From a virus, in the IMG/VR virus record IMGVR_UViG_3300032829_000004, positions 33,803-97,802 of that record: 64,000 nucleotides of DNA; one strand, written 5' to 3'. Shown one piece after another: positions 1 to 64,000 of this stretch. The translations under genes were made by a program, and so were the position numbers. The notes under the pieces were generated by a model. It searched no databases and had not been told where the DNA came from. It saw nothing but the letters and a program-made list of their open reading frames with translations. How positions within the stretch are numbered: the stretch's first letter is position 1; the number at the start of each line of letters is the position of its first letter.

Positions 1-1
1 C

Positions 2-271
2 CGGGGCGGCACCATCCTGCAGATGATCGGCGCCGGGCCGGAACTGCTGCCCGCCGCGGTGGAGCGGAACCCGGCCAAGGTCGGCAAGGTCATGGCCGCG
101 ACGGGAATACCGGTCATCTCCGAAGAGGAGATGCGGGCCGGCCCGCCCGAGTACCTGCTTGTCAGCCCTTGGTTCTTCCGCGACGTTTTCACTGCCCGCG
201 AAGCGGAGTACCTGAAAGGGGGCGGCAGGATGGTGTTCCCGCTGCCGCGTTTCGAGGTCGTCGGCGGATGA
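2..271 (+). CDS. SAM-dependent C-methyltransferase, C-terminal end (5' truncated by window)
   Basis: The last 89 residues of a gene entering from the left; the true start lies outside the window. The text resembles the C-terminal domain of sugar C-methyltransferases (PF08484 type): GIPVISEEEM, then YLLVSPWFFRD, a glutamate-rich helix and a GGGRMVFPLPRFEVV ending. Such enzymes methylate nucleotide-linked sugars, and in actinophages they often sit beside glycosyltransferases. The stop overlaps the next start (ATGA at 268-271), so the two are translationally coupled. The catalytic N-terminal part is not visible, so the substrate cannot be assigned. Confidence 0.75.
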   Translation, partial: RGGTILQMIGAGPELLPAAVERNPAKVGKVMAATGIPVISEEEMRAGPPEYLLVSPWFFRDVFTAREAEYLKGGGRMVFPLPRFEVVGG

Positions 272-966
272 TCTCGGTCCTGTGCCCGTCACGGGGACGC
301 CCGGAATCCCTCAGCGGCTCGATCGGTTCCCTGCTCAGCCTTGCCTCTGACATGACCGGGGTTGAGATCCTGGTCGCCGCCGACCCGGACGACCATGCCA
401 CCGCGGGCGCGGTGCCCGCGGTTGCCGCCTGCTGGACCGCCCCGGAACGTTACGGGTACGCGCAGCTCCACCGCTACTACAACCACCTGGCAGCGCTTGC
501 CCGGGGCGAGTGGCTGCTGCTGTGGAACGACGACGCCCGGATGCTCACCAGGGACTGGGACAAGGTCATCGAGGGCCAGGAGCCGGGCGTCCTGTGGCCA
601 GGGTCCAACCAGGGCCCGTACTTCTTCCCCGCGTGGCCGAAGGCGTGGTCGGACGCGTGGGGCCACGTGTCGCTGTCCCCGAACGTGGACGTGTGGCTGT
701 CCGAGGTCGGCTCCCGGCTAGGCCTCGCCCGTCCGGTCCCGGTCGAGATCGTGCACGACCGGAAGGACATCACCGGCGGCCATGACGACCTGACGTACGC
801 TGAAGGGCGCGCGGTCATGGGCGCCTACTCCAACCATCCCGACTACGATTCGGCGGCCAACCGGGAAGCCAGGATCAGGGACGCTATCGCGGTGCGGCGC
901 CTCCTGGAGGGGGTGTCCTCAGCCTCAGCTACAGCGCCTCGAACCGTTCCAGCCGTACCGGGGTAG
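268..966 (+). CDS. Glycosyltransferase-like protein (GT-A fold)
   Basis: 232 residues. The N-terminus (ISVLCPSRGRPE) is the typical first strand of family-2-like GT-A glycosyltransferases. It is followed by a VAADPDD motif near residue 33 and by LLLWNDDARM near residue 88, where NDD stands in the place of the metal-binding DxD. The rest (HDDLTYAEGRAVMG) has the acidic and aromatic character of an acceptor-binding half. Inferred role: sugar transfer onto phage DNA, virion protein or host surface, in a cassette with the upstream methyltransferase. The last 38 bases overlap the opposite-strand gene at 929-1243. No signal peptide or membrane segment is visible. Confidence 0.7.
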   Translation: MISVLCPSRGRPESLSGSIGSLLSLASDMTGVEILVAADPDDHATAGAVPAVAACWTAPERYGYAQLHRYYNHLAALARGEWLLLWNDDARMLTRDWDKVIEGQEPGVLWPGSNQGPYFFPAWPKAWSDAWGHVSLSPNVDVWLSEVGSRLGLARPVPVEIVHDRKDITGGHDDLTYAEGRAVMGAYSNHPDYDSAANREARIRDAIAVRRLLEGVSSASATAPRTVPAVPG

Positions 967-1243
967 AGCACTTCCCGCACAGGAGCGGCTCCATCGCATG
1001 CCAGGTCCGCCAGAACGGATGGCTGGCGAACGTGATCGCCTGCCTGTGCATGTTGCACACCGGCCACGGCTCGGCGGACCCGCAGGTGCCAGTGTTCTCC
1101 TCGTGGTCGAACAAGGCGAGCCACTTCGCCGTATCCGCGCACGGCGGGTCGGCCATCGAGAAGAAGCACGGAACATGGCCCTCGAACATGGCCAGGGCCG
1201 CTGTGCGGGATTCGACGGTGCTGCCGGCCGCGGCGGAAGTCAT
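929..1243 (-). CDS. Conserved cysteine-containing phage protein, unknown function
   Basis: 104 residues from an ATG at 1243. It has scattered Cys/His pairs, including HVPCFF, ADPPCAD, WPVCNMHR and a C-terminal LLCGKCSTPVRLE resembling one half of a zinc ribbon. The PFWRTW motif and the CxxC ending recall small zinc-binding proteins of actinophages. It runs against its neighbours and overlaps the 3' end of the glycosyltransferase, so transcripts may interfere. Function unknown. Confidence 0.5.
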   Translation of the reverse strand: MTSAAAGSTVESRTAALAMFEGHVPCFFSMADPPCADTAKWLALFDHEENTGTCGSAEPWPVCNMHRQAITFASHPFWRTWHAMEPLLCGKCSTPVRLERFEAL

Positions 1244-1279
1244 GACCGGAATCTACCGGCCGCCGCCAGTCCTGGCGTC

Positions 1280-1378
1280 CCGGGACCGGGGAGGCCCGCA
1301 GCGGGGACCTCTTGCGGTCTTTGCCCCGCCATGCCGCCGTGAAGCCGGACCGCGTCAGCGGCGGGGCGGGCCTCTCCT
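1280..1378. terminator. GC-rich inverted repeats, possible terminator
   Basis: The gap 1244-1421 has no gene. It carries inverted GGAGGCCCGC near 1290 and GCGGGCCTCTCC near 1366, with inner GCCCCGCC/GGCGGGGC arms. The + strand side ends in a pyrimidine run (CTCTCCTTTCTTCTC). It could end the rightward glycosylation genes. The long loop makes this tentative. Confidence 0.3.
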
Positions 1379-1421
1379 TTCTTCTCCCGTCACTTCCGGT
1401 CCCCGCCGGCCAGTCCGTGAT

Positions 1422-1814
1422 CTAGCCGGCAGCCGGGGAGCAGTACGAGCGGAGTGCCGCGGCATCAGCCGTCCACTGGCCCACCGCCGCAGTCATCCCG
1501 GTGCCCGTGGCGAATGCGAACCCGATGTTGAGCGCGTCGGCCGCGAGACTGTCGGCGAGCATTCCGGCGGTCGTTCCTTTCCGGCCGCCGAGCGCGACCG
1601 AGTCATCAGCGGTCTGCGTTTCCGTCGCGGGGGCTTCCGCGGGGAGCGCGGCCAGCGCGGAAGCACAGCCGGGCGGCATCGCCGCTGCCGTGGCTTTCGC
1701 CGTGACGGCGGCTTTCGCCGTGACGGTGACTGCCGACACCGGCGTGCCGGGCGAGCAGGCGGCAAGCAGGACGGTGAGCGTGAGCAGGGGGACAGCACGG
1801 CGTGCACCCATCAT
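1422..1814 (-). CDS. Predicted secreted lipoprotein
   Basis: 130 residues starting at tandem ATGs (1814 or 1811). A short basic n-region is followed by a hydrophobic stretch and a lipobox, LLAACSPG, with the acylated cysteine near residue 21. The mature part is Ala/Thr-rich with two further cysteines (PPGCASAL and RSYCSPAAG at the C-terminus). It would be exported and anchored to the outer face of the cell membrane. Possible roles include superinfection exclusion or a host-surface change during lysogeny; nothing in the sequence decides between them. Confidence 0.6.
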   Translation of the reverse strand: MMGARRAVPLLTLTVLLAACSPGTPVSAVTVTAKAAVTAKATAAAMPPGCASALAALPAEAPATETQTADDSVALGGRKGTTAGMLADSLAADALNIGFAFATGTGMTAAVGQWTADAAALRSYCSPAAG

Positions 1815-1966
1815 GAGGGCAGCGTCCTTCCTAGGGGTGACCTGGGTTGCCGGCGGCTGCGGCCTGCGCGCGGCGTGTGACAAGGCGTGACGCTACCAGT
1901 TGACCGGGGCGGACACAGGAAGCCGCGCTTCCCCTTCACTCATCCGAATACAGCCCGGAGGCAGCC

Positions 1967-2326
1967 TTGGCCGACACTGACCCAGCCGTCTCGTATGCCG
2001 TCCGGGACCTGATAGCGGAGCTCCGCAACGACCTGCGGGGCGACATCGCCGCACTGCGCGCCGAGATCGCAGCCCAGCGGCAGCACCTGGAAGACAGGTT
2101 CGACCGGATAGACGCCAAGCTCGACGGGAAAGCCGACCGGGCAGCGGTCGACGCCCTGGCCGTGCGGGTCACGACGCTCGAAGAAGACAGGCGGGTCCGC
2201 GAGGAACGGGACCGTGTTGAACGCGAGCACCATCAGGCCGGGGTCGACTGGCACCGGTGGATCTGGCCCACCCTCGCGGCCATCGCGGTCGTCATCGTCG
2301 GGATTCTCCAGATAGTGCTGAAATAG
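1967..2326 (+). CDS. Coiled-coil protein with C-terminal membrane anchor
   Basis: 119 residues from a TTG at 1967, chosen because a GGAGGC ribosome site lies just upstream. Residues 10-80 form a charged heptad-like helix (LIAELRNDLRGDIAALRAEI onward). Residues about 98-118 are a single membrane span (WPTLAAIAVVIVGILQIV). This resembles the small XhlA/holin-accessory proteins of phage lysis cassettes, and it precedes the endolysin cluster. Four bases separate it from the next gene. Confidence 0.6.
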   Translation: MADTDPAVSYAVRDLIAELRNDLRGDIAALRAEIAAQRQHLEDRFDRIDAKLDGKADRAAVDALAVRVTTLEEDRRVREERDRVEREHHQAGVDWHRWIWPTLAAIAVVIVGILQIVLK

Positions 2327-2329
2327 GGG

Positions 2330-3511
2330 GTGCCGGTGACCGTTCCCGCGCACGTGCAAGCGGAGTCGCATCACTACGTGATGCACTTCCCGCCCCACCC
2401 GGCCAGGGCCGACGACCCGCATTACGCCGACTTCGACCACTACCACCGCAAGACGCGGGCGACCGCACGGTGTTACATCGGTGAGCGGATCGGGTTCGGC
2501 GACTGCAAAGACGCGCAGTGCAAGCCGTGCCCGCCTCCTGAAGACGGCGGCGAGCAGCCGGGGCTCGAGCTGCACCATGCCCACGTCGAGTTCAGCCTCC
2601 AGAACGGCGTCGACCTTGCCGCACTCGAGAAGGACTACCCCGGCATCTCCGACCCGTCTCAGGTCGGGGCATGGGTCGAGTCGGAGGCGAACTTCCGGTG
2701 GCTCTGCGTCGCCGAGGGATCGCCCGTGCTGATGGCGGACGGCACGACGCGCCCGATCGAGTATGTGCTACCCGGCGAGCAGGTCATCGGCAGAGACGGA
2801 CTGCCTCACCTTGTCGAAGTAACCAGCCGGAAGAGGTATCGCGGCGAGCTCGTATCGTTCGGCTGCGCGTCGTTCACGCCTGAGCACCGCATTCTTAGTC
2901 ATCGAGGCTGGCTCTCTGCGGCCCATGTTTTCCGCCAGGTCTGGATGCATGGCCCGGACGTGATCGCGCTGCGATGCGAACAGAACCAGATTCGCTCTGG
3001 CGTTGTCGGCGCGGTTCCCGTTGAGGTGGTGAACGCGCTCTCGCGGCAGCAGCGGGCGCCCTATCCAGTCTTCCATGACCACGACGTGCTCCATGCGATG
3101 CCGGCTGCCGTCCCAGATGCGGATGTAGCCCTTCGCGGTGACCCAGGCCGTCCGGTTGCCGACGTTCCACTTCGGGAGCTTGTTCAGCTCCGTGAGGCGG
3201 CACTCGTTGGTGCAGTAGCGCCCGACGTTCGGGCGGGAGCGCCAGTGCGCCGGTCGGTGGAAGGTCTTCCCGCAGGAGGCGCAAGCCCAGAGATGGGATG
3301 GGTCACAGCGATGCCCAGCCGGACGGCCGCTTTTACCGGATGGGTTCACGACCTAAGTGTAGCGCATAGCCACTCTTTTGTTGTGGGCGGCATCGCGGCT
3401 CATAACTGTGCCTGGCATCACAGGGGGGCGGCCGGGGCGCATACGGCGTCGCATTCCGATTGGGAGGCGAGCCAGTACGTGCAGGGTCTGATTTCGCAGG
3501 CGGCGAAGTGA
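2330..3511 (+). CDS. Intein-containing phage protein with HNH-like host protein
   Basis: 393-residue precursor from a GTG at 2330. Residues 126-359 are an intein. The exteins are residues 1-125 and 360-393, joining to a 159-residue mature protein with the junction L|C-A-W-H-H-R-G. The mature protein has several His/Cys motifs: GLELHHAHVEFSLQN near residue 79, then LCAWHHRG and HTASHSDWEA after splicing. This pattern resembles HNH-like small proteins of actinophages, but I am not certain it is a nuclease. The intein sits immediately before the conserved Cys-X2-His-His motif, as inteins often interrupt essential sites. The 3' end overlaps the following gene (GTGA). Confidence 0.75.
   Translation: MPVTVPAHVQAESHHYVMHFPPHPARADDPHYADFDHYHRKTRATARCYIGERIGFGDCKDAQCKPCPPPEDGGEQPGLELHHAHVEFSLQNGVDLAALEKDYPGISDPSQVGAWVESEANFRWLCVAEGSPVLMADGTTRPIEYVLPGEQVIGRDGLPHLVEVTSRKRYRGELVSFGCASFTPEHRILSHRGWLSAAHVFRQVWMHGPDVIALRCEQNQIRSGVVGAVPVEVVNALSRQQRAPYPVFHDHDVLHAMPAAVPDADVALRGDPGRPVADVPLRELVQLREAALVGAVAPDVRAGAPVRRSVEGLPAGGASPEMGWVTAMPSRTAAFTGWVHDLSVAHSHSFVVGGIAAHNCAWHHRGAAGAHTASHSDWEASQYVQGLISQAAK
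2705..3406 (+). other. Intein (234 aa, Hint fold) with antisense endonuclease insert
   Basis: Splicing blocks read on the + strand. Block A is C1-VAEGSPVLMADGTT (2705 on). Block B is SFTPEHRILSHRGW with the TxxH pattern (2855-2914). Block F is WVHDLSVAHSHSFVVGGI (from about 3338). Block G is AAHN with Cys as the +1 residue (3407). The nucleophiles Cys1, terminal Asn and Cys+1 and the penultimate His are all present, so the intein looks splicing-competent. The 141 residues between B and F show no sense-strand endonuclease motif. That stretch is instead the complement of an HNH endonuclease gene. Base composition is less GC-extreme near 3340-3410, consistent with separate mobility. Confidence 0.85.
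2768..3349 (-). CDS. HNH homing endonuclease encoded antisense inside the intein
   Basis: 193 residues from a GTG at 3349. An in-frame TAG two codons upstream makes this the first possible start. A four-cysteine finger (C23, C26, C46, C50) is followed by YIRIWDGSRHRMEHVVVMED and the HNH core RVHHLNGNRADNARANLVLF (H88, H107, H108, N110, N120), as in HNH_3-type homing enzymes. The finger and core (about 3283-2944) lie exactly in the interval between intein blocks B and F. The C-terminal 58 residues are complementary to the intein N-terminal blocks. A TACACT hexamer 15 nt before the start could drive a leaderless transcript. The protein would cut intein-less alleles to promote homing. Confidence 0.85.
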   Translation of the reverse strand: MNPSGKSGRPAGHRCDPSHLWACASCGKTFHRPAHWRSRPNVGRYCTNECRLTELNKLPKWNVGNRTAWVTAKGYIRIWDGSRHRMEHVVVMEDWIGRPLLPRERVHHLNGNRADNARANLVLFASQRDHVRAMHPDLAENMGRREPASMTKNAVLRRERRAAERYELAAIPLPAGYFDKVRQSVSADDLLAG

Positions 3512-4266
3512 CCGGCATCCCCGTCCAGGGCCTGTCGCCGGCAAAGGCTGGAACGGGCGTGACCAGGTCGATTGTCGTTCACCAGGTCCGCGTCGCGGAT
3601 GAGGGCCGCTGGCAGTGGCGGGGTTCCCGCCTGACCTGGCAGCCTCCGCACCGGTACGGGTTCGAGGCGGAGTTCGACCCGTTCCCCGCCTACCCCCACG
3701 ATCCTGACGCGGCCCGCAAGGCGGCCGATCATGTCGCCGCGTGCTGCCCTCCGCTGTGGGACGTGAACCTGTACCTCGCCGACCGCGAGGAGACGTCCCG
3801 GTCCAACGGCCACTCCAACGTCCACGAAGGCGGCCGGTACGAAGGCTCCGAATGGGTGCAGGACGAGCCGTCCGGGATGATCCTGCTGTCCGCCAAACGG
3901 ATACCGCCGCACCCTGCGATGACCCGCCACCTGGTGGCCCACGAGTACGGGCACAACGTCGAGTACATGCTGAACTCGCTGCGCGGCGGCAGGCACGTGG
4001 CATCATGCGACGACCTCGAACGCGAGTACGCGGAAATGCGCGGCCTCCCGCCGTCGTCGGTCCACCACGGGGAAGGCGCGACCTGGCACGACTCCGCCTG
4101 CGAGATCATGGCGTGCGACTTCCGGATCGTCGTCTGCGGCACCGAGGCGGAGTTCTGGCCCCACCCCGGCATCCCACGGCCGGAAGAAGTACCCGCCGTA
4201 CGGCAGTGGTGGGTCGGCGCGACGGGACAGCTGGCGGATGGCCTGGCCGCGAAGCAGGCGGCATGA
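3508..4266 (+). CDS. Zinc metalloprotease-like protein (HExxH)
   Basis: 252 residues from the GTG that overlaps the previous stop; a second GTG at 3559 is possible. The motif HLVAHEYGHNVEYM places HEYGH at residues 145-149, matching the zincin HExxH signature. A downstream WHDSACEIMACD stretch could supply a third ligand. An N-terminal aromatic-rich region (RWQWRGSRLTWQPP) precedes the catalytic part. In a late-gene setting it may process virion or cell-wall proteins. No signal peptide is seen, so it acts in the cytoplasm or leaves at lysis. Confidence 0.65.
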   Translation: MTGIPVQGLSPAKAGTGVTRSIVVHQVRVADEGRWQWRGSRLTWQPPHRYGFEAEFDPFPAYPHDPDAARKAADHVAACCPPLWDVNLYLADREETSRSNGHSNVHEGGRYEGSEWVQDEPSGMILLSAKRIPPHPAMTRHLVAHEYGHNVEYMLNSLRGGRHVASCDDLEREYAEMRGLPPSSVHHGEGATWHDSACEIMACDFRIVVCGTEAEFWPHPGIPRPEEVPAVRQWWVGATGQLADGLAAKQAA

Positions 4267-4339
4267 CCTCCAAGGCCCGTGCTGGGGCGCTGGTCTTCCC
4301 GGGCGGCGGGGACGGGACTCCCGAATGGCAGGCGGCTTC

Positions 4340-4708
4340 ATGAGGCAGCACGATGCGGTCACCCATCCCCGGGACCTGATCGCCACGGAGAAGCGCGCGG
4401 TCGCCAGGTTCAACGACTGGGCGGCCACTCATCTCGCCGCGTTCTTCGGCCTGGTGTGGACGGTGTGGTTCTTCGCCGCCTGGCCGCTGGCGTCGCTGCT
4501 GCTGCCGAAGGGCCTCCAGTCGGTGGCGTTCTTCATCTCCTCCGGCTGGATCCAGCTATGGGCGCTGCCGCTGCTGAACTACGTCTCCAACCGGACCCAG
4601 GAGATGCAGGGCGCGCAGTCCGACGCGCAGCACCTCGCGCTGACTCACATCGCGAACACGGTTGACGACATCAAGGCCGCTCTCGCGGCAGGGAAGGACC
4701 CGGCATGA
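4340..4708 (+). CDS. Small membrane protein, candidate holin
   Basis: 122 residues from an ATG at 4340. Two hydrophobic segments, FFGLVWTVWFFAAWPLASLL and VAFFISSGWIQLWALPLL, are linked by a short loop. A polar C-terminal tail resembles the mycobacteriophage-type holins that lie next to lysins. Its last four bases overlap the GH25 endolysin start (ATGA), supporting a lysis-cassette role in which it permeabilises the membrane. Confidence 0.6.
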   Translation: MRQHDAVTHPRDLIATEKRAVARFNDWAATHLAAFFGLVWTVWFFAAWPLASLLLPKGLQSVAFFISSGWIQLWALPLLNYVSNRTQEMQGAQSDAQHLALTHIANTVDDIKAALAAGKDPA

Positions 4709-5622
4709 CGGCCAGCGCGCAGGGCGCGGACACTTCGGCCTACCAGCAGCCGCTCACCGCCGCCGTGCTGAAGGCAGCGGGCTTGTCGTTTGCGTTCGCG
4801 AAGGCCGCCAACGGGACGGCGGGGGAAGACCCGGATTTCGCCGTGTCCTGGCAGGCGATCGCCGAGGCAGGCCTGCACCGCGGTGCCTACCATGAGCTGA
4901 CCGGGGAGGACCCGCTGCTCCAGGCGGGCACTTTCATGGCCGTCGTCGCCGGCCGGGGGCTGAAGGCGGGGGACATGCTCGCCGTCGTCGCCTCCGACTA
5001 TGCCGTGGCCGGGCGGCAGGCGAAGGCGTTCCTCGACGCGGTGAAGGCGGCGGCGGGACCGGAATGCCCGGTGCTGCTCTACTCGGACCTGTCGGCGCTC
5101 CCGTCACTGGCGGAATGCTCGGGGTACCCGCTGTGGCTCGCGTATTACGCGGACTCGGCTCCCGCCTCGGTGGCCCCGTGGGACCGGTGGACGTTCTGGC
5201 AGTACCAGGCGGGCGGCGGGGCTGACGGCGGGGACCGTGACGCGTTCAACGGCACCGTGGCGGAGCTCGACGCGTGGATCGCATCGTACGCGCACCCGGA
5301 ACCTCCGGCGGACTGGACGTTCGGCCCGGTACGGGACCTGACCGTGGAGGGCGCGGGGCCGCACTCGGTGAAGCTCGCCTGGGAATCCCCGGCCGTGCCG
5401 ATGCCCGCGGCGGTCGGCCACTACCAGATCGTCGTGCGGAAGGACGCGCAGGACGTCGGAAGCTACCCGAGGGTCACGCCCACGGGGGCAAGCCCCGAAA
5501 CGTGGCAGGGCGGCAGCCTCCAGCCGGGCACCGCCTACGAGGCCCTGGTCCGCGCGGTCGCCCGGGACGGCGGCCACGCCTCCCCGTGGGCGGCGGCGGC
5601 CTTCACGACGGCAAGCGCCTAG
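4705..5622 (+). CDS. GH25-family muramidase (endolysin) with fibronectin-III domain
   Basis: 305 residues. Residues 1-190 follow the glycosyl hydrolase 25 barrel: GADTSAYQ (Asp9), FAFAKAANG, GAYHELT, VLLYSDLSALP, LWLAYYADS and WTFWQYQAGG. Residues 205-305 form one fibronectin type III domain (VRDLTVEGAGPHSVKLAWES), a usual wall-binding or spacer module. GH25 enzymes cleave the MurNAc-GlcNAc bond of peptidoglycan. Oddly, the usual D-x-E catalytic pair after strand 4 is not recognisable; ASDY at residues 96-99 occupies that place. The enzyme may use other carboxylates or be weakened. Confidence 0.8.
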   Translation: MTASAQGADTSAYQQPLTAAVLKAAGLSFAFAKAANGTAGEDPDFAVSWQAIAEAGLHRGAYHELTGEDPLLQAGTFMAVVAGRGLKAGDMLAVVASDYAVAGRQAKAFLDAVKAAAGPECPVLLYSDLSALPSLAECSGYPLWLAYYADSAPASVAPWDRWTFWQYQAGGGADGGDRDAFNGTVAELDAWIASYAHPEPPADWTFGPVRDLTVEGAGPHSVKLAWESPAVPMPAAVGHYQIVVRKDAQDVGSYPRVTPTGASPETWQGGSLQPGTAYEALVRAVARDGGHASPWAAAAFTTASA

Positions 5623-5701
5623 CAGTCCGGCCTGAGATGCCCGCCCGCGATCACCCTGCCGCACTCTGCGGCCGGGTGCACCAGGCCAGTTCAGGAGGCG
5701 T

Positions 5702-7546
5702 GTGACCTCTTACGAGATTTCCCAGCTGTCCCAGCTGTCCGCCCTCGCGGCGGGAGACCTGGCACCAGTCGTCGACGTGTCGGACACGTCGACTCCCCCG
5801 GCAGGGCCGGGCGGCAGCGACAAGTCGGTTCCGGCGGCCCAGCTGGGAGACCAGCTTTCCTCGCTCGCGAAGGGCACCGCGTCGAACGCCGGCCTGACGA
5901 GCTTGTGGGCGGCGATAGCGAACCGCAACAGTGCGCGCTGCGAAATCATCGTGCTCGGCGACTCGATCACGGAGGGGCAGGGCGCGTCCCTGTGGGCTAA
6001 CCGGTGGGTGGTGCAGGCGCAGGCCGCGATCCGCGCCGCCTACCCGACGACGGCGAACGGGTCGGGCGGCGGGTACGGGTTCATCCCCATCCAGTCCGCC
6101 GGCTCGGACACGTTCACGTGGCCTGTCACCCAGACGGCCGGCGCGGTGACCGAGTTCGACCTGGGTCCGGTCCGCAACAGCACCGTCACCAGCGCGACGG
6201 GCTCGACCTGGACGTACACGGCCACGCCTGGGACGACGTCGGTCAAGATCATGTACTACGACGTGGGCTATTCCGGCAGCTTCACGTACAAGGTCAACTC
6301 GGGCAGCACCACGACGGTGTCCAACACGATGACCGGGAAAGAGCTGCTCACCTCCTCCATCCCGATGGTGGCCGGGGACGTCCTGACGATCGTGTTCACC
6401 GCCGGAACCGGGATCGTGCTGGACGGGCTGCTGCACTTCGCCGGCGACGAGAACTCCGGGATCACGCTGCACGGCTGCGGCCACTTCGGCTGGTGCGCCG
6501 GGACGGAAATGAGCATCGGGTGGAACCAGCCGGAGACGTACAGCCTCAACTGGGCGCAGTGCTACGCCAACGGGTTCCCGACCACCCCGGCGGCGCTGAT
6601 GATCATGCTGGGCGTCAACGACGCCCGGATCACCTCCGTCGGCTCCGGCGGCGGCCGGACCGCCGCCCAGTTCGCCAGCGACCTGCAAGGACTCGTCTCC
6701 ACGATCCGGGGAGCGGCGACGGCGCTGGCCACCCTGCCGCTCATCCTCGTCATCCCGTACCAGGCGAATGAGACGGTGCAGGACGCCGGCGGGTGGGCGG
6801 CGTACGCGGCGGCCATAAGGTCAGTCGCCGTCGCCGATGCCGTCGGGGCGATGGTGATCGACCTCAACTACCGGATGCCGACGGTCGCCAGCGACTACGA
6901 CGGCGGGATCTTGTACATCGACGACTACCACCCGACCGACCTGGGCCACCTGCTGCTCGGAAAGCTCGCCGCGGGCGCCGCAGAAGGACTGCCGCCGGAG
7001 GCGGTCACCACTCCGGCGCGGTGGTCGGCGGCCGAGCCGCTGGCGAGCGGGGAGAGCATCCTTCCCCGGTTCGCGCTGAACGGGAGCCTGGCCTATCCGG
7101 CGGGGACGCTCGCACTCGCCTCCTGGGTAGCGGCGACGTCCGGCACGGCCACCGCGGTGCGGGTGGCGACGACCGGCACCGCGGGCTCCGGCCTCACCTA
7201 CGCGGCCGTGGGCGTCTACGAGCTTGACAGCAGCGGGAACGGGCAGCTGCTCGCGTCCACGGGCGACGTGCACGCCACCGCGTTCACCAGCGCCTACACC
7301 GTCTACGACCTCACGCTGACGAGCAGTTTCGCCCGGAACGCGGGGCAGCGGTATGCGCTGGGGATGCTGTTCACGGGCACCACCCCGCCATCCGTCGCGG
7401 CGGTCGGCTATCCGAACTACGGGTTCGGTTCCGTCGCCCCGTGGGCGTGGGGCGGGATCACCGGGCAGTCAGCGCTCCCCGCCACGTTCCTGGCCTCCTC
7501 TCTGGCGTACACCGACGGGCCGCCGGCGGCGACGGTGCACCCGTGA
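5702..7546 (+). CDS. SGNH-hydrolase-domain tail/receptor-binding protein
   Basis: 614 residues from a GTG with a strong AGGAGG site. Residues 1-75 resemble the N-terminal attachment part of phage tail proteins. An SGNH/GDSL esterase domain follows: block I VLGDSITEGQG (Ser88), block III LGVNDARI and block V DDYHPTDLGH (catalytic Asp/His). The domain is interrupted by a beta-rich Ser/Thr/Gly insert at about 165-250. The C-terminal 190 residues are a beta-sandwich-like Thr/Ala-rich segment. Likely role: a tail or baseplate protein that binds and deacylates a host-surface polymer. Confidence 0.75.
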   Translation: MTSYEISQLSQLSALAAGDLAPVVDVSDTSTPPAGPGGSDKSVPAAQLGDQLSSLAKGTASNAGLTSLWAAIANRNSARCEIIVLGDSITEGQGASLWANRWVVQAQAAIRAAYPTTANGSGGGYGFIPIQSAGSDTFTWPVTQTAGAVTEFDLGPVRNSTVTSATGSTWTYTATPGTTSVKIMYYDVGYSGSFTYKVNSGSTTTVSNTMTGKELLTSSIPMVAGDVLTIVFTAGTGIVLDGLLHFAGDENSGITLHGCGHFGWCAGTEMSIGWNQPETYSLNWAQCYANGFPTTPAALMIMLGVNDARITSVGSGGGRTAAQFASDLQGLVSTIRGAATALATLPLILVIPYQANETVQDAGGWAAYAAAIRSVAVADAVGAMVIDLNYRMPTVASDYDGGILYIDDYHPTDLGHLLLGKLAAGAAEGLPPEAVTTPARWSAAEPLASGESILPRFALNGSLAYPAGTLALASWVAATSGTATAVRVATTGTAGSGLTYAAVGVYELDSSGNGQLLASTGDVHATAFTSAYTVYDLTLTSSFARNAGQRYALGMLFTGTTPPSVAAVGYPNYGFGSVAPWAWGGITGQSALPATFLASSLAYTDGPPAATVHP

Positions 7547-7664
7547 CAGCCCGTGCGGGAACTGTGCACCCCCGGCACGTCTAACTACTGCAAGTACGAA
7601 TGCACACCTGCGGCACAGGGTGCCCCGAACGCCAAGCAGCCTAGCGCGGGACGGCCGGGATCGT

Positions 7665-8093
7665 TTACGCGGACGGCACCCACTCGGGCCGGTAGTCCGG
7701 GTGGTCGGACCAGGCGGCGGCGAGGTCGCGCACGTCCAGTTCGTGCGAGTCCGCGCGCAGCGGCCAGCCAGGGTCGGCGGGACCGTACCCGGCACCTTCG
7801 TTTACCGCGCCGACAGTCACCTGATTGCGGGCGAATTCCCAGCGGGCCAGGATGCGCCGCTTGGCCGTGACCTCGCGCAGTACCCGCGCCGGGTCGTGGC
7901 GGGCGATGTGCTCCGCCTCGTTCAGGGTGGGGGTTCCCTCGTCGTAGACCAGGGGCTGGCCGGTGGCATAGGTGACGATCCATGAATCATGCTCGTCTTC
8001 GGCGGCCTTCCACGGCGACGGCGACTCGCATGCCTTCGCGGTCGCCTCGTCCTCGGCAAGCCGGGCTTCTACGAACGCGGCCAGTTCTTCCAT
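7665..8093 (-). CDS. DUF6221-family protein
   Basis: 142 residues. The N-terminus MEELAAFVEARLAEDE and the segment HIARHDPARVLREVTAKRRIL, with the SDHPDYRPEW ending, are the hallmarks of DUF6221. This family is common on Streptomyces phages and integrative elements and has unknown function. I chose the ATG at 8093 rather than 8102 because a GGAGA site lies 9 nt upstream of it and the family starts there. It is transcribed against the late genes, so it may be expressed in the lysogen. Confidence 0.75.
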   Translation of the reverse strand: MEELAAFVEARLAEDEATAKACESPSPWKAAEDEHDSWIVTYATGQPLVYDEGTPTLNEAEHIARHDPARVLREVTAKRRILARWEFARNQVTVGAVNEGAGYGPADPGWPLRADSHELDVRDLAAAWSDHPDYRPEWVPSA

Positions 8094-8162
8094 GCCCCTC
8101 ATTCTCCAGTCCAATGCCAGCGGTCCGGGGCTTTCCCACTGCCACGCTCGAAGGGAACCGTC

Positions 8163-9212
8163 TTGACTGACCTCGCACGCACGCCCGGCAAACGGGGCAG
8201 GCTTCCCGCGAAGCGCCTCGCGATGGGCTACCTGCACGAGTACGCGAAGACCCCTCTTCCCGTCCCCGCCTACCCGGTCGACGTCCGCGCGGGCATCCCT
8301 GACGATGCGTGGCTCATGCTGGGGAACGGCCCCGACCCGTCGTGCACGACGCACCCGGACGGCGTCGGCGACTGCGGGTTCGCGGGCCGCCAGCACTACC
8401 GGATGGCGAAAGCCGCCCACTACGGCGAGACCGAGACGTGGGAGACCAGCGACCAGCTTGTCGCCGAGTACCTCGCCTACGACGGCGGCCAGGACCAGGG
8501 TGTCGTCCTCGCCGACGTGCTGCTCGCCTGGTACAAGGCGGGAAAGATCAAGGCCTTCGCCCCCGTCGACCACGCCGACCCGGCCGCCGTCGACTCTGCG
8601 ATGCAGGCGTTCAGGGGCGTGTACGCGGGCGTCGACCTGACCTGCGATGCGGACCAGCTGTTCAGCGACGGGCAGCCCTGGACGGTCGCGGACGGCGAGC
8701 AGCCCGACCCGGCCGAGGGCCACTGCATCGTCAAGGTCTACGCGGACGGCAGAGGCCTTGACGGCTGGGTCACCTGGGGCGCGTTCCAGGAGTCCACCCG
8801 CGACTGGACGAAAGCCTGCCTCACTGAGGCATTCGTGATCATCACCAGCGAGGACGAGGCGGCCAAAGTCGACATGACCGTGCTCCTCGCAGACATCGAA
8901 GCCCTCGGAGGCACCGGGGGCTCAGTACAGCCGAAGAAGGGAAACACCGTGTTCGAGGTAATCAAGGCCAAGCTCGAGGCCATCTGGCACACCATCGACG
9001 GGGAGGCGAAGGCCGACCTCGAGAAGGCCCTCGCCGACGTCGAGGCGGAAGTCGCGAAGGCACAGCCGATCCTCGCCGAGTTCGAGACCGCGCTGAAGGC
9101 GGCCGTCGCCGCGGCCGAGCCGGAAGTCAAGGCGGAGATCGAGGCGCTCCTCGCCAAGCTCCTCGCCGACTTCGCCCCGCTGCTCGGAAAGGCACCTGCC
9201 TCCGGCATGTAG
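8163..9212 (+). CDS. Cysteine-peptidase-like phage protein with helical C-terminus
   Basis: 349 residues from a TTG at 8163 with AAGGGAA five bases upstream. Residues 60-110 contain HPDGVGDCGFAGRQHYRMAK and residues near 180 EGHCIVKVY. This arrangement (DCG...GHC) recalls papain-fold peptidases, with Cys71 and the later His as the candidate pair. Residues about 260-345 are a long charged amphipathic helix region (KADLEKALADVEAEVAKAQP and similar), possibly a coiled-coil oligomerisation or scaffold part. It is the last gene before two terminators. Catalysis is inferred only from the motif pattern. Confidence 0.55.
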   Translation: MTDLARTPGKRGRLPAKRLAMGYLHEYAKTPLPVPAYPVDVRAGIPDDAWLMLGNGPDPSCTTHPDGVGDCGFAGRQHYRMAKAAHYGETETWETSDQLVAEYLAYDGGQDQGVVLADVLLAWYKAGKIKAFAPVDHADPAAVDSAMQAFRGVYAGVDLTCDADQLFSDGQPWTVADGEQPDPAEGHCIVKVYADGRGLDGWVTWGAFQESTRDWTKACLTEAFVIITSEDEAAKVDMTVLLADIEALGGTGGSVQPKKGNTVFEVIKAKLEAIWHTIDGEAKADLEKALADVEAEVAKAQPILAEFETALKAAVAAAEPEVKAEIEALLAKLLADFAPLLGKAPASGM

Positions 9213-9247
9213 GCTCTCTCCGGGATCGCAAGTCCACGGAACCAGGG

Positions 9248-9286
9248 GCGCCCCCGTTCGGCCTTCGGGCGAGCGGGGGCGCTTTT
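9248..9286 (+). terminator. Intrinsic terminator of the late operon
   Basis: A perfect 9-bp stem (GCGCCCCCG / CGGGGGCGC) with a 17-nt loop, followed directly by TTTT at 9283-9286. It lies 36 nt after the last late gene. Confidence 0.85.
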
Positions 9287-9337
9287 CGCGTTGTCCCGCT
9301 GTGCTCGCGACCGCTGGAACGCACGCGAGACGATGAA

Positions 9338-9382
9338 GCCCCCGCACTGGCCTCAAGGTCAGTGCGGGGGCGTTTCGCTTTT
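9338..9382. terminator. Second terminator, 12-bp stem, probably bidirectional
   Basis: A perfect 12-bp inverted repeat (GCCCCCGCACTG / CAGTGCGGGGGC) with a 10-nt loop. It is followed on the + side by GTTTCGCTTTT. It sits between the late operon and the leftward gene ending at 9409, so it can stop transcription from both sides. Confidence 0.8.
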
Positions 9383-9408
9383 GCGGGCTAGAGTCCCGGC
9401 GCTGAAGC

Positions 9409-9675
9409 TCAGCCTTCGGTTGCGGCCGACAGCACCCGGAGCCACTTCTGCTGTTCCCACCTGCAGATCAGGGACACCAGGGGCGTGCTGCCAGGAATCG
9501 GAAGCCCCGCCAGCCGGTACACCGACCTTTCCAGGTCATCCACGATCAAGGGCGGCAGGTTGTCCTGGTCCGCCAACTCGAGCGCGCGGATGAGGATTCC
9601 GCCGACCGCGTCCGCCGTTGCCCGCGCGTTCTGCAGGTTGCCGAGAACATCCTGTTTGAATGCACTGCTGGCCAT
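9409..9675 (-). CDS. Small helical protein, unknown
   Basis: 88 residues from an ATG with a strong GGAGGT site 8 nt upstream. It is mostly helical (KQDVLGNLQNARATADAVGG) with a LICRWEQQKWLRVL ending. No known domain is recognised. It ends just before the bidirectional terminator and seems to be the promoter-distal member of the leftward 9.4-11.6 kb group. Confidence 0.6.
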   Translation of the reverse strand: MASSAFKQDVLGNLQNARATADAVGGILIRALELADQDNLPPLIVDDLERSVYRLAGLPIPGSTPLVSLICRWEQQKWLRVLSAATEG

Positions 9676-9740
9676 GCGATTACCTCCGTTTTGATGACGG
9701 CCCGGGGACTGCCGGGCCAGGGAATCAGAGGGGTTGCGGC

Positions 9741-10040
9741 TCATAACAGCGGCACTCCCTGGTCTGCCGAGACGATCCGGTTGCAGTCGTCGCAGACGAC
9801 AAACTGATCCTCCGGGCCTCCGTCACCGAACCGCCGCCGGTACTCCGCTTGCGCCTCGTCTTCCGGCACCGTCTTCTCCAGCTCGCGGCGGCACACGAAG
9901 CACCGGTACCAGCCCGGCGCGAGCGGCAGGTCCGGAATCCGCCCGGCGTCCATCGCGGCGAAAAGCAGGCCCGTGCGCCTTTTCAGGTAGGCCTCGCTGA
10001 CCTTGCACGGGTCGACGGGGGCGAAGATGTCCGGGAACAT
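9741..10040 (-). CDS. Small zinc-ribbon-like protein
   Basis: 99 residues from an ATG at 10040. Two CxxC pairs, WYRCFVCRREL near residue 45 and FVVCDDCNRIV near residue 83, would bind one zinc ion. The sequence between them is acidic (PEDEAQAEYRRRF). It overlaps the upstream gene by one base. Function unknown; a DNA- or protein-binding role is the usual guess for such ribbons. Confidence 0.6.
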   Translation of the reverse strand: MFPDIFAPVDPCKVSEAYLKRRTGLLFAAMDAGRIPDLPLAPGWYRCFVCRRELEKTVPEDEAQAEYRRRFGDGGPEDQFVVCDDCNRIVSADQGVPLL

Positions 10041-10381
10041 CACGCCCCCTGCGGTGCGGGCCGTAGCACCGGACCAGGCTTGGGCATGTTCCGGGCGAGC
10101 GCGGCGAGCCGTGCCCTCGCCTTGTGGCCGAGCTGCCTCAGTGACCGTTTCCGCCGGCCGCCCCTGCGGTTCAGCCAGATCCACAGCCACGCCGCCGCGA
10201 CCGCCGCGTCAGCGGGTGCCAGCACCCAGTGGCCTGTTACGGCTTCCAGGGCCGACTTCAGGCCGGCCGTGACCGCGACCGCCAGCGCCCATCCCCGCCG
10301 GGACGGCATGGCAGACGCCGCGATCACGCACCCGGTCTCCAGGATGGCCGCGCACACGGTGACCGCAGTCATGCCCGTCAC
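10040..10381 (-). CDS. Small membrane protein
   Basis: 113 residues from a GTG overlapping the previous stop. Hydrophobic stretches near residues 3-22 and 32-75 suggest two or three membrane spans, followed by an Arg/Lys-rich cytoplasmic tail (NRRGGRRKRSLRQLGHKARAR). It is grouped with another membrane protein and the GH12-like enzyme, so a cell-envelope role is likely. Nothing more specific is visible. Confidence 0.55.
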   Translation of the reverse strand: MTGMTAVTVCAAILETGCVIAASAMPSRRGWALAVAVTAGLKSALEAVTGHWVLAPADAAVAAAWLWIWLNRRGGRRKRSLRQLGHKARARLAALARNMPKPGPVLRPAPQGA

Positions 10382-10596
10382 CGCCGGGCCGCCTTCGCGT
10401 CAGGGCAGTCCGCGAGCATGCTCTGCTGGCTCCCCGGAATGTGGCCGGGGCAGCGGACGTCAGGATGGAAGCGCAGGAGCCGCCTGCGCCTGCGCCGGAC
10501 GCGTACCGCCTGGTAGATCAAGGCGCCTGCCGCTCCGGAGGCGCCTCCCGCGAGGAAATGGCCGGCCGCGCCGAGAAGGTCATGTGTCATGCTCAT
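10378..10596 (-). CDS. Small membrane-associated protein
   Basis: 72 residues. A Gly/Ala-rich hydrophobic helix (HFLAGGASGAAGALIYQAV) is followed by a strongly basic segment and two cysteines. ATGA overlaps tie it to both neighbours, placing it in one transcript with the GH12-like gene. Confidence 0.5.
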   Translation of the reverse strand: MSMTHDLLGAAGHFLAGGASGAAGALIYQAVRVRRRRRRLLRFHPDVRCPGHIPGSQQSMLADCPDAKAARR

Positions 10597-11603
10597 GAAC
10601 GCCCCGCCTTCAGCGTGTACCCTTCGACCGCGTTCCCGGTGCCGCCCCAGTCCATTTCCCAGCCGAGGTCGATCGCGTCGAGCCACTCGTCATCGCGGAG
10701 GAACCCGCGCCGGATCGAGTCTCCCCAGAAGTCGTTCAGCTTCAGGTTGTGGACGCTCACGGTCCCGCCGGTCACCCTTGGGGCCGTGTAGATGACCAGC
10801 CGCCACCCTTCCCCGGCCGGGCAGTGGTTCGTGGTTTCCCACTCCATGACATGCCACATCCGCCCGTCGACCCGGGTCGTGTAGTAGCCGTACGGCGAAC
10901 GGGGCTGCCAGTCGCCGGGGTGGGCGAGCCACACCATGATCTCGGTGTCCGCCTTGGACAGCACAGTTGAGCACCGCGACTGGAACGACGTCGAGCGCGG
11001 GGAGGCGGAAAACCACGTGTCGAACGCGAAATTCCCCTCGTAGCCGGGTGCCAGCCAGCCCTTCACGCTCGCGACCGGGTCCCAGTTGCCCGCCACCCTC
11101 GCCGGGTAGAGGAGGCACAGGCCCGCCTTCCGGTCCGCGTACGACGGGCACGAATCCCCGCCTACCCCGAACCCGGAGCCGACGTAAGGGAAGCTTCCGT
11201 TGCCAGGAGCCTGCGTCACGACAAGCTGCGCCTTGCGCGGGTCCGGGACCTCAACGCACGACCCTGCCGAATCGTGGGCGACGAGACGCGGGTCCGTCTC
11301 CAGCCACGTCCAGGCGTTAGTCCCGCAAAAGGGCTTCCCCCACGTGCGGACGTCCTGCGCCCCGGCCGGCCCAGGTGCCCCGTACAGTGCCAGTGCCGCC
11401 GCGGCGAGCAGCATCAGCATGGCGGCACCCCGGCGGGCCGCGCGGCGGGGAACCCGCCACGCCCTCGGGGCAGGAGGCGGCGGGGAACAGGAAAGGGAGC
11501 GTTCCGCCTGGAGCAGGGCGATCCGTTCCAGTTCCGCCAGGCCGGCCAGCTGGTCGCCCTCGCACGCGGCGGCGGGGAATCCCTGGGGGAGAGTGGCGGT
11601 CAC
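10593..11603 (-). CDS. GH12-like secreted glycoside hydrolase
   Basis: 336 residues from a GTG. Residues 1-60 are polar and Arg-rich. Residues about 61-82 are hydrophobic (AAMLMLLAAAALALYGAPGP) and end in a signal-peptidase-like AGAQ site. The mature part resembles glycosyl hydrolase family 12: a beta-sandwich pattern with DTEIMVWLAHPGDWQP (nucleophile Glu) and WEMDWGGTGNAV near the end (acid/base Glu). Family members hydrolyse beta-1,4-glucans or xyloglucan. On a phage-like element it could be a depolymerase or a cargo gene useful to a soil host. It heads the four-gene leftward group. Confidence 0.6.
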   Translation of the reverse strand: MTATLPQGFPAAACEGDQLAGLAELERIALLQAERSLSCSPPPPAPRAWRVPRRAARRGAAMLMLLAAAALALYGAPGPAGAQDVRTWGKPFCGTNAWTWLETDPRLVAHDSAGSCVEVPDPRKAQLVVTQAPGNGSFPYVGSGFGVGGDSCPSYADRKAGLCLLYPARVAGNWDPVASVKGWLAPGYEGNFAFDTWFSASPRSTSFQSRCSTVLSKADTEIMVWLAHPGDWQPRSPYGYYTTRVDGRMWHVMEWETTNHCPAGEGWRLVIYTAPRVTGGTVSVHNLKLNDFWGDSIRRGFLRDDEWLDAIDLGWEMDWGGTGNAVEGYTLKAGRS

Positions 11604-11708
11604 GCGGCGGCCCTTTCAAGCCGGGCCGGGCATGCCGGGTCCTTCATGCTCATCCTGATCCCATCCTTCTGTTTCAAGGACGCCGCAGGTCAGAGCCAGT
11701 CAAGTATA

Positions 11709-11735
11709 GAGTGGTTGCGGGTCCGCAATCATCCT
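11709..11735. other. Candidate attP core for the serine integrase
   Basis: TTGCGG-GT-CCGCAA, a perfect 6-bp inverted repeat around an asymmetric GT dinucleotide at 11721-11722, lies six bases beyond the integrase stop codon. Serine-integrase sites are short imperfect palindromes with a central two-base crossover, often next to the gene. This is position and shape evidence only. Confidence 0.35.
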
Positions 11736-13344
11736 AGACCGTAGTGGCTTTCCCTGCCTGCGGCATCGCGCCTTCCCACGGGTCCGGTTCCCATACCGGC
11801 AGCACCTCGATCCGGGCAGGCATGAGCTTCCACCAGCCCGCGCGGTCCCGTGACCGCTCGCCGGCCCGGTACACCGTGATCCGGCGCACCAGGCTCCGCA
11901 GGATCGCGTTCAGCTGCGCCGCCGGCAGCCGGTCCCAGTCGGCCGCCAGGGCGGGCAGCACCGGGATGAGGTCCGCGGACGGCTCCGCCGCCAGCGCCTC
12001 CCTGGCGGCTTCCAGGTCCGCCGCCGCCTGGTCCCGCTCCGCCCGCTTCACCGCCGCCGCCTGCTTCCACGTGTCGTCGCCGAGAACGTCCCCGCCGTCC
12101 CTGGCACGCTGAAGGGCAATGTTCACCAGCTGCCTGTCGTGCTCGGCCAGGGCCGCCTCGAGCCTGGCCACCGTGCCGGCCGAGTCGCGGCGCTCCGCCG
12201 ACCTGGCAAGGTCCCTGGCCGCCGCGTCCACGTCCGCCGCCCACGCCTCCACGGCCTCCCGGGCGGCGTCCGCGATCCGGGTCACCGACAAGGACGGCTT
12301 TCCCTCGCAGTCGTCGTACTGCCTGCCCCGAGAGCAGGAGTACAGGGTGGCGCCGCCGCTGGCGTACCCGGACGGCGTCATCGCCGACCGGCAGTGCCCG
12401 CACCTCACCAGGCCCGTCACCGGGTAGCGGGCGGCCCGCGCGCGGGGCGGCAGCTTGGCCGTCTCGGCGCGCCGCCGCCGGTACGCCTGCCATTCCGCCG
12501 GGGTGATCACCGGGTCGTGCGCCCCCTTGACGTAGGCGCGGCGCGGGCAGCGTGCCCTGCTGCCGCACTTGCACGCCGGGTCGTGCAGCAGCAGGAGTCC
12601 GGCGCCGAACCCGGAGTCGAGCACGTCCCTGACGGACTGCGCCCGCCACCTGCCCCCGTAGGAGGTCTGCCAGCCCGCCGCGTTGAGCCGTCCCGCGATC
12701 ACCCTGAACCCCTCGCCGGCGATGCTGGCACGGTAGGCGTCCGCCAGGGCGGGGCCTTCCGCGGTGCCCGGAACGTACCTCTCGGTTTCTCCTTTGACGC
12801 GGCGGGTGCGCTGCGGGTCGTCCTCGTCGCGGACGCGTCCTTCCCGCCGGTAGCCGAACCGGGGGCGGCCGAACGGGGGGAGTCCTTCCCGGACCCGCCA
12901 GCCGTAGGTTTCCGCCCAGATTTCCCCGGCCCGGTCGGATTCGTAGGCGGACACTTCCAGCAGGACGCCCCGCTGGAACTTGCCCGTCGCGGTCGTCGTG
13001 TCCACGTCCTCTGTCGCCGACACGAGCCGGCCGCCGGCTTCTTCCAGTTCGGCGAGGTAGACGTGGTTGCCGAGCCGCTGCCGGCCGAACCTGGAGAACT
13101 TCCAGACGATGACCGCCTGCGCCTCGCCGGACTTGACCCTGCCGATGGCGGACAGGATCTTCCTCTTGAACGTGCGGCCCGACACGTCCAGGTCCTCGAC
13201 CCAGTCGATGACCGCGTACCCGCAGCGGGCCGCGCACGCCTCGATCGCTGCCCGCTGCGTCTGCGGGGAGATCATCTCCTCGCGTTTCATCGACACCCGG
13301 ACGTACCCGATCGCGGGGACCGGGGGAGAGGCGTCAGGCGGCAT
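11734..13344 (-). CDS. Large serine recombinase / integrase
   Basis: 536 residues. The N-terminal resolvase domain starts AIGYVRVSMKREEM (nucleophile Ser18) and continues with VIVWKFSRFGR and the R-rich active-site helix. The recombinase domain (GRPRFGYRREG ... VRDVLDSGFGAGLLL) carries the zinc-ribbon cysteines CKCGSRARC and LVRCGHCRSAM. A coiled-coil segment (AAVKRAERDQAAADLEAARE) follows. The length is typical for phage integrases acting on attP/attB. It overlaps the upstream GIY-YIG gene by 11 bases. Confidence 0.95.
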   Translation of the reverse strand: MPPDASPPVPAIGYVRVSMKREEMISPQTQRAAIEACAARCGYAVIDWVEDLDVSGRTFKRKILSAIGRVKSGEAQAVIVWKFSRFGRQRLGNHVYLAELEEAGGRLVSATEDVDTTTATGKFQRGVLLEVSAYESDRAGEIWAETYGWRVREGLPPFGRPRFGYRREGRVRDEDDPQRTRRVKGETERYVPGTAEGPALADAYRASIAGEGFRVIAGRLNAAGWQTSYGGRWRAQSVRDVLDSGFGAGLLLLHDPACKCGSRARCPRRAYVKGAHDPVITPAEWQAYRRRRAETAKLPPRARAARYPVTGLVRCGHCRSAMTPSGYASGGATLYSCSRGRQYDDCEGKPSLSVTRIADAAREAVEAWAADVDAAARDLARSAERRDSAGTVARLEAALAEHDRQLVNIALQRARDGGDVLGDDTWKQAAAVKRAERDQAAADLEAAREALAAEPSADLIPVLPALAADWDRLPAAQLNAILRSLVRRITVYRAGERSRDRAGWWKLMPARIEVLPVWEPDPWEGAMPQAGKATTV

Positions 13345-13750
13345 CGGCCGCGGCCTTCGCTTCGAGCTCGGCGACGCGCGCCGCGGTCCCCTCGGCGATG
13401 ATTTCCGACATCGGCACCCGCAGGTCGAACGCGACCTTGCGGAGCCGCTCGTACAGTCCGGCGTCGAACCGGAGTATTGTCGCCCGGAGTTTCCTGGGGC
13501 CGGCCGGATCGCCGTCCGCTGGAATCAGCCTGTTGTAAACAGGTCCTTCTGCATGTATGGCCACCGCCTCGGCAGCCAAGGCCGCCGACCTTTCCGGATG
13601 CCACTCGACGACCTCGCGCTTCACGTCACCCCACCACGGCTTCTCGCGGGCGTGGGTGCTGAGCCTTGCTCTCGGCGAGACCGCCACGCCGACATACAGG
13701 AGGCGCTCGTCCGCGTCATAAAGGCGGTAGACCGCCGTGCGCCTACTCAC
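13334..13750 (-). CDS. GIY-YIG domain fused to ribbon-helix-helix domain
   Basis: 138 residues from a GTG at 13750. Residues 4-75 match a compact GIY-YIG fold (TAVYRLYDADERLLYVGV, then RARLSTHAREKPWW and EAVAIHAEGPVYN). Residues 85-130 look like a ribbon-helix-helix DNA-binding unit (RATILRFDAGLYERLRKVAF, then VPMSEIIAEG). It shares eight bases with the antitoxin-like gene upstream and is followed by the integrase. It may act as a sequence-directed nuclease, as a regulator that uses the GIY-YIG fold for binding, or as the toxin partner of the adjacent antitoxin-like protein. Confidence 0.75.
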   Translation of the reverse strand: MSRRTAVYRLYDADERLLYVGVAVSPRARLSTHAREKPWWGDVKREVVEWHPERSAALAAEAVAIHAEGPVYNRLIPADGDPAGPRKLRATILRFDAGLYERLRKVAFDLRVPMSEIIAEGTAARVAELEAKAAADAA

Positions 13751-13943
13751 TCGCCCGCCCTTCCTGCCCAAGCGGCGCAATTGCGGCCAAAGCTGCACGG
13801 TGCCACTCAACAGGCACTATCACGGCGGTCGGAGTGTCGTACCGGAGGATCGTGACATGCGCGCCGCCGTGTTCGACTGCGTTGAGCAGTTCGCGGAAGT
13901 TGCGGCGCGCCTCGTCGCTGTGCATCCGGCGATCTTCATCCAT
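13743..13943 (-). CDS. Phd/YefM-like antitoxin
   Basis: 66 residues from an ATG at 13943. The pattern SDEARRNFRELLNAVEHGG, HVTILRY, TAVIVPVEWHRAAL follows the Phd/YefM antitoxin fold (helix, strand, helix, strand). An 18-bp palindrome lies just upstream, as expected for an autoregulated antitoxin. No classical RelE or Doc toxin follows. The overlapping partner is the GIY-YIG-RHH gene. Confidence 0.65.
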   Translation of the reverse strand: MDEDRRMHSDEARRNFRELLNAVEHGGAHVTILRYDTPTAVIVPVEWHRAALAAIAPLGQEGRASE

Positions 13944-13955
13944 CGGGTGAGTCTA

Positions 13956-13973
13956 TAGAGTCATATGACTCTA
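13956..13973. promoter_or_regulatory. 18-bp perfect palindrome, probable antitoxin operator
   Basis: TAGAGTCATATGACTCTA lies 13 bases upstream of the antitoxin start, in locally AT-rich sequence with an extra GAGTC copy at its left. A dimeric repressor would fit this site. Confidence 0.6.
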
Positions 13974-14009
13974 AGGCGGCTCTATCGGCAACTGCGGTCG
14001 CCGGAAATG

Positions 14010-14240
14010 TCAGGCGGCGCCGCCCGTTGCCGCCGCGAGAGCCTTCCCGTAGGCGAGGGCGTGCGGGGCGGACGGAACCGACCGGCCTGCTTCCCATGCG
14101 CTGACCGACTGGCGGGAGACGCCCAGCGCGAGAGCGATCTCCGATGCCGACACTCCGGCCGCGGCCCGGGATTCTTTCGCGGTGCCCGTGCGGAGATCGG
14201 CCCGGATGCGGGCGACGGCGGCGAGATCGGAGGGGCGCAC
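14010..14240 (-). CDS. XRE-family helix-turn-helix protein
   Basis: 76 residues from a GTG at 14240. The HTH reads ASEIALALGVSRQSVSAWEAG near residues 30-52, a standard Cro/C1 type. There is no ribosome site; instead TAGCGT lies exactly seven bases before the GTG, so the mRNA may be leaderless. It is divergent from the Cre-like recombinase gene and may control it. An ATG at 14314 upstream is possible but would add a stretch with no conserved character. Confidence 0.6.
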   Translation of the reverse strand: MRPSDLAAVARIRADLRTGTAKESRAAAGVSASEIALALGVSRQSVSAWEAGRSVPSAPHALAYGKALAAATGGAA

Positions 14241-14339
14241 GGTGGAAACGCTACGGCAGGGGAGGGGGTAAGGGAAACGGCGGAAAGTCTGTGTCAGGAC
14301 TTCGGCAAGCATATGTAAGGCGTAAGCCCGTAATTCCGG

Positions 14340-14373
14340 CTGGCTCACGATAAGATGCATTATCGTGAGCCAG
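14340..14373. repeat. 34-bp lox-like inverted repeat (14-6-14)
   Basis: Perfect arms CTGGCTCACGATAA and TTATCGTGAGCCAG around a GATGCA spacer. The right arm contains the GTG start codon of the tyrosine recombinase. Size and symmetry match tyrosine-recombinase core sites (loxP is 13-8-13, dif is 11-6-11). It could equally serve as an operator or an mRNA hairpin hiding the start codon. Confidence 0.6.
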
Positions 14374-15408
14374 AATCCGGGGCGCGAAATCGTCCCGTCC
14401 GGAATCCGGCCGCCGGCCGCGAATCCCGGCGGACGGCTGTCCCCCGCCGCCGTCACCGCGGTGACTGCCGGCACTCCCGTCAACACCGGGCGCACGTACC
14501 GGGCAACCCTGCAGCGGTACGCCAAATGGAGCGAGCAGACAGGGCTCGGCGGCCTGCCCGCCACCGCCGGGGCGCTCACCGAATACGCGGCCTACCTCTC
14601 CGGCGTGCGCGGCCTGAAGCCGGCCAGCATCGAGACCGCCCGCTGGGCCATCATCAAATGGCACAGGATCGCCGGGTACCCGCCGCCGGAAACCGCCGGC
14701 CTGGTCGCCGTCCTCAACGGCTACCGGGCGCGCCTCGCCGGAGCCGGCGACCCCAGGGCGAAGACGAGGAAGGCGACCGCCGCCGAACGGGACGCCCTCG
14801 CCGCGATGCTCGCCGCCATCGACCGGAAAACCCCGGCCGGGCAGCGGGACGCGGCCATGATCCTCGTCGGCTTCGGGATCGGCGCCCGCCGGGGCGAGAT
14901 CGCCGGGCTGGACATCGGCGGCCTCGACATCCGCGACCGGGGAATGCAGGTCAGCGTCTACCGCCAGAAGGTCAGGAAACTGGACGACCCGGTGGTGAAG
15001 CGGCGCACCTTCGCGGCACTCTGCCCGGTCGCAGCCGCAGAGGCGTGGACCGGGACGCTCGCCGCGCACGGGCGCACCAGCGGCCCGCTGTTCGTCCGCA
15101 TCGACAGGCACGGGAACCTGGCCAGCCCGGTCGTCCGCGACGGCCGGCAGATCGGCGACCCCTCGGGGCGCATGACCGGCCAGGCGATCGCCGACGTGAT
15201 CCGGCGCCGCGCCCTCGCGGCCGGACTCGGCGGCCGGTGGTCAGGGCACAGCCTCCGCCGCGGGCTCGCCACAGAGATGCACAAGGCGGGCGCGGAGCGG
15301 CGGCTGATCGAGCGGCAGGGCGGATGGTCGGCCGGGTCCGCCGCGGTATCGGGATACATCGAGGACGCCGAGCGGTGGCTTTACGACGCACTGGACGGCG
15401 TCCTGTGA
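14365..15408 (+). CDS. Cre-like tyrosine recombinase
   Basis: 347 residues, close to Cre (343). The N-terminal SAM-like domain has RTYRATLQRYAKWSEQTGL and YAAYLSGVRGLKPASI. The catalytic set is GARRGEI (Arg175), WSGHSLRRGLATEMHKAG (His295, Arg298), RQGGWS (Trp321) and VSGYIED (Tyr331). Spacing and local wording closely follow Cre (WSGHSARVG, AGGW, NYI). Likely roles are resolving dimers of a circular prophage or inverting/integrating DNA. The gene starts inside the lox-like repeat and overlaps the endonuclease VII gene by four bases. Confidence 0.85.
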   Translation: MSQNPGREIVPSGIRPPAANPGGRLSPAAVTAVTAGTPVNTGRTYRATLQRYAKWSEQTGLGGLPATAGALTEYAAYLSGVRGLKPASIETARWAIIKWHRIAGYPPPETAGLVAVLNGYRARLAGAGDPRAKTRKATAAERDALAAMLAAIDRKTPAGQRDAAMILVGFGIGARRGEIAGLDIGGLDIRDRGMQVSVYRQKVRKLDDPVVKRRTFAALCPVAAAEAWTGTLAAHGRTSGPLFVRIDRHGNLASPVVRDGRQIGDPSGRMTGQAIADVIRRRALAAGLGGRWSGHSLRRGLATEMHKAGAERRLIERQGGWSAGSAAVSGYIEDAERWLYDALDGVL

Positions 15409-16862
15409 CCGCCCCGGACGACTGCGGCAGGCTGACCAAGGCCGGAACGCCTTGCAAGATATCCCGCATGGCCGCTGACGGCTGGTACCTGAGGCGCTCC
15501 CATGTAGCCGAGTCGTGCAGCATTCACGCCACCCCTGAGGAGCGGGCCGAATTCGCCGCCATCGGGGAAGAGATCATGGCGGAAGACGAACGTCTCCGGC
15601 TCGCCTATCATCAGGCCCTCCCGGTGGAGTGCTGGAACTGGCCGGTCACCGACGATGACCGCCGGAGGGCCGCGGAGGCCCGCGATTGCGCGGACCCGGA
15701 AATGGCGAGAGGCATCGCATGGGACCTGCTGGCGGACTGGCAGGATGACCGGTGCGCCGTCTGCAAAGGCTGCTCCGACGTCCTTGACCATGACCACGAG
15801 ACCGGCCTCGTACGCGGGTGGCTGTGCCGGTTCTGTAACAGCCAGGAAGGACACGGCTATATCCCCGGCGGCCGGTACGAGCGCTACCGGGCCAAGAACC
15901 CGGCCAGTATTCTCGGCTTGGCCATCCGCTACTACAGCCCGTTCGCCGGATGGGCGGGGCGGAGCTTAGGGTCACAGGCAAGCCGCCGATTTATACCGGC
16001 GCGGCCCGTATCCGTCCCGCGTGGGGCGGATATCGCGGCTATCCGCGCGGATAAACGGGGCGGGGCACGCGCGGCGGGTGATCAGGTCCCGCACCGGTCT
16101 TCAGGTCGCAGTGCCCCGCAGCTTAGGCTATGCCGCCTGCGGCGGCAGCATCCGTTCGCTCAGTTCGCGGAACGCTCCCTCGGCCCGCTCGTGCCGCTTG
16201 CAGACCTCGATCACCTCGGCAGGGGCGATGTCCCTGAACGGCCCCGCAAACGGCTTGCCCTTTTCCAGGGTGGTGCCGTAGTAGCGGGCGACGAGGCGCG
16301 CCGCCTGGTCCGTGTCCGCATAGCCGAAGTGCTCGACGAGGTCGACGCGGCCCGGCCGGATCACGGCACCGTCGAGAACCTCGGGCGTGTTGGTGGTCAG
16401 CACGGTGAGCAGGCCGTGCGGAGTCGCGATCCCGTCAAGGGCGTTCAGGAGGCCGGAAAGCGTCACCTGGTCGGCACTGTCGTCCCGGGCGGTCGCGGCG
16501 TGGAACACGTCGACGTCCTCCAGGAGCAGCATCGAGCGGGGCGCGATCCGGCTGGCCATGCGGAGCAGCTCGCCGTCCTTCTTGACGTCGGCGAGCGGCA
16601 GGTACCAGACGTCCATCCCGAAGTGACTGGCGATCGCGCGGGCCACCGACGTTTTCCCCGTGCCCGGCGGTCCTTCGTACAGGTGGCCGCGGTGCCAGGG
16701 GATGCAGCGGCGGGCGTAATCCCGCTCGGCGTCGAGAAACCGGCTCACGTCTCCGGCGAGCCGTTCGATCTGGCCCGCGGGGAGGATGACGCTGTCGAGG
16801 CCGCGCTGCGGCAGGTCGTCCAGGCGCTCCCAGTCGCCCCACTTGTCGAGCATCCGGAATGA
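15405..16862 (+). CDS. Endonuclease VII-like protein (conserved part ends near 15960)
   Basis: Starts at a GTG overlapping the recombinase stop. Residues 1-185 contain the endonuclease VII signature: CAVCKGCSDVLDHDHETG, then GWLCRFCNSQEGHG (two CxxC pairs round an HDH) and a terminal helix. Such enzymes resolve branched DNA during phage replication and packaging. No in-frame stop occurs until 16862, giving 485 codons whose last ~245 are complementary to the AAA+ gene below. The functional protein probably ends soon after the conserved core and the stop has been lost, or a long tail is really made. Confidence 0.6.
   Translation: MTAPDDCGRLTKAGTPCKISRMAADGWYLRRSHVAESCSIHATPEERAEFAAIGEEIMAEDERLRLAYHQALPVECWNWPVTDDDRRRAAEARDCADPEMARGIAWDLLADWQDDRCAVCKGCSDVLDHDHETGLVRGWLCRFCNSQEGHGYIPGGRYERYRAKNPASILGLAIRYYSPFAGWAGRSLGSQASRRFIPARPVSVPRGADIAAIRADKRGGARAAGDQVPHRSSGRSAPQLRLCRLRRQHPFAQFAERSLGPLVPLADLDHLGRGDVPERPRKRLALFQGGAVVAGDEARRLVRVRIAEVLDEVDAARPDHGTVENLGRVGGQHGEQAVRSRDPVKGVQEAGKRHLVGTVVPGGRGVEHVDVLQEQHRAGRDPAGHAEQLAVLLDVGERQVPDVHPEVTGDRAGHRRFPRARRSFVQVAAVPGDAAAGVIPLGVEKPAHVSGEPFDLARGEDDAVEAALRQVVQALPVAPLVEHPE
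16009..16052. repeat. Hairpin and palindrome cluster
   Basis: TATCCGTCCC/GGGGCGGATA (10-bp stem with one G-T, loop GCGT, 16009-16032) is followed by the perfect palindrome ATCCGCGCGGAT (16041-16052). Both use ATCCG/CGGAT words. They lie between the convergent endonuclease VII and AAA+ genes. No U-tract follows, so this may be a protein-binding or recombination site rather than a terminator. Confidence 0.45.
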
Positions 16863-17399
16863 GGGCTTGCGGGCGGCGCCCTGGCTGCTGCGGAGCACCC
16901 CTTCCATCTCGGCGACGAGAGCGCGCCGGCCGGCGAGAGAGGAGGCGGTGAACACGATCTCCGGCGGTTTCCAGTGGCCGTCGTCGTCAGCCCTCGTGCC
17001 GTCGGTGACGACCACCTTCACCCGGTGGCCCGCGACGGTGATGACCTGCTCGCGGGTGCCGTCGTAGCGGAGGCGCAGCGCGGGGGGCGCGGGGCGCTCG
17101 CCCGGAGCCGGGATGTCCGAGTACCGCTTGGTCGACCAGGCAACCAGGGCGCGCTGCTCCTTCGGCGCCAGCAGTCCCAGGACCCATTCGTGCAGGTCGT
17201 CGTAGATCCCGTCACTGCCGGGGACCTTAACGGTGTACGTGGTGCGCTCGTGGACCTTGCCCCGCGCCCAGCCGATCACGGGGCGCGCGGCCTGCCCTGC
17301 GGCGAACGCCATCGCCAGCCGGGGGGCGCGGTCGCGCAGGACCGCGATCAGGTCGGAGGCGCTCCCGTGCTCGGGAGAGGAAGCGATCTCAGCACTCAC
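16128..17399 (-). CDS. BCS1-like AAA+ ATPase
   Basis: 423 residues if started at the GTG at 17399; an earlier GTG at 17456 would add 19 low-information residues. Walker A EGPPGTGKTS (about 242-251), Walker B SMLLLEDVDVF (about 288-298), sensor TVLTTNTPEVL and arginine-finger region IRPGRVDLVEHFGYAD follow the BCS1/AAA order. The N-terminal 200 residues (TYTVKVPG, YDDLHEWVLGLL) are a substrate or adaptor domain. Some actinobacterial relatives take part in defence or chaperone functions. It lacks a ribosome site and may be leaderless. Confidence 0.8.
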   Translation of the reverse strand: MSAEIASSPEHGSASDLIAVLRDRAPRLAMAFAAGQAARPVIGWARGKVHERTTYTVKVPGSDGIYDDLHEWVLGLLAPKEQRALVAWSTKRYSDIPAPGERPAPPALRLRYDGTREQVITVAGHRVKVVVTDGTRADDDGHWKPPEIVFTASSLAGRRALVAEMEGVLRSSQGAARKPSFRMLDKWGDWERLDDLPQRGLDSVILPAGQIERLAGDVSRFLDAERDYARRCIPWHRGHLYEGPPGTGKTSVARAIASHFGMDVWYLPLADVKKDGELLRMASRIAPRSMLLLEDVDVFHAATARDDSADQVTLSGLLNALDGIATPHGLLTVLTTNTPEVLDGAVIRPGRVDLVEHFGYADTDQAARLVARYYGTTLEKGKPFAGPFRDIAPAEVIEVCKRHERAEGAFRELSERMLPPQAA

Positions 17400-17581
17400 G
17401 GGACTTATTTTGCCGCAAGTGGCGCGGTGCCGGGCCAGAGCCGCCCGGCCCGGCACCGCCCCATCAGGCGGGAAGACAGGGACCGGCTTCCGAGCTGCCG
17501 GCGCTCGCCCGGCACCAGCCGCATAGCGGGGGCCTGGACTATCCCATCCCTGAACGTCTCCCCTAACGGGAATCCTGCGGG

Positions 17582-17758
17582 TTAGCTTAGCGCGGCGATG
17601 TCCTCGGCAAGGAAAAGGCCGCTAGTCACAACGTGGAGTGCCGAGACGAGGCACGGGTTCCTCTGCCACCGGACGAATGCCCGGCTAAGGTTGTTTTCGT
17701 CAGCGATGAGCTGCATTGCGATTATGGCCGTGGTCGCGACCGCCAGTGCGTTCTTCAT
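17582..17758 (-). CDS. 58-residue small protein
   Basis: ATG at 17758 to TAA at 17582, starting MKNALAVATTAIIAMQLIAD. A hydrophobic N-terminal helix is followed by ENNLSRAFVRWQRNPCLV and a second hydrophobic segment (VVTSGLFLAED). Composition is balanced and unlike the Arg/Pro-rich shadows of this window, which supports a real gene. It lies between the AAA+ gene and an AT-rich palindrome cluster that may hold its promoter. Membrane association is likely; function unknown. Confidence 0.5.
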   Translation of the reverse strand: MKNALAVATTAIIAMQLIADENNLSRAFVRWQRNPCLVSALHVVTSGLFLAEDIAALS

Positions 17759-17830
17759 GGGGACTTTCGCCTTCTCAGGAACGGGGCCCGCTGTTCGGGT
17801 CCTTCGGCTGGACGCTATCGATTAGGCTCC

Positions 17831-17880
17831 CGTAAATTACGGAACGCTTGTCAAGCGTAGTTACTTAAATGTTATTAAGT
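17831..17880. promoter_or_regulatory. AT-rich palindrome cluster
   Basis: CGTAAATTACG (17831-17841), ACGCTTG-T-CAAGCGT and CTTAA...TTAAG follow one another in the most AT-rich stretch nearby. It lies at the end of the long leftward region and upstream of the 58-residue gene. It could be a terminator for the former, an operator/promoter for the latter, or both. Confidence 0.4.
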
Positions 17881-18273
17881 TTGTTTCCCGAAGAGTTCCC
17901 CGGCCCGCATCCGCCGCCACACCTCCAGCGCCTCCTGGCGGACCGTCATGCCCGGCGTCTCCCCGCTCCCCCCGTGGCAGCGGCACCGGCCCTCGTGATG
18001 GGCAAGCGAGCCGGCAACGCTCATGAACTGGCATTCCTTGTGCACATGGCGGATCTGCGTCCCCGCCGGGACCGCCTGCCCGGAATCGCCAGCCGCCTCG
18101 TCGAACTCGTCATTGCAGTACAGGCAGGACTCGCCCGCGGGAAATGCTTTGCGCATCTCCTCGATGAGCCTGCCGTCCTCGTCATAACAGACGTAAGACC
18201 AGTAAGGCGGCCCGAACCATCCCCAGTTGGCGCGGCGCACCTCGACCGGGAGCCCGTCATAGGAAGTGGTCAC
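17875..18273 (-). CDS. Conserved actinophage protein with cysteine motifs
   Basis: 132 residues from a GTG overlapping the previous stop. Cysteine/histidine motifs SCLYCNDEF, VHKECQF and HHEGRCRCHGG suggest one or two zinc sites. An ending PGMTVRQEALEVWRRM is familiar from small early proteins of Streptomyces and related phages. It is the last gene of the leftward early region. Function unknown. Confidence 0.65.
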   Translation of the reverse strand: MTTSYDGLPVEVRRANWGWFGPPYWSYVCYDEDGRLIEEMRKAFPAGESCLYCNDEFDEAAGDSGQAVPAGTQIRHVHKECQFMSVAGSLAHHEGRCRCHGGSGETPGMTVRQEALEVWRRMRAGELFGKQT

Positions 18274-18803
18274 GACGGCTTTTCCTTCCGCAGTTCCCGC
18301 AGGTACCCGAACACGCGCTCCTGCTGCTCGCCATCGAACCCGGTCCCGCGGAGCGCCTCGGATACGAGCTGGTCAGACTCCGTCGCCTCGGCCGCCTCGA
18401 GCCACTGGAGCGCCATCGACCGGGCTTCGGCCGCCATGACGGAACCCCGCTTCGATCCCCGGCCGATCAAGACAACGGCATTCCCCGTCTTAGTCGACCC
18501 GGCGGGAACCAAGTCGACGGTGCCGGGGGTGCCGAACTTCCTCCCGCCCCTGCCGTCGAGCAGGTCCGTGACGATCGCGGACGCGGTCGCGCCGTCCAGC
18601 CTCAGCTTCGCGACCAGGAGCATCATCATCTCCGCGTATGCGGAGCACGACACCAGGTCCAGCGCTGACCGGCGGACCTCGGCAACCGGGGCGTACCACT
18701 GGAAAGCACCCCACGTGAACAAGCAGGCAGGCTCGTCATCCGGGCCGCGCGTCGACTCCACCCACAGCGCCTCGCCGTCATCGTCAGCCGTGGCGGCGCC
18801 CAT
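18270..18803 (-). CDS. Hypothetical early protein
   Basis: 177 residues. It starts acidic (ADDDGEALWVEST), has a WGAFQWYAPVAE segment, a Gly/Arg-rich middle (LLDGRGGRKFGTPG) and a helical Lys/Glu-rich end. No known domain is recognised. The ATG shares bases with the upstream gene's stop. Confidence 0.55.
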   Translation of the reverse strand: MGAATADDDGEALWVESTRGPDDEPACLFTWGAFQWYAPVAEVRRSALDLVSCSAYAEMMMLLVAKLRLDGATASAIVTDLLDGRGGRKFGTPGTVDLVPAGSTKTGNAVVLIGRGSKRGSVMAAEARSMALQWLEAAEATESDQLVSEALRGTGFDGEQQERVFGYLRELRKEKPS

Positions 18804-19243
18804 CAGTATCCTCCGCTCAGCGCGCGGAGCATGTTCAGCCCGGCCTGCGCCTCGTCCATCGCGCTGATCTTCTCCACTTCCGGCTTGCCGAGCGCGACGA
18901 CGCCTTCGCCTACGCGGACCGTCGCCACGCAGTCAAGCGACTCGTACTCGCCTCCGCAGTGGACGACCAGGAGCATCGACCTGGCCACCGTCACGAGCTG
19001 GCGGAGCTGGGCCGCCACGTCCTCCGGGTCATAGCCCCGCTCGGCCAGGTTCCCAGCACGGTTCACCGTCTCCGCCGGCCAGTCGTTCAGGCCGCAGGCC
19101 GACGGCTGGTCCCGGTTGAACGAGAGCGGGCCGAAACGGTCCCACGCCGGGTCGCGGGGGCCTCCGCCCGTGACGAACCGGTAACTGTAGCCGAGGTACT
19201 CGCGGAGCGCCGCAGCGTCCCCCGCTGTCATCGTGCCCGACAT
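18803..19243 (-). CDS. Hypothetical early protein
   Basis: 146 residues from the ATG at 19243; an ATG at 19231 is also possible. Aromatic-rich N-terminus (LREYLGYSYRFVTGGG), then FGPLSFNRDQPSACGL and a helical region LAERGYDPEDVAAQLRQLVT. No recognised family. Confidence 0.55.
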   Translation of the reverse strand: MSGTMTAGDAAALREYLGYSYRFVTGGGPRDPAWDRFGPLSFNRDQPSACGLNDWPAETVNRAGNLAERGYDPEDVAAQLRQLVTVARSMLLVVHCGGEYESLDCVATVRVGEGVVALGKPEVEKISAMDEAQAGLNMLRALSGGY

Positions 19244-19259
19244 GCTCACCGTGCGCCAG

Positions 19260-19799
19260 TTACCCAAGATGATCGCTCTCCGCCCGTGCGCGCCATTCGG
19301 CCGCCCACTGGAAGTCAAGCCCGGCGAGCCGAGCGCATTCCTGGTCCTCGGGCCGGTCGCCGACCATGAGGCCCATGTACGGCGGGTAATACTCGCCGTG
19401 CCGTGCCGCCACTTCGAGAGCCGCTTCGATCACCAGCCCCGGCGACGGCTTGCGGCACCAGCAGCGGGCCATCTCCGGACTGGCAGCGTCCGGATGGTGA
19501 ACGCAGTAGGCGATCTTGTCGAACAGCCGTTCCGCCTGCTCGTAGGTGGCGCGCATCGCCGCCGCGACGTTCGCGTGGGTGACGATGCCGAGCGCGACGC
19601 CGCCCTGGTTGGAGACGCCGACGACCCGGCCTCCCCCCGCTTTCCAGCGGCGCATCATCTCGACGGCGGCAGGGAAGACCTCGACGTCCTCCGCACCGTT
19701 CACGAACCGCCCCAGCTCGTCTTTGCCCTTGCGGACCGTGCCGTCAAGGTCCAGGTACAGGACCGGGACGGCCTTCTCGGGGACGTGCAGCAGGGTCAC
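19260..19799 (-). CDS. HAD-superfamily phosphatase (HAD-IIIA, GmhB/HisB-N type)
   Basis: 179 residues from the GTG overlapping the upstream stop. Motif I YLDLDGTVRKGK (nucleophile Asp), motif II VGVSNQGGVALG, and the loop C-x-HHPDAA...CWCRKPSPGL carrying three Cys and His residues, as in zinc-stabilised HAD-IIIA phosphatases. Motif III/IV MGLMVGDRPEDQECA follows. These enzymes remove phosphate from small sugars, nucleotides or DNA 3' ends. On a phage it could serve nucleotide metabolism, end repair or surface-sugar synthesis. Confidence 0.8.
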   Translation of the reverse strand: MTLLHVPEKAVPVLYLDLDGTVRKGKDELGRFVNGAEDVEVFPAAVEMMRRWKAGGGRVVGVSNQGGVALGIVTHANVAAAMRATYEQAERLFDKIAYCVHHPDAASPEMARCWCRKPSPGLVIEAALEVAARHGEYYPPYMGLMVGDRPEDQECARLAGLDFQWAAEWRARAESDHLG

Positions 19800-20200
19800 T
19801 TGCGCTTCCTCCTGTTCTTCAGTCGCCTCTGGTATTCGTGCCCGTCGACCGCGAGCGGGCCGGGATTGCCTGCCGGGTTGCACCTGGAACAGCGGCGCTT
19901 ATGATGGCGCGGCTTCCACGCCGCGTACAGGCTGTGGACCTCGCGCACCGCCCTGTCGACCTCGGCGCCGAACGCCTCCCAGTTGCCAGAGAACCAGGCT
20001 GCCGGCGCGATGATCTCCGCTTCCGCGAATGACGGGCTCCGCCGTGCCGGCGTCAGCAGCCGCCCCCCGTCGCAGATGACCAGCGCCGGCGGTTCCGGCC
20101 GCCACCTCATCGAGTCCCCGGTCTCCCCGTAGTCGACGGTCCCGTAAGCCGCGAGAGCGCCGTCGGCCGGCGCGGGCGCGCTGTCCTTCATGCCGGTCAC
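19796..20200 (-). CDS. Hypothetical early protein, basic C-terminus
   Basis: 134 residues. The middle has APAAWFSGNWEAFGAEVDRA, and the end KPRHHKRRCSRCNPAGN carries one CxxC and a run of basic residues typical of nucleic-acid binding. Joined to both neighbours by GTGA overlaps. A similar ending (QYQRRLRARR) occurs in the gene at 55660, hinting at a shared module. Confidence 0.55.
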   Translation of the reverse strand: MTGMKDSAPAPADGALAAYGTVDYGETGDSMRWRPEPPALVICDGGRLLTPARRSPSFAEAEIIAPAAWFSGNWEAFGAEVDRAVREVHSLYAAWKPRHHKRRCSRCNPAGNPGPLAVDGHEYQRRLKNRRKRK

Positions 20201-20496
20201 TGTCCCGTCTCCCCTGCGATCTCAGGGGCGAAGAACTGCGGGAGAGGCTCAGGCCCGCTGTACCGGCGGCAGGCACAGGGCGCGTAGTCGTACCCTGTCC
20301 AGCTGCCCCCGCTGCTGTACCGGGCGACCTGCACCAGCGAGTTGCACGCCCCAGTCTGCGGGTCGTGCAACGAATAATGGTGGGTGCAGCCGCACACCGC
20401 CTCGACAGGCTTCGGGGCCTGGCGGCGGGGCGGGAGGCTCCGCAGGATCACGCCGGCGATGATTCCGGCTAGCAGGATCAGCGCGCCCTCAATCAT
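20197..20496 (-). CDS. Membrane-anchored cysteine-rich small protein
   Basis: 99 residues from the ATG at 20496, chosen for its GGAGG site. Residues 3-22 (EGALILLAGIIAGVILRSL) are a membrane anchor. The soluble part has CGCTHHYSLHD, ACNSLVQ and CACRRYSG, giving possible metal ligands. Similar one-span, Cys/His proteins occur in actinophages. Confidence 0.6.
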   Translation of the reverse strand: MIEGALILLAGIIAGVILRSLPPRRQAPKPVEAVCGCTHHYSLHDPQTGACNSLVQVARYSSGGSWTGYDYAPCACRRYSGPEPLPQFFAPEIAGETGQ

Positions 20497-20794
20497 CACT
20501 GGCCTCCGTAGCGGGCTCACGGGCCGCCTTCCCCGCCTCGTAGGCGCGGCGGATCATCCCCGCCAGCGACACGCAGTCCGCGACCTCCCGCCAGGCAACA
20601 CCCTGAAGGAAGCCGAGATCCCAGGCACCGAGAGCAACCCCGGAAGCCTCGCAGGCATCCGTCATCACCTTCAAGCGCGCCGGAATGCTCGCACCGTAGC
20701 CGGGGGCGGCGTCGAAAGCGGCCCGGATCACGGCGGCTGCCCTCGTGGCGCGCGCCTCGCGCTCGGTGTCGAACGGCCCGTACTCGTCAGCCAC
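20489..20794 (-). CDS. Hypothetical early protein
   Basis: 101 residues from a GTG at 20794, preferred over an ATG at 20815 because GGAGG sits six bases before it. Helical throughout (EREARATRAAAVIRAAFDAA; MIRRAYEAGKAAREP). No known domain. Confidence 0.55.
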   Translation of the reverse strand: MADEYGPFDTEREARATRAAAVIRAAFDAAPGYGASIPARLKVMTDACEASGVALGAWDLGFLQGVAWREVADCVSLAGMIRRAYEAGKAAREPATEASDD

Positions 20795-20921
20795 GGGGAA
20801 CCTCCGCGTCAACATAGCGCCATTCGATCCGGGTCACCATGCTGCCCGGAGTGCAGCCCTTGTGGCTGCCGCAGAAGAAGGCCGCGAACTCTGCCGGGGT
20901 CATGTGCGGGAATCCCGACAT
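20787..20921 (-). CDS. 44-residue hypothetical protein
   Basis: ATG at 20921 within a TGATG overlap and a stop eight bases inside the next gene, which is strong positional support despite its size. Sequence begins MSGFPHMTPAEFAAFFCGSH. Confidence 0.5.
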   Translation of the reverse strand: MSGFPHMTPAEFAAFFCGSHKGCTPGSMVTRIEWRYVDAEVPRG

Positions 20922-21181
20922 CAGCCTCGGCACGGGAACCACCGGCGGAACGCCCCGTCCGACATGACCCCGGCATCCCCCGGGCCGTACCGGATGACCC
21001 ACCAGCCCGCGGGGACATCGAAGACGAGGCCGTTCGCGGCGCGGACCCGCAGCGGCTCCCCCTCGAGCGCGGCGTCTCCGGCGACCAGGCGGGCACGGGA
21101 GTCCGGTGTGCCGTCATGAGGGGCGGCGTCCTCGGCAGTGACCGTGGCACTCACCAGGGGCATCGTCAGATTGTCAGGCAC
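20921..21181 (-). CDS. Hypothetical early protein
   Basis: 86 residues from a GTG at 21181 with GAAGGA eight bases upstream. A strand-rich segment LVFDVPAGWWVIRYGPGD suggests a small beta fold. Unknown function. Confidence 0.5.
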   Translation of the reverse strand: MPDNLTMPLVSATVTAEDAAPHDGTPDSRARLVAGDAALEGEPLRVRAANGLVFDVPAGWWVIRYGPGDAGVMSDGAFRRWFPCRG

Positions 21182-21596
21182 TGGGCGCATCCTTCCCGGT
21201 CAGGGCGGCCAGTATGGCCGTCACCTCGTCGCACGGCCACGGGAGCCGCTCGCCGTCCGCGCTCTCGGTGCACGAGCAGACCACACCCTCGGGCTTGCCC
21301 CTGCACAGCAACTCTCCGGGCTCTTGGTCGTCCTCGAAGTGGAGGGGGTCGTCCGGGTCGTGAGGGCACGCACCGGGCTCGTCGTCGGTCGCCGCGTTGC
21401 CGTAGAGCGGGACTCGCTCGTGGTGGCTCAGGGCCGCCTCCACGGCTTTCAGGAGCTTCTCCGAAGTGGCCCACAGCGCTCCGGCGGCGAACGATGCCCG
21501 TGCCTCGTTCAACGGCAGCGCGGCGAACTCGCGGGGCATCGCGTCGATCGCCTCGCGGGCCTCCGCCAGGGCGGAGGACAGGCTGCCGTCAGCCAC
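21174..21596 (-). CDS. Hypothetical early protein
   Basis: 140 residues from a GTG with a clear GGAGG site. N-terminal half is helical (SALAEAREAIDAMPREFAAL). The C-terminal half contains ACPHDPDD, LLCRGKPEG and CSCTES. No recognised family. Confidence 0.55.
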   Translation of the reverse strand: MADGSLSSALAEAREAIDAMPREFAALPLNEARASFAAGALWATSEKLLKAVEAALSHHERVPLYGNAATDDEPGACPHDPDDPLHFEDDQEPGELLCRGKPEGVVCSCTESADGERLPWPCDEVTAILAALTGKDAPSA

Positions 21597-21945
21597 GGAA
21601 CACCTCCACCCCGAGCGCGGCGGCGAAGGCCTTCACGACCGTCTCCGCCTGCTCGCCGTTCATGTAGCTGAGCTTGTAGCGGTTGGAACCGATGGCGACC
21701 GCAAGCTCAAGAACGGCCATCTCCGTCGTGGATGCGGCGGCCCGGTGCGACTCGATGAACTCACTCGCCTTGCGCCAGCTGATCCAGGTTTCGGCCGGGT
21801 CCTCAATGGCGCATGCCGACGTGAAGTCCCGGCGCCGGAGCCACCGCCCATCCGAAATCAGCAGTTCCACGGCGGCCCGGACGTGCGGGTCGTGGTCCTT
21901 CGTCCAGCGGCGCAGGCCTGCGGCGAGCGAGTCGAAGTCAGCCAT
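21589..21945 (-). CDS. Hypothetical early protein
   Basis: 118 residues. Helical, with RRWTKDHDPHVRAAVELLIS and WISWRKASEFIESHR; codon use fits its neighbours. Eight-base overlaps link it to both adjacent genes. Confidence 0.55.
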   Translation of the reverse strand: MADFDSLAAGLRRWTKDHDPHVRAAVELLISDGRWLRRRDFTSACAIEDPAETWISWRKASEFIESHRAAASTTEMAVLELAVAIGSNRYKLSYMNGEQAETVVKAFAAALGVEVFRG

Positions 21946-22333
21946 TGCCGGCCTCGGCGCCTGCTGCGGGCACGGGGGCCGGGGCGAGCGGGAAGCAGTG
22001 CGTCTTGCCGTCGTCCGGGAGCATGATCGTCCACGGGGCGGGGAACAGCCCGTACGCAGCCCAGTCGCAGCCCCGACCCGCGTACTTCCTGTCCTTCGCG
22101 AGCGCGCCGGCGGTCCGGCCGATGCACTCCTGCCCGAGTATGTCCGATGCCGTGACCGCGCTGCCGTCCCGCCCGGTGCGGGGATGCGCGGCCAGGGCCT
22201 CGCTGAAGTCCTGTCCCGTTGCGATGTCGCCGCAGGCCGGGCACTGAAACGCCCAGTCCATGGGGTTGCCGCCGAAGCGTTCCGTCGCCTCGGCGACCAG
22301 TTCCGCCTGGGTCAGCGTCCGCCGGTTTCCCAT
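21938..22333 (-). CDS. VVA0879-like zinc protein
   Basis: 131 residues. Begins RTLTQAELVAEATERFGGNP and continues WAFQCPACGDIATGQDF, then QECIGR and GRGCDWAAYGLF. The arrangement matches the VVA0879 family found on many actinobacterial phages and elements, with a probable zinc site. Function unknown. Confidence 0.65.
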   Translation of the reverse strand: MGNRRTLTQAELVAEATERFGGNPMDWAFQCPACGDIATGQDFSEALAAHPRTGRDGSAVTASDILGQECIGRTAGALAKDRKYAGRGCDWAAYGLFPAPWTIMLPDDGKTHCFPLAPAPVPAAGAEAGNG

Positions 22334-22710
22334 CAGTCGCCTCCGTCTGTTGATGTGTTCACGCCGTCTGCTGATCTGTTCATGCCTGGCCGCTTGACGT
22401 GCGGCCAGCCGCCGCCCCTCAAGATCCGGCCGATGTTCTGTCGCGCCACCCCGAACACGGCCGCTATCGACGCCTGCGTCCGCCCCTCGGCCCGCAGGTC
22501 GAAGATCCGCCGCACGTCGTCCTCGGACAGTTTCGCGAGCGCGTTAGCCGATCCCCGCCGGGGCGGGCTGTGCCCTGGCACGTAGCGGAGCGGCTGCCCC
22601 TTGACCTGGCCCCTGCGACTGTCGGTCCGCTTCGCGATGCTGACCTCAATGCCGCAGCCGCAGGCGCACAGGCGCGCGGCCTCTTCCCCGTTCAGGGCGT
22701 CCCCGCTCAC
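22333..22710 (-). CDS. Resolvase-type helix-turn-helix protein
   Basis: 125 residues from a GTG overlapping the upstream stop. N-terminal RLCACGCGIEVSIAKR is a cysteine cluster. A basic middle is followed by LSEDDVRRIFDLRAEGRTQA and SIAAVFGVARQNIGRILRG, an HTH like those ending serine recombinases or found in HNH-associated regulators. Likely DNA binding. Confidence 0.6.
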   Translation of the reverse strand: MSGDALNGEEAARLCACGCGIEVSIAKRTDSRRGQVKGQPLRYVPGHSPPRRGSANALAKLSEDDVRRIFDLRAEGRTQASIAAVFGVARQNIGRILRGGGWPHVKRPGMNRSADGVNTSTDGGD

Positions 22711-23240
22711 CGCTTCTCCGGCCCGGCATCGGGCACTCCCGCTCCTTCCGGCCGCGCCCACCACGGGCCGTGCTCGTCCATGGACCGCCCCAGGGCTTCC
22801 AGGACTTCTTCGTATGACGCCGGATGATGGAGGCTGATGGAACTGCGCACCGCACCGCCCGTGTCCGTTAGCCGCAGACGCCAGCTCTCGGACTCGCCGG
22901 CACCTGACCGGATTGCCCGGCCGACGACCAGGTCGGCCGCCGCCGTGCGGGCGATGATGTTGAGGTGGCCTGGCTCGTCGGCCGCGCCGAGCAGCAGCTT
23001 CGGGGGCGGCCCGTCGAGCCGCCTCGCCCGCTTAGCCAGCATCTGCCTGGCATCCATCAGCCCGGACATGGCCTGGCTGATCCCGTTCTCAGCCGTGACC
23101 GCATCACGCGGGGGCATGTCCGGGTCGTCTGATTCCATGAGGTCGCGGAACTTGCGGGACAGGAACGCCGCGTGGCTGACGGCGTCGCGGGCGGCCTTGT
23201 CGAGTTCGCGGACCAGCTTCGCACGTTCACTGGCGTCCAT
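22707..23240 (-). CDS. Hypothetical early protein
   Basis: 177 residues. Helical N-terminus (ERAKLVRELDKAARDAVSHA), then PKLLLGAADEPGHLNIIART. The C-terminal RSMDEHGPWWARPE resembles the tail of small phage proteins. Unknown function. Confidence 0.55.
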   Translation of the reverse strand: MDASERAKLVRELDKAARDAVSHAAFLSRKFRDLMESDDPDMPPRDAVTAENGISQAMSGLMDARQMLAKRARRLDGPPPKLLLGAADEPGHLNIIARTAAADLVVGRAIRSGAGESESWRLRLTDTGGAVRSSISLHHPASYEEVLEALGRSMDEHGPWWARPEGAGVPDAGPEKR

Positions 23241-23575
23241 CAGTCGTCCACCGCCCGGCGTGCCTCGTAGCTGGGCTCAGCCTTGCAGGGCGTGCAGCCG
23301 CAGTCCGGCCCGTGCTTGACGCGCACCTGCCCGTTGCGCGCGGACATGCGGATGTAACCGGTGGCCATGTCCTGAGCCCGGTTAAACTCCCGCCAGTCCG
23401 AAGCGCGCTGTCCGGTTTTCTCCGGCACGTGCGAGATGAAGTTCAGGTGGTCGGCAAGCTTGCCCCAGAACAGCCAGTCGTCGTCAAGGACCCGGTGCTC
23501 CGCACGGATCAGCTGCTCGGCGTATCGGATCTTCTCCGCAGGGCCGAGCATCTCGGGATCAGAAGCGCTGCTCAT
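23240..23575 (-). CDS. Hypothetical early protein with CxCxPC motif
   Basis: 111 residues from an ATG with AGGA eight bases upstream. Helical body (EKIRYAEQLIRAEHRVLDDD) and a C-terminal PDCGCTPCKAEPSY, a possible metal or redox motif. Confidence 0.55.
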   Translation of the reverse strand: MSSASDPEMLGPAEKIRYAEQLIRAEHRVLDDDWLFWGKLADHLNFISHVPEKTGQRASDWREFNRAQDMATGYIRMSARNGQVRVKHGPDCGCTPCKAEPSYEARRAVDD

Positions 23576-23579
23576 CTGC

Positions 23580-23879
23580 TCAGTCCTCTCCTGCCGCCGT
23601 GGCGGCCCATACGTGGTGCACCGGGCAGCCCCCACGAAAGCCGCCCCGCTCGGGTAGTCCGGGCGGGCAGATGCACTCGCCTGCCGGCTGCTCGCCGGGG
23701 AACTGGTAGCCGTCCATCTCCGACTCGGGCAGCTCGCCCGCCTGTATGCGCAGCGCGGTCTCCGCTGCCGACATGAGAGGCAGCGCGTCCAGGTCGGATC
23801 GCAGGACGTGCAGCGCCCGCTCTAGCAGCGTCTCGGCCCTGTGCCCCCAAAGACGGGCGCGGTCCTTGTTAAGCGCCAC
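23580..23879 (-). CDS. Hypothetical early protein, His/Cys-rich end
   Basis: 99 residues from a GTG. Basic helix LNKDRARLWGHRAETLLERA, followed by ECICPPGLPERGGFRGGCPV near the end. Overlaps the upstream gene by 11 bases. Confidence 0.5.
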   Translation of the reverse strand: MALNKDRARLWGHRAETLLERALHVLRSDLDALPLMSAAETALRIQAGELPESEMDGYQFPGEQPAGECICPPGLPERGGFRGGCPVHHVWAATAAGED

Positions 23880-24090
23880 GGGGAGCCTCTGTTCCTGGCG
23901 CCGTGGCGGCCGAGGTAGGGAGCAGCGTCAGGTCGGCGGGCAAGGTCGCCTGCGACTGCACCCGCCCCCCGTAGGCGACGTAGACGACTTCCTCGCCAGT
24001 GCCCGTGATGACCCCGTCCTCGGCCCAGGGAAGCCCTGCGCAGTACGTCACGCTGTCGCCGACGTGGTTGCGTGCCTCGTCAAGCGTCAT
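23869..24090 (-). CDS. Small beta-rich hypothetical protein
   Basis: 73 residues, MTLDEARNHVGDSVTYCAGL then DGVITGTGEEVVYVAYGGRV, suggesting an SH3-like small barrel. TGATG overlap with the upstream gene. Unknown role. Confidence 0.55.
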   Translation of the reverse strand: MTLDEARNHVGDSVTYCAGLPWAEDGVITGTGEEVVYVAYGGRVQSQATLPADLTLLPTSAATAPGTEAPRGA

Positions 24091-24479
24091 CACTCGCACT
24101 CCTCGTCGTCCGGTGTTCCCTCGGCCCATGACAGCTCGAAGTCGAGCAGCCCGAGCCTGGCCGCATCCTCGACGTCGTCCGCGCGCCCGCCCCCGTCGAG
24201 GAGGTTCAGCCACTCCTCGACCTCGGGCAGGGTTTCTGCCACCCAGTGCCGGTAAGGCGGGTGCTTCTCCTGCGCGGCGACGAGACCGACGTCCACGGAG
24301 ACAGTCACGGCATCCGGGCCGATCGCGTCCGCGATCGCGCGGGCGGCAGCCGACCCGGTCAGGCTCGCCGCGACATGCCTGCGGACATGCTCCGGGGAGA
24401 CCCGGACGACCGTCGTGTTGCGGGGCCACGCGGGCACGGTCTCCGCCAGGACCGGAACCGGGTCGCACTTACCGGCCAT
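24090..24479 (-). CDS. Hypothetical early protein
   Basis: 129 residues from the ATG at 24479. Contains RNTTVVRVSPEHVRRHVAAS and a strongly acidic end (WAEGTPDDEECE). No family recognised. Confidence 0.55.
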   Translation of the reverse strand: MAGKCDPVPVLAETVPAWPRNTTVVRVSPEHVRRHVAASLTGSAAARAIADAIGPDAVTVSVDVGLVAAQEKHPPYRHWVAETLPEVEEWLNLLDGGGRADDVEDAARLGLLDFELSWAEGTPDDEECE

Positions 24480-24798
24480 TGCCGCCATCCTCGGGAAGCG
24501 CCCTGACGACGAGAGGCCCGAAGAAGCCGCCCTCGCTCCGCTCGACCGCGTACCCGGCTGCCTCGATCGCGTCGGCGTACCGGCCTTCAAGCTCCGCCGA
24601 GGCCCGCCTGTCGGCCTCGGTGGAGTTGTACTTGCCGTCCTCGTGATACACGGTCACCGTTCCGCCGCTGCCACGGGCAACGAAGCCGCAGGTACGGCTG
24701 TGCCATCCGGGGACTGCGGTCGCGTGCTTCACGGACCGCTCGAAGCCGGCCTTCTGCAGCAGCGCGGAAATACCCTGCGCTGTAGGCTGCCTGGACAT
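24469..24798 (-). CDS. Hypothetical early protein
   Basis: 109 residues. An alpha-beta pattern (ISALLQKAGFERSVKHATAV, GGTVTVYHEDGKYN, YADAIEAAGYAVERSEGGFF) like small phage proteins that include a repeated LxxAGY element. Function unknown. Confidence 0.55.
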   Translation of the reverse strand: MSRQPTAQGISALLQKAGFERSVKHATAVPGWHSRTCGFVARGSGGTVTVYHEDGKYNSTEADRRASAELEGRYADAIEAAGYAVERSEGGFFGPLVVRALPEDGGNGR

Positions 24799-24799
24799 T

Positions 24800-25033
24800 T
24801 CAGCCTTCCTTTTCGATAGGGATCTCGGCCGGACCGCGGCATGCCGCCGCGCCTTCCGGGTCGGTGACCGGGTTCACGGCGGTCAGGTGCGTGTACCCGG
24901 TCGCCTCCAGGTCGTGTTCCATCCCCTGCGGGCAGGTTGCCAGGTGGAGCGAGCGGCCCTTCAGGTCGCCGCCGGGGATGACCCGGTACACGAAGCAGCG
25001 GAGGCCGCAGAACTTGCAGTAGGCGCCGGGCAC
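24800..25033 (-). CDS. Small zinc-binding protein
   Basis: 77 residues from a GTG. YCKFCGLRCFVYR, then HLATCPQGMEHD, places three Cys and a His as in compact zinc folds. Confidence 0.5.
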   Translation of the reverse strand: MPGAYCKFCGLRCFVYRVIPGGDLKGRSLHLATCPQGMEHDLEATGYTHLTAVNPVTDPEGAAACRGPAEIPIEKEG

Positions 25034-25035
25034 GG

Positions 25036-25272
25036 TCAGTCCTCCTCTGCCAGCCGGACCTTCGCCGGGTCAAGCGTCGCGACCCGGCGGTTGCGCTTCT
25101 TCGCCGACGGTGCGCCGCTGAGGCGGGTCAGTTCACCGGCCACGAGCACCCGGCCGGGCAGGCTGCTCACCAGCACCTTGTCGACCCGGAGCCGGTAGGG
25201 AAGCGTCCTGGTTGCGTCCGCGCCGGCAGGGACGATGATCTCGACTCCCGGCCTGATGTCCTCGGGTGCCAT
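25036..25272 (-). CDS. Small beta-rich hypothetical protein
   Basis: 78 residues: IRPGVEIIVPAGADATRTLP, then YRLRVDKVLVSSLPGRVLVA and a KKRNRR patch. The strand pattern suggests an OB- or SH3-like fold with a basic tip. Confidence 0.5.
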   Translation of the reverse strand: MAPEDIRPGVEIIVPAGADATRTLPYRLRVDKVLVSSLPGRVLVAGELTRLSGAPSAKKRNRRVATLDPAKVRLAEED

Positions 25273-25273
25273 G

Positions 25274-25417
25274 TCAGGCCTCCGCTTCCGTGATCTCGCG
25301 CAGCTTCTCCCCGTACTGGCGGACAGCCGCGCTCAGCTCCTCCTCCGTCGCGAACACGGAACGGTCTCCGAGCAGGAAGCCCAGGGCCGCACTGCTGAAC
25401 TCGTCCATCTGTGCCAT
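25274..25417 (-). CDS. 47-residue acidic helical protein
   Basis: ATG at 25417, one base after the upstream stop. MAQMDEFSSAALGFLLGDRS followed by an acidic helix. Tight spacing supports translation. Confidence 0.45.
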   Translation of the reverse strand: MAQMDEFSSAALGFLLGDRSVFATEEELSAAVRQYGEKLREITEAEA

Positions 25418-25418
25418 G

Positions 25419-25640
25419 TCAGGCGCTCCTCTCCCATGCGATGCGGATCTTGCGGGCGAGCTCCGCGCGGCCCTGGCCGGCGAGGTCCAGGCACAGGCGG
25501 CGGGTGAGGGCTTCGGCGACCTCGGCGCACTTCGCGGCGAACGCGGGGCTGGAGGCGTCGGCGGCGGGGTTGACCCGGGCGACGAGCACGGCGGCCTGCT
25601 CGCGGATGTGGGCGACGACGCCTGCGGCGGTACCAGGCAT
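25419..25640 (-). CDS. Small helical hypothetical protein
   Basis: 73 residues; AAGVVAHIREQAAVLVARVN and AALTRR-like helices. One base separates it from each neighbour. Confidence 0.5.
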   Translation of the reverse strand: MPGTAAGVVAHIREQAAVLVARVNPAADASSPAFAAKCAEVAEALTRRLCLDLAGQGRAELARKIRIAWERSA

Positions 25641-25641
25641 G

Positions 25642-26013
25642 TCAGGCCGCCTTCGCGATCGAGCGGCGGGAAGCGATCGACAAGACCCGCGCGGCCAGCT
25701 GGTGGTAGCAGCGGCGGTCCTTCGCCCCGGCCGCGCACGTGCAGCTCGAGCCGTCGGTGGCGTACGTGTCCGTGCCCTTGCTGGACACGGCCAGGTACAG
25801 GCCCGGTGCCTGGGAGACGATCCCGCCGTCCTTGATCAGCTCGTCCGCCTTGGCCTGCTGCGCGTCGGTGAAGCCCTCGCGGACCTCGGCGATGGCGGCC
25901 TGGCGGATCTTCGCGGCGCACTTCGGGCCGTAACCGGTGCTCGCGGTGAGCTTGCGCCCGCAGCGGAGGCAGCGCCGGGTTTCGCATGTGACATGCGGAA
26001 GTTCGTTGCGCAT
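25642..26013 (-). CDS. DUF6011-like protein with SWIM-type zinc finger
   Basis: 123 residues. N-terminal CLRCGRKLTASTGYGPKCAA resembles DUF6011. A linker helix follows (TDAQQAKADELIKDGG), then SSCTCAAGAKDRRCYHQLAA, a CxC...CxH SWIM zinc finger. It is the first gene of its leftward block. TAGCAT lies seven bases before its ATG, implying a leaderless transcript. Confidence 0.65.
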   Translation of the reverse strand: MRNELPHVTCETRRCLRCGRKLTASTGYGPKCAAKIRQAAIAEVREGFTDAQQAKADELIKDGGIVSQAPGLYLAVSSKGTDTYATDGSSCTCAAGAKDRRCYHQLAARVLSIASRRSIAKAA

Positions 26014-26073
26014 GTAACCGATGCTAGCGTGCACAGAAGACAAGCGCAACTCAGTTGCGCTACTATCCCTGGC
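26014..26073. promoter_or_regulatory. Divergent leaderless promoters with central operator
   Basis: AGCGCAAC-TCA-GTTGCGCT (26043-26061) is a perfect 8-bp inverted repeat. TACTAT at 26061-26066 lies seven bases before the rightward ATG (26074). TAGCAT at about 26021-26026 on the other strand lies seven bases before the leftward ATG (26013). Both spacings suit transcription starting at the initiation codon. A GTTGCGC half-site recurs at 26005-26011. Confidence 0.6.
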
Positions 26074-26325
26074 ATGAACGAAAACGAGCACGTGGCCGCG
26101 ATCGAAGCCGCCACGAGCCGGTACAGCGAGGCCCTCGCGGCACTCGAACAGGCCCGCAAAGAGGCTGCCGACACCGTTCTCGCCGCACTCAGAGACAAGG
26201 TTCCCCCGACCACCGTCACGGAGAAGTCGCCGTTCACCGCCACCTACGTGCGGCAGATGGCGCGCGAAGCGGGCATACCGGCAGCGACGACCCGGCGCAG
26301 GCCGCAGCGGCGTTCGGCGTCGTAG
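26074..26325 (+). CDS. Putative small DNA-binding regulator
   Basis: 83 residues on the opposite strand to its neighbours. A helix (IEAATSRYSEALAALEQARK) precedes TVTEKSPFTATYVRQMAREAG, which resembles a recognition helix, and a basic tail TTRRRPQRRSAS. Placement next to a palindromic operator suggests it represses itself and the divergent leftward gene. Confidence 0.6.
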   Translation: MNENEHVAAIEAATSRYSEALAALEQARKEAADTVLAALRDKVPPTTVTEKSPFTATYVRQMAREAGIPAATTRRRPQRRSAS

Positions 26326-26330
26326 CCCGG

Positions 26331-26633
26331 TCATCCCGCTACCCTCTCCACGGCGGTACCCGAGTCCTCGACGCCCCACTTCCGCCGCCTGTACTCGGCC
26401 ACCTTCGCCGCGTCCTCCTCGCCCAGCCGGTACGGTTCCCTGTCCAGCGGCCCGTCGCGGGGCAGCTCCTGCCGGCACGCGGGGCACCGCCAGTCCTCCA
26501 GGGCGCCGATCATCACGCCGCTGCCCGTCGTCCGGAGCGAGCGGCGGTTGATTCGCACCGTGGCAACGGCGATGTAGCGGATCGGATGGCCGCAGAACGG
26601 GCATGAGACGCGAGTCTCCAGGGTGACGATCAC
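26331..26633 (-). CDS. Zinc-ribbon protein
   Basis: 100 residues from a GTG. VSCPFCGHPIRYIA and WRCPACRQELPRD give two CxxC pairs about 40 residues apart. It converges on the regulator at 26074 with five bases between stops. Confidence 0.55.
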   Translation of the reverse strand: MIVTLETRVSCPFCGHPIRYIAVATVRINRRSLRTTGSGVMIGALEDWRCPACRQELPRDGPLDREPYRLGEEDAAKVAEYRRRKWGVEDSGTAVERVAG

Positions 26634-26809
26634 GCCGCGCCGCCGGACCCGCCGAGCACCAGCTGCCCCGAATGGTGGGCCATGAGGACTGCTGCTTCCC
26701 GGACGGTGCGGGGCTTGCGGGGGCGGGGCGCGGGCCTGCCCTTCAGGTTCCAGGCCCGCAGCCTCCGCTCCAGGTCCGGTTCCGTGCCTGGCTTGCGCTT
26801 GCCGGTCAC
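26630..26809 (-). CDS. 59-residue basic protein
   Basis: GTG at 26809 with GTGA overlaps at both ends. Arg/Pro-rich N-terminus (RRLRAWNLKGRPAPRPRKPR) then TVREAAVLMAHHSGQLVLGG. Possibly nucleic-acid binding. Confidence 0.45.
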   Translation of the reverse strand: MTGKRKPGTEPDLERRLRAWNLKGRPAPRPRKPRTVREAAVLMAHHSGQLVLGGSGGAA

Positions 26810-27054
26810 GGCCTGCCCCCGGTGCCCGCCGTCTCCCTCGCGCACCGTCCCGGGTCGTGCGCGGGCATCATGCCTTCCAGGTCGGACGGGACGGGAAAAT
26901 ACCCGTGCCAGCGTCCCGCGGCGGCATGCTCCCGGCAGCAGGCCAGGAACGCGGCCCCGTCCCGCTCGGCCATGACGCGGACGGTCCCCCACGTGCGGAC
27001 GAACGTCCCCGGCGCTACGCCGAGCATGGCCAACGGCATCCGCCCCGCCGTCAC
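26806..27054 (-). CDS. Hypothetical protein
   Basis: 82 residues from a GTG at 27054. Aromatic and Cys-containing (FVRTWGTVRVM, AFLACCREHAAAGRWHGYF). No family recognised. Confidence 0.45.
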   Translation of the reverse strand: MTAGRMPLAMLGVAPGTFVRTWGTVRVMAERDGAAFLACCREHAAAGRWHGYFPVPSDLEGMMPAHDPGRCARETAGTGGRP

Positions 27055-27272
27055 CGGTCCCCGCCTTCCCCCGCGAGCAGCGCGCGGACCTCGGGCTCGC
27101 GGAACCTTCGGTGCCCGCCGGGAGTCCGGACCGCCGTCAGCCTGCCTTCCTTCACCCACCGCATCACCGTCTTCGGGGCCACGCGGAACATCGCGGCGAC
27201 TTCAGCCGGGGTCATCAGCGGCTCCTCGGCGGCGAGGTCCGGAACGGGAGGCGGAGGGGTCTTACCGGGCAC
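27051..27272 (-). CDS. BldC/MerR-like DNA-binding protein (excisionase type)
   Basis: 73 residues. LMTPAEVAAMFRVAPKTVMR, then WVKEGRLTAVRTPGGHRRFR, is the standard winged helix of BldC-like and Xis-type proteins, with the GGHRR wing. It may be the directionality factor for one of the recombinases, or an early regulator. Confidence 0.8.
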   Translation of the reverse strand: MPGKTPPPPVPDLAAEEPLMTPAEVAAMFRVAPKTVMRWVKEGRLTAVRTPGGHRRFREPEVRALLAGEGGDR

Positions 27273-28086
27273 CTGCCGTCACCTCCTCCGGCTGGTCGCA
27301 TACCTTGCAGCGGTGGGCGAAGTCCGCCGACTCGCGGCACCGGCCGATGCACGCCTCGCAGAACCGGCCGAACGGGCCTGCCTGCGGTACGGCGACCCGC
27401 TGTTTCCCGCAGGCCGCGCAGGCGGGCACGGGCGGGTGAAGCCGTTCCCAGCATCCGTCCGGGCACGGTTCGACCCGGCACAGCGGCTCGTGGCCGTAGC
27501 CGTCCAGGCCCCCGCCGCAGTTGCACCCGTCCGTGTCGACCAGGCCGTGCTCGCACCGGCCGCAGGTGACGGCGAGGGCGAGGACCGCCGCGGCGTTCAC
27601 CCGCGCGTCCTCCGCCCGGCCGGACGGCTTGCGGGCTTCCCCGTCCATCGCCTCCCGGCAGCGGGCGGCGACCGCCTCGAGCCGCGCCTCCTTCACGGCG
27701 AGATCTTCCCGCAGGCGCCCCGCCAGCAGCTCCAGCGCGTAGAGCTCCCCGCCGGACGGCTCCATCCCGGCAGGCGGGGCGGGCTCGTGCTCCGCCTCGA
27801 ACTCTCCCGCCTTCCACCGCCGGATGCCCAGGAGGCCCGGCACCCGGGCCGCCCAGTCACCCGGGGGCAGGAGAATGTGCTGCCCGTCAGACGCCCTGCG
27901 GACCCAGATCATGCCCTCGCGTTCCTCGCCGTGCAGGGCGGGAAGCGCCTCTTCCGGCTGCGCCCCCCACTCCGCCAGCAGTGCCCGGACTCCGGGGGTC
28001 CCGTCCCACCGGACCGCCTCAGTATCGGCGTCGCGGCGCCGGAACCGGGCGGCGCAGCAGGGGGATGTTTCAGTTTCCGCTGTCAT
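27262..28086 (-). CDS. Multi-cysteine hypothetical protein
   Basis: 274 residues. The N-terminal 100 residues (VRWDGTPGVRALLAEWGAQP; ILLPPGDWAARVPG) resemble phage proteins that carry small beta modules. A long helix (LLAGRLREDLAVKEARLEAV) leads to at least five CxxC-type motifs (VTCGRCEHG, CNCGGG, CPDGCWE, ACAACGKQR, HRCKVCDQPE), so several zinc sites are likely. Confidence 0.6.
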   Translation of the reverse strand: MTAETETSPCCAARFRRRDADTEAVRWDGTPGVRALLAEWGAQPEEALPALHGEEREGMIWVRRASDGQHILLPPGDWAARVPGLLGIRRWKAGEFEAEHEPAPPAGMEPSGGELYALELLAGRLREDLAVKEARLEAVAARCREAMDGEARKPSGRAEDARVNAAAVLALAVTCGRCEHGLVDTDGCNCGGGLDGYGHEPLCRVEPCPDGCWERLHPPVPACAACGKQRVAVPQAGPFGRFCEACIGRCRESADFAHRCKVCDQPEEVTAGAR

Positions 28087-28378
28087 CGCTGCCTCTCGTG
28101 TAAGGGATCTCGTACAGGTGCCAGACCAGGCCGTCCGGCGTCCGCGGGCAGGTGCCGGCCCATTTCGCACCCTCAGGCAGAGGGTGGCCGGTGCCGAAGA
28201 CCTGGAAGGCGCGCGGCCGGGCCGGCTTCGCCTCGTCATGCTCGGCCCAGAACTCGACTCCCGTCCCGTCGCCGAGCGCGCCGGCGTGCACCGGGTCGCC
28301 GGCCAGGCCGACCGTGACCGGGCCGCCAAGGCCGACCTCGTACCGGAGCATGCGGCGCCGGGGCTCCCGGCCGGTCAC
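28070..28378 (-). CDS. DUF7352-like protein
   Basis: 102 residues from a GTG at 28378. LRYEVGLGGPVTVGLAGDPV, VEFWAEHDEAKP, FQVFGTGHPLPEGAKWAGTC and LVWHLYEIP follow the DUF7352 pattern common in actinophages. Predicted small beta-sandwich, function unknown. Confidence 0.7.
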   Translation of the reverse strand: MTGREPRRRMLRYEVGLGGPVTVGLAGDPVHAGALGDGTGVEFWAEHDEAKPARPRAFQVFGTGHPLPEGAKWAGTCPRTPDGLVWHLYEIPYTRGSDDSGN

Positions 28379-28755
28379 CGCCCGTCCTCCGTCCCGGCCG
28401 TCTCGAGCGGCCCGTCCGGTTCCATCGGAACGCCGGCGTCCGCGAGCACCCTGAGAGCGGCACGGCGAGCATCTGCGGCATTCTGGCCACCCCGGAGAAG
28501 CTCCCTGCGGACGCCCCGGACCAGGGCCTGGTAGCGCTCGAGCCCCGTGCTGACGGCGGCCAGTTCCGTGCGGACACGCTCGCGCGCCTTGGACGGGAGC
28601 GCATCGCCGAGGAATTCCGCGCGCTCCGGCGGCAGGCAGAACGACGTGACCTGCAAGCCGTAGTCCACCGTGATCCTGGCGGCATGCGGAGCGTGTCCCG
28701 GGATTTCGCAGATCGAGATGACGAGCTCGCCCAGTTTCGGCGTCGGGGCGGTCAT
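28375..28755 (-). CDS. Hypothetical early protein
   Basis: 126 residues. Beta-rich start (GELVISICEIPGHAPHAARI) and a helical end with RARRAALRVLADAG-type text. Coupled to both neighbours by ATGA/GTGA overlaps. Confidence 0.55.
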   Translation of the reverse strand: MTAPTPKLGELVISICEIPGHAPHAARITVDYGLQVTSFCLPPERAEFLGDALPSKARERVRTELAAVSTGLERYQALVRGVRRELLRGGQNAADARRAALRVLADAGVPMEPDGPLETAGTEDGR

Positions 28756-29804
28756 AGCGACGCCTCGCAGTCGTCGTAGTCGCCGTCCTCGGCGGCCATG
28801 TCACGGGCATGCTGCCTGGCTTCGCGGTCCTGCTCTGCGGCGACTCCAGCGGCATCGTCGCCGACATGCTCAGGGGACGGGCCGCCCATCCCGCCGGCGT
28901 GCGCCTGCAGGTCTGCGGCGCGCTGCCTGTCCTCGCGCCAGCGGCGGAACTCCGCCAGCTCCTCGTCGTCCCAGTCGCCCAGCAGGCCGCGCTCAGCCGG
29001 GGGCGGGGGGACGGTCACGGTCCACGGGCCGAACGTCACCGGCCGGCGCGCGACACCCCCGCCCACGATCCACTCGCGGTGCTCCTCCGCGTCGGCCTCG
29101 TCCTCGCTGGAATGCCAGCCCGCGCACTCGTCCGGGCTCTCCCCGCCCCAGAACACGACCCACTCGGTAAGGGACGGCACGGGCTGCGGTTCCGGCTGCC
29201 ACATGTTGCCGTCCCGGTCACGATGGGTCTCGTGCGCGCGGATCACGCGGCAGCGCATGCCCCACGGGCTGACCTCATCGCACGGCGGTACCGTGGCCAG
29301 CGTGGCGTCCAGTTCACCGGGCCTCATCTCGTCGCTCGCAAGGTCCAGCTCGGGCGCGGGCTGCGGCTCCGGGTGGTGCGTGGTGTCGGTGCACTGCTCG
29401 TTGCAGACTGGCCACAGCGCTTCGACCATGGTGGCTGCGCATCCGGTGGCGTACGCGGCCTCAGGGTGGCCGCTGTCATCTTGCTGGCTGCTGATGCGCC
29501 GCAGGGTGATGACAAGCTGCGTGTTCAGCCTGAGCAGCTCGCGAAGCTGACTTAGCTCGTCGCCGGGCGCGGACTGCGGCTGCTGAGCAGCGTCCTCTGC
29601 CGCCTGGTGGAGCGCGGCCTCGGCGTAGTCGCGGCGCAGCGCGGCCTCTGGCGGCAGCGGCTTGGCCTGGTCGCCGAACGGGAGCGGGTCGGCGAGTCGT
29701 TCCAGTGCGCTGACCGTGCCCGCGAGTGCGCCCTGCCGCGCCGCTGCGGCCCGGAGCGCCTCGCGCACCTCGTACGCCGCCTGTCCCGGCGTCCCGGCGG
29801 TCAC
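28752..29804 (-). CDS. Large acidic hypothetical protein
   Basis: 350 residues from a GTG. Helical N-terminus, a His/Cys patch (PVCNEQCTDTTHHPEPQPAP), a middle CDEVSPWGMRCRVIRAHETH that recalls a zinc-binding loop, EWVVFWGGESPDE, and a long acidic C-terminal coil ending DGDYDDCEASL. It may be a scaffold or inhibitor; no family is recognised. Confidence 0.55.
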   Translation of the reverse strand: MTAGTPGQAAYEVREALRAAAARQGALAGTVSALERLADPLPFGDQAKPLPPEAALRRDYAEAALHQAAEDAAQQPQSAPGDELSQLRELLRLNTQLVITLRRISSQQDDSGHPEAAYATGCAATMVEALWPVCNEQCTDTTHHPEPQPAPELDLASDEMRPGELDATLATVPPCDEVSPWGMRCRVIRAHETHRDRDGNMWQPEPQPVPSLTEWVVFWGGESPDECAGWHSSEDEADAEEHREWIVGGGVARRPVTFGPWTVTVPPPPAERGLLGDWDDEELAEFRRWREDRQRAADLQAHAGGMGGPSPEHVGDDAAGVAAEQDREARQHARDMAAEDGDYDDCEASL

Positions 29805-30190
29805 AGGTCGTCCTCGGTGTACGACCGGTACGGCTGCCCGTCGGGGTCGCAGACGCCGAGCGCTCCGGCGCGGTCGCGCCATTCCTGCTCGTCGGCGGTG
29901 TCGGGGAACGACTGGAGCATGTCGCGGACAAGGTCGTTGAGGCCGTCGATGTTGGCGAGCATGGCGTCTTCCAGGCTCGTCGTCGGCCGTCCCGCCCCGG
30001 CGGGCTCGCGCTGCGGCTGCTGCGCGACGACGGCGGCACGGAGTGCCGCAACAGCGATCTGCGTGGGACTCTCACGCAGGATCATGTGAGTGCCGATAGC
30101 TTCGGCCACCGCAGCGACTACCTCGGCCGAAGGCTCGTCCGCCTGTCCCGGCGCGGCGGCGGTCGGCGTTCCGGGGCTGGTCTCGCTCAC
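29801..30190 (-). CDS. Hypothetical early protein
   Basis: 129 residues from a GTG. Low-complexity start, then EVVAAVAEAIGTHMILRESP, and an acidic end DPDGQPYRSYTEDDL. Confidence 0.5.
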   Translation of the reverse strand: MSETSPGTPTAAAPGQADEPSAEVVAAVAEAIGTHMILRESPTQIAVAALRAAVVAQQPQREPAGAGRPTTSLEDAMLANIDGLNDLVRDMLQSFPDTADEQEWRDRAGALGVCDPDGQPYRSYTEDDL

Positions 30191-30579
30191 AGGTCGCCTC
30201 GCTCGGTGTCCGGGATGGCGTTGCCGGTGTCGTCGTCCAGTTCCTCGGCGGGCGCGAACGGGTCTGGGCCGGACGCGAGCGCGCCAGGCGACAGGGCACC
30301 GCCACCCGGCGCCGGCCGCCTGCGGCTTGCGAGCGCGCGCCGCACCGCCTCGGCATAGGCGTCGGCAGGCTCCCAGGTGACGGTTTCGGTCTGCTCGATC
30401 ACGTGGTGCGCGCCGGGGTAGTCGATCTCGCTGCGGTTCGTGAACACCGCCCGGTGCCACGTGCCCGGCTTGCCGTCCTGTGGCTCGTCATGGCCGCGTT
30501 CCTGCGAGCACCACAGGTCGACCGCGCCGTACTTGACCGCCCGGCATGTCTCAGTGACCGGGGTTCTTCTCTCAGTCAT
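30187..30579 (-). CDS. Hypothetical early protein
   Basis: 130 residues. CRAVKYGAVDLWCSQERGHD and GTWHRAVFTNRSEIDYPGAH resemble small beta proteins with a conserved Cys/His set. Pro/Asp-rich tail. It begins just downstream of the 30621-30654 hairpin. Confidence 0.5.
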   Translation of the reverse strand: MTERRTPVTETCRAVKYGAVDLWCSQERGHDEPQDGKPGTWHRAVFTNRSEIDYPGAHHVIEQTETVTWEPADAYAEAVRRALASRRRPAPGGGALSPGALASGPDPFAPAEELDDDTGNAIPDTERGDL

Positions 30580-30620
30580 CAGGGTTTTTCTCCCAGTTCG
30601 TCTCTGATGGGTGCAGGGTC

Positions 30621-30654
30621 CTCCCCGTCCCTGCCGGGGAGCAGGGACGGGGAG
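30621..30654 (-). terminator. 14-bp hairpin between early genes
   Basis: CTCCCCGTCCCTGC / GCAGGGACGGGGAG, a perfect 14-bp stem with loop CGGGGA, lies in the 95-nt gap between two leftward genes. The leader after it on the minus strand contains CTGGGAGAAAAACCC but no clean U-tract. It may attenuate the operon or protect mRNA. Confidence 0.55.
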
Positions 30655-30674
30655 AGACTGATGGGGCTCTCCGG

Positions 30675-31025
30675 CTACTTGTCGTCGTCCCACGCCTGCA
30701 TGGCGGCGCGGACCTGGTCTGCAAGTTCCCGGCCCTGGGATGACTTCAGCCGGGCGCACAGGACGGGGCACGCCTGCACCTCGGTGTCCTTCCCGGCGTA
30801 AAACAGGGTTCTCACCAGGGCCGTGGCGAGCGCCCCCTCGGCTTTGCGGGAGTCTTCCTGGATGCCGTTCCCGGCGGCGACGGCGGCGTCCAGTTCCGCC
30901 TGCACTTGCGCGCGGGACATCGCAGGAGGGTTGAGGCAGTGCCGGTCCCACGGGCAGGTCGCGCAGATGAGCGCCGGCGCGGTGCCGGCGGCGAGCGCCT
31001 CGGACACCTGGCGGTAGTCGGTCAT
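30675..31025 (-). CDS. Hypothetical protein with WhiB-like cysteine text
   Basis: 116 residues. ALICATCPWDRHCLNPPAMS carries a CxxC-X4-C group, and a final CPVCARL-type Cys pair lies near residue 88. These could hold a metal ion or Fe-S cluster, but the WhiB G[VI]WGG turn is absent, so I do not call it WhiB. Confidence 0.55.
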   Translation of the reverse strand: MTDYRQVSEALAAGTAPALICATCPWDRHCLNPPAMSRAQVQAELDAAVAAGNGIQEDSRKAEGALATALVRTLFYAGKDTEVQACPVLCARLKSSQGRELADQVRAAMQAWDDDK

Positions 31026-31336
31026 TCAGGGTTCCTTTCGTTCGTGTCCGGGAGCACTGGCTGCCCTCCGGTAGTCCTGGCCCTGGCCGTGATCTCCGCC
31101 TTGACCGCTAGGTACTCGGCGCTTCCCGGCTTCCCCGCGTCGGGCACCCTGGCATCGCTGCCGCGTGCCTGCCTCCAGTCCGGTGACGGGCGTGCCATTG
31201 TCGGCCTCCACCCGCGACCGCGCAGGGCGGCGATGAACTCGGCGGCGAAAGGCTCATCGTCCGCGTCACCCTTATTGCGGAGACGGTGCACGAGAGCGTC
31301 GATCGCGGCGCGGGTCTCGGCGTCGGGGTCGGTCAA
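31022..31336 (-). CDS. Hypothetical early protein
   Basis: 104 residues from a TTG whose next base completes the upstream stop (TTGA), favouring this start. Helical; FAAEFIAALRGRGWRPTMAR and a basic-to-acidic end. Confidence 0.5.
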   Translation of the reverse strand: MTDPDAETRAAIDALVHRLRNKGDADDEPFAAEFIAALRGRGWRPTMARPSPDWRQARGSDARVPDAGKPGSAEYLAVKAEITARARTTGGQPVLPDTNERNPE

Positions 31337-31884
31337 GACGCCTCCCCGGTGAGAGTCATCTGAGACAGGCGGCGTCCGGTGCGTTCCCAGCGCGCGAACG
31401 TGCCGTCCAGGCCGCACCCGGCGAGGATCCGCGCGTCGTCCTCGCCGTAGGCGACAAGCACCGACGGAGCACCGGAGTTGCCCGCCGAGGCACTGCCGTC
31501 AGGCCGGCAGAACCGGATCCGCCCGTTCAGGAACAGCGCTCCTGAAGCCGCCCCCCACACCGTCTCCGCGAACCACGACGTTTCGGTGCGGGCGAACACG
31601 AGGGCGGTGCCCCGGCCGTGAGCGGCGAGCCGGCCCAGCCACCGGCCCGTCGCGGGGCCGTAGGGCGGGTTCAGCCACACGCGATCGTGCGGCGGCCACT
31701 CGGCGGCCAGCCCGTCGTCAGGCCGGCCGATGTGCCGGGCGGCGGTCGGCCACGGGCGCGGTTCCGGGGCCGCGCACGGATCCAGGCCGAACGGTCCCAG
31801 CGCGTCAAGGATCCACGGCGGGGTCAGCCACGTGTCGGTCAGCATCCGGGCCGAGTGATGCGCCCCCATCGCCCCGGCGGTCAC
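31333..31884 (-). CDS. Phage DNA N6-adenine methyltransferase
   Basis: 183 residues. DTWLTPPWILDALGPFGLDP near the N-terminus, VWLNPPYGP (catalytic DPPY-type motif as NPPYG) near residue 72 and ALVFARTETSWF follow the phage Dam-like family. The enzyme transfers a methyl group from S-adenosylmethionine to adenine N6, probably to protect phage DNA or mark replication. It uses a GTG start with GTGA coupling. Confidence 0.8.
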   Translation of the reverse strand: MTAGAMGAHHSARMLTDTWLTPPWILDALGPFGLDPCAAPEPRPWPTAARHIGRPDDGLAAEWPPHDRVWLNPPYGPATGRWLGRLAAHGRGTALVFARTETSWFAETVWGAASGALFLNGRIRFCRPDGSASAGNSGAPSVLVAYGEDDARILAGCGLDGTFARWERTGRRLSQMTLTGEAS

Positions 31885-32099
31885 CGGGATTCCCCGTCGT
31901 CAGCCCACGCGACCAGGACCGCCCCGAGTTCCCTTGCCAGTTCCCGGTTCAGGGCCGGGTGCCCCCCGTTGAGTCCCGTCTGCGGGGTGCGGGTCAGGAT
32001 CACCAGGAGACCGGAAGGGGCCTCCACGGCAGTCACCTCACGGCCTAGAGCATCGGTCAGGGTGGCGATCTCGGCAGGGGGACGGATGTCAGCGGGCAT
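31881..32099 (-). CDS. Small hypothetical protein
   Basis: 72 residues; ATLTDALGREVTAVEAPSGL and LARELGAVLVAWADDGESR. Compact alpha-beta text with coupling overlaps on both sides. Confidence 0.5.
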   Translation of the reverse strand: MPADIRPPAEIATLTDALGREVTAVEAPSGLLVILTRTPQTGLNGGHPALNRELARELGAVLVAWADDGESR

Positions 32100-32400
32100 T
32101 CGCGGTCCTCCCGTCGCGCTTCTCGCCCTGGTCGCAGGTTCCGGGGTGCCCGCGGTACAAGACGCATCCGGGCATGAGGCAGTCCGCCAGCCAGTCGATG
32201 CGCCTTGCTTCGCCCCAGCGGAGCCACGCGGTTCCCGGCTCGTCGGCCAGCGATGCCTGCCAGCTGGCGCAGTCGCCCTCGTGGCGGCTTTCGAGCCTGC
32301 ACTCGGCCGTGGCGGTAATCCCCTCGAAGCGGATTCCCAGGCCTATGTCGGCGGCGCGGACGATCCGGCCGAGTTCGGCGTCGGTCAGTTCCGTGGTCAT
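32089..32400 (-). CDS. Hypothetical early protein
   Basis: 103 residues. TDAELGRIVRAADIGLGIRF, then Cys/His motifs ECRLESRHEGDCASW and CLMPGCVLYRGHPGTC that may bind zinc. Similar proteins precede DNA-metabolism genes in actinophages. Confidence 0.55.
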   Translation of the reverse strand: MTTELTDAELGRIVRAADIGLGIRFEGITATAECRLESRHEGDCASWQASLADEPGTAWLRWGEARRIDWLADCLMPGCVLYRGHPGTCDQGEKRDGRTANAR

Positions 32401-32408
32401 GCCGCAGT

Positions 32409-32708
32409 TCACGCGTACCTCCGGCGGGTCTCGGGACGGTCCTGCCGCCTTCGGTCGGCGATGGGGATGACCTCGGCAAGCGGGCAGGCGTGGGGCGAGT
32501 ACAGCTCGTCGTCGAAGGCGAGCTGCGTTCCGGCGGGAACCGGGGCGCACCAGGGCAGGCGGTTTCCGTCGAGCGTGACCGTGAACGACCCGCCGGGCGT
32601 GCCGTTGAGGGCGATCACGTTCATGTCGTCATCCCAGGCGAAGTACGCCGGGTGCCCGCATTCGGGGCACGGCGCTTCGCCGAGAACAGGAACGTCGATG
32701 CTGGTCAT
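32409..32708 (-). CDS. Zinc-ribbon hypothetical protein
   Basis: 99 residues. GEAPCPECGHPAYFAWDDDM near the N-terminus and a Cys pair further on. ATGA overlap with the replication-like gene upstream. Confidence 0.55.
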   Translation of the reverse strand: MTSIDVPVLGEAPCPECGHPAYFAWDDDMNVIALNGTPGGSFTVTLDGNRLPWCAPVPAGTQLAFDDELYSPHACPLAEVIPIADRRRQDRPETRRRYA

Positions 32709-33685
32709 GACACCTTTTCCCAGGCCGGGGCTTGTCCGGAGCAGTTCGGGCACCGCTTGATCAGGGGCTTGCCGTTCACGGTGACCTCGACCGTGCGGTC
32801 GATCTCGTCGCATTCGCCGCACCATTCCGGCCGTCCCGTCTTCGGGGGCGGTGCCGGCCGTTTCGGGAGCCAGCGGGCAACGGGGTCGCGTTCGTCCGCG
32901 ATCGCTTTGAGCACGTAGCCGAGCGGGTGCGGAACGGGCGGCCGGGCCTTGCGGAGCACCTCGGCCGCGAGGGCGCCGGCGGTCGCGTCGTCAATCTCGA
33001 TCCGGGTCGCGGCGGCGAAGGCGGCGATCACCTGAAGCCGGAACTCCGCGCTTCCTGGCTGCGGGTCGTCCTCGCGCGCGCCCGCGTTGACAACCCTTGA
33101 CTGACTGACTTGATCTCGCGCGGACTGATTAGAGTCAAGATCAAAATCACGCGCGCGCGCACGCGAGGGCCGTTGCGTAACGCGTTGCGTTCGCTGTTCG
33201 TAACGCGTTACGTTCGCGTCGCTGACCTGCTGTTTCTTGCCGCCGGTGCGCTTTTCTCGCGTTACGGTCACCGGTTCCGCGACCGGTTCGGGTGTTGCGT
33301 GACCTGCGGGCAACGCGTTACGGATCGCCTCCGCCTGCTCCGCTTTCCGCCGGTCCCTGAGTCGCTGCGACCGTTCCCTGCCGGACTCGCGGACCTTCGC
33401 CTTCTTCGCCTCGACCTCGTCGGCGTTGACCACCGTGAGGCCGCGCCCGGGAATGATCTGCATCCCGTCCTTCTTGCCGCGCCTGACGATCCCGGCCGCG
33501 ATGAGCGGTCCCATGTCCCTGTCAGCGTCGTCGGTGAACTCGGCGAGCATCGTGGACGGCACGAATCCCGAACGGGACTTGCGTGCGGACCAGGCGCCGG
33601 CTTGCGTCACGAACGAAACCGAGAGGTGGGGGATGGCGTACTCGCGGACGGTCTCGTCAAAGCCGTCTTCGACAATCAGGGGCAT
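32705..33685 (-). CDS. DnaD/replication-initiator-like protein
   Basis: 326 residues from an ATG at 33685 with GAGG eight bases upstream. A GTG at 33793, which overlaps the upstream stop, would add 36 Pro/Arg-rich residues. Winged-helix N-terminus (IPHLSVSFVTQAGAWSARKS; PLIAAGIVRRGKKDGMQIIP), a basic coiled linker (RERSQRLRDRRKAEQAEAIR), a low-complexity middle that contains DNA repeats, a helical segment and a C-terminal zinc ribbon (PEWCGECDEI ... KRCPNCSGQA). This order is typical of actinophage replisome-organiser proteins. The gene may contain the replication origin. Confidence 0.65.
   Translation of the reverse strand: MPLIVEDGFDETVREYAIPHLSVSFVTQAGAWSARKSRSGFVPSTMLAEFTDDADRDMGPLIAAGIVRRGKKDGMQIIPGRGLTVVNADEVEAKKAKVRESGRERSQRLRDRRKAEQAEAIRNALPAGHATPEPVAEPVTVTREKRTGGKKQQVSDANVTRYEQRTQRVTQRPSRARARDFDLDSNQSARDQVSQSRVVNAGAREDDPQPGSAEFRLQVIAAFAAATRIEIDDATAGALAAEVLRKARPPVPHPLGYVLKAIADERDPVARWLPKRPAPPPKTGRPEWCGECDEIDRTVEVTVNGKPLIKRCPNCSGQAPAWEKVS
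33177..33328. repeat. Iteron-like repeats inside the replication gene
   Basis: GTAACGCGTTRCGTTCGC occurs at 33177 and 33200, one 23-bp step apart with a single mismatch. Related CAACGCGTTACGGATCGC lies at 33311 and TCGCGTTACGGTC near 33257. Repeats within an initiator gene are a known origin layout (as in lambda O). Confidence 0.45.
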
Positions 33686-33789
33686 TAGCGTCGCCTCGGC
33701 TCGAGGTGACGGCGGGAAGCTTGCAACGGGGTACTCCGGCCGGAAGCGGGGGGTTAACGGCAGCGGGAAGCGGGGAGACCGCCAGTCCG

Positions 33790-33999
33790 TCACGGGGCAC
33801 CCCCTCCCGACATGGGGGTCCAGTCACCGGGAAGGCCGAGCAGGCGTGCCGGCCGCCAGGGGCCGGGATTCACCTGGCAGACAACCGGGGGGAAGTCGAT
33901 GAGCGTGCCGTCAGGGGTGACGGTCACGCGGAAGAAGCCCAGTCGGGCCACGAGCGCGGCGAGCCGGGCGCACAGCAGCCTTGCCGCGCGGGCGATCAT
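33790..33999 (-). CDS. Small membrane-associated protein
   Basis: 69 residues. A basic, hydrophobic helix (ARAARLLCARLAALVARLGF) and a strand region FRVTVTPDGTLIDFPPVVCQ. The coupling ATGA sits on the upstream gene. The 104-nt stretch between it and the ATG at 33685 is either leader or an N-terminal extension of the next gene. Confidence 0.5.
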   Translation of the reverse strand: MIARAARLLCARLAALVARLGFFRVTVTPDGTLIDFPPVVCQVNPGPWRPARLLGLPGDWTPMSGGGAP

Positions 34000-34574
34000 C
34001 CGCCGCCCCCGGCACCGGCGTAGCAGGCGTCCGTGAACGCCTCGTCGCGGGGCAGTGCCCGGAACGGCCACGAGGCGGCGAGCGCCGCCGGCCAGAACGT
34101 CATCCCGCCCGCGTGGAAAGGCTCACGGCGGGCGAACCGGCCCCGGCCGTGCCTCTCCGCCTGTCCGCCCCGGTACGCCTCGAAGGCGCGGGCGTCCAGG
34201 TCGATCACGTAACCCCACCTGGCCTGCGGATGGCGCGGCCAGTCGGCGGCGTCCGCGACCGCTCCCGCCTCCAGGATCAGGGCGGGATTCCCCATCGTGC
34301 CGCGCAGCAGCGCATACCAGCTCGCCGGGTCCCCGCCGCGCGGTTCGGCGTACCGGGCGAGTCGCACGGCGTCAGCCGGGTCCGGGCGGCTCTCCGGGTC
34401 GACCGTCCGCAGTGCCCGCGCCCGCGCCTCCACGATCCCGGCCTGGTTCACCGCCGCGTCACGAACCCAGCGGAGCACGGTCACGCCGAGATGCTCCGGG
34501 TAGGCGGCGGCGTGGACGTAGGAAGTCTTCTCCCGGCCGTCGATGACGAAGGCGATGAAGCCGCGCGTTCCCAT
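33996..34574 (-). CDS. Conserved actinophage protein, unknown
   Basis: 192 residues. It starts TRGFIAFVIDGREKTSYVHA, a pattern found in a widespread actinophage family; then PSWYALLRG-type text, WGYVIDLDARAFEAYRGGQA and a Gly/Ala end. The family appears in early regions beside replication genes. Function unknown. Confidence 0.65.
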   Translation of the reverse strand: MGTRGFIAFVIDGREKTSYVHAAAYPEHLGVTVLRWVRDAAVNQAGIVEARARALRTVDPESRPDPADAVRLARYAEPRGGDPASWYALLRGTMGNPALILEAGAVADAADWPRHPQARWGYVIDLDARAFEAYRGGQAERHGRGRFARREPFHAGGMTFWPAALAASWPFRALPRDEAFTDACYAGAGGGG

Positions 34575-34578
34575 GCGG

Positions 34579-35136
34579 TCACTGACCTGCCTCGAGCCGG
34601 GCGAGCCGGGCGCGCAGCTCGGCGACTTCCTCGGCCGTCCGCTTGCGGTCCTCGGCCTGGCTGTCGGCGATCTCCCGGACGGTTTCCTCGAGCCGGGCCT
34701 GCTTGCCCTCGAACCGCTTGTTGAAGTCCATCTGGAGCACGAAGGCGTGACCGATGGTTTCCAGCGCGGCGCGGACCTGCGGCTCTACGCCGTTGAGGTC
34801 TACGTTGACGGCCTTGGAGTGGCCCCGTGCCAGCGACCGGCCGGCTTTCTTCTGGTGACGGCGGGCAAGCTCGATGTTCGTCCGGGCTTCCACGGGCCGG
34901 TAGCCTTCGCCGCGCACCACGTCGATCGCCCGCTTGTCCTTTTCCTCGTGTTCTTTGGCCGCGCGGATGACAGCCTGCCGGATGGCCATGCGGTGCTTCT
35001 CGGCGTCAAGCCCGAGCGCATCCGCTAGCTGCTGGTAGGTGATGACCGTCCCGGTCGGCGTCTTCCTGATCAGCTCGTAGACGGTCTTCCAGCGTGCTTT
35101 CGCGCCGACCGGCTCGAACGGCTGCCGTTCTCCCAT
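34579..35136 (-). CDS. Basic coiled-coil early protein with HTH-like start
   Basis: 185 residues from an ATG with AAGGGAA upstream. WKTVYELIRKTPTGTVITYQ then QLADALGLDAEKHRMAIRQA looks like a winged helix. RPVEARTNIELARRHQKKAG follows, and the C-terminus is a coil (QARLEETVREIADSQAEDRK). Likely DNA binding. It lies immediately downstream of the first T-arm repeat block. Confidence 0.6.
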   Translation of the reverse strand: MGERQPFEPVGAKARWKTVYELIRKTPTGTVITYQQLADALGLDAEKHRMAIRQAVIRAAKEHEEKDKRAIDVVRGEGYRPVEARTNIELARRHQKKAGRSLARGHSKAVNVDLNGVEPQVRAALETIGHAFVLQMDFNKRFEGKQARLEETVREIADSQAEDRKRTAEEVAELRARLARLEAGQ

Positions 35137-35149
35137 CGCGTTCCCTTTC

Positions 35150-35597
35150 CGTGTTGCTTCCCTGCCTAGCCACGCCTCGCCTTGCCGGGCCGTGCGTCGG
35201 CCCGCGATGCCAAGCCACGTTTGTCCAGCGCGGGCGTGCCGGGAGTCGAACCCGGCCGGAGACCATCCGCCCTGAAAAACCCCTGCCTTGCCCGGCCAGG
35301 ACTCGCCTAGCCGCGCCTCGCCGAGCCCCGCCGGACCCAGCCATGCGCGGGCGTCAGGGACTCGAACCCTGATGTCTGCCGGTCGCCCTTCCCTGCCTTG
35401 CCTGGCCTGGCCCAGCCATGCCGCGCCGCGCGCTGCCATGCCCTGCGGTGTCACGGTTCGTCCCGCGCGGGTGCCGGGGGCTTGAACCCCGGAGCCTGCC
35501 GGCCACCCTTTGAAACCCTTGCCGCGCCAGGCCTGGACAGGCCATGACTAGCCGCGCCCGGTCAGGCCGCGCCTTGCGTTGCCGTGCCAGGACAAGC
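35150..35597 (-). repeat. T-arm hairpin/pentanucleotide array, block 1 (3 units)
   Basis: No protein gene. Three 44-45-nt elements at 35228-35272, 35345-35388 and 35465-35508, spaced 117 and 120 nt apart, lie in pentanucleotide (NGCCN) repeats. On the minus strand each reads: 5-bp outer stem (GGGYG), about 12 nt with a CGGC core, a 5-bp stem, the loop TTCRANN, stem closure, then the outer-stem partner. Stem bases change together between copies. Confidence 0.8.
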
Positions 35598-36170
35598 TCA
35601 GATCTTCTGGACCGTGGCCGTGAACCGGCCGTACCTCGGCCGCCAGTCCCCGATGCCGATGAGCTGCCCGGCCACTTCGGCGATCTGCCGCAGCTCGTCA
35701 AGGTCCATCACGTTCTCGTCGAGAATCCCGTCGGCGGCGGTCTTCCACGTGCGGAAGATCGGGCGGCACCGGGTGACCCGCTGCATGCCGACCTTCGCCG
35801 ATGAGAAGTGCCGGAAGTTCTCGTCGGCCCACAGCGCCTCGGCCTCGCGAGGGCCGGAGTAGGCGATCGGGTTGACGTTGGTGGCGATCAGCACGCCTTC
35901 CTTGACGCGCGGCCCTTTCTTGTGCTTCTTCGCCGCGTCGTACAGGCACCGCCAGATGTTGTCGGCAGGGATGTAGGGGCCGATCTCGGGGTCGTGGTAC
36001 AGGCCGCCGGTCCACTCGACGCGGGCCAGCTGCTCGTAGTCGTCATCGGTCTTGTTCCGCTTGCTGGTCAGCTTCTTGACGGCCTTCGCGGCCGGGTCCA
36101 GCGGGTTGGACAGGCGCGCGTTGTGCATGAGAAGCGCGTCCGTGCCGGTAAGAGTGATCCTGAAGTCCAC
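35598..36170 (-). CDS. Conserved actinophage early protein (LLMHN family)
   Basis: 190 residues from a GTG with a GGAGAACA site. FRITLTGTDALLMHNARLSN, then YIPADNIWRCLYDAAKKHKK, NVNPIAYSGPREAEALWADE and IGIGDWRPRYGRFTATV, text shared by a well-conserved family in Mycobacterium, Gordonia and Streptomyces phages. The fold is unknown to me; conserved His/Asn and Arg residues suggest a nucleic-acid function. It sits alone between the two T-arm repeat blocks. Confidence 0.75.
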   Translation of the reverse strand: MDFRITLTGTDALLMHNARLSNPLDPAAKAVKKLTSKRNKTDDDYEQLARVEWTGGLYHDPEIGPYIPADNIWRCLYDAAKKHKKGPRVKEGVLIATNVNPIAYSGPREAEALWADENFRHFSSAKVGMQRVTRCRPIFRTWKTAADGILDENVMDLDELRQIAEVAGQLIGIGDWRPRYGRFTATVQKI

Positions 36171-36790
36171 TGTTCTCCTTTGAGTTGTCCTTGCCTTGCC
36201 TAGCCCCGCCACGCCCAGCGAAGCCGGGCCTAGCACAGCCATGCCATGTCTTGCGTGACCGCCGGGGGCTCGAACCCCAGTGCCTGCCAGTCGGCCGTAA
36301 AACTCCCTGCCTCGCCGCGCCCAGCCGAGCGCTGCCGGGACCAGCACTGCCGTGCCATGCCCAACCAGGCGCGGGTGCCAGGGTCTCGAACCCTGGTGAC
36401 TGCCGGTCACCCTTCATAAAGCCCCTGCCTCGCCTTGCCGCGCCTTGCCCGGACAGGCCTCGCGTTGCCGAGCCTCGCGGGGCCATGCCGCGCCTCGCCG
36501 CGCCATGCCTTGCCGCGCTCCGCCATGCCCAGCCGTGCCAAGCGCGGGTGCCCCGGACCCGAACCGGGGTGTATGCCGTTCACCCTGTGAAACCCCTGCC
36601 TCGCCAAGACCCGCCGTGCATCGCCTCGCCACGCCAGGCATTGCCCGGCCTTGCGTGCGGGCCGGGGGCCTGAACCCCGGTGCATGCCGTTCCCGCGTGA
36701 ATCCCTTGCCCTGCCTAGCCCGGCCCCGCGTTGCCACGCCTAGCCGTAGCCAAGACACGCCCCGCCCCGCCTAGCCATGCGCGTCCGATG
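36171..36790 (-). repeat. T-arm hairpin/pentanucleotide array, block 2 (4 units)
   Basis: Four further elements at 36253-36296, 36369-36412, 36542-36585 and 36655-36696. The linker 36426-36540 is about 23 consecutive NGCCN pentamers. Outer stems vary as GGCCG/CGGTC, GGGTG/CACCC (twice) and GCGGG/CCCGC with pairing kept. Translating any frame gives ARxGx-type peptides that I regard as by-products. Confidence 0.8.
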
Positions 36791-36872
36791 ATGCCACAAC
36801 ACTGTGGCATGGTCAATCCGGCCATAATGTTGTGGCATGATGCTACACTGGTGTTGGCCACATGCGTGTGGC
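36791..36872 (+). promoter_or_regulatory. Promoter and three TGTGGCA operators
   Basis: ATGCCACA-N4-TGTGGCAT (36791-36810), a single TGTGGCAT (36831-36838) and GCCACA-TGCG-TGTGGC (36857-36872) surround a TACACT -10-like hexamer at 36844-36849. The layout suits repression by the HTH protein encoded just downstream. Confidence 0.6.
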
Positions 36873-36901
36873 AACATGACCGCGTGGACCCGGAGCCGGA
36901 G

Positions 36902-37141
36902 ATGACCGAACTGCTTGACGCCGTTGCCGACGTGCGCGCCCAGTCGCAGCGCGTCGCCCGGCTCGCCGCCGCCCTCTACGAGGCCAGCAAGACGCACAAG
37001 CAGAACGAACTGGTCCGCAAGACCGGCCTCACCCGCGAGACGATCCGGCGGCACGTCGAGGACGAGAAGATCCGGCGCGGCGAGATCGCCCCCACGGCGC
37101 GGTACCTGGCAGCCCAGAAGCGGGCGCGCGGCGACTCCTGA
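36902..37141 (+). CDS. HTH regulator (autoregulated, inferred)
   Basis: 79 residues from an ATG with GGAG six bases upstream; a GTG at 36884 is possible. A helix (VADVRAQSQRVARLAAALYE) precedes HKQNELVRKTGLTRETIRRH, a clear helix-turn-helix, and a basic end. It is the only rightward gene in 26.3-46.6 kb. Its upstream operators suggest it represses itself and perhaps the T-arm array or leftward gene. Confidence 0.7.
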   Translation: MTELLDAVADVRAQSQRVARLAAALYEASKTHKQNELVRKTGLTRETIRRHVEDEKIRRGEIAPTARYLAAQKRARGDS

Positions 37142-37143
37142 CC

Positions 37144-37290
37144 TCACCGCTTCAGCACCCTTCCCGCCCGCTGGACTGCCCGCTTTACCGCCCACCCGGC
37201 CGTAACCCACAGCAGTCCGAGTACCGCGAGCAGTGGCCACCACCCGGCGAGCGCTATTCGTGCCGCCCACGATGCGGCTTCACCGTTCAC
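37144..37290 (-). CDS. 48-residue membrane protein
   Basis: GTG at 37290 in a GTGA overlap. One strong span (LAGWWPLLAVLGLLWVTAGW) with a basic tail (KRAVQRAGRVLKR). Topology suggests tail-in orientation. Confidence 0.5.
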   Translation of the reverse strand: MNGEAASWAARIALAGWWPLLAVLGLLWVTAGWAVKRAVQRAGRVLKR

Positions 37291-37550
37291 CGGAGCCTCT
37301 TCTCCCGCCGCGCCGTCTTCCCACCGCGACCCGGCATGGGGGCCTTGCCGTCGAGGAACGCCTTCTCGCGCCTCGACCACGACACCGGGCCGCGGGGCAG
37401 CAGTTCCCTCGCCGAGCAGCCGATCAGGATCGCCGCGGCAAGCCCGTATGCGGTCATCGGACCCCACAAGCCGAGCAGGCCGAGGCAGACGGCCAGGAAC
37501 GCGGACGCGGCGCCGGCAAGGCAGAGGGCGGCGGGGATGAGACGGGTCAC
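37287..37550 (-). CDS. Small membrane protein
   Basis: 87 residues. Two hydrophobic helices (LIPAALCLAGAASAFLAVCL; PMTAYGLAAAILIGCSAREL) and a basic cytoplasmic tail. Coupled with the other small membrane gene. Confidence 0.55.
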   Translation of the reverse strand: MTRLIPAALCLAGAASAFLAVCLGLLGLWGPMTAYGLAAAILIGCSARELLPRGPVSWSRREKAFLDGKAPMPGRGGKTARREKRLR

Positions 37551-37624
37551 GCAGCACCCCCCGCAGCCTGGCGGCGCGCGTCCGCCCCGGCATGAATGCG
37601 CTCGAGCTGGACGGGCGCGGTCAA
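37547..37624 (-). CDS. 25-residue peptide gene
   Basis: TTG at 37624 shares bases with the upstream TGA (TTGA), and its own TGA overlaps the next GTG. Such double coupling suggests that it is translated, if only to reinitiate ribosomes. It begins with TAPVQLERIHAG. Confidence 0.4.
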   Translation of the reverse strand: MTAPVQLERIHAGADARRQAAGGAA

Positions 37625-38097
37625 AGCAAGCCCCCGGTCACGCGAACCGTGACGGTTTCCCTGTGTGCCGCCTGCCGGGCACGGGACTCGCCGACGGTGT
37701 TGACGGCGACCGCGAACAGCGCGAGCTGCTCCATGTCCGCCTGCCCGGGGACATCCGCCCCGGCGGGCGCCGGGTCCGCGCGCAGCCTGGCGAGGTCTTC
37801 CGGCCGGTGCCTGAAACCGCCGCACGGGCAGTCAAGGCACGGGTCCGCCCTCGACGATACGGGAGACGGGCGGACGGGACCTGAAGGCGGGTGCCTGCCG
37901 GACTCGTGCGAGCAGGCGCACACTTCCCCGGCTTGTTCCGCCGTCGCGAACGGCATCCGGTCGCAGACTTCCAGGTGCCCCGGAGACGTGGAGGTGTCGT
38001 GGACCCACGGGTAGGTGCCGTCGTCCTCGGGGCCGTCTCCGAGCCACACGAAAACGCCCCGCCCGTGCGGGCAGGCCGCGGTGATGCAGAGGCTCAC
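37621..38097 (-). CDS. Cys/His-rich hypothetical protein
   Basis: 158 residues from a GTG. LCITAACPHGRGVFVWLGDG, CDRMPF, VCACSHESGRH and CLDCPCGGFRHR may bind metal ions; a helical end follows. Related text is seen in actinophage early proteins. Confidence 0.55.
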   Translation of the reverse strand: MSLCITAACPHGRGVFVWLGDGPEDDGTYPWVHDTSTSPGHLEVCDRMPFATAEQAGEVCACSHESGRHPPSGPVRPSPVSSRADPCLDCPCGGFRHRPEDLARLRADPAPAGADVPGQADMEQLALFAVAVNTVGESRARQAAHRETVTVRVTGGLL

Positions 38098-38354
38098 GAT
38101 CCGCTCCCGGCGTCCACGACCCCGCGTGCGGCGAGCTCGGCTTCCAGTTCCGCCAGCCGCGCGCCGTCGACTACGGCGGCGGTCACGGGCTCCGGCACGG
38201 GGGCCGGCTTCCGCCTCGGCCTAGGCCCGGACCCCGTGCCGGGCGTGAGCACGTCGAACCCGGTTCCCCGGTACACGTACCCGCCGGGGGCGGGGAGCCC
38301 GTTGCGGGGCACGGTGCCGGGCATGACCCGGATGCCCGCGCTGCTGTCGCTCAC
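38094..38354 (-). CDS. Hypothetical protein
   Basis: 86 residues from a GTG. PRNGLPAPGGYVYRGTGFDV then a Pro/Lys linker and ARLAELEAELAARGVVDAG helix. Unknown. Confidence 0.45.
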   Translation of the reverse strand: MSDSSAGIRVMPGTVPRNGLPAPGGYVYRGTGFDVLTPGTGSGPRPRRKPAPVPEPVTAAVVDGARLAELEAELAARGVVDAGSGS

Positions 38355-38740
38355 GTCCCGCTCCTGTGCGTCATCCGGCAGCCGAGAGACCCCGCCGGGT
38401 ACTCGCACCCAGGGCACCGTGGCCGCGACGGGTCGGGCATCGGGGCCAGGTAGCAGCCGTCAAGGTGGTTCGGGGGCAGCGCGCGGCAAGCCGGATTCGG
38501 GCAGCGGGCCGCTTCGAGCCGCGCCCTCTCGGCCGCCTCGCGCCGTTCCCGTTCCGGCCGCGGACGGGGCACTGCGGGCAGCGTGGCACCGGGGGCGATG
38601 ACTCCGAGCCGCGCCAGGCGTTCCAGCACCTTCTCCGGCCGTCCCCGCGACGGGCGCCCGAGTGCCGCCCCGTAGACGTAGGGCCTGAAACCGTCAGGCG
38701 GGGCGCACGGCCCCGTGGCGGTGAATGCGGGGATCTTCAC
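38351..38740 (-). CDS. Hypothetical protein with several Cys
   Basis: 129 residues from a GTG. RPEKVLERLARLGVIAPGAT, an Arg/Glu-rich helix, and NPACRALPPNHLDGCYLAPM ... CPGCEYPAG, a possible zinc ribbon. Confidence 0.5.
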   Translation of the reverse strand: MKIPAFTATGPCAPPDGFRPYVYGAALGRPSRGRPEKVLERLARLGVIAPGATLPAVPRPRPERERREAAERARLEAARCPNPACRALPPNHLDGCYLAPMPDPSRPRCPGCEYPAGSLGCRMTHRSGT

Positions 38741-39159
38741 GCCGCACCACCCCCAGGGGGCATGCGGCGGGCCATTCCGGGCGCGTAGCCGCCTCCGGGC
38801 CGTTTTACCGGCCACTTGCCGCGCCCGGCCCGTTTCGCTGCCGCGTTAGCGCTTTCCGCCTTCTTCCACGCGGCACGGGCGTCCTTCCCTGCCAGTGGGG
38901 TGGTTCCGGACGAGGCGGCGGCCTCCCGAGCGCTCTCCGCCTCGTCCGGGCTCAGGGCCGGGCCATCCCCGCATGGGGGGGTTGGGGACGGCCCGGCATC
39001 CCCGCGGCCGGTGGCCTGCGGGGGACTGTCCCGGCCGCCGCGGGGGGGTGCGGCTTCCGGGACGGCGGCTGGAGCAGGGGGGGTTAGCTCCGCCGCGTCA
39101 AGGCCCCGGCCGGGAAGGGCGGTCCCGGCCGGGGGGTCTGGCGGGAAGAAGGGGATCAT
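38737..39159 (-). CDS. Low-complexity Pro/Ala-rich protein
   Basis: 140 residues. A proline-rich, probably disordered N-terminal half (FFPPDPPAGTALPG) and a basic, Ala/Lys-rich C-terminal half (AWKKAESANAAAKRAGRGKW). No family. Confidence 0.45.
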   Translation of the reverse strand: MIPFFPPDPPAGTALPGRGLDAAELTPPAPAAVPEAAPPRGGRDSPPQATGRGDAGPSPTPPCGDGPALSPDEAESAREAAASSGTTPLAGKDARAAWKKAESANAAAKRAGRGKWPVKRPGGGYAPGMARRMPPGGGAA

Positions 39160-39560
39160 GCGGTGCTCCGGGCGGTGACCGGGGTGACCGCCAGCGACGG
39201 ATCGAACCGCGCCGGCACGGGCCTGTCCGTCACGAACCAGTTCTCCGGATCGTGCGGGAAGGCCTCGATCCCCGCCAGCCAGCCGGGGCTGGCAAGCTCC
39301 CGGAACGGCGACGCGAGCCACGGGACGCACCCCGCCGTGCGCAGCGCCAGGTAGCGGAACTCCATCCGGTCACATCGGAGCGTGTGCGAGGTGAGGCCCG
39401 TCGCCTCCCGGTCGGGCGCCGGGAGGGCGGTCAGCCACAGCAGGCGCGGCAGGCCCGTAGCCGGGTGCTGTGGCTGCGGCATCAGCAGGGGGCGCAGGGC
39501 GGTCCGCTGGATCTGGCGTGCCGAATGCCGGCAGGTGAAATGCCACAGCGAGTCAGCCAC
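39156..39560 (-). CDS. Conserved actinophage protein
   Basis: 134 residues from a GTG. SLWHFTCRHSARQIQRTALR opens it, as in a family of small phage proteins whose members share a WHFTCxH motif. PPRLLWLTALPAPD-like and FVTDRPVPARFDPS segments follow. Function unknown. Confidence 0.6.
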   Translation of the reverse strand: MADSLWHFTCRHSARQIQRTALRPLLMPQPQHPATGLPRLLWLTALPAPDREATGLTSHTLRCDRMEFRYLALRTAGCVPWLASPFRELASPGWLAGIEAFPHDPENWFVTDRPVPARFDPSLAVTPVTARSTA

Positions 39561-39759
39561 GTCCCGCCTCCCTCGCGGAAAGGACGGGCCAGCCCAGGCC
39601 ACGGGCGCATTTCCCGCGCGCCCGCTGTTCCTGCTTGCGCCGCCTCCCGTAGTCCCGCCGCGCGGCCCGGCAGGCTTCGCACGGCTCGGAGCCGCGCAGC
39701 ATGTGAACCTGGTAGCCGCCGTTGGTGCCGTGCCTGATCGGCTCGGCCGCCCTACCCAC
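39553..39759 (-). CDS. Small Cys-containing basic protein
   Basis: 68 residues from a GTG. HGTNGGYQVHMLRGSEPCEA and CRAARRDYGRRRKQEQRARG is a recurrent actinophage pattern with one CxxC and a strongly basic end, suggesting nucleic-acid binding. Confidence 0.6.
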   Translation of the reverse strand: MGRAAEPIRHGTNGGYQVHMLRGSEPCEACRAARRDYGRRRKQEQRARGKCARGLGWPVLSAREAGRG

Positions 39760-40075
39760 GGGACTCTCCCCGGTCGAGCCGTTCGGCGGCAAGCGCGGCG
39801 ACCGCGGCCAGTTCCGGCCGTTCCAGTGGTACGCCCCGGCTTTCCGTGGCCGACCGGATCGCCTCCAGTCCCCCGGCGACGGCGAGCGTTATCCGGCCGA
39901 GAGCGGCATCGTGCGGGAACTGCTCCCGCAGCAGGGCCGCCAGGCTGTCCGCGAGGACGAACAGCCGGTCGCCTTCACCGCATAGCGCGGCCAGTTCGGC
40001 GCGCATGTCCCTGACTGCGGCAAGCGACTGGTCGGCTTCAGCGTCCAGGTAGGTTTTCGAGGGCACCTCAGGCAT
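39752..40075 (-). CDS. Helical hypothetical protein
   Basis: 107 residues, YLDAEADQSLAAVRDMRAEL and LADSLAALLREQFPHDAALG. Probable coiled coil. Start codon inside an ATGCCTGA overlap. Confidence 0.5.
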   Translation of the reverse strand: MPEVPSKTYLDAEADQSLAAVRDMRAELAALCGEGDRLFVLADSLAALLREQFPHDAALGRITLAVAGGLEAIRSATESRGVPLERPELAAVAALAAERLDRGESRG

Positions 40076-40592
40076 TGCCGTGCTCCCGTTTCCACCCGGC
40101 GCGCAGTGCCGCGCGGGCACCTGCCCGGCACCCGTCGCACGCGTCCGGGCTGACGGCTGTCAGCCCGCAGCGCCCGGCGTGGATCGCGCGGGCGAGCGTT
40201 TCCACCTCGGCGGTGTCCTGTTCCGGCTCCGCGTCGGCCAGCGCCACGGCCACCGCGGCGCACGTCCGGGTCATCGCCCCGGACAGGGTCTCGACGTTCC
40301 CGCCGATCGCGAACGACACGCCGCCGTCCTCCGCCCGCCGGACCCGCAGCCCCTGGAGCCCGACCCAGCCGTCCCTGTCCCGCAGGACGGACACGTCCGG
40401 CCTGCCGAGCATCACCGGCGGCTCCTGGCCGCACGCCCGGTACAGCGCCACCGTGAGGTCAAGGATCTCCAGCGGGTCCACGCACACCGATACCTCGACA
40501 CCCTTCTCGCTGGTCACGTTGAGGCATCCGTCTCCCTGCCCGCACTCCCCGACTTCCAGGCGCGCACCGTCATGGTCGGTGATGGGCTCCAT
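40068..40592 (-). CDS. Hypothetical early protein
   Basis: 174 residues. Beta-rich N-terminal half (DGCLNVTSEKGVEVSVCVDP; WVGLQGLRVRRAEDGGVSFA) and a Cys-rich helical end (GRCGLTAVSPDACDGCRAGA). Unknown. Confidence 0.55.
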   Translation of the reverse strand: MEPITDHDGARLEVGECGQGDGCLNVTSEKGVEVSVCVDPLEILDLTVALYRACGQEPPVMLGRPDVSVLRDRDGWVGLQGLRVRRAEDGGVSFAIGGNVETLSGAMTRTCAAVAVALADAEPEQDTAEVETLARAIHAGRCGLTAVSPDACDGCRAGARAALRAGWKREHGNA

Positions 40593-40996
40593 CACGCCGC
40601 CCCCTCGCCCGTCATATTCACTGGCTCCCACTTCTCGCATCCGGGCCACCAGGCCCTGATGTCTGTGGCCGCCCCGTGCGTCTCGTACGGGCCGCGCCGG
40701 AACGTCTTGGTGTAGATCTCGCCCGACCGGCCACGGGTGCATTTGAGCCACCCGTCCTGCCGCTCGATGAACGTGCAGCCGCCGCAGCGCGGGCCTGGCG
40801 CTTTCCGGTCGTCAGCCGGGGGCGCGTCGGGGTGCAGCCGCAGGGGCGTGCCGTGGACCAGGGCGAGCGGGTGGCGCCCGTTCGCGAGGGCCTGCGCCTG
40901 GCGGAGCGTCCGCCTCCGGTCGCCTGACAGCTTCGGGCCGGGCTCCGCCAGCGGCACCGGGTCCACGTCGAACAGGGCCGGCTCGCTCAACGCCAC
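40592..40996 (-). CDS. Conserved Cys/Trp phage protein
   Basis: 134 residues from a GTG. After a linker, TLRQAQALANGRHPLALVHG, then CGGCTFIERQDGWLKCTRG and TDIRAWWPGCEKWEP. This four-cysteine pattern with WWPGC is common in actinophage early genes. Likely zinc binding. Confidence 0.65.
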   Translation of the reverse strand: MALSEPALFDVDPVPLAEPGPKLSGDRRRTLRQAQALANGRHPLALVHGTPLRLHPDAPPADDRKAPGPRCGGCTFIERQDGWLKCTRGRSGEIYTKTFRRGPYETHGAATDIRAWWPGCEKWEPVNMTGEGAA

Positions 40997-41172
40997 CCCG
41001 CCTCTCTTGCCGCGTCCACGGCCGGCCTGCATGGCTGCCTCCGCCGTGCACGCCGTCTCCGCCCGGCTTCCGCCAGGTCCTCGAAAGCCGCGATGACCGC
41101 GACCACGGACCACGCCGCGGTGAACGCGGCGAGCATCAGCCCGGCCAGGAGCAGGTCCCGTGCCCGCCTCAC
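40987..41172 (-). CDS. Small membrane protein
   Basis: 61 residues from a GTG. One span (LLLAGLMLAAFTAAWSVVAV) and a long Arg-rich tail. Confidence 0.45.
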   Translation of the reverse strand: MRRARDLLLAGLMLAAFTAAWSVVAVIAAFEDLAEAGRRRRARRRQPCRPAVDAAREAGWR

Positions 41173-41315
41173 CGCGTGCCCCGCAGTGACCTGTTCGCCG
41201 CCCGCACCGCGAGCGCTTCCCCCTGCCGCCCTGCGACGGCCCCCGCTATCGCGATCACCGGCACCCAGGCGACCGCTTTCGCGACCCGCCATCCCGTCGC
41301 AAACCGCGCCTTCAT
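41169..41315 (-). CDS. 48-residue hypothetical protein
   Basis: ATG at 41315 in an ATGA overlap. KARFATGWRVAKAVAWVPVI suggests a short amphipathic or membrane helix. Confidence 0.45.
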   Translation of the reverse strand: MKARFATGWRVAKAVAWVPVIAIAGAVAGRQGEALAVRAANRSLRGTR

Positions 41316-41671
41316 GCCGCGTCCCTCCGTGCCCTGATCCGCCGCGCCCACTCGGCGGCAAGCTCCTCGTACTCGCCGCCCAGGTTGTCGCTGAACGCCT
41401 GGAAGCCGTGGCGGACCGCCCACCAGTCGGCGTCCATCGCCAGCGGTTTCCGCGACAGGTGCCGGGAGTACCTGTCGTAGCCCGAGTGCGCCCCGTCCCG
41501 GCCGCCGCGCAGCTCCAGCGGGCACCGCTGGCCGAGGATGCACTTGTCGCCGTCGGCCAGATCGAGCGTCTCGAGGTCGATCGCGGGCATGGCGTCCTCG
41601 CGCCACCATCCGGGGTCGCGCCGGTCAAGGACCGCCTCGCCCCGGTCGACCCTTTCCGTGATCGTCCTCAT
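41312..41671 (-). CDS. Hypothetical early protein
   Basis: 119 residues. IDLETLDLADGDKCILGQRC and AWRHGFQAFSD-like text, with a helical end. Resembles a family seen near recT in actinophages, judged from pattern only. Confidence 0.55.
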   Translation of the reverse strand: MRTITERVDRGEAVLDRRDPGWWREDAMPAIDLETLDLADGDKCILGQRCPLELRGGRDGAHSGYDRYSRHLSRKPLAMDADWWAVRHGFQAFSDNLGGEYEELAAEWARRIRARRDAA

Positions 41672-42306
41672 GCCGCCACTCCAGCCGGGGGCTCGAACGA
41701 ATAGGAACCGTCTTCCGAACGCCACGCCAGGACCCCGGACCCGTGCCGGGAATGCAGCATCATCGGCACTGCGCGCGGGTCGGAGCCCTGCGGGAGCCAG
41801 AAGCCGCGTGCCCGCATCTCCGCGTTCCGCGACTCGGCCGCCCCGTGGCAGCCGTCGTGCGGCGTGCCGCACAGAAGCGCCCCGTTCGCGGCCGTCGCGA
41901 GGACCGGATTCGACGTGCCGCCCATGCCGCGCGCCACGACATGCTGCACCTGGCCGCCGTAACGGCCGAGGTGCTTCCCGCATGCTTCGCATGCCGCGTC
42001 CTCGACGGCCCCGTTGCCGGCCCTCTTGCGGACCAGCAGCTTCACCCTCGCGGGGAACCCTGTCACCGGGCGGGGTGCCGGAACCGGCACCGGCCGGGGT
42101 GCCTGCGGGACGCGGACATGCCACTTCCCGCACTCCCGGTTCAGGCACTGGCGCACCTCGGCACCAGGCAGCCCCGCGTTCGGCGATTCTCCGGCGGCTT
42201 CCTCCGACTCGTACCCTTTCCCGCACGGCAGGAGAGGGGCACGGCGGGACAGGCCGGAGGCAGCCGCCAGGGGCTGCCTCCGGGAAGGCATCGGAGTGTT
42301 CCTCAC
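41668..42306 (-). CDS. HNH endonuclease
   Basis: 212 residues from the GTG at 42306 that overlaps the recT stop; an ATG at 42291 is possible. RQCLNRECGKWHVRVP is a first Cys pair. ACEACGKHLGRYGGQVQHVV, then GMGGTSNPVLATAANGALLC and HDGCHGAAES form the HNH core (His-His, Asn, His). Such nucleases nick or cut DNA and are frequent next to recombination genes in phages. Confidence 0.75.
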   Translation of the reverse strand: MRNTPMPSRRQPLAAASGLSRRAPLLPCGKGYESEEAAGESPNAGLPGAEVRQCLNRECGKWHVRVPQAPRPVPVPAPRPVTGFPARVKLLVRKRAGNGAVEDAACEACGKHLGRYGGQVQHVVARGMGGTSNPVLATAANGALLCGTPHDGCHGAAESRNAEMRARGFWLPQGSDPRAVPMMLHSRHGSGVLAWRSEDGSYSFEPPAGVAA

Positions 42307-43223
42307 TCGGGATCGCCGTCCCATCCGGGCGGGTCCTCCACGGGAACCCTGCTGTCCCCGTACTCCGCGTCTTCGGGTTCGACCCGTCCGGGAACAACGC
42401 GGTGCTCGGTGACTTCCGCCGCGTTGGCCTCGGGGTTGAGGTCAACGCGGACGCCGTCGTCTACCTGCATGCCGATCGCCATCTCGGCGGACTTCGGCAG
42501 TACGTGGAAAACCTGGAGGATGGTGGTCTTCCTGCCCATGCCGGCGAAGTGGTCGACCCAAGGGCCGGTGAGCTTCCCGTTCCTGTCGCGCGGCCCGAAC
42601 CTGTCCCGGTGGGCTTCCATCGTGGCCAGCGAGGTCGGCTCGGTGATCTGGACGCCGCCGTTGACGAGGCGGGCGATCGAGTAGAACGCCCGTATCGTCT
42701 CCCGCTTCCCGTCGAGAGCCGGCTTGTGGACGAGGTGCGGACCTTCCTCGTCCCGCCAGTAGTCGAAGTCCCGGTCCTCGGCGTACACGACCGACGCGAA
42801 GATGTCCTTGAGTTTCCCGGACCGGTGGCCGAGTTCGATGTACCCCTGGTAGCCGATGACGAGCTGCGCCTTCTGGCACCTGTCGCGGCCGTCCCAGAAC
42901 GGGAGCGGCCACGCGTGGCCGAGACCGGGGACGCCGGGGCGCAGGCCGAGCTGCGCGCAGGTCATGAGCGCGCCCAGGACGCTGGCCGGCTCGCATTCGC
43001 TGAGCTTCCGGATGGTGCGCAGGCAGGTGAGCGCGTCGCGGATCAGCTGGGCCGCCTCCGCGCCCTTCGGCATTGCCCGCTGGTACTCCGGGGCCATCCG
43101 CTCGATCTGCTGCCTCAGCGTCTGGATGCCGTCTTCCCGCTCCCCGTCACCGCCGGGGGTGCTGCCGTTCCGGTCGCCGCGGCCGTTCTGCGCGGCGGCG
43201 CGCGCCGCTAGATCGCGTCCCAT
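42303..43223 (-). CDS. recT: RecT-family single-strand annealing protein
   Basis: 306 residues from an ATG with an AAGGAGG site. ASVLGALMTCAQLGLRPGVP, LVIGYQGYIELGHRSGKLKD, ASVVYAEDRDFDYWRDEEG and AFYSIARLVNG are the RecT/Bet hallmarks. It anneals complementary single strands during recombination-dependent replication. It sits two bases downstream of the YqaJ exonuclease, giving the classic exonuclease-annealase pair. Confidence 0.9.
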   Translation of the reverse strand: MGRDLAARAAAQNGRGDRNGSTPGGDGEREDGIQTLRQQIERMAPEYQRAMPKGAEAAQLIRDALTCLRTIRKLSECEPASVLGALMTCAQLGLRPGVPGLGHAWPLPFWDGRDRCQKAQLVIGYQGYIELGHRSGKLKDIFASVVYAEDRDFDYWRDEEGPHLVHKPALDGKRETIRAFYSIARLVNGGVQITEPTSLATMEAHRDRFGPRDRNGKLTGPWVDHFAGMGRKTTILQVFHVLPKSAEMAIGMQVDDGVRVDLNPEANAAEVTEHRVVPGRVEPEDAEYGDSRVPVEDPPGWDGDPE

Positions 43224-43225
43224 GC

Positions 43226-44218
43226 TTACGCTGCCTCCTTCTTGACGCTGAACTGGCGGTAACTGGTGGTCTCGATGACCTCGGCGGCGGCGGCGGGATG
43301 CTTTTCCCGCAGGATCGCGACGTTGTCCTTGGGGACCTGAGTCCGGTTCCGGTGCCCCCAGGTCGCGGCCGGCTTCCCCTCGTACAGGGCGGTTTCCGCG
43401 TCCCCCATCACGCTGGTGATGACGGCCTTGATCTCTTCCTTGCGGTCCCCGGCGGCCTTCGCGGCGGCGCTTTCCTTCCTGTACTCGCGCAGGAGGTCGT
43501 ACTGCGCGGCTGTGAGCTCGACGGTCTTGCCGGGCACGACGTCCGGGTACAGGCGGGCGATCAGCTTCGCGGCGGCCTCGCCGCCTTCGAGCGCCGGGGG
43601 CGTGCTGTTCCGCACCAGCTCCCAGAACTGGGCCTCGATCGTGACGAGGTCGGCGATGAACGCCTCGTCGCGCTCCACCCGCCGGATGACCGGGGGTTCC
43701 CCGCCGACCTGCGCGCACACCCAGGCATGCGAGAGGCCGGTGACGGCTAGCGCGTGCTGGGCCTGCGCTTCGGCGCCGTCGGCGACGGTCTCCCCGAGGT
43801 CGTCTTCCCACTCGGCGCGCCGGTGGTAGTTCGTGTTCTTGATCTCCAGGACGCCGCCGTCGGCGGTGAGCCGGTCCACCGAGACCCGCTGCCAGTGCCT
43901 GTCCTGGTGGCGCAGGAGGCCGCAGCGGCGGGTGCGGATGCCGGTCCGCTCGGTGAACCACTCCGCGATCGGGGCCTCGGCGATCTGCCCCCAGCGCATC
44001 CGGCCGGACTGCTCCCGCTCCGGCAGGGCGCCGGTCTTGTCGAGGAAAACCTCCATGCGCGTCTTCCACGGGTCCAGGCCCAGGACGGCAAGGGCGTCGC
44101 TTCCGCCGATGCCCTGCCGCCGGAGGGCCAGCCACTCCTCACGGGGCGCGTCAGCGCGGGCCACGAGCACGCCGGCCGGGGTGACCTTGCGGGGCTTCCC
44201 GGTGATGACGGCGGTCAC
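43226..44218 (-). CDS. YqaJ-type viral exonuclease
   Basis: 330 residues from a GTG. EWLALRRQGIGGSDALAVLG, MRWGQIAEAPIAEWF and the metal-site motif GGVLEIKNTNYHR match the lambda-exonuclease-like YqaJ family (GGSD, G...E, D/E-x-K). It resects double-stranded ends to make the substrate for RecT. A helical C-terminus (RKESAAAKAAGDRKEEIKAV) is normal for the family. Confidence 0.9.
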   Translation of the reverse strand: MTAVITGKPRKVTPAGVLVARADAPREEWLALRRQGIGGSDALAVLGLDPWKTRMEVFLDKTGALPEREQSGRMRWGQIAEAPIAEWFTERTGIRTRRCGLLRHQDRHWQRVSVDRLTADGGVLEIKNTNYHRRAEWEDDLGETVADGAEAQAQHALAVTGLSHAWVCAQVGGEPPVIRRVERDEAFIADLVTIEAQFWELVRNSTPPALEGGEAAAKLIARLYPDVVPGKTVELTAAQYDLLREYRKESAAAKAAGDRKEEIKAVITSVMGDAETALYEGKPAATWGHRNRTQVPKDNVAILREKHPAAAAEVIETTSYRQFSVKKEAA

Positions 44219-44976
44219 AGTCCGCTCCCCGGGTAGCCGAGGGCGGGGGCGACGTCGGCGGCCTGCCAGGCCCGCGCCCAGCGCTGCCGGATTTCCCGGG
44301 CGTCATGGCTGATTTCCGCCTCGGCGGCTGCCGCCGCGGCGATGACTGCGGACAGGTTCTCGGCTGCCGTGCGCCGGGTCGGCCAGGGCGCCCAGTTCCC
44401 GGACGGGCCGTCGGCGTCCAGGCCGAGCCAGCCGGCGGCGTGCGCGGTCTGCCGGAACAGGGGGAGGCCGCCCCGGTGCCGCATGTCGGCGGTGAACCGG
44501 TCTGCCCGCCCCGGCTCGGCGTGCGGGGTGCGCAGCGGCTCCGCGGTGTACGGCGGGCGGACGAGCACGGCGGCGTTCGCCGGCCCGGGGTCCCGGTCGG
44601 GGAGGTTCCGCAGCCCGTCGAGGACTTTTTCGAGGAGTTCGCGCGCCTCGGGGACGTGGCGGCGGACGGGGCGGGCGTGCTGCCCGCCGGCCGCCGGGAT
44701 CGGCGCGGTGACGGCGGGCGGGGCGGGGCGGAACACGGGGCCGAGACGCCGGCGGAACACCGCCGTCTCGTCGCCTCCTGACTGCGGGGCGTAGGGCCAT
44801 TCCCCGGCAGGCCGGCCGCCGGCCGCCGGGGCCGGGAGCGGGGAGAGCGTCCCGTCCCCGGTCAGGTACTGGAACGGCCGGTCCTCGGCCGGCAGCGCCT
44901 CGATCGCCTCGGTGACGGCATGCCGGGCCGGGGGCGCGGGCCTGCGTCGGCGGAGGGGGAACAGGGTGACGTTCAC
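44215..44976 (-). CDS. Hypothetical early protein
   Basis: 253 residues from a GTG. Pro-rich linker regions, a helix (RELLEKVLDGLRNLPDRDPG), PLFRQTAHAAGWLGLDADGP and an Ala/Glu helix near the end. Situated just before the exonuclease-recT pair, so a recombination accessory is possible. Confidence 0.5.
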   Translation of the reverse strand: MNVTLFPLRRRRPAPPARHAVTEAIEALPAEDRPFQYLTGDGTLSPLPAPAAGGRPAGEWPYAPQSGGDETAVFRRRLGPVFRPAPPAVTAPIPAAGGQHARPVRRHVPEARELLEKVLDGLRNLPDRDPGPANAAVLVRPPYTAEPLRTPHAEPGRADRFTADMRHRGGLPLFRQTAHAAGWLGLDADGPSGNWAPWPTRRTAAENLSAVIAAAAAAEAEISHDAREIRQRWARAWQAADVAPALGYPGSGL

Positions 44977-45332
44977 GCCGCTTCCCCGCTTCCCGCCTGC
45001 GCGTCCCGGACCAGGCCGAGGTAGCCCCTGACGGTCGGGTCCGGGTGGGACACGTGGGCTTCCACGCTGACCGCCCCGAATTTCCGGACGGCGATCCGCA
45101 TGCCGAGGGGGCCGGCGGTGACCTCGGTGCCCCATTCGGCGGCGAACGCTTCCAGGGCGGCGAGCTTCTCCTCGCGGGTGCCTGCCGGCAGGGGCACGTT
45201 GAAGACGGGGGTGGGTTCCCAGTCCGGCCGGTGGATTTCGAGCCAGGCGGCGAGGTCCGCCAGGCCGGCGACGACGGCGTGCCTGCGGTCCGCCCCCGTC
45301 ACCGCGTCGTCTTTCAGGGTGGTGATGGTCAT
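44973..45332 (-). CDS. Hypothetical early protein
   Basis: 119 residues from an ATG with AAGGAAG upstream. AVVAGLADLAAWLEIHRPDW and MRIAVRKFGAVSVEAHVSHP show an alpha-beta fold found in small actinobacterial phage proteins. Unknown. Confidence 0.55.
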   Translation of the reverse strand: MTITTLKDDAVTGADRRHAVVAGLADLAAWLEIHRPDWEPTPVFNVPLPAGTREEKLAALEAFAAEWGTEVTAGPLGMRIAVRKFGAVSVEAHVSHPDPTVRGYLGLVRDAQAGSGEAA

Positions 45333-45387
45333 TCCGGGTTGCTTCCTTTCCTTGCGGTTACCATTGGCTTGCCGGTTGCTTCCGGCC

Positions 45388-45412
45388 CCCGGCCGTCGTG
45401 AGCGGCCGGGGT
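45388..45412 (-). terminator. Strong GC hairpin
   Basis: CCCCGGCCG / CGGCCGGGG-type inverted repeat in the 88-nt gap 45333-45420, without a U-tract. It may terminate or attenuate leftward transcription. Confidence 0.45.
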
Positions 45413-45420
45413 TCTTGCGT

Positions 45421-45669
45421 TCAGGCGGCCTGCGCGGCGTCTTCCCGCCGGCCGTGAAGCTGCTCGTACCTGGCTGCGATCGCCTCCGGGCTGCCGAGGG
45501 GGTGGCCCGGATACCAGGCGGCCTGCGCGGCGGCGAGCGCGCCCCGTTCGGCCGCGAGGACGGCCACGTCGGCGAGCGCGCGGGCGAGGACTACTCCCGC
45601 TGCCGCTACGGCCTGGTCGTACCTGGCGCGGGTTTCCTCGTCGGGGAGGGAGTCGCGGCAGGCGCTCAT
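45421..45669 (-). CDS. Small helical hypothetical protein
   Basis: 82 residues; RARYDQAVAAAGVVLARALA and SPEAIAARYEQLHGRREDAA. ATGA overlap with the upstream gene. Confidence 0.5.
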   Translation of the reverse strand: MSACRDSLPDEETRARYDQAVAAAGVVLARALADVAVLAAERGALAAAQAAWYPGHPLGSPEAIAARYEQLHGRREDAAQAA

Positions 45670-46325
45670 GCCGTCCCGCTTTCCGTCGCGTCGAGGGCGG
45701 CCTGCGCCTGCTCCCATGTCGCGTTCTCGTCGCCGCCCACCGCGGACAGCAGGCGGCGGAGGTAGTCGAACCGTTCCTTGTCCTTCCGGGCGTGGCGCTC
45801 GGTCCACTCGGCGCTTTCCTCCGCGTACTTGCGGAGCTCGGCGAGAGTGGAGAGGAAACCGAACTGGTCGGCGGGGAAGTAGGCGAACAGGGGAAGCTGG
45901 CCGCCGCTCTCCTCTTCCGCGATCCGGGCCAGTTCTCTTGCGGCGTCGCGTCGCTTCTCGTCCGGGTCGCGCGGGTCGAACGGGTCGGTGTCGGCCCCGA
46001 GGGTCACTTGGACGGGCGGGAAGCCCGCGCGGGCGAGTTCGTCCCAGTTCTTAAATCCGTGAGCGGACTCACGGATTTCAGCTTCGCTGCGGTAGGCGCG
46101 GGCGCACTTGAGGCGGCGCTGGATCTCCTGCTCGGTGATCCGGTAGCCGTCGGCCTTCGCCTCGGCGAGCAGTTTGGCGAGCGCCCCGTGGCGCAGGTTG
46201 CCGGCGGGAGTCGTCATCTTGTCGTCGGCGAGGAGCCGGCTTCCGAATCGCCAGCGCTCGATGATGCCGCCCGTGTCGCTTGCGGCGATGTGGCGCTCGA
46301 GCCGGAGGTAGCGGGTGTACTTCAT
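45666..46325 (-). CDS. Hypothetical early protein following the repressor
   Basis: 219 residues. YLRLERHIAASDTGGIIERW, GALAKLLAEAKADGYRITEQ and EIQRRLKCARAYRSEAEIRE suggest a DNA-binding or scaffold role. The C-terminus is acidic and helical. It contains a perfect 11-bp DNA inverted repeat at 46053-46078. Confidence 0.6.
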   Translation of the reverse strand: MKYTRYLRLERHIAASDTGGIIERWRFGSRLLADDKMTTPAGNLRHGALAKLLAEAKADGYRITEQEIQRRLKCARAYRSEAEIRESAHGFKNWDELARAGFPPVQVTLGADTDPFDPRDPDEKRRDAARELARIAEEESGGQLPLFAYFPADQFGFLSTLAELRKYAEESAEWTERHARKDKERFDYLRRLLSAVGGDENATWEQAQAALDATESGTA

Positions 46326-46588
46326 GCCGCCCGCCTGGCCAGCTCGGGGTTGACCAGCTTGTCGGATGTGGTGCCGCACGCGTCGGCGATGGCGGCCAGG
46401 GTGACCGGGCTGACGCTCCGCGTGCCTTTCTCGATCTCTGACAGGTAGCTGGGCGAGATGCCGGCTGCGGCGGCTACCTGCCGCTGTTCGAGCCCTGCCA
46501 GGACCCGGGCGAGGTAGACCGCCTGGGGGTTCTGGGTGGTAGGCGTGAGGCAGGGCATGCCCGCGCCGTCCCGTCTGTCTCGCTTCAT
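46322..46588 (-). CDS. XRE-family repressor (leftward arm of switch)
   Basis: 88 residues from an ATG at 46588. VYLARVLAGLEQRQVAAAAG, ISPSYLSEIEKGTRSVSPVT and LAAIADACGTTSDKLVNP form a complete Cro/C1-type HTH domain. It is divergent from a second XRE gene across a region of symmetric operator repeats, and it heads the long leftward early region. Confidence 0.8.
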   Translation of the reverse strand: MKRDRRDGAGMPCLTPTTQNPQAVYLARVLAGLEQRQVAAAAGISPSYLSEIEKGTRSVSPVTLAAIADACGTTSDKLVNPELARRAA

Positions 46589-46598
46589 GCCAACGGAG

Positions 46599-46721
46599 AC
46601 TAGCGCGAACTAGCGCGCAGTGCAAGCGTAGTCCAGGTTAGTGCTTACGATGTTGGTACATGTCTTTACAGTTCGGCGTCTGTGTGTTCTAATGGTCGAT
46701 AGTTCGCGCCACTTCGCGCTA
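46599..46721. promoter_or_regulatory. Lysogeny-switch operators and promoter
   Basis: Left: ACTAGCGCG twice at 46599 and 46609 (10-bp period). Right: TTCGCGC at 46703 and 46713 with CTAG after it, the same word inverted, also with 10-bp period. Between them TTTACA (46665-46670), 17 bp, TCTAAT (46688-46693) form a good rightward promoter whose start lies next to the right operator. Confidence 0.7.
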
Positions 46722-46731
46722 GGATTCCAAC

Positions 46732-47268
46732 ATGACGGACAGCCCCGCCCGGCCGCCCGAGGCGGAACTCCTCCGCCGCGCCCGCAGGCGCCTCCGCCTG
46801 CCCCTCCGCGAGGCCTCGGCCGCCGCCGGCCTCAGCGAAAGCCGCCTGCGCCAGATAGAGGCCGGCTACCAGACAGTCAGCAAGGGCGTCCAGATCCCGA
46901 CGTCAGCGACCGACGTCACGCTCGCCCACCTCGCGAAGGCCTACGGAATCACCCCGGAGGAGCTCGAAGAGTCCGGGCGCGCGGACGGCGCCGAAGTCCT
47001 CCGCGAGATCCTCCGGCCGCAGGCCCCCGCCGCGCCGGCCCTGCGCCCCGTCTCCTCGCCGCCGCCGCCATCGCCCGGTTCTCCCGCCGAGGAATACCTT
47101 GCCGAGCTTCTCGCCCGCTACCAGGATGACGACGTGGTCCAGGCGATCGGCGCGCAGAAGGGGACAGCCAAGGCCGCGTCGGTGAAGGTGGCCGAGATCC
47201 TCGAGTGGCTGGACTTCCAGAGCCGCATCTCGGGTCAGGGGCCGGCGGGAAGCGGTTTCGCGGGGTAG
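46732..47268 (+). CDS. XRE-family regulator (rightward arm of switch)
   Basis: 178 residues from an ATG with AGGA seven bases upstream. LLRRARRRLRLPLREASAAA, GLSESRLRQIEAGYQTVS and LAHLAKAYGITPEELEES are an HTH with an insertion. A Pro-rich linker and a helical C-terminus (AEEYLAELLARYQDDDVVQA) follow, likely for dimerisation. It may be the maintenance repressor opposing the leftward XRE protein. Confidence 0.8.
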   Translation: MTDSPARPPEAELLRRARRRLRLPLREASAAAGLSESRLRQIEAGYQTVSKGVQIPTSATDVTLAHLAKAYGITPEELEESGRADGAEVLREILRPQAPAAPALRPVSSPPPPSPGSPAEEYLAELLARYQDDDVVQAIGAQKGTAKAASVKVAEILEWLDFQSRISGQGPAGSGFAG

Positions 47269-47452
47269 GGCGATTGTAACGAATCGGTAATATTGCCGTC
47301 CGCTAACACATGATCACCTTTTGCAGTCCCTTTGCCCGGGTGTAGACCCTTCTAAGCGCGCCGGCACGCCCGCCCCCCCGGGCAGGCCGCGCGCAGGGAG
47401 GGAAGCGCGAGGGGACCCCCGCGGCGACGCGGGGCAGGAGGGGAGCAACCGT

Positions 47453-47734
47453 ATGCGCAGCAGCATTGCCAGGCAGGAAACGGGAACCGGGGGAATCACG
47501 GGCGGCCATTCGGCGCGGGCCGCACTGGAGGCGCTCGCCGCGGCGGCACGCGCCGTCCAGTCAGCGGCCGGCACGGGAAGCGACGCACTGCTCGCCGGGG
47601 CGCTCATCCGCCTCGCGGAGGCGACAGTCGCGGCGGAGGAACTGGCCGCCGCCAAGATCGCGGTCGACGTGGTCGCCCAGGCGGCGTACGCGGCCGGCGC
47701 CGCCGGGTACAGGCGGCACCTGCGCTCCGTCTAG
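47453..47734 (+). CDS. Small Ala-rich helical protein
   Basis: 93 residues from an ATG with a strong AGGAGGGGAG site. SARAALEALAAAARAVQSAA and AEATVAAEELAAAKIAVDVV are long helices. Its stop shares CTAG with the convergent methyltransferase stop. The 184-nt leader (47269-47452) holds a possible TTGCAG-N16-TAGACC promoter but no gene. Confidence 0.55.
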   Translation: MRSSIARQETGTGGITGGHSARAALEALAAAARAVQSAAGTGSDALLAGALIRLAEATVAAEELAAAKIAVDVVAQAAYAAGAAGYRRHLRSV

Positions 47735-48594
47735 GGCTTGCGGGCCAGGACCCCGGCAATGTGCCCCGGGGTCCTGCCCGTCAGCCTCCTGGCCGCCCAT
47801 CCCGGCTTCCCCGGGATCGCCCGCACGTCCTTCACCCCGGGCGGCACGATCTCCAGCCCGGCATCCTCAAGCCATCCCGTGACGTCTTCCGCCGTGTGGC
47901 TCCGGATGCGGGCCGGGGTGTACATGTCCAGCAGGCCGTCCGCCCGGGTGGCGTCGGAGCCGACGATGCCGAGCGACAGGGCGAGCACCGACCCGGAGGG
48001 GAGCGCCTTGGCGAGCCGGGCGATCCCCGCCGCCGCCCCTTCCGCCGGCACGAAGTGCAGCAGCAGGCCGGCGATGACGCAGACAGGCTCCCCTCCGGCG
48101 AGCATCGCCGCGACCGGCTCCAGTTCCAGCATGCTGCGGGGGCGGGGCGGGGCGGGGACCAGGGTGATGCCCTTCCCGGACAGCAGTGCCACCGCCCAGG
48201 CGTGCGCCGCCTCGTCAGGGCTGACGTAGATGACCTGCGCGGCCGGGCAGGCGGCCCGGACGGCGTCGTGGACGTCGCGGCCCGGGAGCGCCGTGACGGG
48301 GCCGCAGCGGATGAACCGGGCGACACCCCGTTCCGCCGCCCACGCGGCGGCCCGGCAGTGGAAGTCCTGCGCCGCCCGGATGTGGCCGGGGACGGCGGGG
48401 AACCTCGCGGCGATCGCCCGGCCAAGCTCCCGGTCGGCGCGGCGATGCCAGGCACCGCCGAGCATCCAGTCGTACACGCCGTGGGCGGTCGCCTCGCCGT
48501 CGTTCACCGGGGCGTCCGCGGCGGCCGCGGGCTTCCGTGACTCCGGATCACGGGGCGGTGACGGGGCGGGATCATCACGGCAACGCCGGCGCAC
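47731..48594 (-). CDS. DUF574 SAM-dependent methyltransferase
   Basis: 287 residues from a GTG; a GTG at 48507 is possible. GVYDWMLGGAWHRRADRELG is the family opening. GVARFIRCGPVTALPG, AQVIYVSPDEAAHAWAVALL and VCVIAGLLLHFVPAEGA are the SAM-binding and core motifs. DUF574 is widespread in actinomycetes, with unknown substrate. Two normally conserved residues of the glycine motif (GxGxP) appear as RCGPV, so binding may be altered. Confidence 0.75.
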   Translation of the reverse strand: MRRRCRDDPAPSPPRDPESRKPAAAADAPVNDGEATAHGVYDWMLGGAWHRRADRELGRAIAARFPAVPGHIRAAQDFHCRAAAWAAERGVARFIRCGPVTALPGRDVHDAVRAACPAAQVIYVSPDEAAHAWAVALLSGKGITLVPAPPRPRSMLELEPVAAMLAGGEPVCVIAGLLLHFVPAEGAAAGIARLAKALPSGSVLALSLGIVGSDATRADGLLDMYTPARIRSHTAEDVTGWLEDAGLEIVPPGVKDVRAIPGKPGWAARRLTGRTPGHIAGVLARKP

Positions 48595-48623
48595 CGCCCC
48601 CCGCCCCCCCGCGTCGAACAGGC

Positions 48624-48959
48624 ATGACGAACCCCATCATTCCCGCCGCCCTCGCCGCGGCCTCCATCGCAGTCCTCGCCGCGTGCGGCAGCAGCGCCCC
48701 CGCCCCGTCCGCCTCGTCCCCCGCGGTCCCCGCAGCCGAGCAGGCCGCCGTCACCACGATGACCGCCCACTGCACCGAGAACGCCCCTCAGCTCGAGGAG
48801 ATGCTGGACGCCACGCACGGGCTGGAGGTGAAAGCGGGCATCACGGACGAGACAGTGCCCCAGCTGGCCGCCCACCTCGCCACAGTCGTGTCCGCCTACA
48901 AGGCGCCCGTCTCGTGCGTCCAGGCGTTCGCCGCCTACGTCACGATGCGGGAAGGCTAG
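48624..48959 (+). CDS. Predicted lipoprotein
   Basis: 111 residues from an ATG. IIPAALAAASIAVLAACGSS carries a lipobox with the acylated Cys near residue 21, then a Ser/Pro linker and a helical domain with two cysteines (AHCTENA, PVSCVQAF) that may bond. Anchored outside the membrane; role unknown. Confidence 0.65.
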   Translation: MTNPIIPAALAAASIAVLAACGSSAPAPSASSPAVPAAEQAAVTTMTAHCTENAPQLEEMLDATHGLEVKAGITDETVPQLAAHLATVVSAYKAPVSCVQAFAAYVTMREG

Positions 48960-48969
48960 CCGCCGGCCC

Positions 48970-48997
48970 GCGGCCCCCGTTCCCCGGCGGGGGCCGC
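48970..48997 (+). terminator. Probable terminator
   Basis: GCGGCCCCCG / CGGGGGCCGC, a 10-bp stem with an 8-nt loop 10 bases after the lipoprotein stop. No U-tract, which is common in high-GC actinobacteria. Confidence 0.55.
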
Positions 48998-49177
48998 CAT
49001 CCCTATCCCTGCCCGCCGCGCTCACGTGCCCCTCCTGCAATCGCACACCCAGTGCCCACTTTGCACCATCCGGCCCCGCCACGCCATGACTCACGGGTAA
49101 CTTGAAGGGACGAGCGGCCACCAGGACGCAGGAGTCCGGACGTCCCGGTACGTTCCGCCGCCTCCTACGTTGCCCGG

Positions 49178-49432
49178 ATGGACTTTTCCGGGGTGAGACG
49201 GCACGGTGCCGACAGGTGGCTGTACCAGCAGATCGCGGACGTGATCGCCGCCGCGATCGACTCCGGCGAGCTGGCCCCCCGCCAGCAGGTGCCTACCGAG
49301 AAAGACCTGATGGACGCCACCGGGGCATCCCGCCAGGCGGTCCGGCACGCGATCGGGGACCTGCGCCGCCGCGGGTACTTGTACACGGTCCCGCAATTGG
49401 GAAGTTTCGTCACCGAACGCAAACCCGAATAA
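49178..49432 (+). CDS. Short GntR-family regulator
   Basis: 84 residues. WLYQQIADVIAAAIDSGELA, PRQQVPTEKDLMDATGASRQ and AVRHAIGDLRRRGYLYTVPQ are a complete GntR winged helix with no effector domain. Such stand-alone GntR proteins often control transfer or maintenance genes on actinomycete elements. The 218-nt stretch before it holds only the preceding terminator. Confidence 0.75.
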   Translation: MDFSGVRRHGADRWLYQQIADVIAAAIDSGELAPRQQVPTEKDLMDATGASRQAVRHAIGDLRRRGYLYTVPQLGSFVTERKPE

Positions 49433-49464
49433 TAGGCGTTTTCCTGGGATAAAATTAAGAAAGC

Positions 49465-49500
49465 GGCTACGGGGGCCATCTCACTGGCCTTCCCGTAGCC
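49465..49500 (+). promoter_or_regulatory. Stable mRNA hairpin upstream of GIY-YIG-GntR
   Basis: GGCTACGGG/CCCGTAGCC (9 bp) stacked on GGCCA/TGGCC (5 bp) with a 2-nt bulge and a 6-nt loop, preceded by an A-rich run. It lies between two regulators and 36 bases before the next start, suiting attenuation. Confidence 0.55.
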
Positions 49501-49535
49501 TGACCCTCCCCCTGGTTTCCGCAGGAACGAGAGCT

Positions 49536-50123
49536 ATGACCAACCCTACGGGCGCACCCGTGCGCACCGCCCTCTACCGGTTCTACGCGGCAAACGAAAC
49601 CCTGCTGTACGTTGGCATCACCAAGCGGCTCGGGACCCGGTGGGGAGAGCATGCTAAGGCGCAGCCTTGGTGGCCACTGGTCGATCGTCAGACCGTGCAG
49701 TGGCTTCCCGCCCGCGAGGCGGCACAGTCTGCCGAGGAGAGAGCCATTGCGACCGAGAACCCCGTGTTCAACATCGCCGACTCTCCCTGCAAGGGCTGGA
49801 CTTTCGACGAAGGAACAGGCTTCTACGTCAGCCTGAAGCGCCAGCGGCGTCCCCGTCCTCAGCATCGTGATGAGCTTCCTCCCATGTTCCACGGCGACGG
49901 CTGGCACTGGCCGCATGAGCGCGTCGCCCGCGCGCTCGAGAACGCGATCCTGTCCGGCGAGTACCCGCCCGGCTCCCGACTTCCCTCGCAGGACCGGATC
50001 GCCGCCGAGGCGGGAGTGTCGAAACACACCGTCTCCGCCGCGATCGCGCTGCTCCGTGACCGGGGAATCGTCTTCACGCGCCCTCGCCTGGGAACCTTCA
50101 TCAGCGCGCACCGGGCCGGGTAG
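49536..50123 (+). CDS. GIY-YIG domain fused to GntR-type winged helix
   Basis: 195 residues. Residues 8-80 are a GIY-YIG unit (TALYRFYAANETLLYVGITK, then GTRWGEHAKAQPWW, ENPVFNIA). A linker follows with YVSLKRQRRPRPQHRDE. Residues 120-190 are a GntR wHTH (HERVARALENAILSGEYPPG, LPSQDRIAAEAGVSKHTVSA, ALLRDRGIVFTRPRLGTFI). The GIY-YIG half resembles that of the gene at 13334-13750. It could be a DNA-targeted nuclease or a regulator. Confidence 0.8.
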   Translation: MTNPTGAPVRTALYRFYAANETLLYVGITKRLGTRWGEHAKAQPWWPLVDRQTVQWLPAREAAQSAEERAIATENPVFNIADSPCKGWTFDEGTGFYVSLKRQRRPRPQHRDELPPMFHGDGWHWPHERVARALENAILSGEYPPGSRLPSQDRIAAEAGVSKHTVSAAIALLRDRGIVFTRPRLGTFISAHRAG

Positions 50124-50688
50124 GCGCCTCCTGGCCGCTGATGCCCGCGTCCTGGCTGCGCGGAGGCGCGTGCGTCCGGGGCTGGCCGGTGCCAGGGGCG
50201 CGGGCGGCGTCGCGGTGGGCGTCGTAGAGGGCGATCAGTGTTCCGCCTGCACCGAGCATGGTGTCCGCGTAGGCCCAGAAGTCGCGGGATTGCCGGAGGC
50301 GGCCGGTTTCGGCCTGGCGGATGGTGCTGATGCTGACGCACAGGAGTCCGGCCAGCTGGGGCTGCGTGAGGCCGGCGGCGCGGCGGCGGCCGGCGAGCGC
50401 GCGGGACAGGGCGCGGGCCGTGGCGGCGGCGGGCGCGTCGGGGTCGGGGACGCGGGGGCGTGAGCTTGGGCTGAGCCCGGGGTCGAGTTCGCCGGTTTTG
50501 GCAAGGACTCGGAGGGCACGCCGGCAGGTGAGGACCGAGTAGCCGGTGCGGCGGGCGAGTTCGGCTCCGCTAGGGGCGAGGCTGCCCGGCTTGAGAGTGC
50601 CGTCGGCGATCAGGTCGCGGACGAGGGCAGCAGCCTGGAGGTATTTGAACTGGGCCATTGCCGGGCCGGGCTCCGCGTTCACCGTCAC
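50101..50688 (-). CDS. GntR-XRE double-HTH regulator
   Basis: 195 residues from the GTG overlapping the upstream stop; an ATG at 50658 is possible. N-terminal GntR wHTH (QAAALVRDLIADGTLKPGSL, APSGAELARRTGYSVLTCRR). Then an XRE domain (LAGRRRAAGLTQPQLAGLLC, VSISTIRQAETGRLRQSRDF) and LGAGGTLIALYDAHRD, a usual actinomycete XRE follow-on. Its last 23 bases overlap the convergent GIY-YIG-GntR gene. Confidence 0.75.
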   Translation of the reverse strand: MTVNAEPGPAMAQFKYLQAAALVRDLIADGTLKPGSLAPSGAELARRTGYSVLTCRRALRVLAKTGELDPGLSPSSRPRVPDPDAPAAATARALSRALAGRRRAAGLTQPQLAGLLCVSISTIRQAETGRLRQSRDFWAYADTMLGAGGTLIALYDAHRDAARAPGTGQPRTHAPPRSQDAGISGQEAPTRPGAR

Positions 50689-50933
50689 GGGGCGGTCCCC
50701 GTGACGGCCAGGTACTTGTCCATCTTCTCGCGGGCCTCGGCGAGCTGCTTCCGCATGCCCGCCTCGGTGGCGTCGTCGATGGTCATGGAAATGCGCGTGC
50801 CGTCCCAGCAGGACGCCTTCCCGGTCCTCGTAGCCCACAGGTGCCCGTGACTGGACTGCCACACATGCCAGCCGGGGAACTCCGCCTCCAGGGCCTCGCA
50901 CGCGGTGTCCTGCCGTGCGCCCGCGGCCGTCAC
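50685..50933 (-). CDS. Hypothetical protein
   Basis: 82 residues from a GTG. EALEAEFPGWHVWQSSHGHL, WATRTGKASCWDGTRISMTI and a helical end. The text is common downstream of actinomycete regulators and probably forms a small alpha-beta fold. Confidence 0.6.
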   Translation of the reverse strand: MTAAGARQDTACEALEAEFPGWHVWQSSHGHLWATRTGKASCWDGTRISMTIDDATEAGMRKQLAEAREKMDKYLAVTGTAP

Positions 50934-51370
50934 CCGGCCACGCCCTCACCGGTCACGAGCTTCCCATCGTCCGTCCCGGCCCGCGTCCCGGAGAACCTGA
51001 CCGCGGTGAGCAGATGGGGCCGGAGCTCGTCCGCCGTCGATGCCTCGTAATGCCCGGCGGTCATCCCTAGCGGCAGGTTGGCCCAGTCGGCCCGGAAGAA
51101 CCGGAACCTGACCGAGATGGTGAACAGGCCGCCGAACTCGGCTTCGAGCGCATCCGCCTGCGCCCGCAGGACGGGGTCCTCGTCGGTCGGGGCGGCGGTA
51201 TGCGTGCCGTCTTCCCCGTGGCCCGGTCCTGTCTCCTCCCCGGTAGCCTCGTGCACCGCGCGGCGCAGAGACGGCCACACCCCGGCACCCCCGGACAGCC
51301 TCACCGGCTCTTTGCACTTCCTGCACCAGTAACTCACGGCATCCACGGTCCCACGATCATCACTCCGCAC
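50930..51370 (-). CDS. Hypothetical protein with zinc-finger start
   Basis: 146 residues from a GTG with GAGGA nine bases upstream. SYWCRKCKEPVRLSGG is a CxxC start. A linker and FGGLFTISVRFRFFRADWAN follow. Related C-terminal text is seen in short actinomycete proteins of unknown role. Confidence 0.5.
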   Translation of the reverse strand: MRSDDRGTVDAVSYWCRKCKEPVRLSGGAGVWPSLRRAVHEATGEETGPGHGEDGTHTAAPTDEDPVLRAQADALEAEFGGLFTISVRFRFFRADWANLPLGMTAGHYEASTADELRPHLLTAVRFSGTRAGTDDGKLVTGEGVAG

Positions 51371-51468
51371 TCTGGGTGATCCTCAGTGCGGGAAACGCTA
51401 CGCCGTGACCTGTGCCGATGTCTGTGTCCGTTTGGCCGGCTACCGGCGGGTAACGGACAACCGGCAGG

Positions 51469-52680
51469 TCACAGGGGCAGGCGCACCGCGTCCGCCAGCA
51501 CCCGCACGCGCTCCGGCGGCTTCCGCTTCCACCGCTTCCGCAGCACCGCCACCGTGTCCCGCGCCCCCCGCTGCCGGGCCAGCCATTCAGGCTGGGCGAT
51601 CCTCACCCTGTCAAGCTCCGCGATCGCCGCGTCCGACTCCGCGTCATCCCGCCCCGCCTCCCACTCGGCCGCGTGCGCGGCGGCGACGTCCAGCCGCGAC
51701 CGGTGCCAGTTCCTCGGCACGGGGAAACCGGACCCGTCCATCGCTCCCGCGATCGCGAGCGTCTGCCGGAACTTCCGCTGAACCCCGGCGATCTCCGCCG
51801 CCGCCATCTCCACCGTCCGCACCCCGAACGGGTCCCACGGGTCAGACGGCCGGACATAGTCGTCCCCTACTGCAGTGGCGGCAGTCCGCGCCCAGCGCAG
51901 CGCGTCCTGCGCCTCGCCGGGCCTGTTGTCGCGTGCCGCGCACGTCGCCACGAGCACCTGGAGCCTGCCCCACGCCGCGATCTCGTCCCGGCCCATCCGC
52001 CACATCGGCCGGTCCAGCCGGTCCGACATGTCCGACGCGAGCGCCGCGCACCCGGCGAGGTCGCCCGAGCGGAGCCGCGCCCATCCCGTCCAGTGCGCCA
52101 CCGCGAACTCCCCGCCGGGGTCGCCCGCCGCATCGTCGCCGGCCAGGCGCAGCACGTCGAGCGCCGCCTCCGGCTGCCACACCTGGCCGAGCATGTACGC
52201 GGCGGCGAGCCTCGCCCGCGACCGCAGCAGCCGCGCCTCCCTGCCGCCCCCGGCGGCGAGCGCGTCCGCGTCCGCGAGGAGCCCCGGCAGCATCTCCCGC
52301 AGGTCCCCGAACCGGGCGGCGAGAATGTGCCCCGTCGCCTCCCTCATGCCAGAGGAGACAGCCGCCTCGTCCGGCTCCCCGCCGCCTGCGTCGTGCTGCC
52401 CGGCGGCTGCGAGCCGCACCTGCTCCCACGCCTCCGCGTCGCCCGCGTCCGGCGGGTCGGCGTCCGGCTCGCCGAGCAGCTGCGACGTCTGCACGTTAAG
52501 CACCTCGGCCAGCACCCTCACCCCGGGAAGGCGCAGAGACGGGTAGGAGCCTTGCTCGATTTTCTTGACCTGGGACAGCGAGACGCCAGCCTTCGCGGCA
52601 AGCTCCGGCTGCGTCAGGCCCCGGCGTTCCCGCGCGGACGCGACCCTCTGCCCGACGGCAGCCAGCGTGATATCGTCCAT
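51469..52680 (-). CDS. XRE-family regulator with long helical C-terminus
   Basis: 403 residues. VGQRVASARERRGLTQPELA, AKAGVSLSQVKKIEQGSY is the HTH. Residues 90-400 are helical, TPR-like repeats (RAGDDAAGDPGGEFAVAHWT onward; ARDNRPGEAQDALRWARTAA). This architecture is typical of Streptomyces-type regulators that sense a peptide or partner protein. The 98-nt gap 51371-51468 has no gene. Confidence 0.75.
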   Translation of the reverse strand: MDDITLAAVGQRVASARERRGLTQPELAAKAGVSLSQVKKIEQGSYPSLRLPGVRVLAEVLNVQTSQLLGEPDADPPDAGDAEAWEQVRLAAAGQHDAGGGEPDEAAVSSGMREATGHILAARFGDLREMLPGLLADADALAAGGGREARLLRSRARLAAAYMLGQVWQPEAALDVLRLAGDDAAGDPGGEFAVAHWTGWARLRSGDLAGCAALASDMSDRLDRPMWRMGRDEIAAWGRLQVLVATCAARDNRPGEAQDALRWARTAATAVGDDYVRPSDPWDPFGVRTVEMAAAEIAGVQRKFRQTLAIAGAMDGSGFPVPRNWHRSRLDVAAAHAAEWEAGRDDAESDAAIAELDRVRIAQPEWLARQRGARDTVAVLRKRWKRKPPERVRVLADAVRLPL

Positions 52681-52933
52681 GTGACCTCGTTCGCTGATCT
52701 GTGAACCCTAGACAAGTCCACAGTAGCGCGCGAGGTCTAGTCTTGCCTGGCAGTGATGCTGCTGTTACTGCTGGTGCGCGGGTATCTCCGCCCGCCATGC
52801 CCCGTTGCGGAGCTGAACGCCCCCGTCCGACCCGTACGCGGGCAGCCTCCCCTCTGCGATTCACTATGTTTCATATGCCCGGATGCCGTCGATTATGTCC
52901 GGGTATGGCTGTCCTGTTACGGGGAGAGATAAG

Positions 52934-53126
52934 CGCATTCGCATGCGCATTCAGATGCAGATGCGAATGGGCGTGCAAGGTGCCCCCCTTTACCGCCACG
53001 GCTTTCTACCCAGGGAAGTTTTTGAATGAAGGGGCTTTCTCCGGGTTACCCGCCGCACGGCTCCCCATCCGCCTAATGTGGCTACAGGGGGGGACTGCGC
53101 CCGTCCCCCGTGCGAATGCGCATGCG
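52934..53126. repeat. GCATTCGCATGCG inverted repeats
   Basis: The region 52681-53134 has no gene. CATTCGCAT (52936-52944) pairs with ATGCGAATG (52961-52969); GCGCATTC occurs at 52933 and 52945; and TGCGAATGCGCATGCG lies at 53111-53126 just before the ribosome site of the next gene. These could be operators around its promoter (TAATGT near 53077). Confidence 0.5.
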
Positions 53127-53134
53127 GAGGAAAG

Positions 53135-53344
53135 ATGAGCTTCAAGCCGGTAGGGGAAGCGGCCCAGGACAAATGCCTGCACTCCTGGGGCGGTGATCAT
53201 CTCCGGGCGCACCCCCGCATGCCCCACCTGTGCCTCCTGCTAGACAAGGGGCATTTGGGGGTGCACCAGTGCGCCGCCTGCGAGGAGGAGGAGTTGACTG
53301 CTGCTGCGGCCCCCCGTGATCCGGGCACCGGTCCCCTGCTTTGA
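53135..53344 (+). CDS. Small zinc-binding protein (paralogue 1)
   Basis: 69 residues from an ATG with CGGAGGAAAG. FKPVGEAAQDKCLHSWGGDH and a C-terminal GHLGVHQCAACEEEE share the pattern of the convergent gene at 53355-53624. The H-x4-C-type motif suggests one zinc. Confidence 0.6.
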   Translation: MSFKPVGEAAQDKCLHSWGGDHLRAHPRMPHLCLLLDKGHLGVHQCAACEEEELTAAAAPRDPGTGPLL

Positions 53345-53354
53345 AGCGCGCCGT

Positions 53355-53624
53355 TTAATCTTCTTTCCCGCAGGCGGTGCACTTGTGCTTCCCTGGATGC
53401 CCCTTGTCCAGCAGGCACACGTGGAACATGCCGGGATGCTGCGCGATATGATCATTGCCCCACGCATTCAGGCACTTGTTCTGCGCAGCCTTCCCTACCG
53501 GCTTGAGGTTCTGCTTCCCCCCGGGGCTGCCGCCGCGCTTGTCGCCGCCGCCCGACCCCGCTTTCGGGCATCCGTTGAGGTGCTGCCCTTTCTTCGCTCC
53601 GCAACTAGAGCATTCCCCTGCCAT
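53355..53624 (-). CDS. Small zinc-binding protein (paralogue 2)
   Basis: 89 residues. An N-terminal finger ECSSCGAKKGQHLNGCPKAG, a Gly/Lys linker, then LKPVGKAAQNKCLNAWGNDH and GHPGKHKCTACGKED. The last 50 residues match the + strand gene opposite, ten bases away. Unknown role. Confidence 0.65.
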   Translation of the reverse strand: MAGECSSCGAKKGQHLNGCPKAGSGGGDKRGGSPGGKQNLKPVGKAAQNKCLNAWGNDHIAQHPGMFHVCLLDKGHPGKHKCTACGKED

Positions 53625-53753
53625 GCGAACAGCGTAAGGCGGTGAATCTCCGCAAGAGGGGCGATCTCCGGGAATTCAGCCCGGTCCGGGCTGCAATCCA
53701 GCACCCGAAATCGTTTTTGGCACCGGAAAGAAAATGGGGGTGCGTGCCGCTTG

Positions 53754-53767
53754 TGCCAGCGCTGGCA
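53754..53767. promoter_or_regulatory. 14-bp perfect palindrome
   Basis: TGCCAGCGCTGGCA in the gene-free stretch 53625-53864. A dimer-binding operator is possible; no gene start is close enough to decide. Confidence 0.35.
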
Positions 53768-53864
53768 GGGCCGTGCCGGACGGGCCGCCGCCGTCCCGCC
53801 TGCCCGATAGGCTTAGACCGCGCGCTCGCGCCTCCCTCTTCTTCCCGCTAGGAGCCTCCCTCTT

Positions 53865-54056
53865 TTGGATGCCCCGGTGGCGGCTGCACTGTCGCCTTCC
53901 CTTGCCCGTCTCGCCATCGCGGTGACGGGCGTGACGGGACCGGCGGGGGTGCGGGACAGGCTGATCCTGGCGGAGGCGGGGGAACTCCCGGAGGGGGATG
54001 CGTATGCGCTCGGCGTTGACCTTGACGTGCTCGCGGGCCTGCTTGCGGGACGGTAG
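53865..54056 (+). CDS. Small hypothetical protein
   Basis: 63 residues from a TTG with AGGAG ten bases upstream. ALSPSLARLAIAVTGVTGPA and an acidic end. Precedes the ParB-like gene. Confidence 0.45.
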   Translation: MDAPVAAALSPSLARLAIAVTGVTGPAGVRDRLILAEAGELPEGDAYALGVDLDVLAGLLAGR

Positions 54057-54076
54057 GCACGTTTGCGTAGCCCCCC

Positions 54077-54111
54077 TTTACAGGGCGTCCCCTTCACTGT
54101 AAAGTGGGGGT
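54077..54111 (+). promoter_or_regulatory. Leaderless promoter of the ParB-like gene
   Basis: TTTACA (54077-54082), 17 bp, TAAAGT (54100-54105), then six bases to ATG at 54112. CTTTACAG and CTGTAAAG form an inverted repeat across the -35 and -10, a natural operator. Confidence 0.65.
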
Positions 54112-54501
54112 ATGCAAACGACGGACGGCATCCTCAACCCGCTCGGCCTCACAGTCTGGACCGAGCGCCCCTGGGACCTCACCCCCTACAACGAGGCACA
54201 CCGCCCGGACGACCTCGCGGCCATCACCGCGAGCATGGAGGCGGACGGCTGGCAGGGCCTTCCCCTCGTCATCGACGACCGCGGCCTCGAGTCCGGCGGG
54301 CAGCTCCTGACCGGCAGCCACCGCCAGCTGGCCGCAGGCGAACTCGGCATCGACATCCCCCTCGTGTCCGTCACCGAGATCGCAGACCGGGCCGGGATCG
54401 ACATCAGCGCCTACGACAACGGCGAAGGCCAGACCGACTGGGAGCAGTTCTTCGCGGCGCTCCCCGCCGAGATCCGCGAGCAGACCGGGTTCGACCTGTG
54501 A
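54112..54501 (+). CDS. ParB/Srx-fold protein
   Basis: 129 residues. DDLAAITASMEADGWQGLPL, VIDDRGLESGGQLLTGSHRQ (the GxHR-type catalytic/CTP loop) and LAAGELGIDIPLVSVTEIAD match the ParB N-terminal (Srx-like) fold without an HTH or dimerisation tail. Short ParB-like proteins on phages serve as partitioning, nuclease or regulatory factors. It is followed by two small genes in the same direction. Confidence 0.75.
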   Translation: MQTTDGILNPLGLTVWTERPWDLTPYNEAHRPDDLAAITASMEADGWQGLPLVIDDRGLESGGQLLTGSHRQLAAGELGIDIPLVSVTEIADRAGIDISAYDNGEGQTDWEQFFAALPAEIREQTGFDL

Positions 54502-54833
54502 GCCGCCTTGCCGCGGGAACGGGCGGATACGAGGCCGAGCCGTCCGAAGCCCGCGCGCTCGCCGCCGCCGAGCTGGAGCCGGTCTTCGAAGGCTGGCCCG
54601 GCGACCTCGACGCCCAGCTGAGGGCGATCACGTCCAGGCTGGTCACCATGCAGGCCGTCGTCGACATAATCGCGGCCGAGCGGGCGCGGATCGTCGCCGC
54701 GATGCACGCGAATGGCAAGGGCAGGTCCTACCAGCAGATCGCGGACGCGCACGGCATGTCCCGCGGGCGCGCGCAGCAGCTCGCCGAGGCCGGGCGGAAA
54801 GCAGGCGGCTTCCGCGCCTCCGAAGCCGGCTGA
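54498..54833 (+). CDS. Helix-turn-helix protein
   Basis: 111 residues from a GTG overlapping the ParB-like stop. VDIIAAERARIVAAMHANGK, GRSYQQIADAHGMSRGRAQQ and LAEAGRKAGG are a clear HTH, of the sigma-region-4-like sort used by small phage regulators. Could bind the operators upstream of the ParB-like gene. Confidence 0.6.
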   Translation: MSRLAAGTGGYEAEPSEARALAAAELEPVFEGWPGDLDAQLRAITSRLVTMQAVVDIIAAERARIVAAMHANGKGRSYQQIADAHGMSRGRAQQLAEAGRKAGGFRASEAG

Positions 54834-54839
54834 CCGGGC

Positions 54840-55364
54840 ATGGGACGCCCCAGGCTCACCGGGTGGGAGCCCGCGTTCCTCGCCGCGCTCGACGCGGGCG
54901 CGACCGTCGGCGAGGCCGCCGCCAAAGCCGGCGTCAGCCCGGCAACCGTCGACAAGAAGCGCTGGGAAAGCCCGGAGTTCGCCGCCCGGGTCGCAGAGGC
55001 CAGTCCCCGGCTCCGCGCGGCGGCACGGAGAGCCGGCCCGCGCACGTTCGGCGCGGACGCGGCGGCACGGGTGCTGGACGGGCTGCGGCGCGGTCTCACG
55101 CTCAAGCGGGCCTGCGAGGCGGCCGGTGTTCACAGGCAGACGGTAATGCGCGTTCGGCGCATCGACGACGAGTTCGACGAGGCGGTCGTCGCCGCGGCGG
55201 CGGAAGGCGGGGGATCGGCCGTGTCGCGGCTGCCGCGCCTGGCCTGTCCCGGCGAGTGGTGCGGGACGGCAACCGGGTACGACTACGGCTGCTCCCGCGA
55301 TCCCTGCCGCGCGGCCGTCACGAAACGCGAGGCTGCGCGCCGCCGCCGCCGGGTGCAGCGCTAG
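54840..55364 (+). CDS. HTH-containing protein with two HTH-like repeats
   Basis: 174 residues. LDAGATVGEAAAKAGVSPAT and RGLTLKRACEAAGVHRQTVM are two recognisable HTH units, as in small terminase-like or transposase-like binders. The C-terminus (LACPGEWCGTATGYDYGCSR, DPCRAA) has four cysteines. DNA binding is likely. Confidence 0.6.
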   Translation: MGRPRLTGWEPAFLAALDAGATVGEAAAKAGVSPATVDKKRWESPEFAARVAEASPRLRAAARRAGPRTFGADAAARVLDGLRRGLTLKRACEAAGVHRQTVMRVRRIDDEFDEAVVAAAAEGGGSAVSRLPRLACPGEWCGTATGYDYGCSRDPCRAAVTKREAARRRRRVQR

Positions 55365-55404
55365 ACCCGGCACCGCCGCGCCTGATCGCGGACCCCGGCG
55401 AGGA

Positions 55405-55647
55405 CTAGCCCCCGAACGGCCTGACCGTGATCTCGTATCCCGGCACCTGGACGGCGTGCCCGAACACGATCCTGAAGTTTCGGACGGCGTCGTCCTCGGT
55501 GGTGACGACGTTCATGAGCGGGAATTCCCTGCCCGGTGCCGTTGCCGTGATCTCCACCGGCCGGGTGCCGGGAGGCGGCAGTTCGGGGAAGAGAACGCAG
55601 TCCTCGCGAAGGTCCACGAAATCCACGGTAAGGCGGGATGCCGACAT
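55405..55647 (-). CDS. Small beta-rich hypothetical protein
   Basis: 80 residues. RLTVDFVDLREDCVLFPELP and YEITVRPFGG. Compact beta fold expected; unknown role. Confidence 0.5.
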   Translation of the reverse strand: MSASRLTVDFVDLREDCVLFPELPPPGTRPVEITATAPGREFPLMNVVTTEDDAVRNFRIVFGHAVQVPGYEITVRPFGG

Positions 55648-55659
55648 TCCGGGAAGGGG

Positions 55660-56010
55660 TCAGCGCCTCCGCCAGCGCCGTGCGCGGAGCCTTCGCTGAT
55701 ACTGGCGCCCATCAACGGCGAGCTTCCCGCCGCCGCCCCGGCGCGGCACTTCCCGCACCACCCGGTGATACGTCATCACGGCCAGCAGGGACGAGGCGGC
55801 ATCGGAGGGCTGCCACTGCACCCTGACCGCCCACTCGGCCACCGTGCGCCGGACCTGTTCCCGCTCGCGCTCCGAGAGCATCCCCGCAGCCGTTTCGATC
55901 AGCATGAACGCGTCAAGCCACTCGGTGAAGCTGAACAGTCCCTCGCGTGACAGGCGGACGGCCTCCTCCCGTATCGTGCAGCCGGCGTTGCCGGGGATGA
56001 CCGTGCTCAC
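55660..56010 (-). CDS. Hypothetical protein of a regulator operon
   Basis: 116 residues from a GTG. Helical (CTIREEAVRLSREGLFSFTE, LIETAAGMLSEREREQVRRT) with a QYQRRLRARRWRRR ending similar to that at 19796. Coupled to the GntR gene. Confidence 0.55.
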   Translation of the reverse strand: MSTVIPGNAGCTIREEAVRLSREGLFSFTEWLDAFMLIETAAGMLSEREREQVRRTVAEWAVRVQWQPSDAASSLLAVMTYHRVVREVPRRGGGGKLAVDGRQYQRRLRARRWRRR

Positions 56011-56585
56011 GCGGGCCTCGCGGTGACGGTGGCCCCGGCAAGGTCCCAGCCGGCGTCGGGCGGGCAGGCGGCGGCGGCGAGCGTCATCGCCCGCGCTGCG
56101 GCCCGGCCGGGGTCGGCCGCGGTAACGGTCGCCCCGACGCGCACGGTCCTCGCGTCCGCCGCCCAGAAGACTTCCGTGCCGGTGACCGCCGGGTCGTCAT
56201 CCTCCTGGACCTGCGCGCGGCGTTCCGCCCTCCGGACGTCCTCGGAGCGGATCGGGGCGGCCATGCCGAGCACCACGGTGACGTCGTACCGGCGGACGGG
56301 CAGGACCCTGGACCGCCTGCCCTGCTCCAGCGAGATCAGCCCTTCGGCGGCGAGCATCCGCAGTGCCACGCTCGCGGTCTCCGCGGACACGTCGTGCCGC
56401 TTCCCCAGTTCGACCCTGCTCGGCACGGTCCCGGTCCCGGCGTAGTCGCCGCGCAGGATCTCCTCCCGGAGCCGCCGTGCCACCTCGACGGCCGACGCCG
56501 CGTCCCTGGGCGTCATGAGCGCTTCGGCGAGCTGTGGATCGTCACCCGCTACATGGTAGGGATCACCGAGTTCGGTGGGTAGCAC
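56007..56585 (-). CDS. GntR-family regulator
   Basis: 192 residues from a GTG with AAGGGGGAA upstream. EVARRLREEILRGDYAGTGT, VPSRVELGKRHDVSAETASV and ALRMLAAEGLISLEQGRRSR are the wHTH. The C-terminal ~100 residues (YDVTVVLGMAAPIRSEDVRR) are a small variable domain. Divergent from the transfer-like block, so it may act like KorSA/KorA-type controls. Confidence 0.8.
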   Translation of the reverse strand: MLPTELGDPYHVAGDDPQLAEALMTPRDAASAVEVARRLREEILRGDYAGTGTVPSRVELGKRHDVSAETASVALRMLAAEGLISLEQGRRSRVLPVRRYDVTVVLGMAAPIRSEDVRRAERRAQVQEDDDPAVTGTEVFWAADARTVRVGATVTAADPGRAAARAMTLAAAACPPDAGWDLAGATVTARPA

Positions 56586-56656
56586 GCGTTCCCCCTTGAC
56601 TGTGCCGCGTCATCGTCTACTCTTCACTGTGTAGGCCACAATGCACAGTTAATCAA
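56586..56656 (+). promoter_or_regulatory. Divergent promoter/operator of the transfer block
   Basis: TTGACT (56596-56601), 16 bp, TACTCT (56618-56623) is a good rightward promoter. ACTGTG...CACAGT after it is an inverted repeat suited to a GntR-type repressor. Confidence 0.6.
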
Positions 56657-56668
56657 GTGGAGCACCCG

Positions 56669-56872
56669 ATGACCGAACCGCCGCCCTGGTACGCGGGAAC
56701 CGCCGCCCGCGCCCCCGCGCCCATGACCGCGCAGGATCTCGACGACTGGTGCGCCTCGGTCGATGCCGGGTCCGCTGTCGGCGGGACACGGCGGGGCGAG
56801 ACCCCCGAGTCCGTCATCCAGCACGGCGAAGCCGTGATCGGCGTCATCAACGCCCGCAGGAGGCGGGCGTGA
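56669..56872 (+). CDS. Small hypothetical protein
   Basis: 67 residues from an ATG with GGAG six bases upstream. MTAQDLDDWCASVDAGS and QHGEAVIGVINARRRRA. GTGA overlap with the WhiB-like gene. Confidence 0.55.
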   Translation: MTEPPPWYAGTAARAPAPMTAQDLDDWCASVDAGSAVGGTRRGETPESVIQHGEAVIGVINARRRRA

Positions 56873-57168
56873 GCGCGGGCGCCCGTCCCGGCGGCATCGC
56901 CCTGCCGCCCCTGAGGTCGCCCGCGGACCTGGCCTGGCAGGACGACGCCCCCTGCACGCAGGCAGACCCGGAACTGTTCTTCCCGGAGAAGGGCGGCTCG
57001 ACCAGGCAGGCCAAGCGGGTCTGCATGGCCTGCGATGTCCGGGCCAGATGCCTGGAGTACGCGCTGGCGAACGGCGAGCGGCACGGGATCTGGGGCGGGA
57101 AGACCGAGCGGGAACGGCACCGCATCGCCGCGGGCCGGCCGCGCGGGCGGAACGGGCTGGCGGCATGA
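56869..57168 (+). CDS. WhiB-like Fe-S transcription factor
   Basis: 99 residues from a GTG. Four cysteines in C29-X22-C52-X2-C55-X5-C61 spacing (DDAPCTQADPELFFPE; VCMACDVRARC), followed by GIWGGKTERERHR, the G[VI]WGG turn and basic DNA-contact end. WhiB proteins carry a [4Fe-4S] cluster and bind the main sigma factor. Phage- and plasmid-borne copies can repress host whiB genes. Confidence 0.9.
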   Translation: MSAGARPGGIALPPLRSPADLAWQDDAPCTQADPELFFPEKGGSTRQAKRVCMACDVRARCLEYALANGERHGIWGGKTERERHRIAAGRPRGRNGLAA

Positions 57169-57623
57169 CGGCGGCGGCGTGGGGCGGGTCGTCCGCCGGG
57201 GTCATCGTGATCGGGGTGTGCGCGGTCCTGCTCTGGTTCGCCCGCCGGCATGCGCACAGGATTCACCAGCAGGCCAGCCCGTGGCTGTACCGGCTGCTGA
57301 TCTTCGGCATGTACGTGGGCGGCTGCGCGGTCGCCCTGACCGCCCTGGGCGGGTACGTGATCGGCTTCGAGATGTCCGTCGCGGGCCTTCTCGGCGGGGT
57401 CCGGTCCGGTGCCGGCTACGAGGTCGCGGTGATCGGCGGCTTCGTCGTACTCGGCGCGGCGCTCGCCGGCGCGGTCCTCGAGCCCGGCCCTGCCGTCGCC
57501 TGGTTCGCGCTCGCCGTCCCGTTCGTGTGCGCCCTGTCCGGCGGGCACCTGCACGGCGTGCTGACCGTGTTCCCGGTGACGGAGTGGGCGTCGCAGGTTT
57601 CGCAGTGGCTCGGCGGGCGGTGA
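57165..57623 (+). CDS. Integral membrane protein, spread-like
   Basis: 152 residues with four probable spans (VIVIGVCAVLLWFARRHA; YRLLIFGMYVGGCAVALTAL; EVAVIGGFVVLGAALAGAVL; VAWFALAVPFVCALSGGHL). Placed like the spd membrane proteins of actinomycete plasmids. Confidence 0.6.
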   Translation: MTAAAWGGSSAGVIVIGVCAVLLWFARRHAHRIHQQASPWLYRLLIFGMYVGGCAVALTALGGYVIGFEMSVAGLLGGVRSGAGYEVAVIGGFVVLGAALAGAVLEPGPAVAWFALAVPFVCALSGGHLHGVLTVFPVTEWASQVSQWLGGR

Positions 57624-57627
57624 CGGC

Positions 57628-58569
57628 GTGCACGGCGGCGGCCTGTACCTGTTCGCGCTGCTGCTCATCGGCGTCCCGTCGCTGTTCGCGGCCCGGATGG
57701 CCTTCCGTGCCCGCGCCCGCAGGGGCGGCAGGCCCGCAAACGGCGGCGGTCTCGTCTCCGGGTGGCTCTCCCACCGCCGGGCGCTCAGGCTCGAACGGGT
57801 CAGGCACGAGAACGCTGCGGCCCGTGACAAGGCGAAGCACGAGCACCGGCTCAGGGAGCAGGCGGAACGGGACGCACGGGCGGGGCACGCCGGCGACGGC
57901 ACCCCGAGGCGGACCGTGCGGGGGAAGGTCGTCCGCCTCGGCGACGGGCCGGCGGCTGGCAGCGCGCCGCCCGGCGCCGCACGCCGGCCTTCCCCGCCGC
58001 AGGACGGCACGCCCCCGCCTCCCGGACCGCCTCCGGCCCCCGCGGGCACCGGAGGACCGGAACACCGCCCGCACCTGGAACCCCCGGCGCGGGGCGCGGA
58101 AAGCCGGGAGGGAGGCTCTCCCGGTACCCGCCCCGAGCCGGGCCTAACCGCACCCCCGCCCCTGGAAGGGAAGATCGTGAGCACGCAGCCCGCGTCCCAG
58201 CACGCGGCATCGCAGGCGCCCGGCGTCGAGCAGGCAGTCGAGGGGATGCGCGTCATCCTCGCCCACGCCATGTCCGGCAACATCCAGTCCAAGCGGGCCG
58301 CCGTCCTCGCGCTCGCCGAGGTCAACCGCAGGTCCGGCCTGGTCGCCCTGACTCTCGCCCGGCACATGGCCGAACCAGGCCGGCACTACGGGCCGGAAGT
58401 CACCGAGCGGGTCGCCGCGGCATCCGCCCACTGCACCGCGTCCGCGACCGTCCTCGCCGAAGCCGACATGGCGCTGCTGATGCTGCTGAACTCTTCCCTC
58501 GCCGAGACGATGGCGTCCGGCCGGCAGGTCCCGCACCACGACGAGCTGTCCGAGACGGGGAGCCGCTGA
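57628..58569 (+). CDS. Membrane-anchored protein of the transfer block
   Basis: 313 residues from a GTG. N-terminal span (LYLFALLLIGVPSLFAARMA), a basic coil (RVRHENAAARDKAKHEHRLR), a long disordered Pro/Gly linker and a helical C-terminal domain (ASQAPGVEQAVEGMRVILAH ... LLNSSLAETM). The ATG of the translocase overlaps its stop by one base. Confidence 0.6.
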   Translation: MHGGGLYLFALLLIGVPSLFAARMAFRARARRGGRPANGGGLVSGWLSHRRALRLERVRHENAAARDKAKHEHRLREQAERDARAGHAGDGTPRRTVRGKVVRLGDGPAAGSAPPGAARRPSPPQDGTPPPPGPPPAPAGTGGPEHRPHLEPPARGAESREGGSPGTRPEPGLTAPPPLEGKIVSTQPASQHAASQAPGVEQAVEGMRVILAHAMSGNIQSKRAAVLALAEVNRRSGLVALTLARHMAEPGRHYGPEVTERVAAASAHCTASATVLAEADMALLMLLNSSLAETMASGRQVPHHDELSETGSR

Positions 58570-60689
58570 TGCCCGCCGCCGTGGAGAAGCGCCCCGCCGG
58601 GGACGTGGTGCACGTCCCCGGCATGCCCGCGCGGAAACGGGAATCGGAAGCGCTCCCCGCGAAAGCGTGGAGGTCGGCGCGCCGCAACAAGGCCGTCTCG
58701 GTTCCCGCCGCGGTCCCCGTCGTGACGTGGAGCGCGGCGGAGATCATGCACGCGTCCGGCACCGGGTGGGAAGCCGCCGCGGCGGGGGCCGCCGCGTCCG
58801 CCGCGGTCTGGTGGCTGGCCCCGCACAAGTGGACGGACAGGGACGGGAAACCCCGCTGGCCCGAAGTCTGGTATGCCCGCGCCACCGTCGCCGTGTTCTC
58901 CGCCTGGACGTCCGCGACTGCGGTCGCCGGCCCCGTCTCCCTTCCCGCCGCGGTCTCCCTCGCCCTCCTGTCGGCCGCCTGGGGCTACCCGTACTGGCGG
59001 CACAACAGGGTCCGCGGCTCGAAGGACAGGCGCAGGCTCCTCGAGGACTGGCGGCAGTTCTGGTACGGGCATTCCTTCGCCTGGGGAGTCGGCGGCTCGA
59101 ACGTGATCGAGGCCGAGGAGAAGCGCTCCCAGATCCGGCTCCGCGTCCAGCTCATCCCGGGCCGCCAGTCCGCGCACAGCGTCACCGGGTCGGTCCACCT
59201 GATCGAGTCGGCCCTCCAGGGGTACGCGGGGATCGGGAGGGTCCGCGTCGAGCCGGTGCGGGAGAACGCCAGCCAGGTCGACGTGTTCATGAAGCGGGAG
59301 AACCCGCTGCGGGAGACCGTGGAGTGGGACCCGTCGCTGGCGCCGGCCTCGGTGCACGACACCGCGCTCCAGGGCCTTGACGAGACCGGCGAGTGGCGGC
59401 GCGTGCCCCAGCTCATCTCGTCGTTCGTGCTCGGCGCGACCCGCACCGGCAAGAGCAACGACCTGCTGCTCCACGTCGCCCAGCTCGCGGGCTGCCCTGA
59501 CGCCCGGACGGTCGTGATCGACCTGAAGAGGAGGTCCGCGCACGCCCTGCTGCCCGTGCAGGCCGCCGACTACGTGATCACGACGGTGGACGAGGCCCGC
59601 GCCTACCTGGCGATGGTGGAAGCGGAGATCGCGGCCCGCTCGGCGGGCGCCTACGACGGGGAGGAGCAGCTCCGCGCCACCCCCGCGACCCCCGCGGTCA
59701 TGACGTTCTGCGACGAGGTGAACCCGCTGGCGTCGGCCGCGGGGGGCGACGCGGCGTGCGCGAGGCTGCTCGCCGTCATCGCGTCCCAGGGGGCGGGGCT
59801 GGCCGTGTTCCTCCGGGTCTACACCCAGTACGGGGCGCTGCACGAGTCAGTGCGGTCCGAGCAGGTCCGGATGAACCTTGACATGCGGGTCTGCTACCGG
59901 GTGAAGGAGCCGGACCACGGCCAGTTCGCGATCGCGAACTATCACCTGTTCGACGCGTCGAAGCTGGAGGAGAAGGGCACGCACCTGCTCCAGGTGGGGA
60001 AGGACTCCTACCCGGAGCACATCCGCGCCCCGCTCATGTCCCATGACCTTTTCCGCGCCGCGGTGCCGGAGGCCCTGGAAAGGCGGGGTCCCCGGCGGCA
60101 GCTGATGCTGTGGTGCGGCGCGGAGCCGTCCGTCGTCCCGGGCCTGACGTGGCAGGAGTGGTGGGATCGCCGCTGGCTCCGCCTCGACCCGCGTTTCCGT
60201 GAGATCTCGCCTCAGTACGCCAGCGCCGCGGAGGAGTTCGGCGAGCCGGAAGAGGCATCCCCTGCCCCTGCCGCGCCCCCGGCTCCCGCCGGCGTGCCCG
60301 GTGATGACGAGGACGGCGCGGCGGCCGCGGCGCGGATCGCCGCGGAGACGGAAGGCCCGGACGCGGAGCCTGTTCCCGGCGCGGCACCGCGGGCAAGCGA
60401 GATCACGGCGCGGAACCAGGGCCGGTTTTTCGCCCTGCTCGCTTCCGCTCCCCCTGGCGGGGCCAGGACGGCGGACCTGACGGCGGACTCGGGGGTGTCG
60501 TCGGGCTGGGCGTACAACACGCTGAACCGGCTGCTGGACCGGGGCGCGGTGACCCAGCCGGGACGCGGCCGGTGGGCGCCTGTCCCGGGCAGGGACGGGG
60601 CGGCGGAGGCTGCGGCTTTGAAGGCGGGCGACGACGCGCTGATCAGGGGGGCGGAGGGCCGCTACCCGCACCTGCGCCCCGTCGGGTGA
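58569..60689 (+). CDS. FtsK/SpoIIIE (TraB)-type DNA translocase
   Basis: 706 residues. Two N-terminal hydrophobic segments (residues 50-140) give membrane anchoring. Walker A VLGATRTGKSN at 287-297 and Walker B region VVIDLKRR at about 316, then CDEVNPLASA near 379. The C-terminal ~100 residues (GVSSGWAYNTLNRLLDRGAV) are a winged helix like the gamma domain that reads 8-bp DNA signals. In actinomycetes such proteins move double-stranded plasmid DNA between hyphae. Confidence 0.85.
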   Translation: MPAAVEKRPAGDVVHVPGMPARKRESEALPAKAWRSARRNKAVSVPAAVPVVTWSAAEIMHASGTGWEAAAAGAAASAAVWWLAPHKWTDRDGKPRWPEVWYARATVAVFSAWTSATAVAGPVSLPAAVSLALLSAAWGYPYWRHNRVRGSKDRRRLLEDWRQFWYGHSFAWGVGGSNVIEAEEKRSQIRLRVQLIPGRQSAHSVTGSVHLIESALQGYAGIGRVRVEPVRENASQVDVFMKRENPLRETVEWDPSLAPASVHDTALQGLDETGEWRRVPQLISSFVLGATRTGKSNDLLLHVAQLAGCPDARTVVIDLKRRSAHALLPVQAADYVITTVDEARAYLAMVEAEIAARSAGAYDGEEQLRATPATPAVMTFCDEVNPLASAAGGDAACARLLAVIASQGAGLAVFLRVYTQYGALHESVRSEQVRMNLDMRVCYRVKEPDHGQFAIANYHLFDASKLEEKGTHLLQVGKDSYPEHIRAPLMSHDLFRAAVPEALERRGPRRQLMLWCGAEPSVVPGLTWQEWWDRRWLRLDPRFREISPQYASAAEEFGEPEEASPAPAAPPAPAGVPGDDEDGAAAAARIAAETEGPDAEPVPGAAPRASEITARNQGRFFALLASAPPGGARTADLTADSGVSSGWAYNTLNRLLDRGAVTQPGRGRWAPVPGRDGAAEAAALKAGDDALIRGAEGRYPHLRPVG

Positions 60690-60707
60690 CCACGGGCTGT
60701 GACGGTT

Positions 60708-60815
60708 TTCCATTTCTCCACGGCGGACCGTCCCGGCCCCCGTACGCGCGCAGGCGCGTGCGCGCACGCGCGGGGCAGTGGAAATGGAGAAGTGGAATTC
60801 CACGGTGGAAAACAC
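60708..60815 (+). promoter_or_regulatory. TGGAA operator cluster with perfect palindrome
   Basis: The gap 60690-60879 holds TTTTCCA, TTTCTCCA, GTGGAAATGG, the palindrome GTGGAATTCCAC (60792-60803) and GTGGAAAAC. Several copies of the same half-site suggest one repressor. A CG-alternating stretch (60744-60775) lies between. Confidence 0.55.
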
Positions 60816-60879
60816 GGACAGTGACCGGAGCGGGGGAGCCGTGCGGTTCCCCGGACGTGATCATGAGGAACGGGAGACC

Positions 60880-61848
60880 ATGACAGGCATGGCAAAGCAC
60901 TCGGCGCCCGCCGCAGCTGAAGACGGCAGGCCGCACCGTGACCGCCTGCTGCCGGTCCTGTTCCTGATCGTGGGGTGCGGCCTCCTCGAGGTGTGGGCGT
61001 CGTGGCTGACGCTCGGCAGCGTCTCCGGGTTCCCGAAGCTGGGCCGGATGACGACCGGGTGGATTCTCCCGGTGACCACGGAGGCGTACTGGTCGATCGC
61101 CGTGGTGGCGTGGCTCGCCGACCCGGCCGGGCCGAAGTCGAGGAAGTTCGCCATGTGCACGGCCGGCGTGGTGTTCGCGCTCAGCCTCGCGGGGCAGGAG
61201 CTCGGCCACGTGACTGCCGCGTCGCACAGGCCGGCCCCGATGGGTCTCGTCATGTTCGTGACCGCGCTGCCGCTGGTCGCGGTGGCGCTCGGCGCGGTCC
61301 TCATCCACCTCCGGCAGGCCGACCGGGAGGAAGCCGGCGTGGCAGCGCGGGCTGCGCGCGAGGCCGCGCGGCGGGCAGCGGAAGATGCCGCGGCGGCCGA
61401 TGAGCGGACGTGGCTGCGGCGGGAACTGGAGGCGCTGAGTGCCCGGCGGGACGAGGACGTGAGCGCTCTGCGGGCGGAGCTGGACGAGGCGGCGAGCGCT
61501 CTCGCGAGCGCCCGCCGGGATGCCGCGGAATCGCTCAGGCGAGCGGAAGCGCTGGAGCGCAGGCTGTCCGCCGCGAGCGATCGCGGCAGGCCCCGCAAGG
61601 CGCCCGCGCCTGACGACCGCAAGAGCGCTCAGGCAGGCATCAGGGACGGGGACCTTACGACGGAGCTGCTGGCCTACATGGAGCTGAAGGACAACCCTGA
61701 GATGCGGAAACCCCGCAAGGGCGGCGACCTGGCGAGGAAGCTGGGCGTCTCCGGCGCGACGGCGCGCAGGTACCGCGAGAAGTTCCTGAACCCCGACGGA
61801 TCGCTCAGGGAGCTTCCCGTCGAACCGCTCGCCAGTCAGTCCGGGTGA
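60880..61848 (+). CDS. DUF2637-type membrane protein with HTH tail
   Basis: 322 residues from an ATG with GGGAGA upstream. Four spans (PVLFLIVGCGLLEVWASWLT; AYWSIAVVAWLADP; FAMCTAGVVFALSLAGQELG; GLVMFVTALPLVAVALGAVL) fit DUF2637. A long coiled coil (WLRRELEALSARRDEDVSAL) then GDLARKLGVSGATARRYREK, an HTH. Such proteins accompany transfer genes on actinomycete elements. Confidence 0.75.
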   Translation: MTGMAKHSAPAAAEDGRPHRDRLLPVLFLIVGCGLLEVWASWLTLGSVSGFPKLGRMTTGWILPVTTEAYWSIAVVAWLADPAGPKSRKFAMCTAGVVFALSLAGQELGHVTAASHRPAPMGLVMFVTALPLVAVALGAVLIHLRQADREEAGVAARAAREAARRAAEDAAAADERTWLRRELEALSARRDEDVSALRAELDEAASALASARRDAAESLRRAEALERRLSAASDRGRPRKAPAPDDRKSAQAGIRDGDLTTELLAYMELKDNPEMRKPRKGGDLARKLGVSGATARRYREKFLNPDGSLRELPVEPLASQSG

Positions 61849-61911
61849 GCGATCGGGCGAGCGCGCGCCTGAGCGATCCGTCCCTGAGCGGTCGGTGACC
61901 GGTGAGCGCTC
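61847..61911 (+). repeat. GAGCGNTC repeats downstream of the transfer gene
   Basis: GAGCGATC at 61847 and 61871, GAGCGGTC at 61886, GAGCGCTC at 61904, all on one strand in the gap 61849-62021. Five more copies lie in the preceding 450 bp. They resemble the 8-bp TraB recognition sequences of clt loci. Confidence 0.5.
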
Positions 61912-61974
61912 GCGGGGATGCGCGGCCCGGGTCATTCAGGACCGCGTTCAAGGTCATTTCGGGGGCGGGCGGAC

Positions 61975-62006
61975 CAAGATCGTTTAGCCCGGAGCAAGAT
62001 CGTTTA
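61975..62006 (+). repeat. CAAGATCGTTTA direct repeats
   Basis: Two exact 12-mers at 61975 and 61995 (20-bp period), with another at 62549-62560 and a GGATCGTTTAG at 62155. Possible operators or replication sites. Confidence 0.5.
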
Positions 62007-62021
62007 CGGAGGGAGGGTTCA

Positions 62022-62144
62022 ATGCTGGCAGCCATCATCGGCGGCGTCCTCGTCGCCGCGGTCATCGCCGTCTCGGCGTGGGCGGTGTATCACGAGAGCC
62101 TGACGGTTCCGCCACGGGGTCTGCGGCGCCGCTGGCGCTCATAG
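62022..62144 (+). CDS. 40-residue membrane protein
   Basis: ATG at 62022 behind GGAGGGAGG. LAAIIGGVLVAAVIAVSAWAV is one membrane span; a basic tail follows. A strong terminator lies 30 bases downstream, supporting a real gene. Confidence 0.6.
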   Translation: MLAAIIGGVLVAAVIAVSAWAVYHESLTVPPRGLRRRWRS

Positions 62145-62174
62145 CCCCACTCCGGGATCGTTTAGAAACGCGGC

Positions 62175-62213
62175 AGCCCGGCCCCCCGCATCGTCGCGGG
62201 GGACCGGGCTTTC
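62175..62213 (+). terminator. Intrinsic terminator
   Basis: Two 7-bp stems (AGCCCGG/CCGGGCT and CCCCCGC/GCGGGGG) stack with a one-base mismatch and an ATCGTC loop, followed by TTTCGTC. Confidence 0.75.
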
Positions 62214-62256
62214 GTCGTCAGCAAGGTCATCTTCGGGGGAGGGCAACCTATTTCCC

Positions 62257-62274
62257 ACATCCCTATAGGGATGT
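62257..62274. promoter_or_regulatory. 18-bp perfect palindrome
   Basis: ACATCCCTATAGGGATGT overlaps the stop codon of the leftward gene at 62263. Operator-like symmetry. Confidence 0.35.
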
Positions 62275-62532
62275 AGCGGGCGCTGCGGCCGATTCCCTGC
62301 CCTCGATCCGGGCCACCCCGTGCTCGTCGCACCATCCCCAGCCCGCTTCGGCGAGCGGCCCGTTCCCCGGCGGGGACAGGTGCCCGCAGGCGAGGACGAG
62401 GTGCGGCCTCCCCTTGAGCCTGCCGTCGCGCAGTTCCGCGCAGGCACGGCCGGCTTCCAGGCGTCCCTCTTCGGCGGCTTCCGCGCGGTGCCAGCGTTCC
62501 CGCTGCTCTCGCGCAGCGTCATCGGCTTCCAT
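62263..62532 (-). CDS. Small acidic/basic helical protein
   Basis: 89 residues from an ATG with AGGAGAA. REQRERWHRAEAAEEGRLEA then LVLACGHLSPPGNGPLAEAG, WCDEHGVAR, with Cys/His pairs reminiscent of small zinc proteins. Confidence 0.55.
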   Translation of the reverse strand: MEADDAAREQRERWHRAEAAEEGRLEAGRACAELRDGRLKGRPHLVLACGHLSPPGNGPLAEAGWGWCDEHGVARIEGRESAAAPATSL

Positions 62533-62603
62533 CGTGTTCTCCTGCCTTCAAGATCGTTTAGCCGGGGGAGCGGCCCGCCCCCGGAGGGGCGGGCTGCCCG
62601 GGT

Positions 62604-62876
62604 TCAGGCGGCCCAGGCGAGGCGGTGCTTGTCCTCGCCTCCGACCCTGACCGCCGCTTCCCGGTCGGCCAGGGTGAGGTTGGACTGGCAGGACTGGGGG
62701 ACCAGGTCGACGTGCCCTGCGGTGTAGAGCCGGGTCATTTCGGCGTCCAGTTCGGCGCGGGGGATGTCGGCGAGGGCTTCGCGGATGATCCGGAGGCTGG
62801 CGTACTGGGTGCCGTTCTCGGCGGCGATGAACTTCGCGATGTTCCTGATCCGGTCCGCGGTGGTCCTGGCGGTCAT
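62604..62876 (-). CDS. Small helical protein
   Basis: 90 residues from an ATG with AAGGGGAAC. DRIRNIAKFIAAENGTQYAS and LRIIREALADIPRAELDAEM resemble a winged-helix-like small protein. Its promoter is one of two near-identical copies. Confidence 0.6.
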   Translation of the reverse strand: MTARTTADRIRNIAKFIAAENGTQYASLRIIREALADIPRAELDAEMTRLYTAGHVDLVPQSCQSNLTLADREAAVRVGGEDKHRLAWAA

Positions 62877-62897
62877 CTTCGTTCCCCTTCGCCCGTT

Positions 62898-62957
62898 GTT
62901 CCCTGCTGACACTCTTATTCTTGCCTACTTTTGGCCACATGTCAAGCCGGACGGGAG
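62898..62957 (-). promoter_or_regulatory. Promoter repeat copy 1
   Basis: On the minus strand TTGACA, 17 bp, AAGAAT forms a consensus-like promoter for 62876. The ~58-bp block recurs at 63440-63498 with one central change (T/C) and a different 3' flank. Confidence 0.65.
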
Positions 62958-62969
62958 AACTGGCTTTCG

Positions 62970-63176
62970 CTATTTCCCTGACTTCCTCCTGCGCCGCGTC
63001 CGCGCCGACGCGTCATCGTCCGCCACCGGCGGACGGCCCATCGGCCACTCGATCCCCCACGTCCGCAGCGTCCGCAGCGGCACGCCCAGCTCCGCAGACA
63101 CCTCCTGCTGCGTCATGCCCTGAGAAGCGAGAAGCCGGGCTGCCTGGACCCGGCTCTCGTCACGCGTGCGGGGCAT
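62970..63176 (-). CDS. Small HTH protein
   Basis: 68 residues from an ATG in a TGATG overlap. AARLLASQGMTQQEVSAELG and VPLRTLRTWGIEWPMGRPPV is a homeodomain-like HTH with a basic tail, as in small terminase or regulator proteins. Confidence 0.65.
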   Translation of the reverse strand: MPRTRDESRVQAARLLASQGMTQQEVSAELGVPLRTLRTWGIEWPMGRPPVADDDASARTRRRRKSGK

Positions 63177-63421
63177 CAGCCGTAGATCTCGGCGTCCAGG
63201 TCGCTGGCGAACGTGCCGTCGTCCGGCCGGGAAATGCCGGACAGGGCCGACGCCGCGATGTCGCCGTCGTCCCAGACGTGCCCGTCCGGGCCGCGCAGTG
63301 CCGTCGCGCCGTGCTCGCGGGCGAAGTCGAGCATCCCCGCGTTGGTGTAGCCCTGGCGGTCCTCGGTGTGCCCGTCCTTGTAGGTGAGGGTGTAAACGCC
63401 CGACTCGTGCCTGCGTCCCAT
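63176..63421 (-). CDS. Small hypothetical protein
   Basis: 81 residues. SGVYTLTYKDGHTEDRQGYT then AREHGATALRGPDGHVWDDG; an acidic end. First gene after promoter copy 2. Confidence 0.6.
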   Translation of the reverse strand: MGRRHESGVYTLTYKDGHTEDRQGYTNAGMLDFAREHGATALRGPDGHVWDDGDIAASALSGISRPDDGTFASDLDAEIYG

Positions 63422-63439
63422 GATCGTTCTCCCTGTCTC

Positions 63440-63498
63440 GTTCCCTGCCGACACTCTTATTCTTGCCTACTTTTGGCCACATGTCAAGCCGGACGGGA
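63440..63498 (-). promoter_or_regulatory. Promoter repeat copy 2
   Basis: Same TTGACA-N17-AAGAAT block as copy 1, 542 bp apart, driving the gene at 63421. Beyond it lie GAAGATGATCTTGAA repeats at about 63505 and 63530, which could bind a regulator. Confidence 0.65.
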
Positions 63499-63627
63499 AA
63501 AGAGAAGATGATCTTGAAAGCCCGCAGCCGAAGATGATCTTGAAGAAGATGACCTTCGAGGCCACGCCCACGGCACCTCTCGCGCGCCACGTCGACACCA
63601 CCCGCCCCGGTCGGTGATCATGGCTGC

Positions 63628-64000
63628 ATGGCGGCACGGCAGCGGTACCAGGCACCACCCGTCACGGACGGGGAACAGCGGGAATGCGCGCGAGGCCCAT
63701 GGTGCTCGGCCTCCACCCGCGACGAAGAGGGCACCTGGCATCCCGCCCGCTCCTACGCCCCGTTCTGCCCCGCCGACACCAGCAAGATCACCGCCGACGC
63801 CGAAGCCCTCCCCGCCGCCTGGGAACGACTCGCCGCCCGCATCGGCGACCCCGTCCGATCCGGCCACGCGATCCGGAGACCGCCCGGCTCCCGCGTCCTC
63901 GTCGACCCCGAGCACGACGCGCTCCTCCGCGAGACCGCGGACATCACCGCCGGGTGGGCCGCCAGGGTCCGCGCCGTCCCCGGCCTCCGCCTCGCCCGCC
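63628..64000 (+). CDS. Cys-containing phage protein (3' truncated by window)
   Basis: At least 124 residues from an ATG at 63628 (an overlapping ATG at 63620 is out of frame), still open at the window end. ECARGPWCSASTRDEEGTWH and ARSYAPFCPADTSKITADAE form a four-cysteine start seen in a recurrent actinobacterial mobile-element family. ALPAAWERLAARIGDP and the following Arg/Pro text continue it. Confidence 0.65.
   Translation, partial: MAARQRYQAPPVTDGEQRECARGPWCSASTRDEEGTWHPARSYAPFCPADTSKITADAEALPAAWERLAARIGDPVRSGHAIRRPPGSRVLVDPEHDALLRETADITAGWAARVRAVPGLRLAR

Follow-up and report, generated by a model that had tools for sequence, protein, structure and literature searches.

In textbook mobile inteins, the homing endonuclease lies inside the spliced protein. 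Split inteins with a free-standing endonuclease between their halves are said to have been described by Dassa et al. in 2009. A hidden HNH endonuclease that is out of frame on the same strand, without splicing domains, is known as the ShiLan domain of phage DNA methylases (PMC11855218), and antisense homing endonuclease genes are known from nuclear group I introns (PMC9548176). Full-text literature searches returned no antisense endonuclease in an intein; a preprint on non-canonical actinobacteriophage intein architecture (doi 10.1101/2025.01.02.630785; cited as reference 7 in PMC11855218) fell outside those searches, and priority is therefore open.

The locus described here combines an intein with an HNH endonuclease gene on the opposite strand. 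It lies in a window of 64,000 nucleotides, positions 33803-97802 of a 97,802-bp virus record. The genome is GC-rich and looks actinophage-like; a large serine-recombinase-like open reading frame (13344-11734, minus strand, judged by eye) suggests a temperate phage. The original prediction for this locus, made from the letters alone, knew of no characterized example. Within the literature searched, that assessment stands for antisense endonucleases of inteins; the layout is not unique, recurring in unrelated inteins. We consider it highly probable that the locus is a functional intein and that its homing endonuclease comes from an antisense gene with expression of its own, with splicing, expression, cleavage and homing all inferred.

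The intein and the gene opposite it

The features of the locus, in window coordinates, are as follows.

2330-3511, plus strand: host gene, one uninterrupted frame of 393 codons including the intein
2330-2704, plus strand: N-extein, part of the host gene
2705-3406, plus strand: intein of 234 residues, C1 to N234, placed by splicing blocks, profiles and the empty site in L002
2705-2743, plus strand: block A, CVAEGSPVLMADG, with the Cys1 codon at 2705-2707
2873-2911, plus strand: block B, FTPEHRILSHRGW, in which TxxH is T58-P-E-H61
2930-3343, plus strand: spacer between blocks B and F, without a sense domain; residues 96-191 (2990-3277) modeled as unfolded, pLDDT <50
3344-3409, plus strand: blocks F and G, VHDLSVAHSHSFVVGGIAAHN, plus Cys+1; sense dN/dS 0.15
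3407-3508, plus strand: C-extein, part of the host gene
3349-2768, minus strand: antisense HNH gene of 193 codons, GTG start at 3349, coding to 2771, stop at 2770-2768
3200-3283, minus strand: four-Cys zinc finger of the antisense HNH (C23, C26, C46, C50)
2954-3127, minus strand: HNH core, residues 75-132 (H88, H107-H108, N116, N120, H130), from profiles and AlphaFold2
2771-2929, minus strand: C-terminal run-out of the antisense frame, its last 53 codons, antisense through block B and the N-part
3356-3361, minus strand: -10-like TACACT within the codons of block F; six bases (TAGGTC) separate it from the start codon

The product of the host gene is a small phage protein in which the motifs C..C, LHHAHVE and N..LC..HH are conserved, and 8 of 19 members of its family match the HNH family phrog_8048 (best 1.1e-12). 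An extein profile found no match among solved structures, and neither the intein-bearing protein nor the joined extein (intein removed) had a tblastn match in named phages. In viral contigs, the joined extein has about 80 homologs, nearly all of them intein-free; an empty site in L002 (92% extein identity) aligns with 2336-2708 and 3406-3513 with nothing between. The +1 Cys codon (3407-3409) specifies a Cys that is invariant across the extein family. Insertion in frame at a conserved residue, with intein-free alleles in existence, is what is expected of an intein, and the invariant Cys together with the HNH matches of the family places it in the likely functional center of the host protein. 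Only the window and one relative (L071) carry the intein among ~81 homologs, and because it is this rare at the site, active spread there is not shown directly.

The element meets the criteria for a class 1 intein: a Cys at position 1, TxxH, F and G blocks with His-Asn, a +1 nucleophile and a HINT fold. Block F is VHDLSVAHSHSFVVGG, and the C terminus H233-N234 is followed by Cys+1; T58 and H61 are invariant in A5. On the sense strand, Pfam Hom_end_hint matches intein residues 1-42 (2.1e-6; score slightly under the Pfam cut-off), intein_Cterm matches at 0.025, just under cut-off, and an alignment profile finds the Mtu RecA intein (solved RecA mini-inteins) at 1e-19. In the AlphaFold2 model, most residues of 1-82 and 205-234 have pLDDT >90, whereas 96-191, the HNH-coding stretch, stays <50; only the two splicing parts fold. 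Foldseek with this model retrieves the RecA, DnaB and gp41-1 mini-inteins (RecA 1.9e-5; target TM 0.70-0.77). Profile searches and the unfolded spacer give no sense endonuclease between blocks B and F, and the element does not qualify as an in-frame bifunctional intein. A split intein was rejected, as 2330-3511 is one continuous frame. We infer that the element is a functional intein with protein splicing activity.

The antisense frame is in codon register with the sense frame, its codons being exact reverse complements of sense codons. Its product matches PHROG HNH families (7.1e-13) and Pfam HNH_3 (4.3e-5; bit score slightly under the curated cut-off), and tblastn retrieves phage HNH proteins at 2e-11, the top matches being ShiLan-type out-of-frame HNH genes of mycobacteriophage methylases. 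With a core pattern of HHxNG...N...NL and this profile support, the product qualifies as a member of the HNH (HNH_3) family. AlphaFold2 models residues 71-140 with pLDDT 82-95 and has low confidence outside this core (mean 66). The best PDB fold match of the model is I-HmuI, which is not significant (E 0.78); an HNH alignment profile against the PDB also finds I-HmuI (1u3e, E 0.0014), the only nuclease among its matches. The case rests on homology and selection and not on the length of the frame, because long antisense open reading frames are cheap at this GC content.

The original prediction placed the intein at 2705-3406, with blocks A, B, F and G, Cys1, TxxH, His-Asn and Cys+1 on the plus strand and no sense endonuclease between B and F, and in all of this it was correct; the intein has exactly these bounds, inside an uninterrupted gene. 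It further read that exact interval, in antisense, as a four-Cys finger and an HNH core. Both are present; the frame itself overruns the interval by 53 codons (2771-2929).

Relatives, selection on each strand and a promoter-like element

A contig from another metagenome sample (L071) has the same intein, at the same site and with the same antisense HNH; it aligns without gaps over 702 bp, its HNH starting with ATG where the window has GTG. A further relative (L247) shares the extein family and site. Its intein has 274 residues and is 33% identical to that of the window, and its antisense HNH is 45% identical over 118 residues and passes the Pfam cut-off (43.7 vs 24.8 bits). C1 is kept in both relatives, and the splicing residues are all kept across the three diverged copies.

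The HNH start lies 57 nt from the intein end in all three, preceded by TAnnnT and six bases (window, TACACT-TAGGTC-GTG; L071, TACGCT-TAGGTC-ATG; L247, TACACT-TATGTC-ATG). This is the layout of a leaderless actinobacterial promoter. Within block F it requires NTA for Leu or Ile and GTA for Val, a codon choice seen in 3 of 56 other GC-rich inteins surveyed. A sigma-70 promoter scan gave no -35 box and no sigma-70 consensus. Our inference is that the element acts as a leaderless promoter of the antisense HNH and that expression of the nuclease does not depend on splicing; the latter relies on the conserved promoter-like layout, without transcript data.

In the mechanism we propose, the N- and C-terminal parts would form a HINT splicing domain that excises itself from the host protein, and the sense spacer would be a tolerated, probably disordered linker that needs only to stay stop-free. 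The antisense strand of the spacer would encode a zinc-finger HNH nuclease, probably with its own promoter in the codons of block F and leaderless translation. The nuclease probably cuts intein-less host alleles near the insertion site, and repair of the cut allele would copy intein and nuclease in together. As to origin, the inverted invasion of a mini-intein by an HNH gene, put forward in the original prediction, is inference only, no HNH-free intein having been found at this site.

The HNH gene could instead be a separate parasite using the intein as a harmless landing site, with a target inside the intein or elsewhere and not in the empty extein, so that the intein is not moved. We think this unlikely, while keeping it in play. 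HNH homing genes are free-standing in many phages, the ShiLan HNH occupies a gene without a splicing element (PMC11855218), and in two of the Pectobacterium phages treated below (Koroua and Pappous) the N-intein shows, over the 43 nt that precede the HNH, as much divergence as the exteins. Yet intein and HNH occur together at the same extein site in three diverged relatives, no HNH-free version of the window intein was found at its site, and the HNH start and the promoter-like element lie inside block F, which ties the HNH to the intein.

Selection on the two strands was compared as dN/dS (Nei-Gojobori) for the window-L071 pair, computed per region and strand. Values for the N-part are 0.42 in sense and 0.96 in antisense, and those for the C-part 0.15 and 1.33; in the spacer the sense value is 0.94 and the antisense value 0.31 (bootstrap P(antisense >= sense) = 0.005). 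Differences at sense codon positions 1/2/3 number 20/10/28 in the N-part, 48/16/31 in the spacer and 2/2/6 in the C-part; in the spacer, the excess no longer sits at sense position 3 but at sense position 1, the third position of antisense codons. Because selection over 2771-2929 is on the sense strand (antisense dN/dS 0.96), this run-out is probably not functional nuclease, and the antisense frame of L071 ends earlier than that of the window. The functional, conserved nuclease occupies about 2930-3349.

Several of the checks proposed along with the prediction came out in its favor. Strand-wise dN/dS places the antisense spacer under purifying selection in this pair; database searches find intein families on the sense strand and HNH families on the antisense strand; and intein-less alleles are abundant. 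Two outcomes had been named as refuting it. Neither occurred: a conserved sense endonuclease is absent from the homologous inteins at the same site (L071 and L247), and the antisense frame is intact in both.

The same figures bear on whether the intein still splices. That the element survives merely as an HNH insertion compatible with an open frame, like the ShiLan domain, is improbable given sense dN/dS of 0.42 and 0.15 in the splicing parts, splicing residues kept in three diverged copies and an insertion that precedes the invariant Cys of the host protein; splicing data are nonetheless lacking, the spacer is unfolded, and ShiLan elements persist without splicing domains. We give very little weight to a second sense-strand function of the spacer, such as a binding domain, alongside the antisense HNH: its sense identity between window and L071 (59%) could be taken to support one, against which stand the sense dN/dS of 0.94, the absence of a family match and pLDDT <50. 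The idea that the antisense frame is a functionless relic or a by-product of high GC draws on the facts that in GC-rich genes the register antisense frame is commonly open and that the openness of the window's sense frame is itself unremarkable (P ~0.2-0.34), and it is rejected as scarcely credible on selection and homology, namely antisense dN/dS of 0.31 vs 0.94 in sense, HNH homology at 7e-13, and an L247 homolog that is still 45% identical and retains the start site. A splicing intein with its own antisense nuclease remains our preferred reading of the locus.

Recurrence in viral contigs and sequenced phages

Intein C termini were located by DNA motif in viral contigs and genomes, and all six frames upstream of them were searched with an HNH profile. 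An antisense HNH nested in an open intein frame was found in the codon-register frame in the window, L071/L141 and L247, and in frame -2 in seven further loci (L330, L335, L336, L351, L353, L428 and L381). The intein of L330 is joined to a terminase-like extein and that of L381 to a helicase-like extein; the remaining five show comparable junctions when judged by eye. In L381, both Intein_splicing and HNH_3 score above their Pfam cut-offs. Within the frame -2 set, the HNHs are 49-55% identical and the same DNA read in sense 25-38%, and Shine-Dalgarno-like sequences stand at several of the antisense starts. An N-terminal helix-turn-helix was seen in the frame -2 HNHs.

For the openness of the sense frames, synonymous codons of each antisense HNH were resampled with local codon usage. 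Between 1.5 and 8.8 sense stops are expected and none is observed in any of the ten cases, with P of 0.0003-0.0035 in six and 0.06-0.21 in the other four, the window included. The window's open sense frame could, taken alone, be chance. As some cases are related, the P values are not to be multiplied; the absence of stops in all ten indicates that both strands are maintained across the set, which is not provable from the window alone.

No in-frame HNH was found in the surveyed inteins. A family-specific C-terminal pattern had 0 matches in 84,980 bacterial and archaeal genomes, and a general C-terminal pattern had 22 in such genomes, of which one had an HNH and none an antisense HNH. Scans of viral contigs with a single protein or a two-row alignment (intein or HNH query) returned nothing or only L071. 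One further C-terminal pattern was set aside, as it returned mostly toxin-like HINT proteins ending HNAG and not inteins; it did yield L247. HINT domains ending VYNLTVEGHHTFIAGGIRVHNAG were very numerous (L201-L203 and most of L206-L317) and are likewise toxin-like rather than inteins.

Same-strand arrangements were also observed. An HNH in the +2 frame of an open intein frame is common in viral contigs (44 loci, among them L088, L091, L095-L097, L105, L106, L115-L117, L133 and L154), and 15 pairs of such inteins have dN/dS of 0.03-0.21 in the HNH frame and 1.0-2.8 in the intein frame. HNHs in the +1 frame occur in L099, L100, L151 and L158, of which L100 and L158 were read over their whole length, and, with weak support only, in L119 and L150.

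Terminase inteins with an antisense HNH are present in eight sequenced phages, among phages of back-to-back layout, some of them cultured: Pectobacterium phages Koroua, Amona, Taid, Pappous, Sabo, Ymer and Abuela, and Dickeya phage Setonix. In Koroua the gene (L430; related loci L434-L438) is

PQ008972.1, 2451-4715: terminase gene with intein

and the intein has 288 residues, with a 232-residue antisense HNH starting 125 nt from its end. The host protein was identified as the terminase large subunit by its position beside the portal gene and by matches to annotated terminases; the annotated records label the gene as encoding a hypothetical protein. A further 149 phages match the terminase at 60-80%, without an intein among the matches listed. 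The terminase inteins of Mesorhizobium phage Cp1R7A-A1 and Acinetobacter phage ME3 have an HNH motif in no frame.

Between Koroua and Pappous, the exteins differ almost only at sense position 3 (dN/dS 0.02), and in the HNH region the differences lie chiefly at sense position 2, the third position of antisense codons, with dN/dS of 0.27 in antisense and 0.71 in sense. Between Koroua and Ymer (L430 and L435), differences in the terminase gene fall mainly in coding positions 361-1200, which cover most of the intein and the downstream flank; this cluster resembles one conversion tract, an inference that is only suggestive.

On balance, we favor the view that antisense-endonuclease inteins are a recurrent, so far undescribed phage class that arose at least twice, in codon register in an HNH-like host protein and in frame -2 in terminase and helicase. 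One strand would be selected as nuclease and the other only to stay translatable; in the lineage of the window, the promoter would lie in a splicing motif and homing would be uncoupled from host-gene expression.

Comparison with known systems

Each partner at such a locus constrains the codons of the other, giving a clean natural case of antisense gene overlap in which selection is measurable on both strands. There is also a warning for annotation. In sense searches these inteins look like endonuclease-less mini-inteins and the nuclease goes unannotated; in Koroua and those of its relatives that are annotated, the entire gene carries the label hypothetical protein. The eight sequenced phages are a ready experimental system in which splicing and homing are directly testable.

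The I-HmuI/HNH_3 phage homing endonucleases share the HNH core with the window protein; I-HmuI is intron-encoded in sense, whereas in the window protein a four-Cys finger precedes the core. ShiLan elements have an HNH of the same family, overlap with an open host frame and proposed leaderless translation (PMC11855218). Their HNH is in another frame of the same strand and lacks splicing domains, unlike the full intein and antisense HNH of the window, and an element of this type was rejected here, since the HNH is on the opposite strand and splicing blocks are present. Nuclear group I introns with antisense homing endonuclease genes (PMC9548176) are likewise splicing elements with the nuclease gene on the opposite strand; those elements, however, are RNA introns in rDNA, whose spacer can do without an open frame, whereas the spacer of the window must be translated in sense. 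Split inteins with a free-standing endonuclease also keep that gene separate from the intein protein; they consist of two halves, whereas the window intein is one continuous chain with the nuclease gene overlapping it in antisense. Bifunctional inteins of the PI-SceI and Mtu RecA type resemble the window in the HINT domain, C1, TxxH, HN, the +1 nucleophile, an endonuclease between blocks B and F and a conserved insertion site. Their endonuclease is in frame; that of the window is on the opposite strand and outside the precursor, requiring separate transcription and translation. Because the two functions lie on the same DNA but on opposite strands, mobility of the element is in principle possible without expression of the host gene.

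Follow-up and report, generated by a model that had tools for sequence, protein, structure and literature searches.

The Vipr gene, its pentamer tracts and the seven minihelices

The window, i.e. the whole 64,000-nt stretch of viral DNA analysed here, carries on its minus strand, at positions 35137-36775, a VIPR-like locus, in which a Vipr protein gene and GGYNN-type pentamer arrays are both present. The gene (35598..36170; 190 aa, GTG start, phrog_4652) encodes a RAMP/Csm3-like protein, which matches the PDB entry 36pp_D ("SUSP1 Vipr protein") with an E-value of 1.3e-34, and whose AlphaFold model (pLDDT 97) shows Foldseek likeness to Csm3. The spacers on both sides of the gene are strict period-5 (GGCNN) tracts: GGC pairs at a spacing of 5 number 63, versus 5 in the control, and no (GGCNN) tracts were found elsewhere in the window.

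Seven minus-strand hairpins had been proposed in the sequence-only reading, and all seven were located on that strand; minihelices 1-6 belong to class I and minihelix 7 to class II. In the direction of transcription, the guide-like segments delimited by period-5 tract analysis begin at 36697..36775, ahead of minihelix 1 (36657..36696). These are followed by segment 36586..36656 (8/8 GGC in one phase), minihelix 2 (36546..36585), segment 36413..36545 (19/20 GGC in one phase), minihelix 3 (36373..36412), segment 36297..36372, minihelix 4 (36257..36296) and segment 36171..36256, which runs to the Vipr start codon and ends in the RBS AAAGGAG. Past the Vipr gene come segment 35509..35597, minihelix 5 (35469..35508), segment 35389..35468, minihelix 6 (35349..35388), segment 35273..35348, minihelix 7 (35232..35272) and a last segment (35137..35231), which reaches the next gene. 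As the spacers are (GGCNN) tracts flanking the Vipr gene, the hairpins of the window separate putative VIPR guide segments, and not several early genes, as their earlier placement between early transcripts would have it.

The gene after the second array (34579-35136) has a weak match to the alkylguanine methyltransferase DNA-binding domain (below the Pfam cut-off) and to phrog_5926. At the head of the leftward transcript an operator-like inverted repeat (36788-36841) was noted upstream of the plus-strand ORF 36731-37141.

The class I copies were detected with R1, a covariance model trained on 81 diverse copies, six window copies among them, which also recovers many copies outside its training set. 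R1 found six copies in the entire 97.8-kb record, with scores of 56-65 bits (56.3, 59.4, 60.4, 60.2, 56.0 and 65.1 for minihelices 1 to 6, respectively) and E-values of 1e-12 to 1e-15, and no further ones. Minihelix 7 lies under the R1 threshold and was identified by a structural scan. Minihelix 6 has blastn matches in 130 phage records.

The VIPR loci of Escherichia phages SUSP1 and SUSP2 resemble the window in that the gene for a Vipr protein (PDB 36pp) is surrounded by GGYNN pentamer tracts. However, the SUSP2 tracts are separated by simple hairpins and not by tRNA-elbow minihelices. Since VIPR was already known, at least to the PDB depositors, the window locus is a new VIPR member with an unusual separator. 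A Vipr homologue was found at 87/125 tract loci versus 8/202 tract-free loci, the tract loci having been partly chosen for their tracts. The minihelix serves as the separator in about a dozen of 93 Vipr loci, and the locus of Gordonia phage MakoManhole uses class II copies. In the window the pentamer register begins at the minihelix 3' end; a general locking of the pentamer phase to the minihelix fits the window but fails at other loci. Exact-match target scans for two putative (GGCNN) guides gave no matches.

Structure and covariation of the element

The folding energy of the minihelices is unremarkable (z about 0.3 to -1.5); the case for them rests on covariation. The 40-nt element is numbered as an outer stem (A1-5), a linker (L1-11), a T-stem (T1-6), a 7-nt loop and the return strands. 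In class I, an 11-nt linker joins the outer stem of 5 bp to a 6-bp stem capped by a T-loop. The T-loop proposed earlier is indeed present, but the T-stem has 6 bp instead of 5, as the base following the T-stem is paired with the final base of the linker, and the suggested loop consensus TTCRANN does not hold for copies 1 and 2, in which position 5 is G, not A. The linker, previously described by its core only, is in fact structured. L2 and L8 form a pair, for which all four Watson-Crick combinations occur, and L9 and L10 pair with T-loop bases 7 and 6, respectively. The linker is thus a miniature D-loop, with one covarying closing pair and pairing with the T-loop. L2:L8 is A-T in minihelices 1 and 2, and L9:loop7 is G-C in minihelices 1 and 4, A-T in minihelix 2 and T-A in minihelix 3. 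At what is apparently one locus, judged by its flanks, L9:loop7 appears as T-A, T-G, C-G and A-T in related Streptomyces phages. In one cyanophage copy the mini-D-stem is apparently lengthened to about 4 bp.

The covariation claimed from the seven copies is far above the controls in the larger, 81-sequence alignment underlying the covariance model. Pairing is kept in 99.5% of 1,134 cells, and double changes occur at 12/14 pairs. The covariation score reaches 0.856, compared with 0.182 +/- 0.013 for shuffled alignments and at most 0.148 for slid structures. The linker tertiary pairs alone score 0.810 versus 0.165. Selection bias was checked on the first pattern scan, which fixed only the linker core and the T-loop: all five outer and four free T-stem pairs were formed in 138/159 unique matches, and these 138 structured matches had L9:loop7 paired in 138/138 cases, L2:L8 in 136/138 and a 3' R-C in 137/138.

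In tRNA, G18-G19 of the D-loop touch U55-C56 of the T-loop. The linker GG occupies the place of G18-G19, and a variant class combines a linker AG with G at T-loop position 2. All four linker/loop combinations were scanned in IMG/VR, and among 295 structured copies the 18:55 identities were G/U in 224 and A/G in 69, with 2 exceptions; the 18:55-type contact of the elbow therefore covaries. The 19:56 pair (G and C) is constant, but its conservation is no independent test, as the searches required it.

The first pair is G:C in about 90% of copies, and R-C directly follows 262/263 five-pair stems, a flank that resembles tRNA N73-C74. The second class has the linker ATGGTCGNAG, the loop TTCGACT and, in most cases, a 6+6 bp stack (35232-35272 in the window; loci L130, L006 and L102). 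Its window representative, minihelix 7, has the linker GATGGTCTCCG, the same loop and one extra A ahead of the outer stem. The coaxial stack measures 11 bp in class I and 12 bp in class II, compared with 12 bp in tRNA.

The covariation gives strong support to the view that these hairpins are an RNA structure under selection that imitates the acceptor/T-arm half of tRNA. The mimicry goes even further than had been claimed, as the linker provides a D-loop nucleus and restores the tRNA elbow. The element keeps an acceptor-like stem, the T-arm and the D-loop/T-loop elbow, while dropping the D-stem and the anticodon arm. With its elbow built from a single base pair plus a 2-bp pseudoknot, the 40-nt RNA is possibly the smallest natural elbow described.

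Known RNA families and distribution in phages

ARAGORN detected no tRNA in the window, nor in most element-bearing phages. The element itself was rejected as a tRNA, since it has no complete cloverleaf with an anticodon arm. Both the tRNA-Arg annotated in Streptomyces phage Endor2 and a tRNA-Ala called by ARAGORN are false calls spanning an element (located at L137 22379-22461 and L014 6613-6706). Rfam searches at gathering and permissive thresholds, tmRNA included, gave no family for the element and no matches in the window. The only above-threshold match was GOLLD, elsewhere, in Rope, phiScoe45 and Endor2; the GOLLD RNA of Mycobacterium phage Rope (L010 25830-26290) scored 180.6 bits.

tRNA-like structures at transcript ends are also known from plant mitochondrial t-elements and mitochondrial tRNA punctuation; t-elements, however, are organellar and adopt nearly full tRNA folds, whereas the element is a 40-nt phage repeat. 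The tmRNA tRNA-like domain and the TYMV tRNA-like structure have an elbow without a normal D-arm or anticodon arm, but they are far larger RNAs with CCA ends, and an identity of this type finds no Rfam or ARAGORN match. The TYMV elbow is treated in PMC4810234. The best sub-threshold Rfam match was mascRNA/menRNA (RF01684; 15.7-21.1 bits versus a threshold of 42.5), likewise a tRNA-like hairpin inside a longer transcript, which is processed by RNase P and RNase Z (PMC4919922, where the t-element is also mentioned). It differs from the element by an extra hairpin arm, its eukaryotic origin and its single copy per transcript. Model RNase P substrates share the acceptor stem, T-stem and T-loop as their only parts (PMC11143913), but are synthetic and have neither the D-loop nucleus nor the elbow contacts. 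In the open-access literature, a coverage outside which many subscription papers and preprints lie, we found no previous description from phages. The RNA family appears to be new, while tRNA mimicry and RNase P processing are of known kinds.

The element is a widespread RNA family, which many phages from soil and sea carry in the gaps between their early genes. Among cultured phages of Streptomyces and Mycobacterium, well over 100 have it, as do many IMG/VR contigs, AT-rich ones included. One blastn query matched 148 phage records (Streptomyces 113, Mycobacterium 24, Microbacterium 7, cyanophages 4), and another added Gordonia phages. Clustered copies were also present in three bacterial assemblies. 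An Actinocatenispora contig (L134, 6639-9816 of its record) has 12 copies, and the AT-rich contig L094 has elements between its genes and also encodes an AntA antirepressor and an AAA protein.

In annotated phages the copies are intergenic and in sense orientation. Between 13.2 and 21.0 kb of the Rope segment analysed, one copy lies in every same-strand gap of at least 60 nt, and a less complete form of this pattern was seen in Konstantine, Nanodon and phiHau3. Among 295 unique copies, 261 start no more than 60 nt past the end of a same-strand ORF (median 8; the typical distance from the stop codon is 7-8 nt), and 243 have an RBS start downstream (median 42), both associations far exceeding the antisense and random controls. 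Downstream of many elements lies a second hairpin (mean z -1.7 versus -0.1 in the control). A -10-like hexamer lies 11-20 nt upstream in only about 10% of copies. A promoter immediately upstream of every element was therefore rejected, and a few copies may simply sit in 5' leaders.

Sense-orientation hairpins in intergenic gaps could be taken for transcription terminators or antiterminators. This is improbable, since the longest downstream U-run within 50 nt is 1-3 in 290/295 copies and termination needs no elbow, although a put-like antiterminator is still conceivable. Readthrough signals have a short spacer between the stop codon and a pseudoknotted RNA, and the 7-8 nt spacer recalls them. 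A translational role at the stop codon, in readthrough, frameshifting or reinitiation, is nevertheless very improbable: the downstream starts show no preference among the three frames (74/74/71), the stop codons ahead of the elements are mixed in type, and the VIPR segments are non-coding. Finally, many integrases use T-arm sequence, some tRNA/att matches were seen, and the small early genes are mosaic, which would suit a DNA-level recombination or attachment module. We consider such a module least probable of all, as the compensatory changes keep pairing rather than sequence, and the annotated-phage copies keep the sense orientation.

Proposed processing punctuation and its rivals

Based on our observations, we suggest that the element is a miniature tRNA mimic, most likely acting in cis as processing punctuation, a reading to which we assign a probability of roughly 0.55. 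Once a long phage RNA has been made, the elbow would be recognised by host tRNA-processing enzymes, which would cleave next to the outer stem (RNase P on its 5' side and possibly RNase Z on its 3' side). Between genes, this would convert a polycistronic mRNA into separate messages, each next one starting with the second hairpin ahead of the ribosome site. In the window, cutting would free the (GGCNN) segments of the VIPR array, presumed to act as guides, for the Csm3-like Vipr protein.

Punctuation is the best supported of the roles considered, because the element occurs in two unrelated contexts, between cistrons and between guide segments, and bears features recognised by RNase P and RNase Z. 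Both enzymes read the tRNA elbow (PMC4810234). RNase P cuts hairpins that consist of nothing but an acceptor stem, a T-stem and a T-loop, and its substrates also include some phage RNAs and mRNAs (PMC11143913). The element has the corresponding features, i.e. an acceptor/T coaxial stack with a T-loop, G+1 and R73-C74. On the other hand, CCA is not encoded, the base past R-C is mostly not C, the class I stack is 1 bp shorter than that of tRNA, and at other VIPR loci its place is taken by simple hairpins or by short separators.

The main rival, which we regard as unlikely, is a folded handle or cap that stays uncut on the guide RNA or mRNA, where it would protect against exonucleases or be bound by a protein, e.g. 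Vipr. The compact, very stable fold, the second hairpin and the pentamer register beginning at the minihelix 3' end in the window would agree with it. However, a generic hairpin would protect as well, yet the tRNA elbow and the R-C flank are retained, and most carrier phages show no GGCNN tract in view, so that Vipr cannot be the general reader.

Of the other roles in the sequence-only reading, which had listed punctuation beside decoy, Ro binding and recombination, the last three found no positive evidence and leave the fixed sense-strand place between cistrons unexplained. A decoy titrating tRNA-processing or tRNA-targeting enzymes, of the host or of a defence system, would account for several copies per genome, the elbow mimicry and the tandem copies in the window. 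It is improbable, as outside VIPR arrays there is usually one sense copy per gap at a fixed distance from the stop codon, and the A18/G55 variant has no U55, so that a pseudouridine-55 enzyme is not the shared target.

Punctuation leads to a broader and more tentative proposal, that phages of several bacterial groups share a minimal elbow RNA recruiting host RNase P and/or RNase Z, with polycistronic mRNAs and VIPR guide arrays as the predicted targets. Such an RNA would be a natural counterpart to engineered tRNA-guide arrays. A large number of cultured phages carry repeats of the element, either unannotated or miscalled as tRNAs. Cutting by host tRNA enzymes, if it occurs, would explain both the splitting of compact phage operons and the maturation of VIPR guide arrays, with phages of Streptomyces and M. 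smegmatis as a test system already at hand, and the element would also be a very small processing part for RNA engineering.
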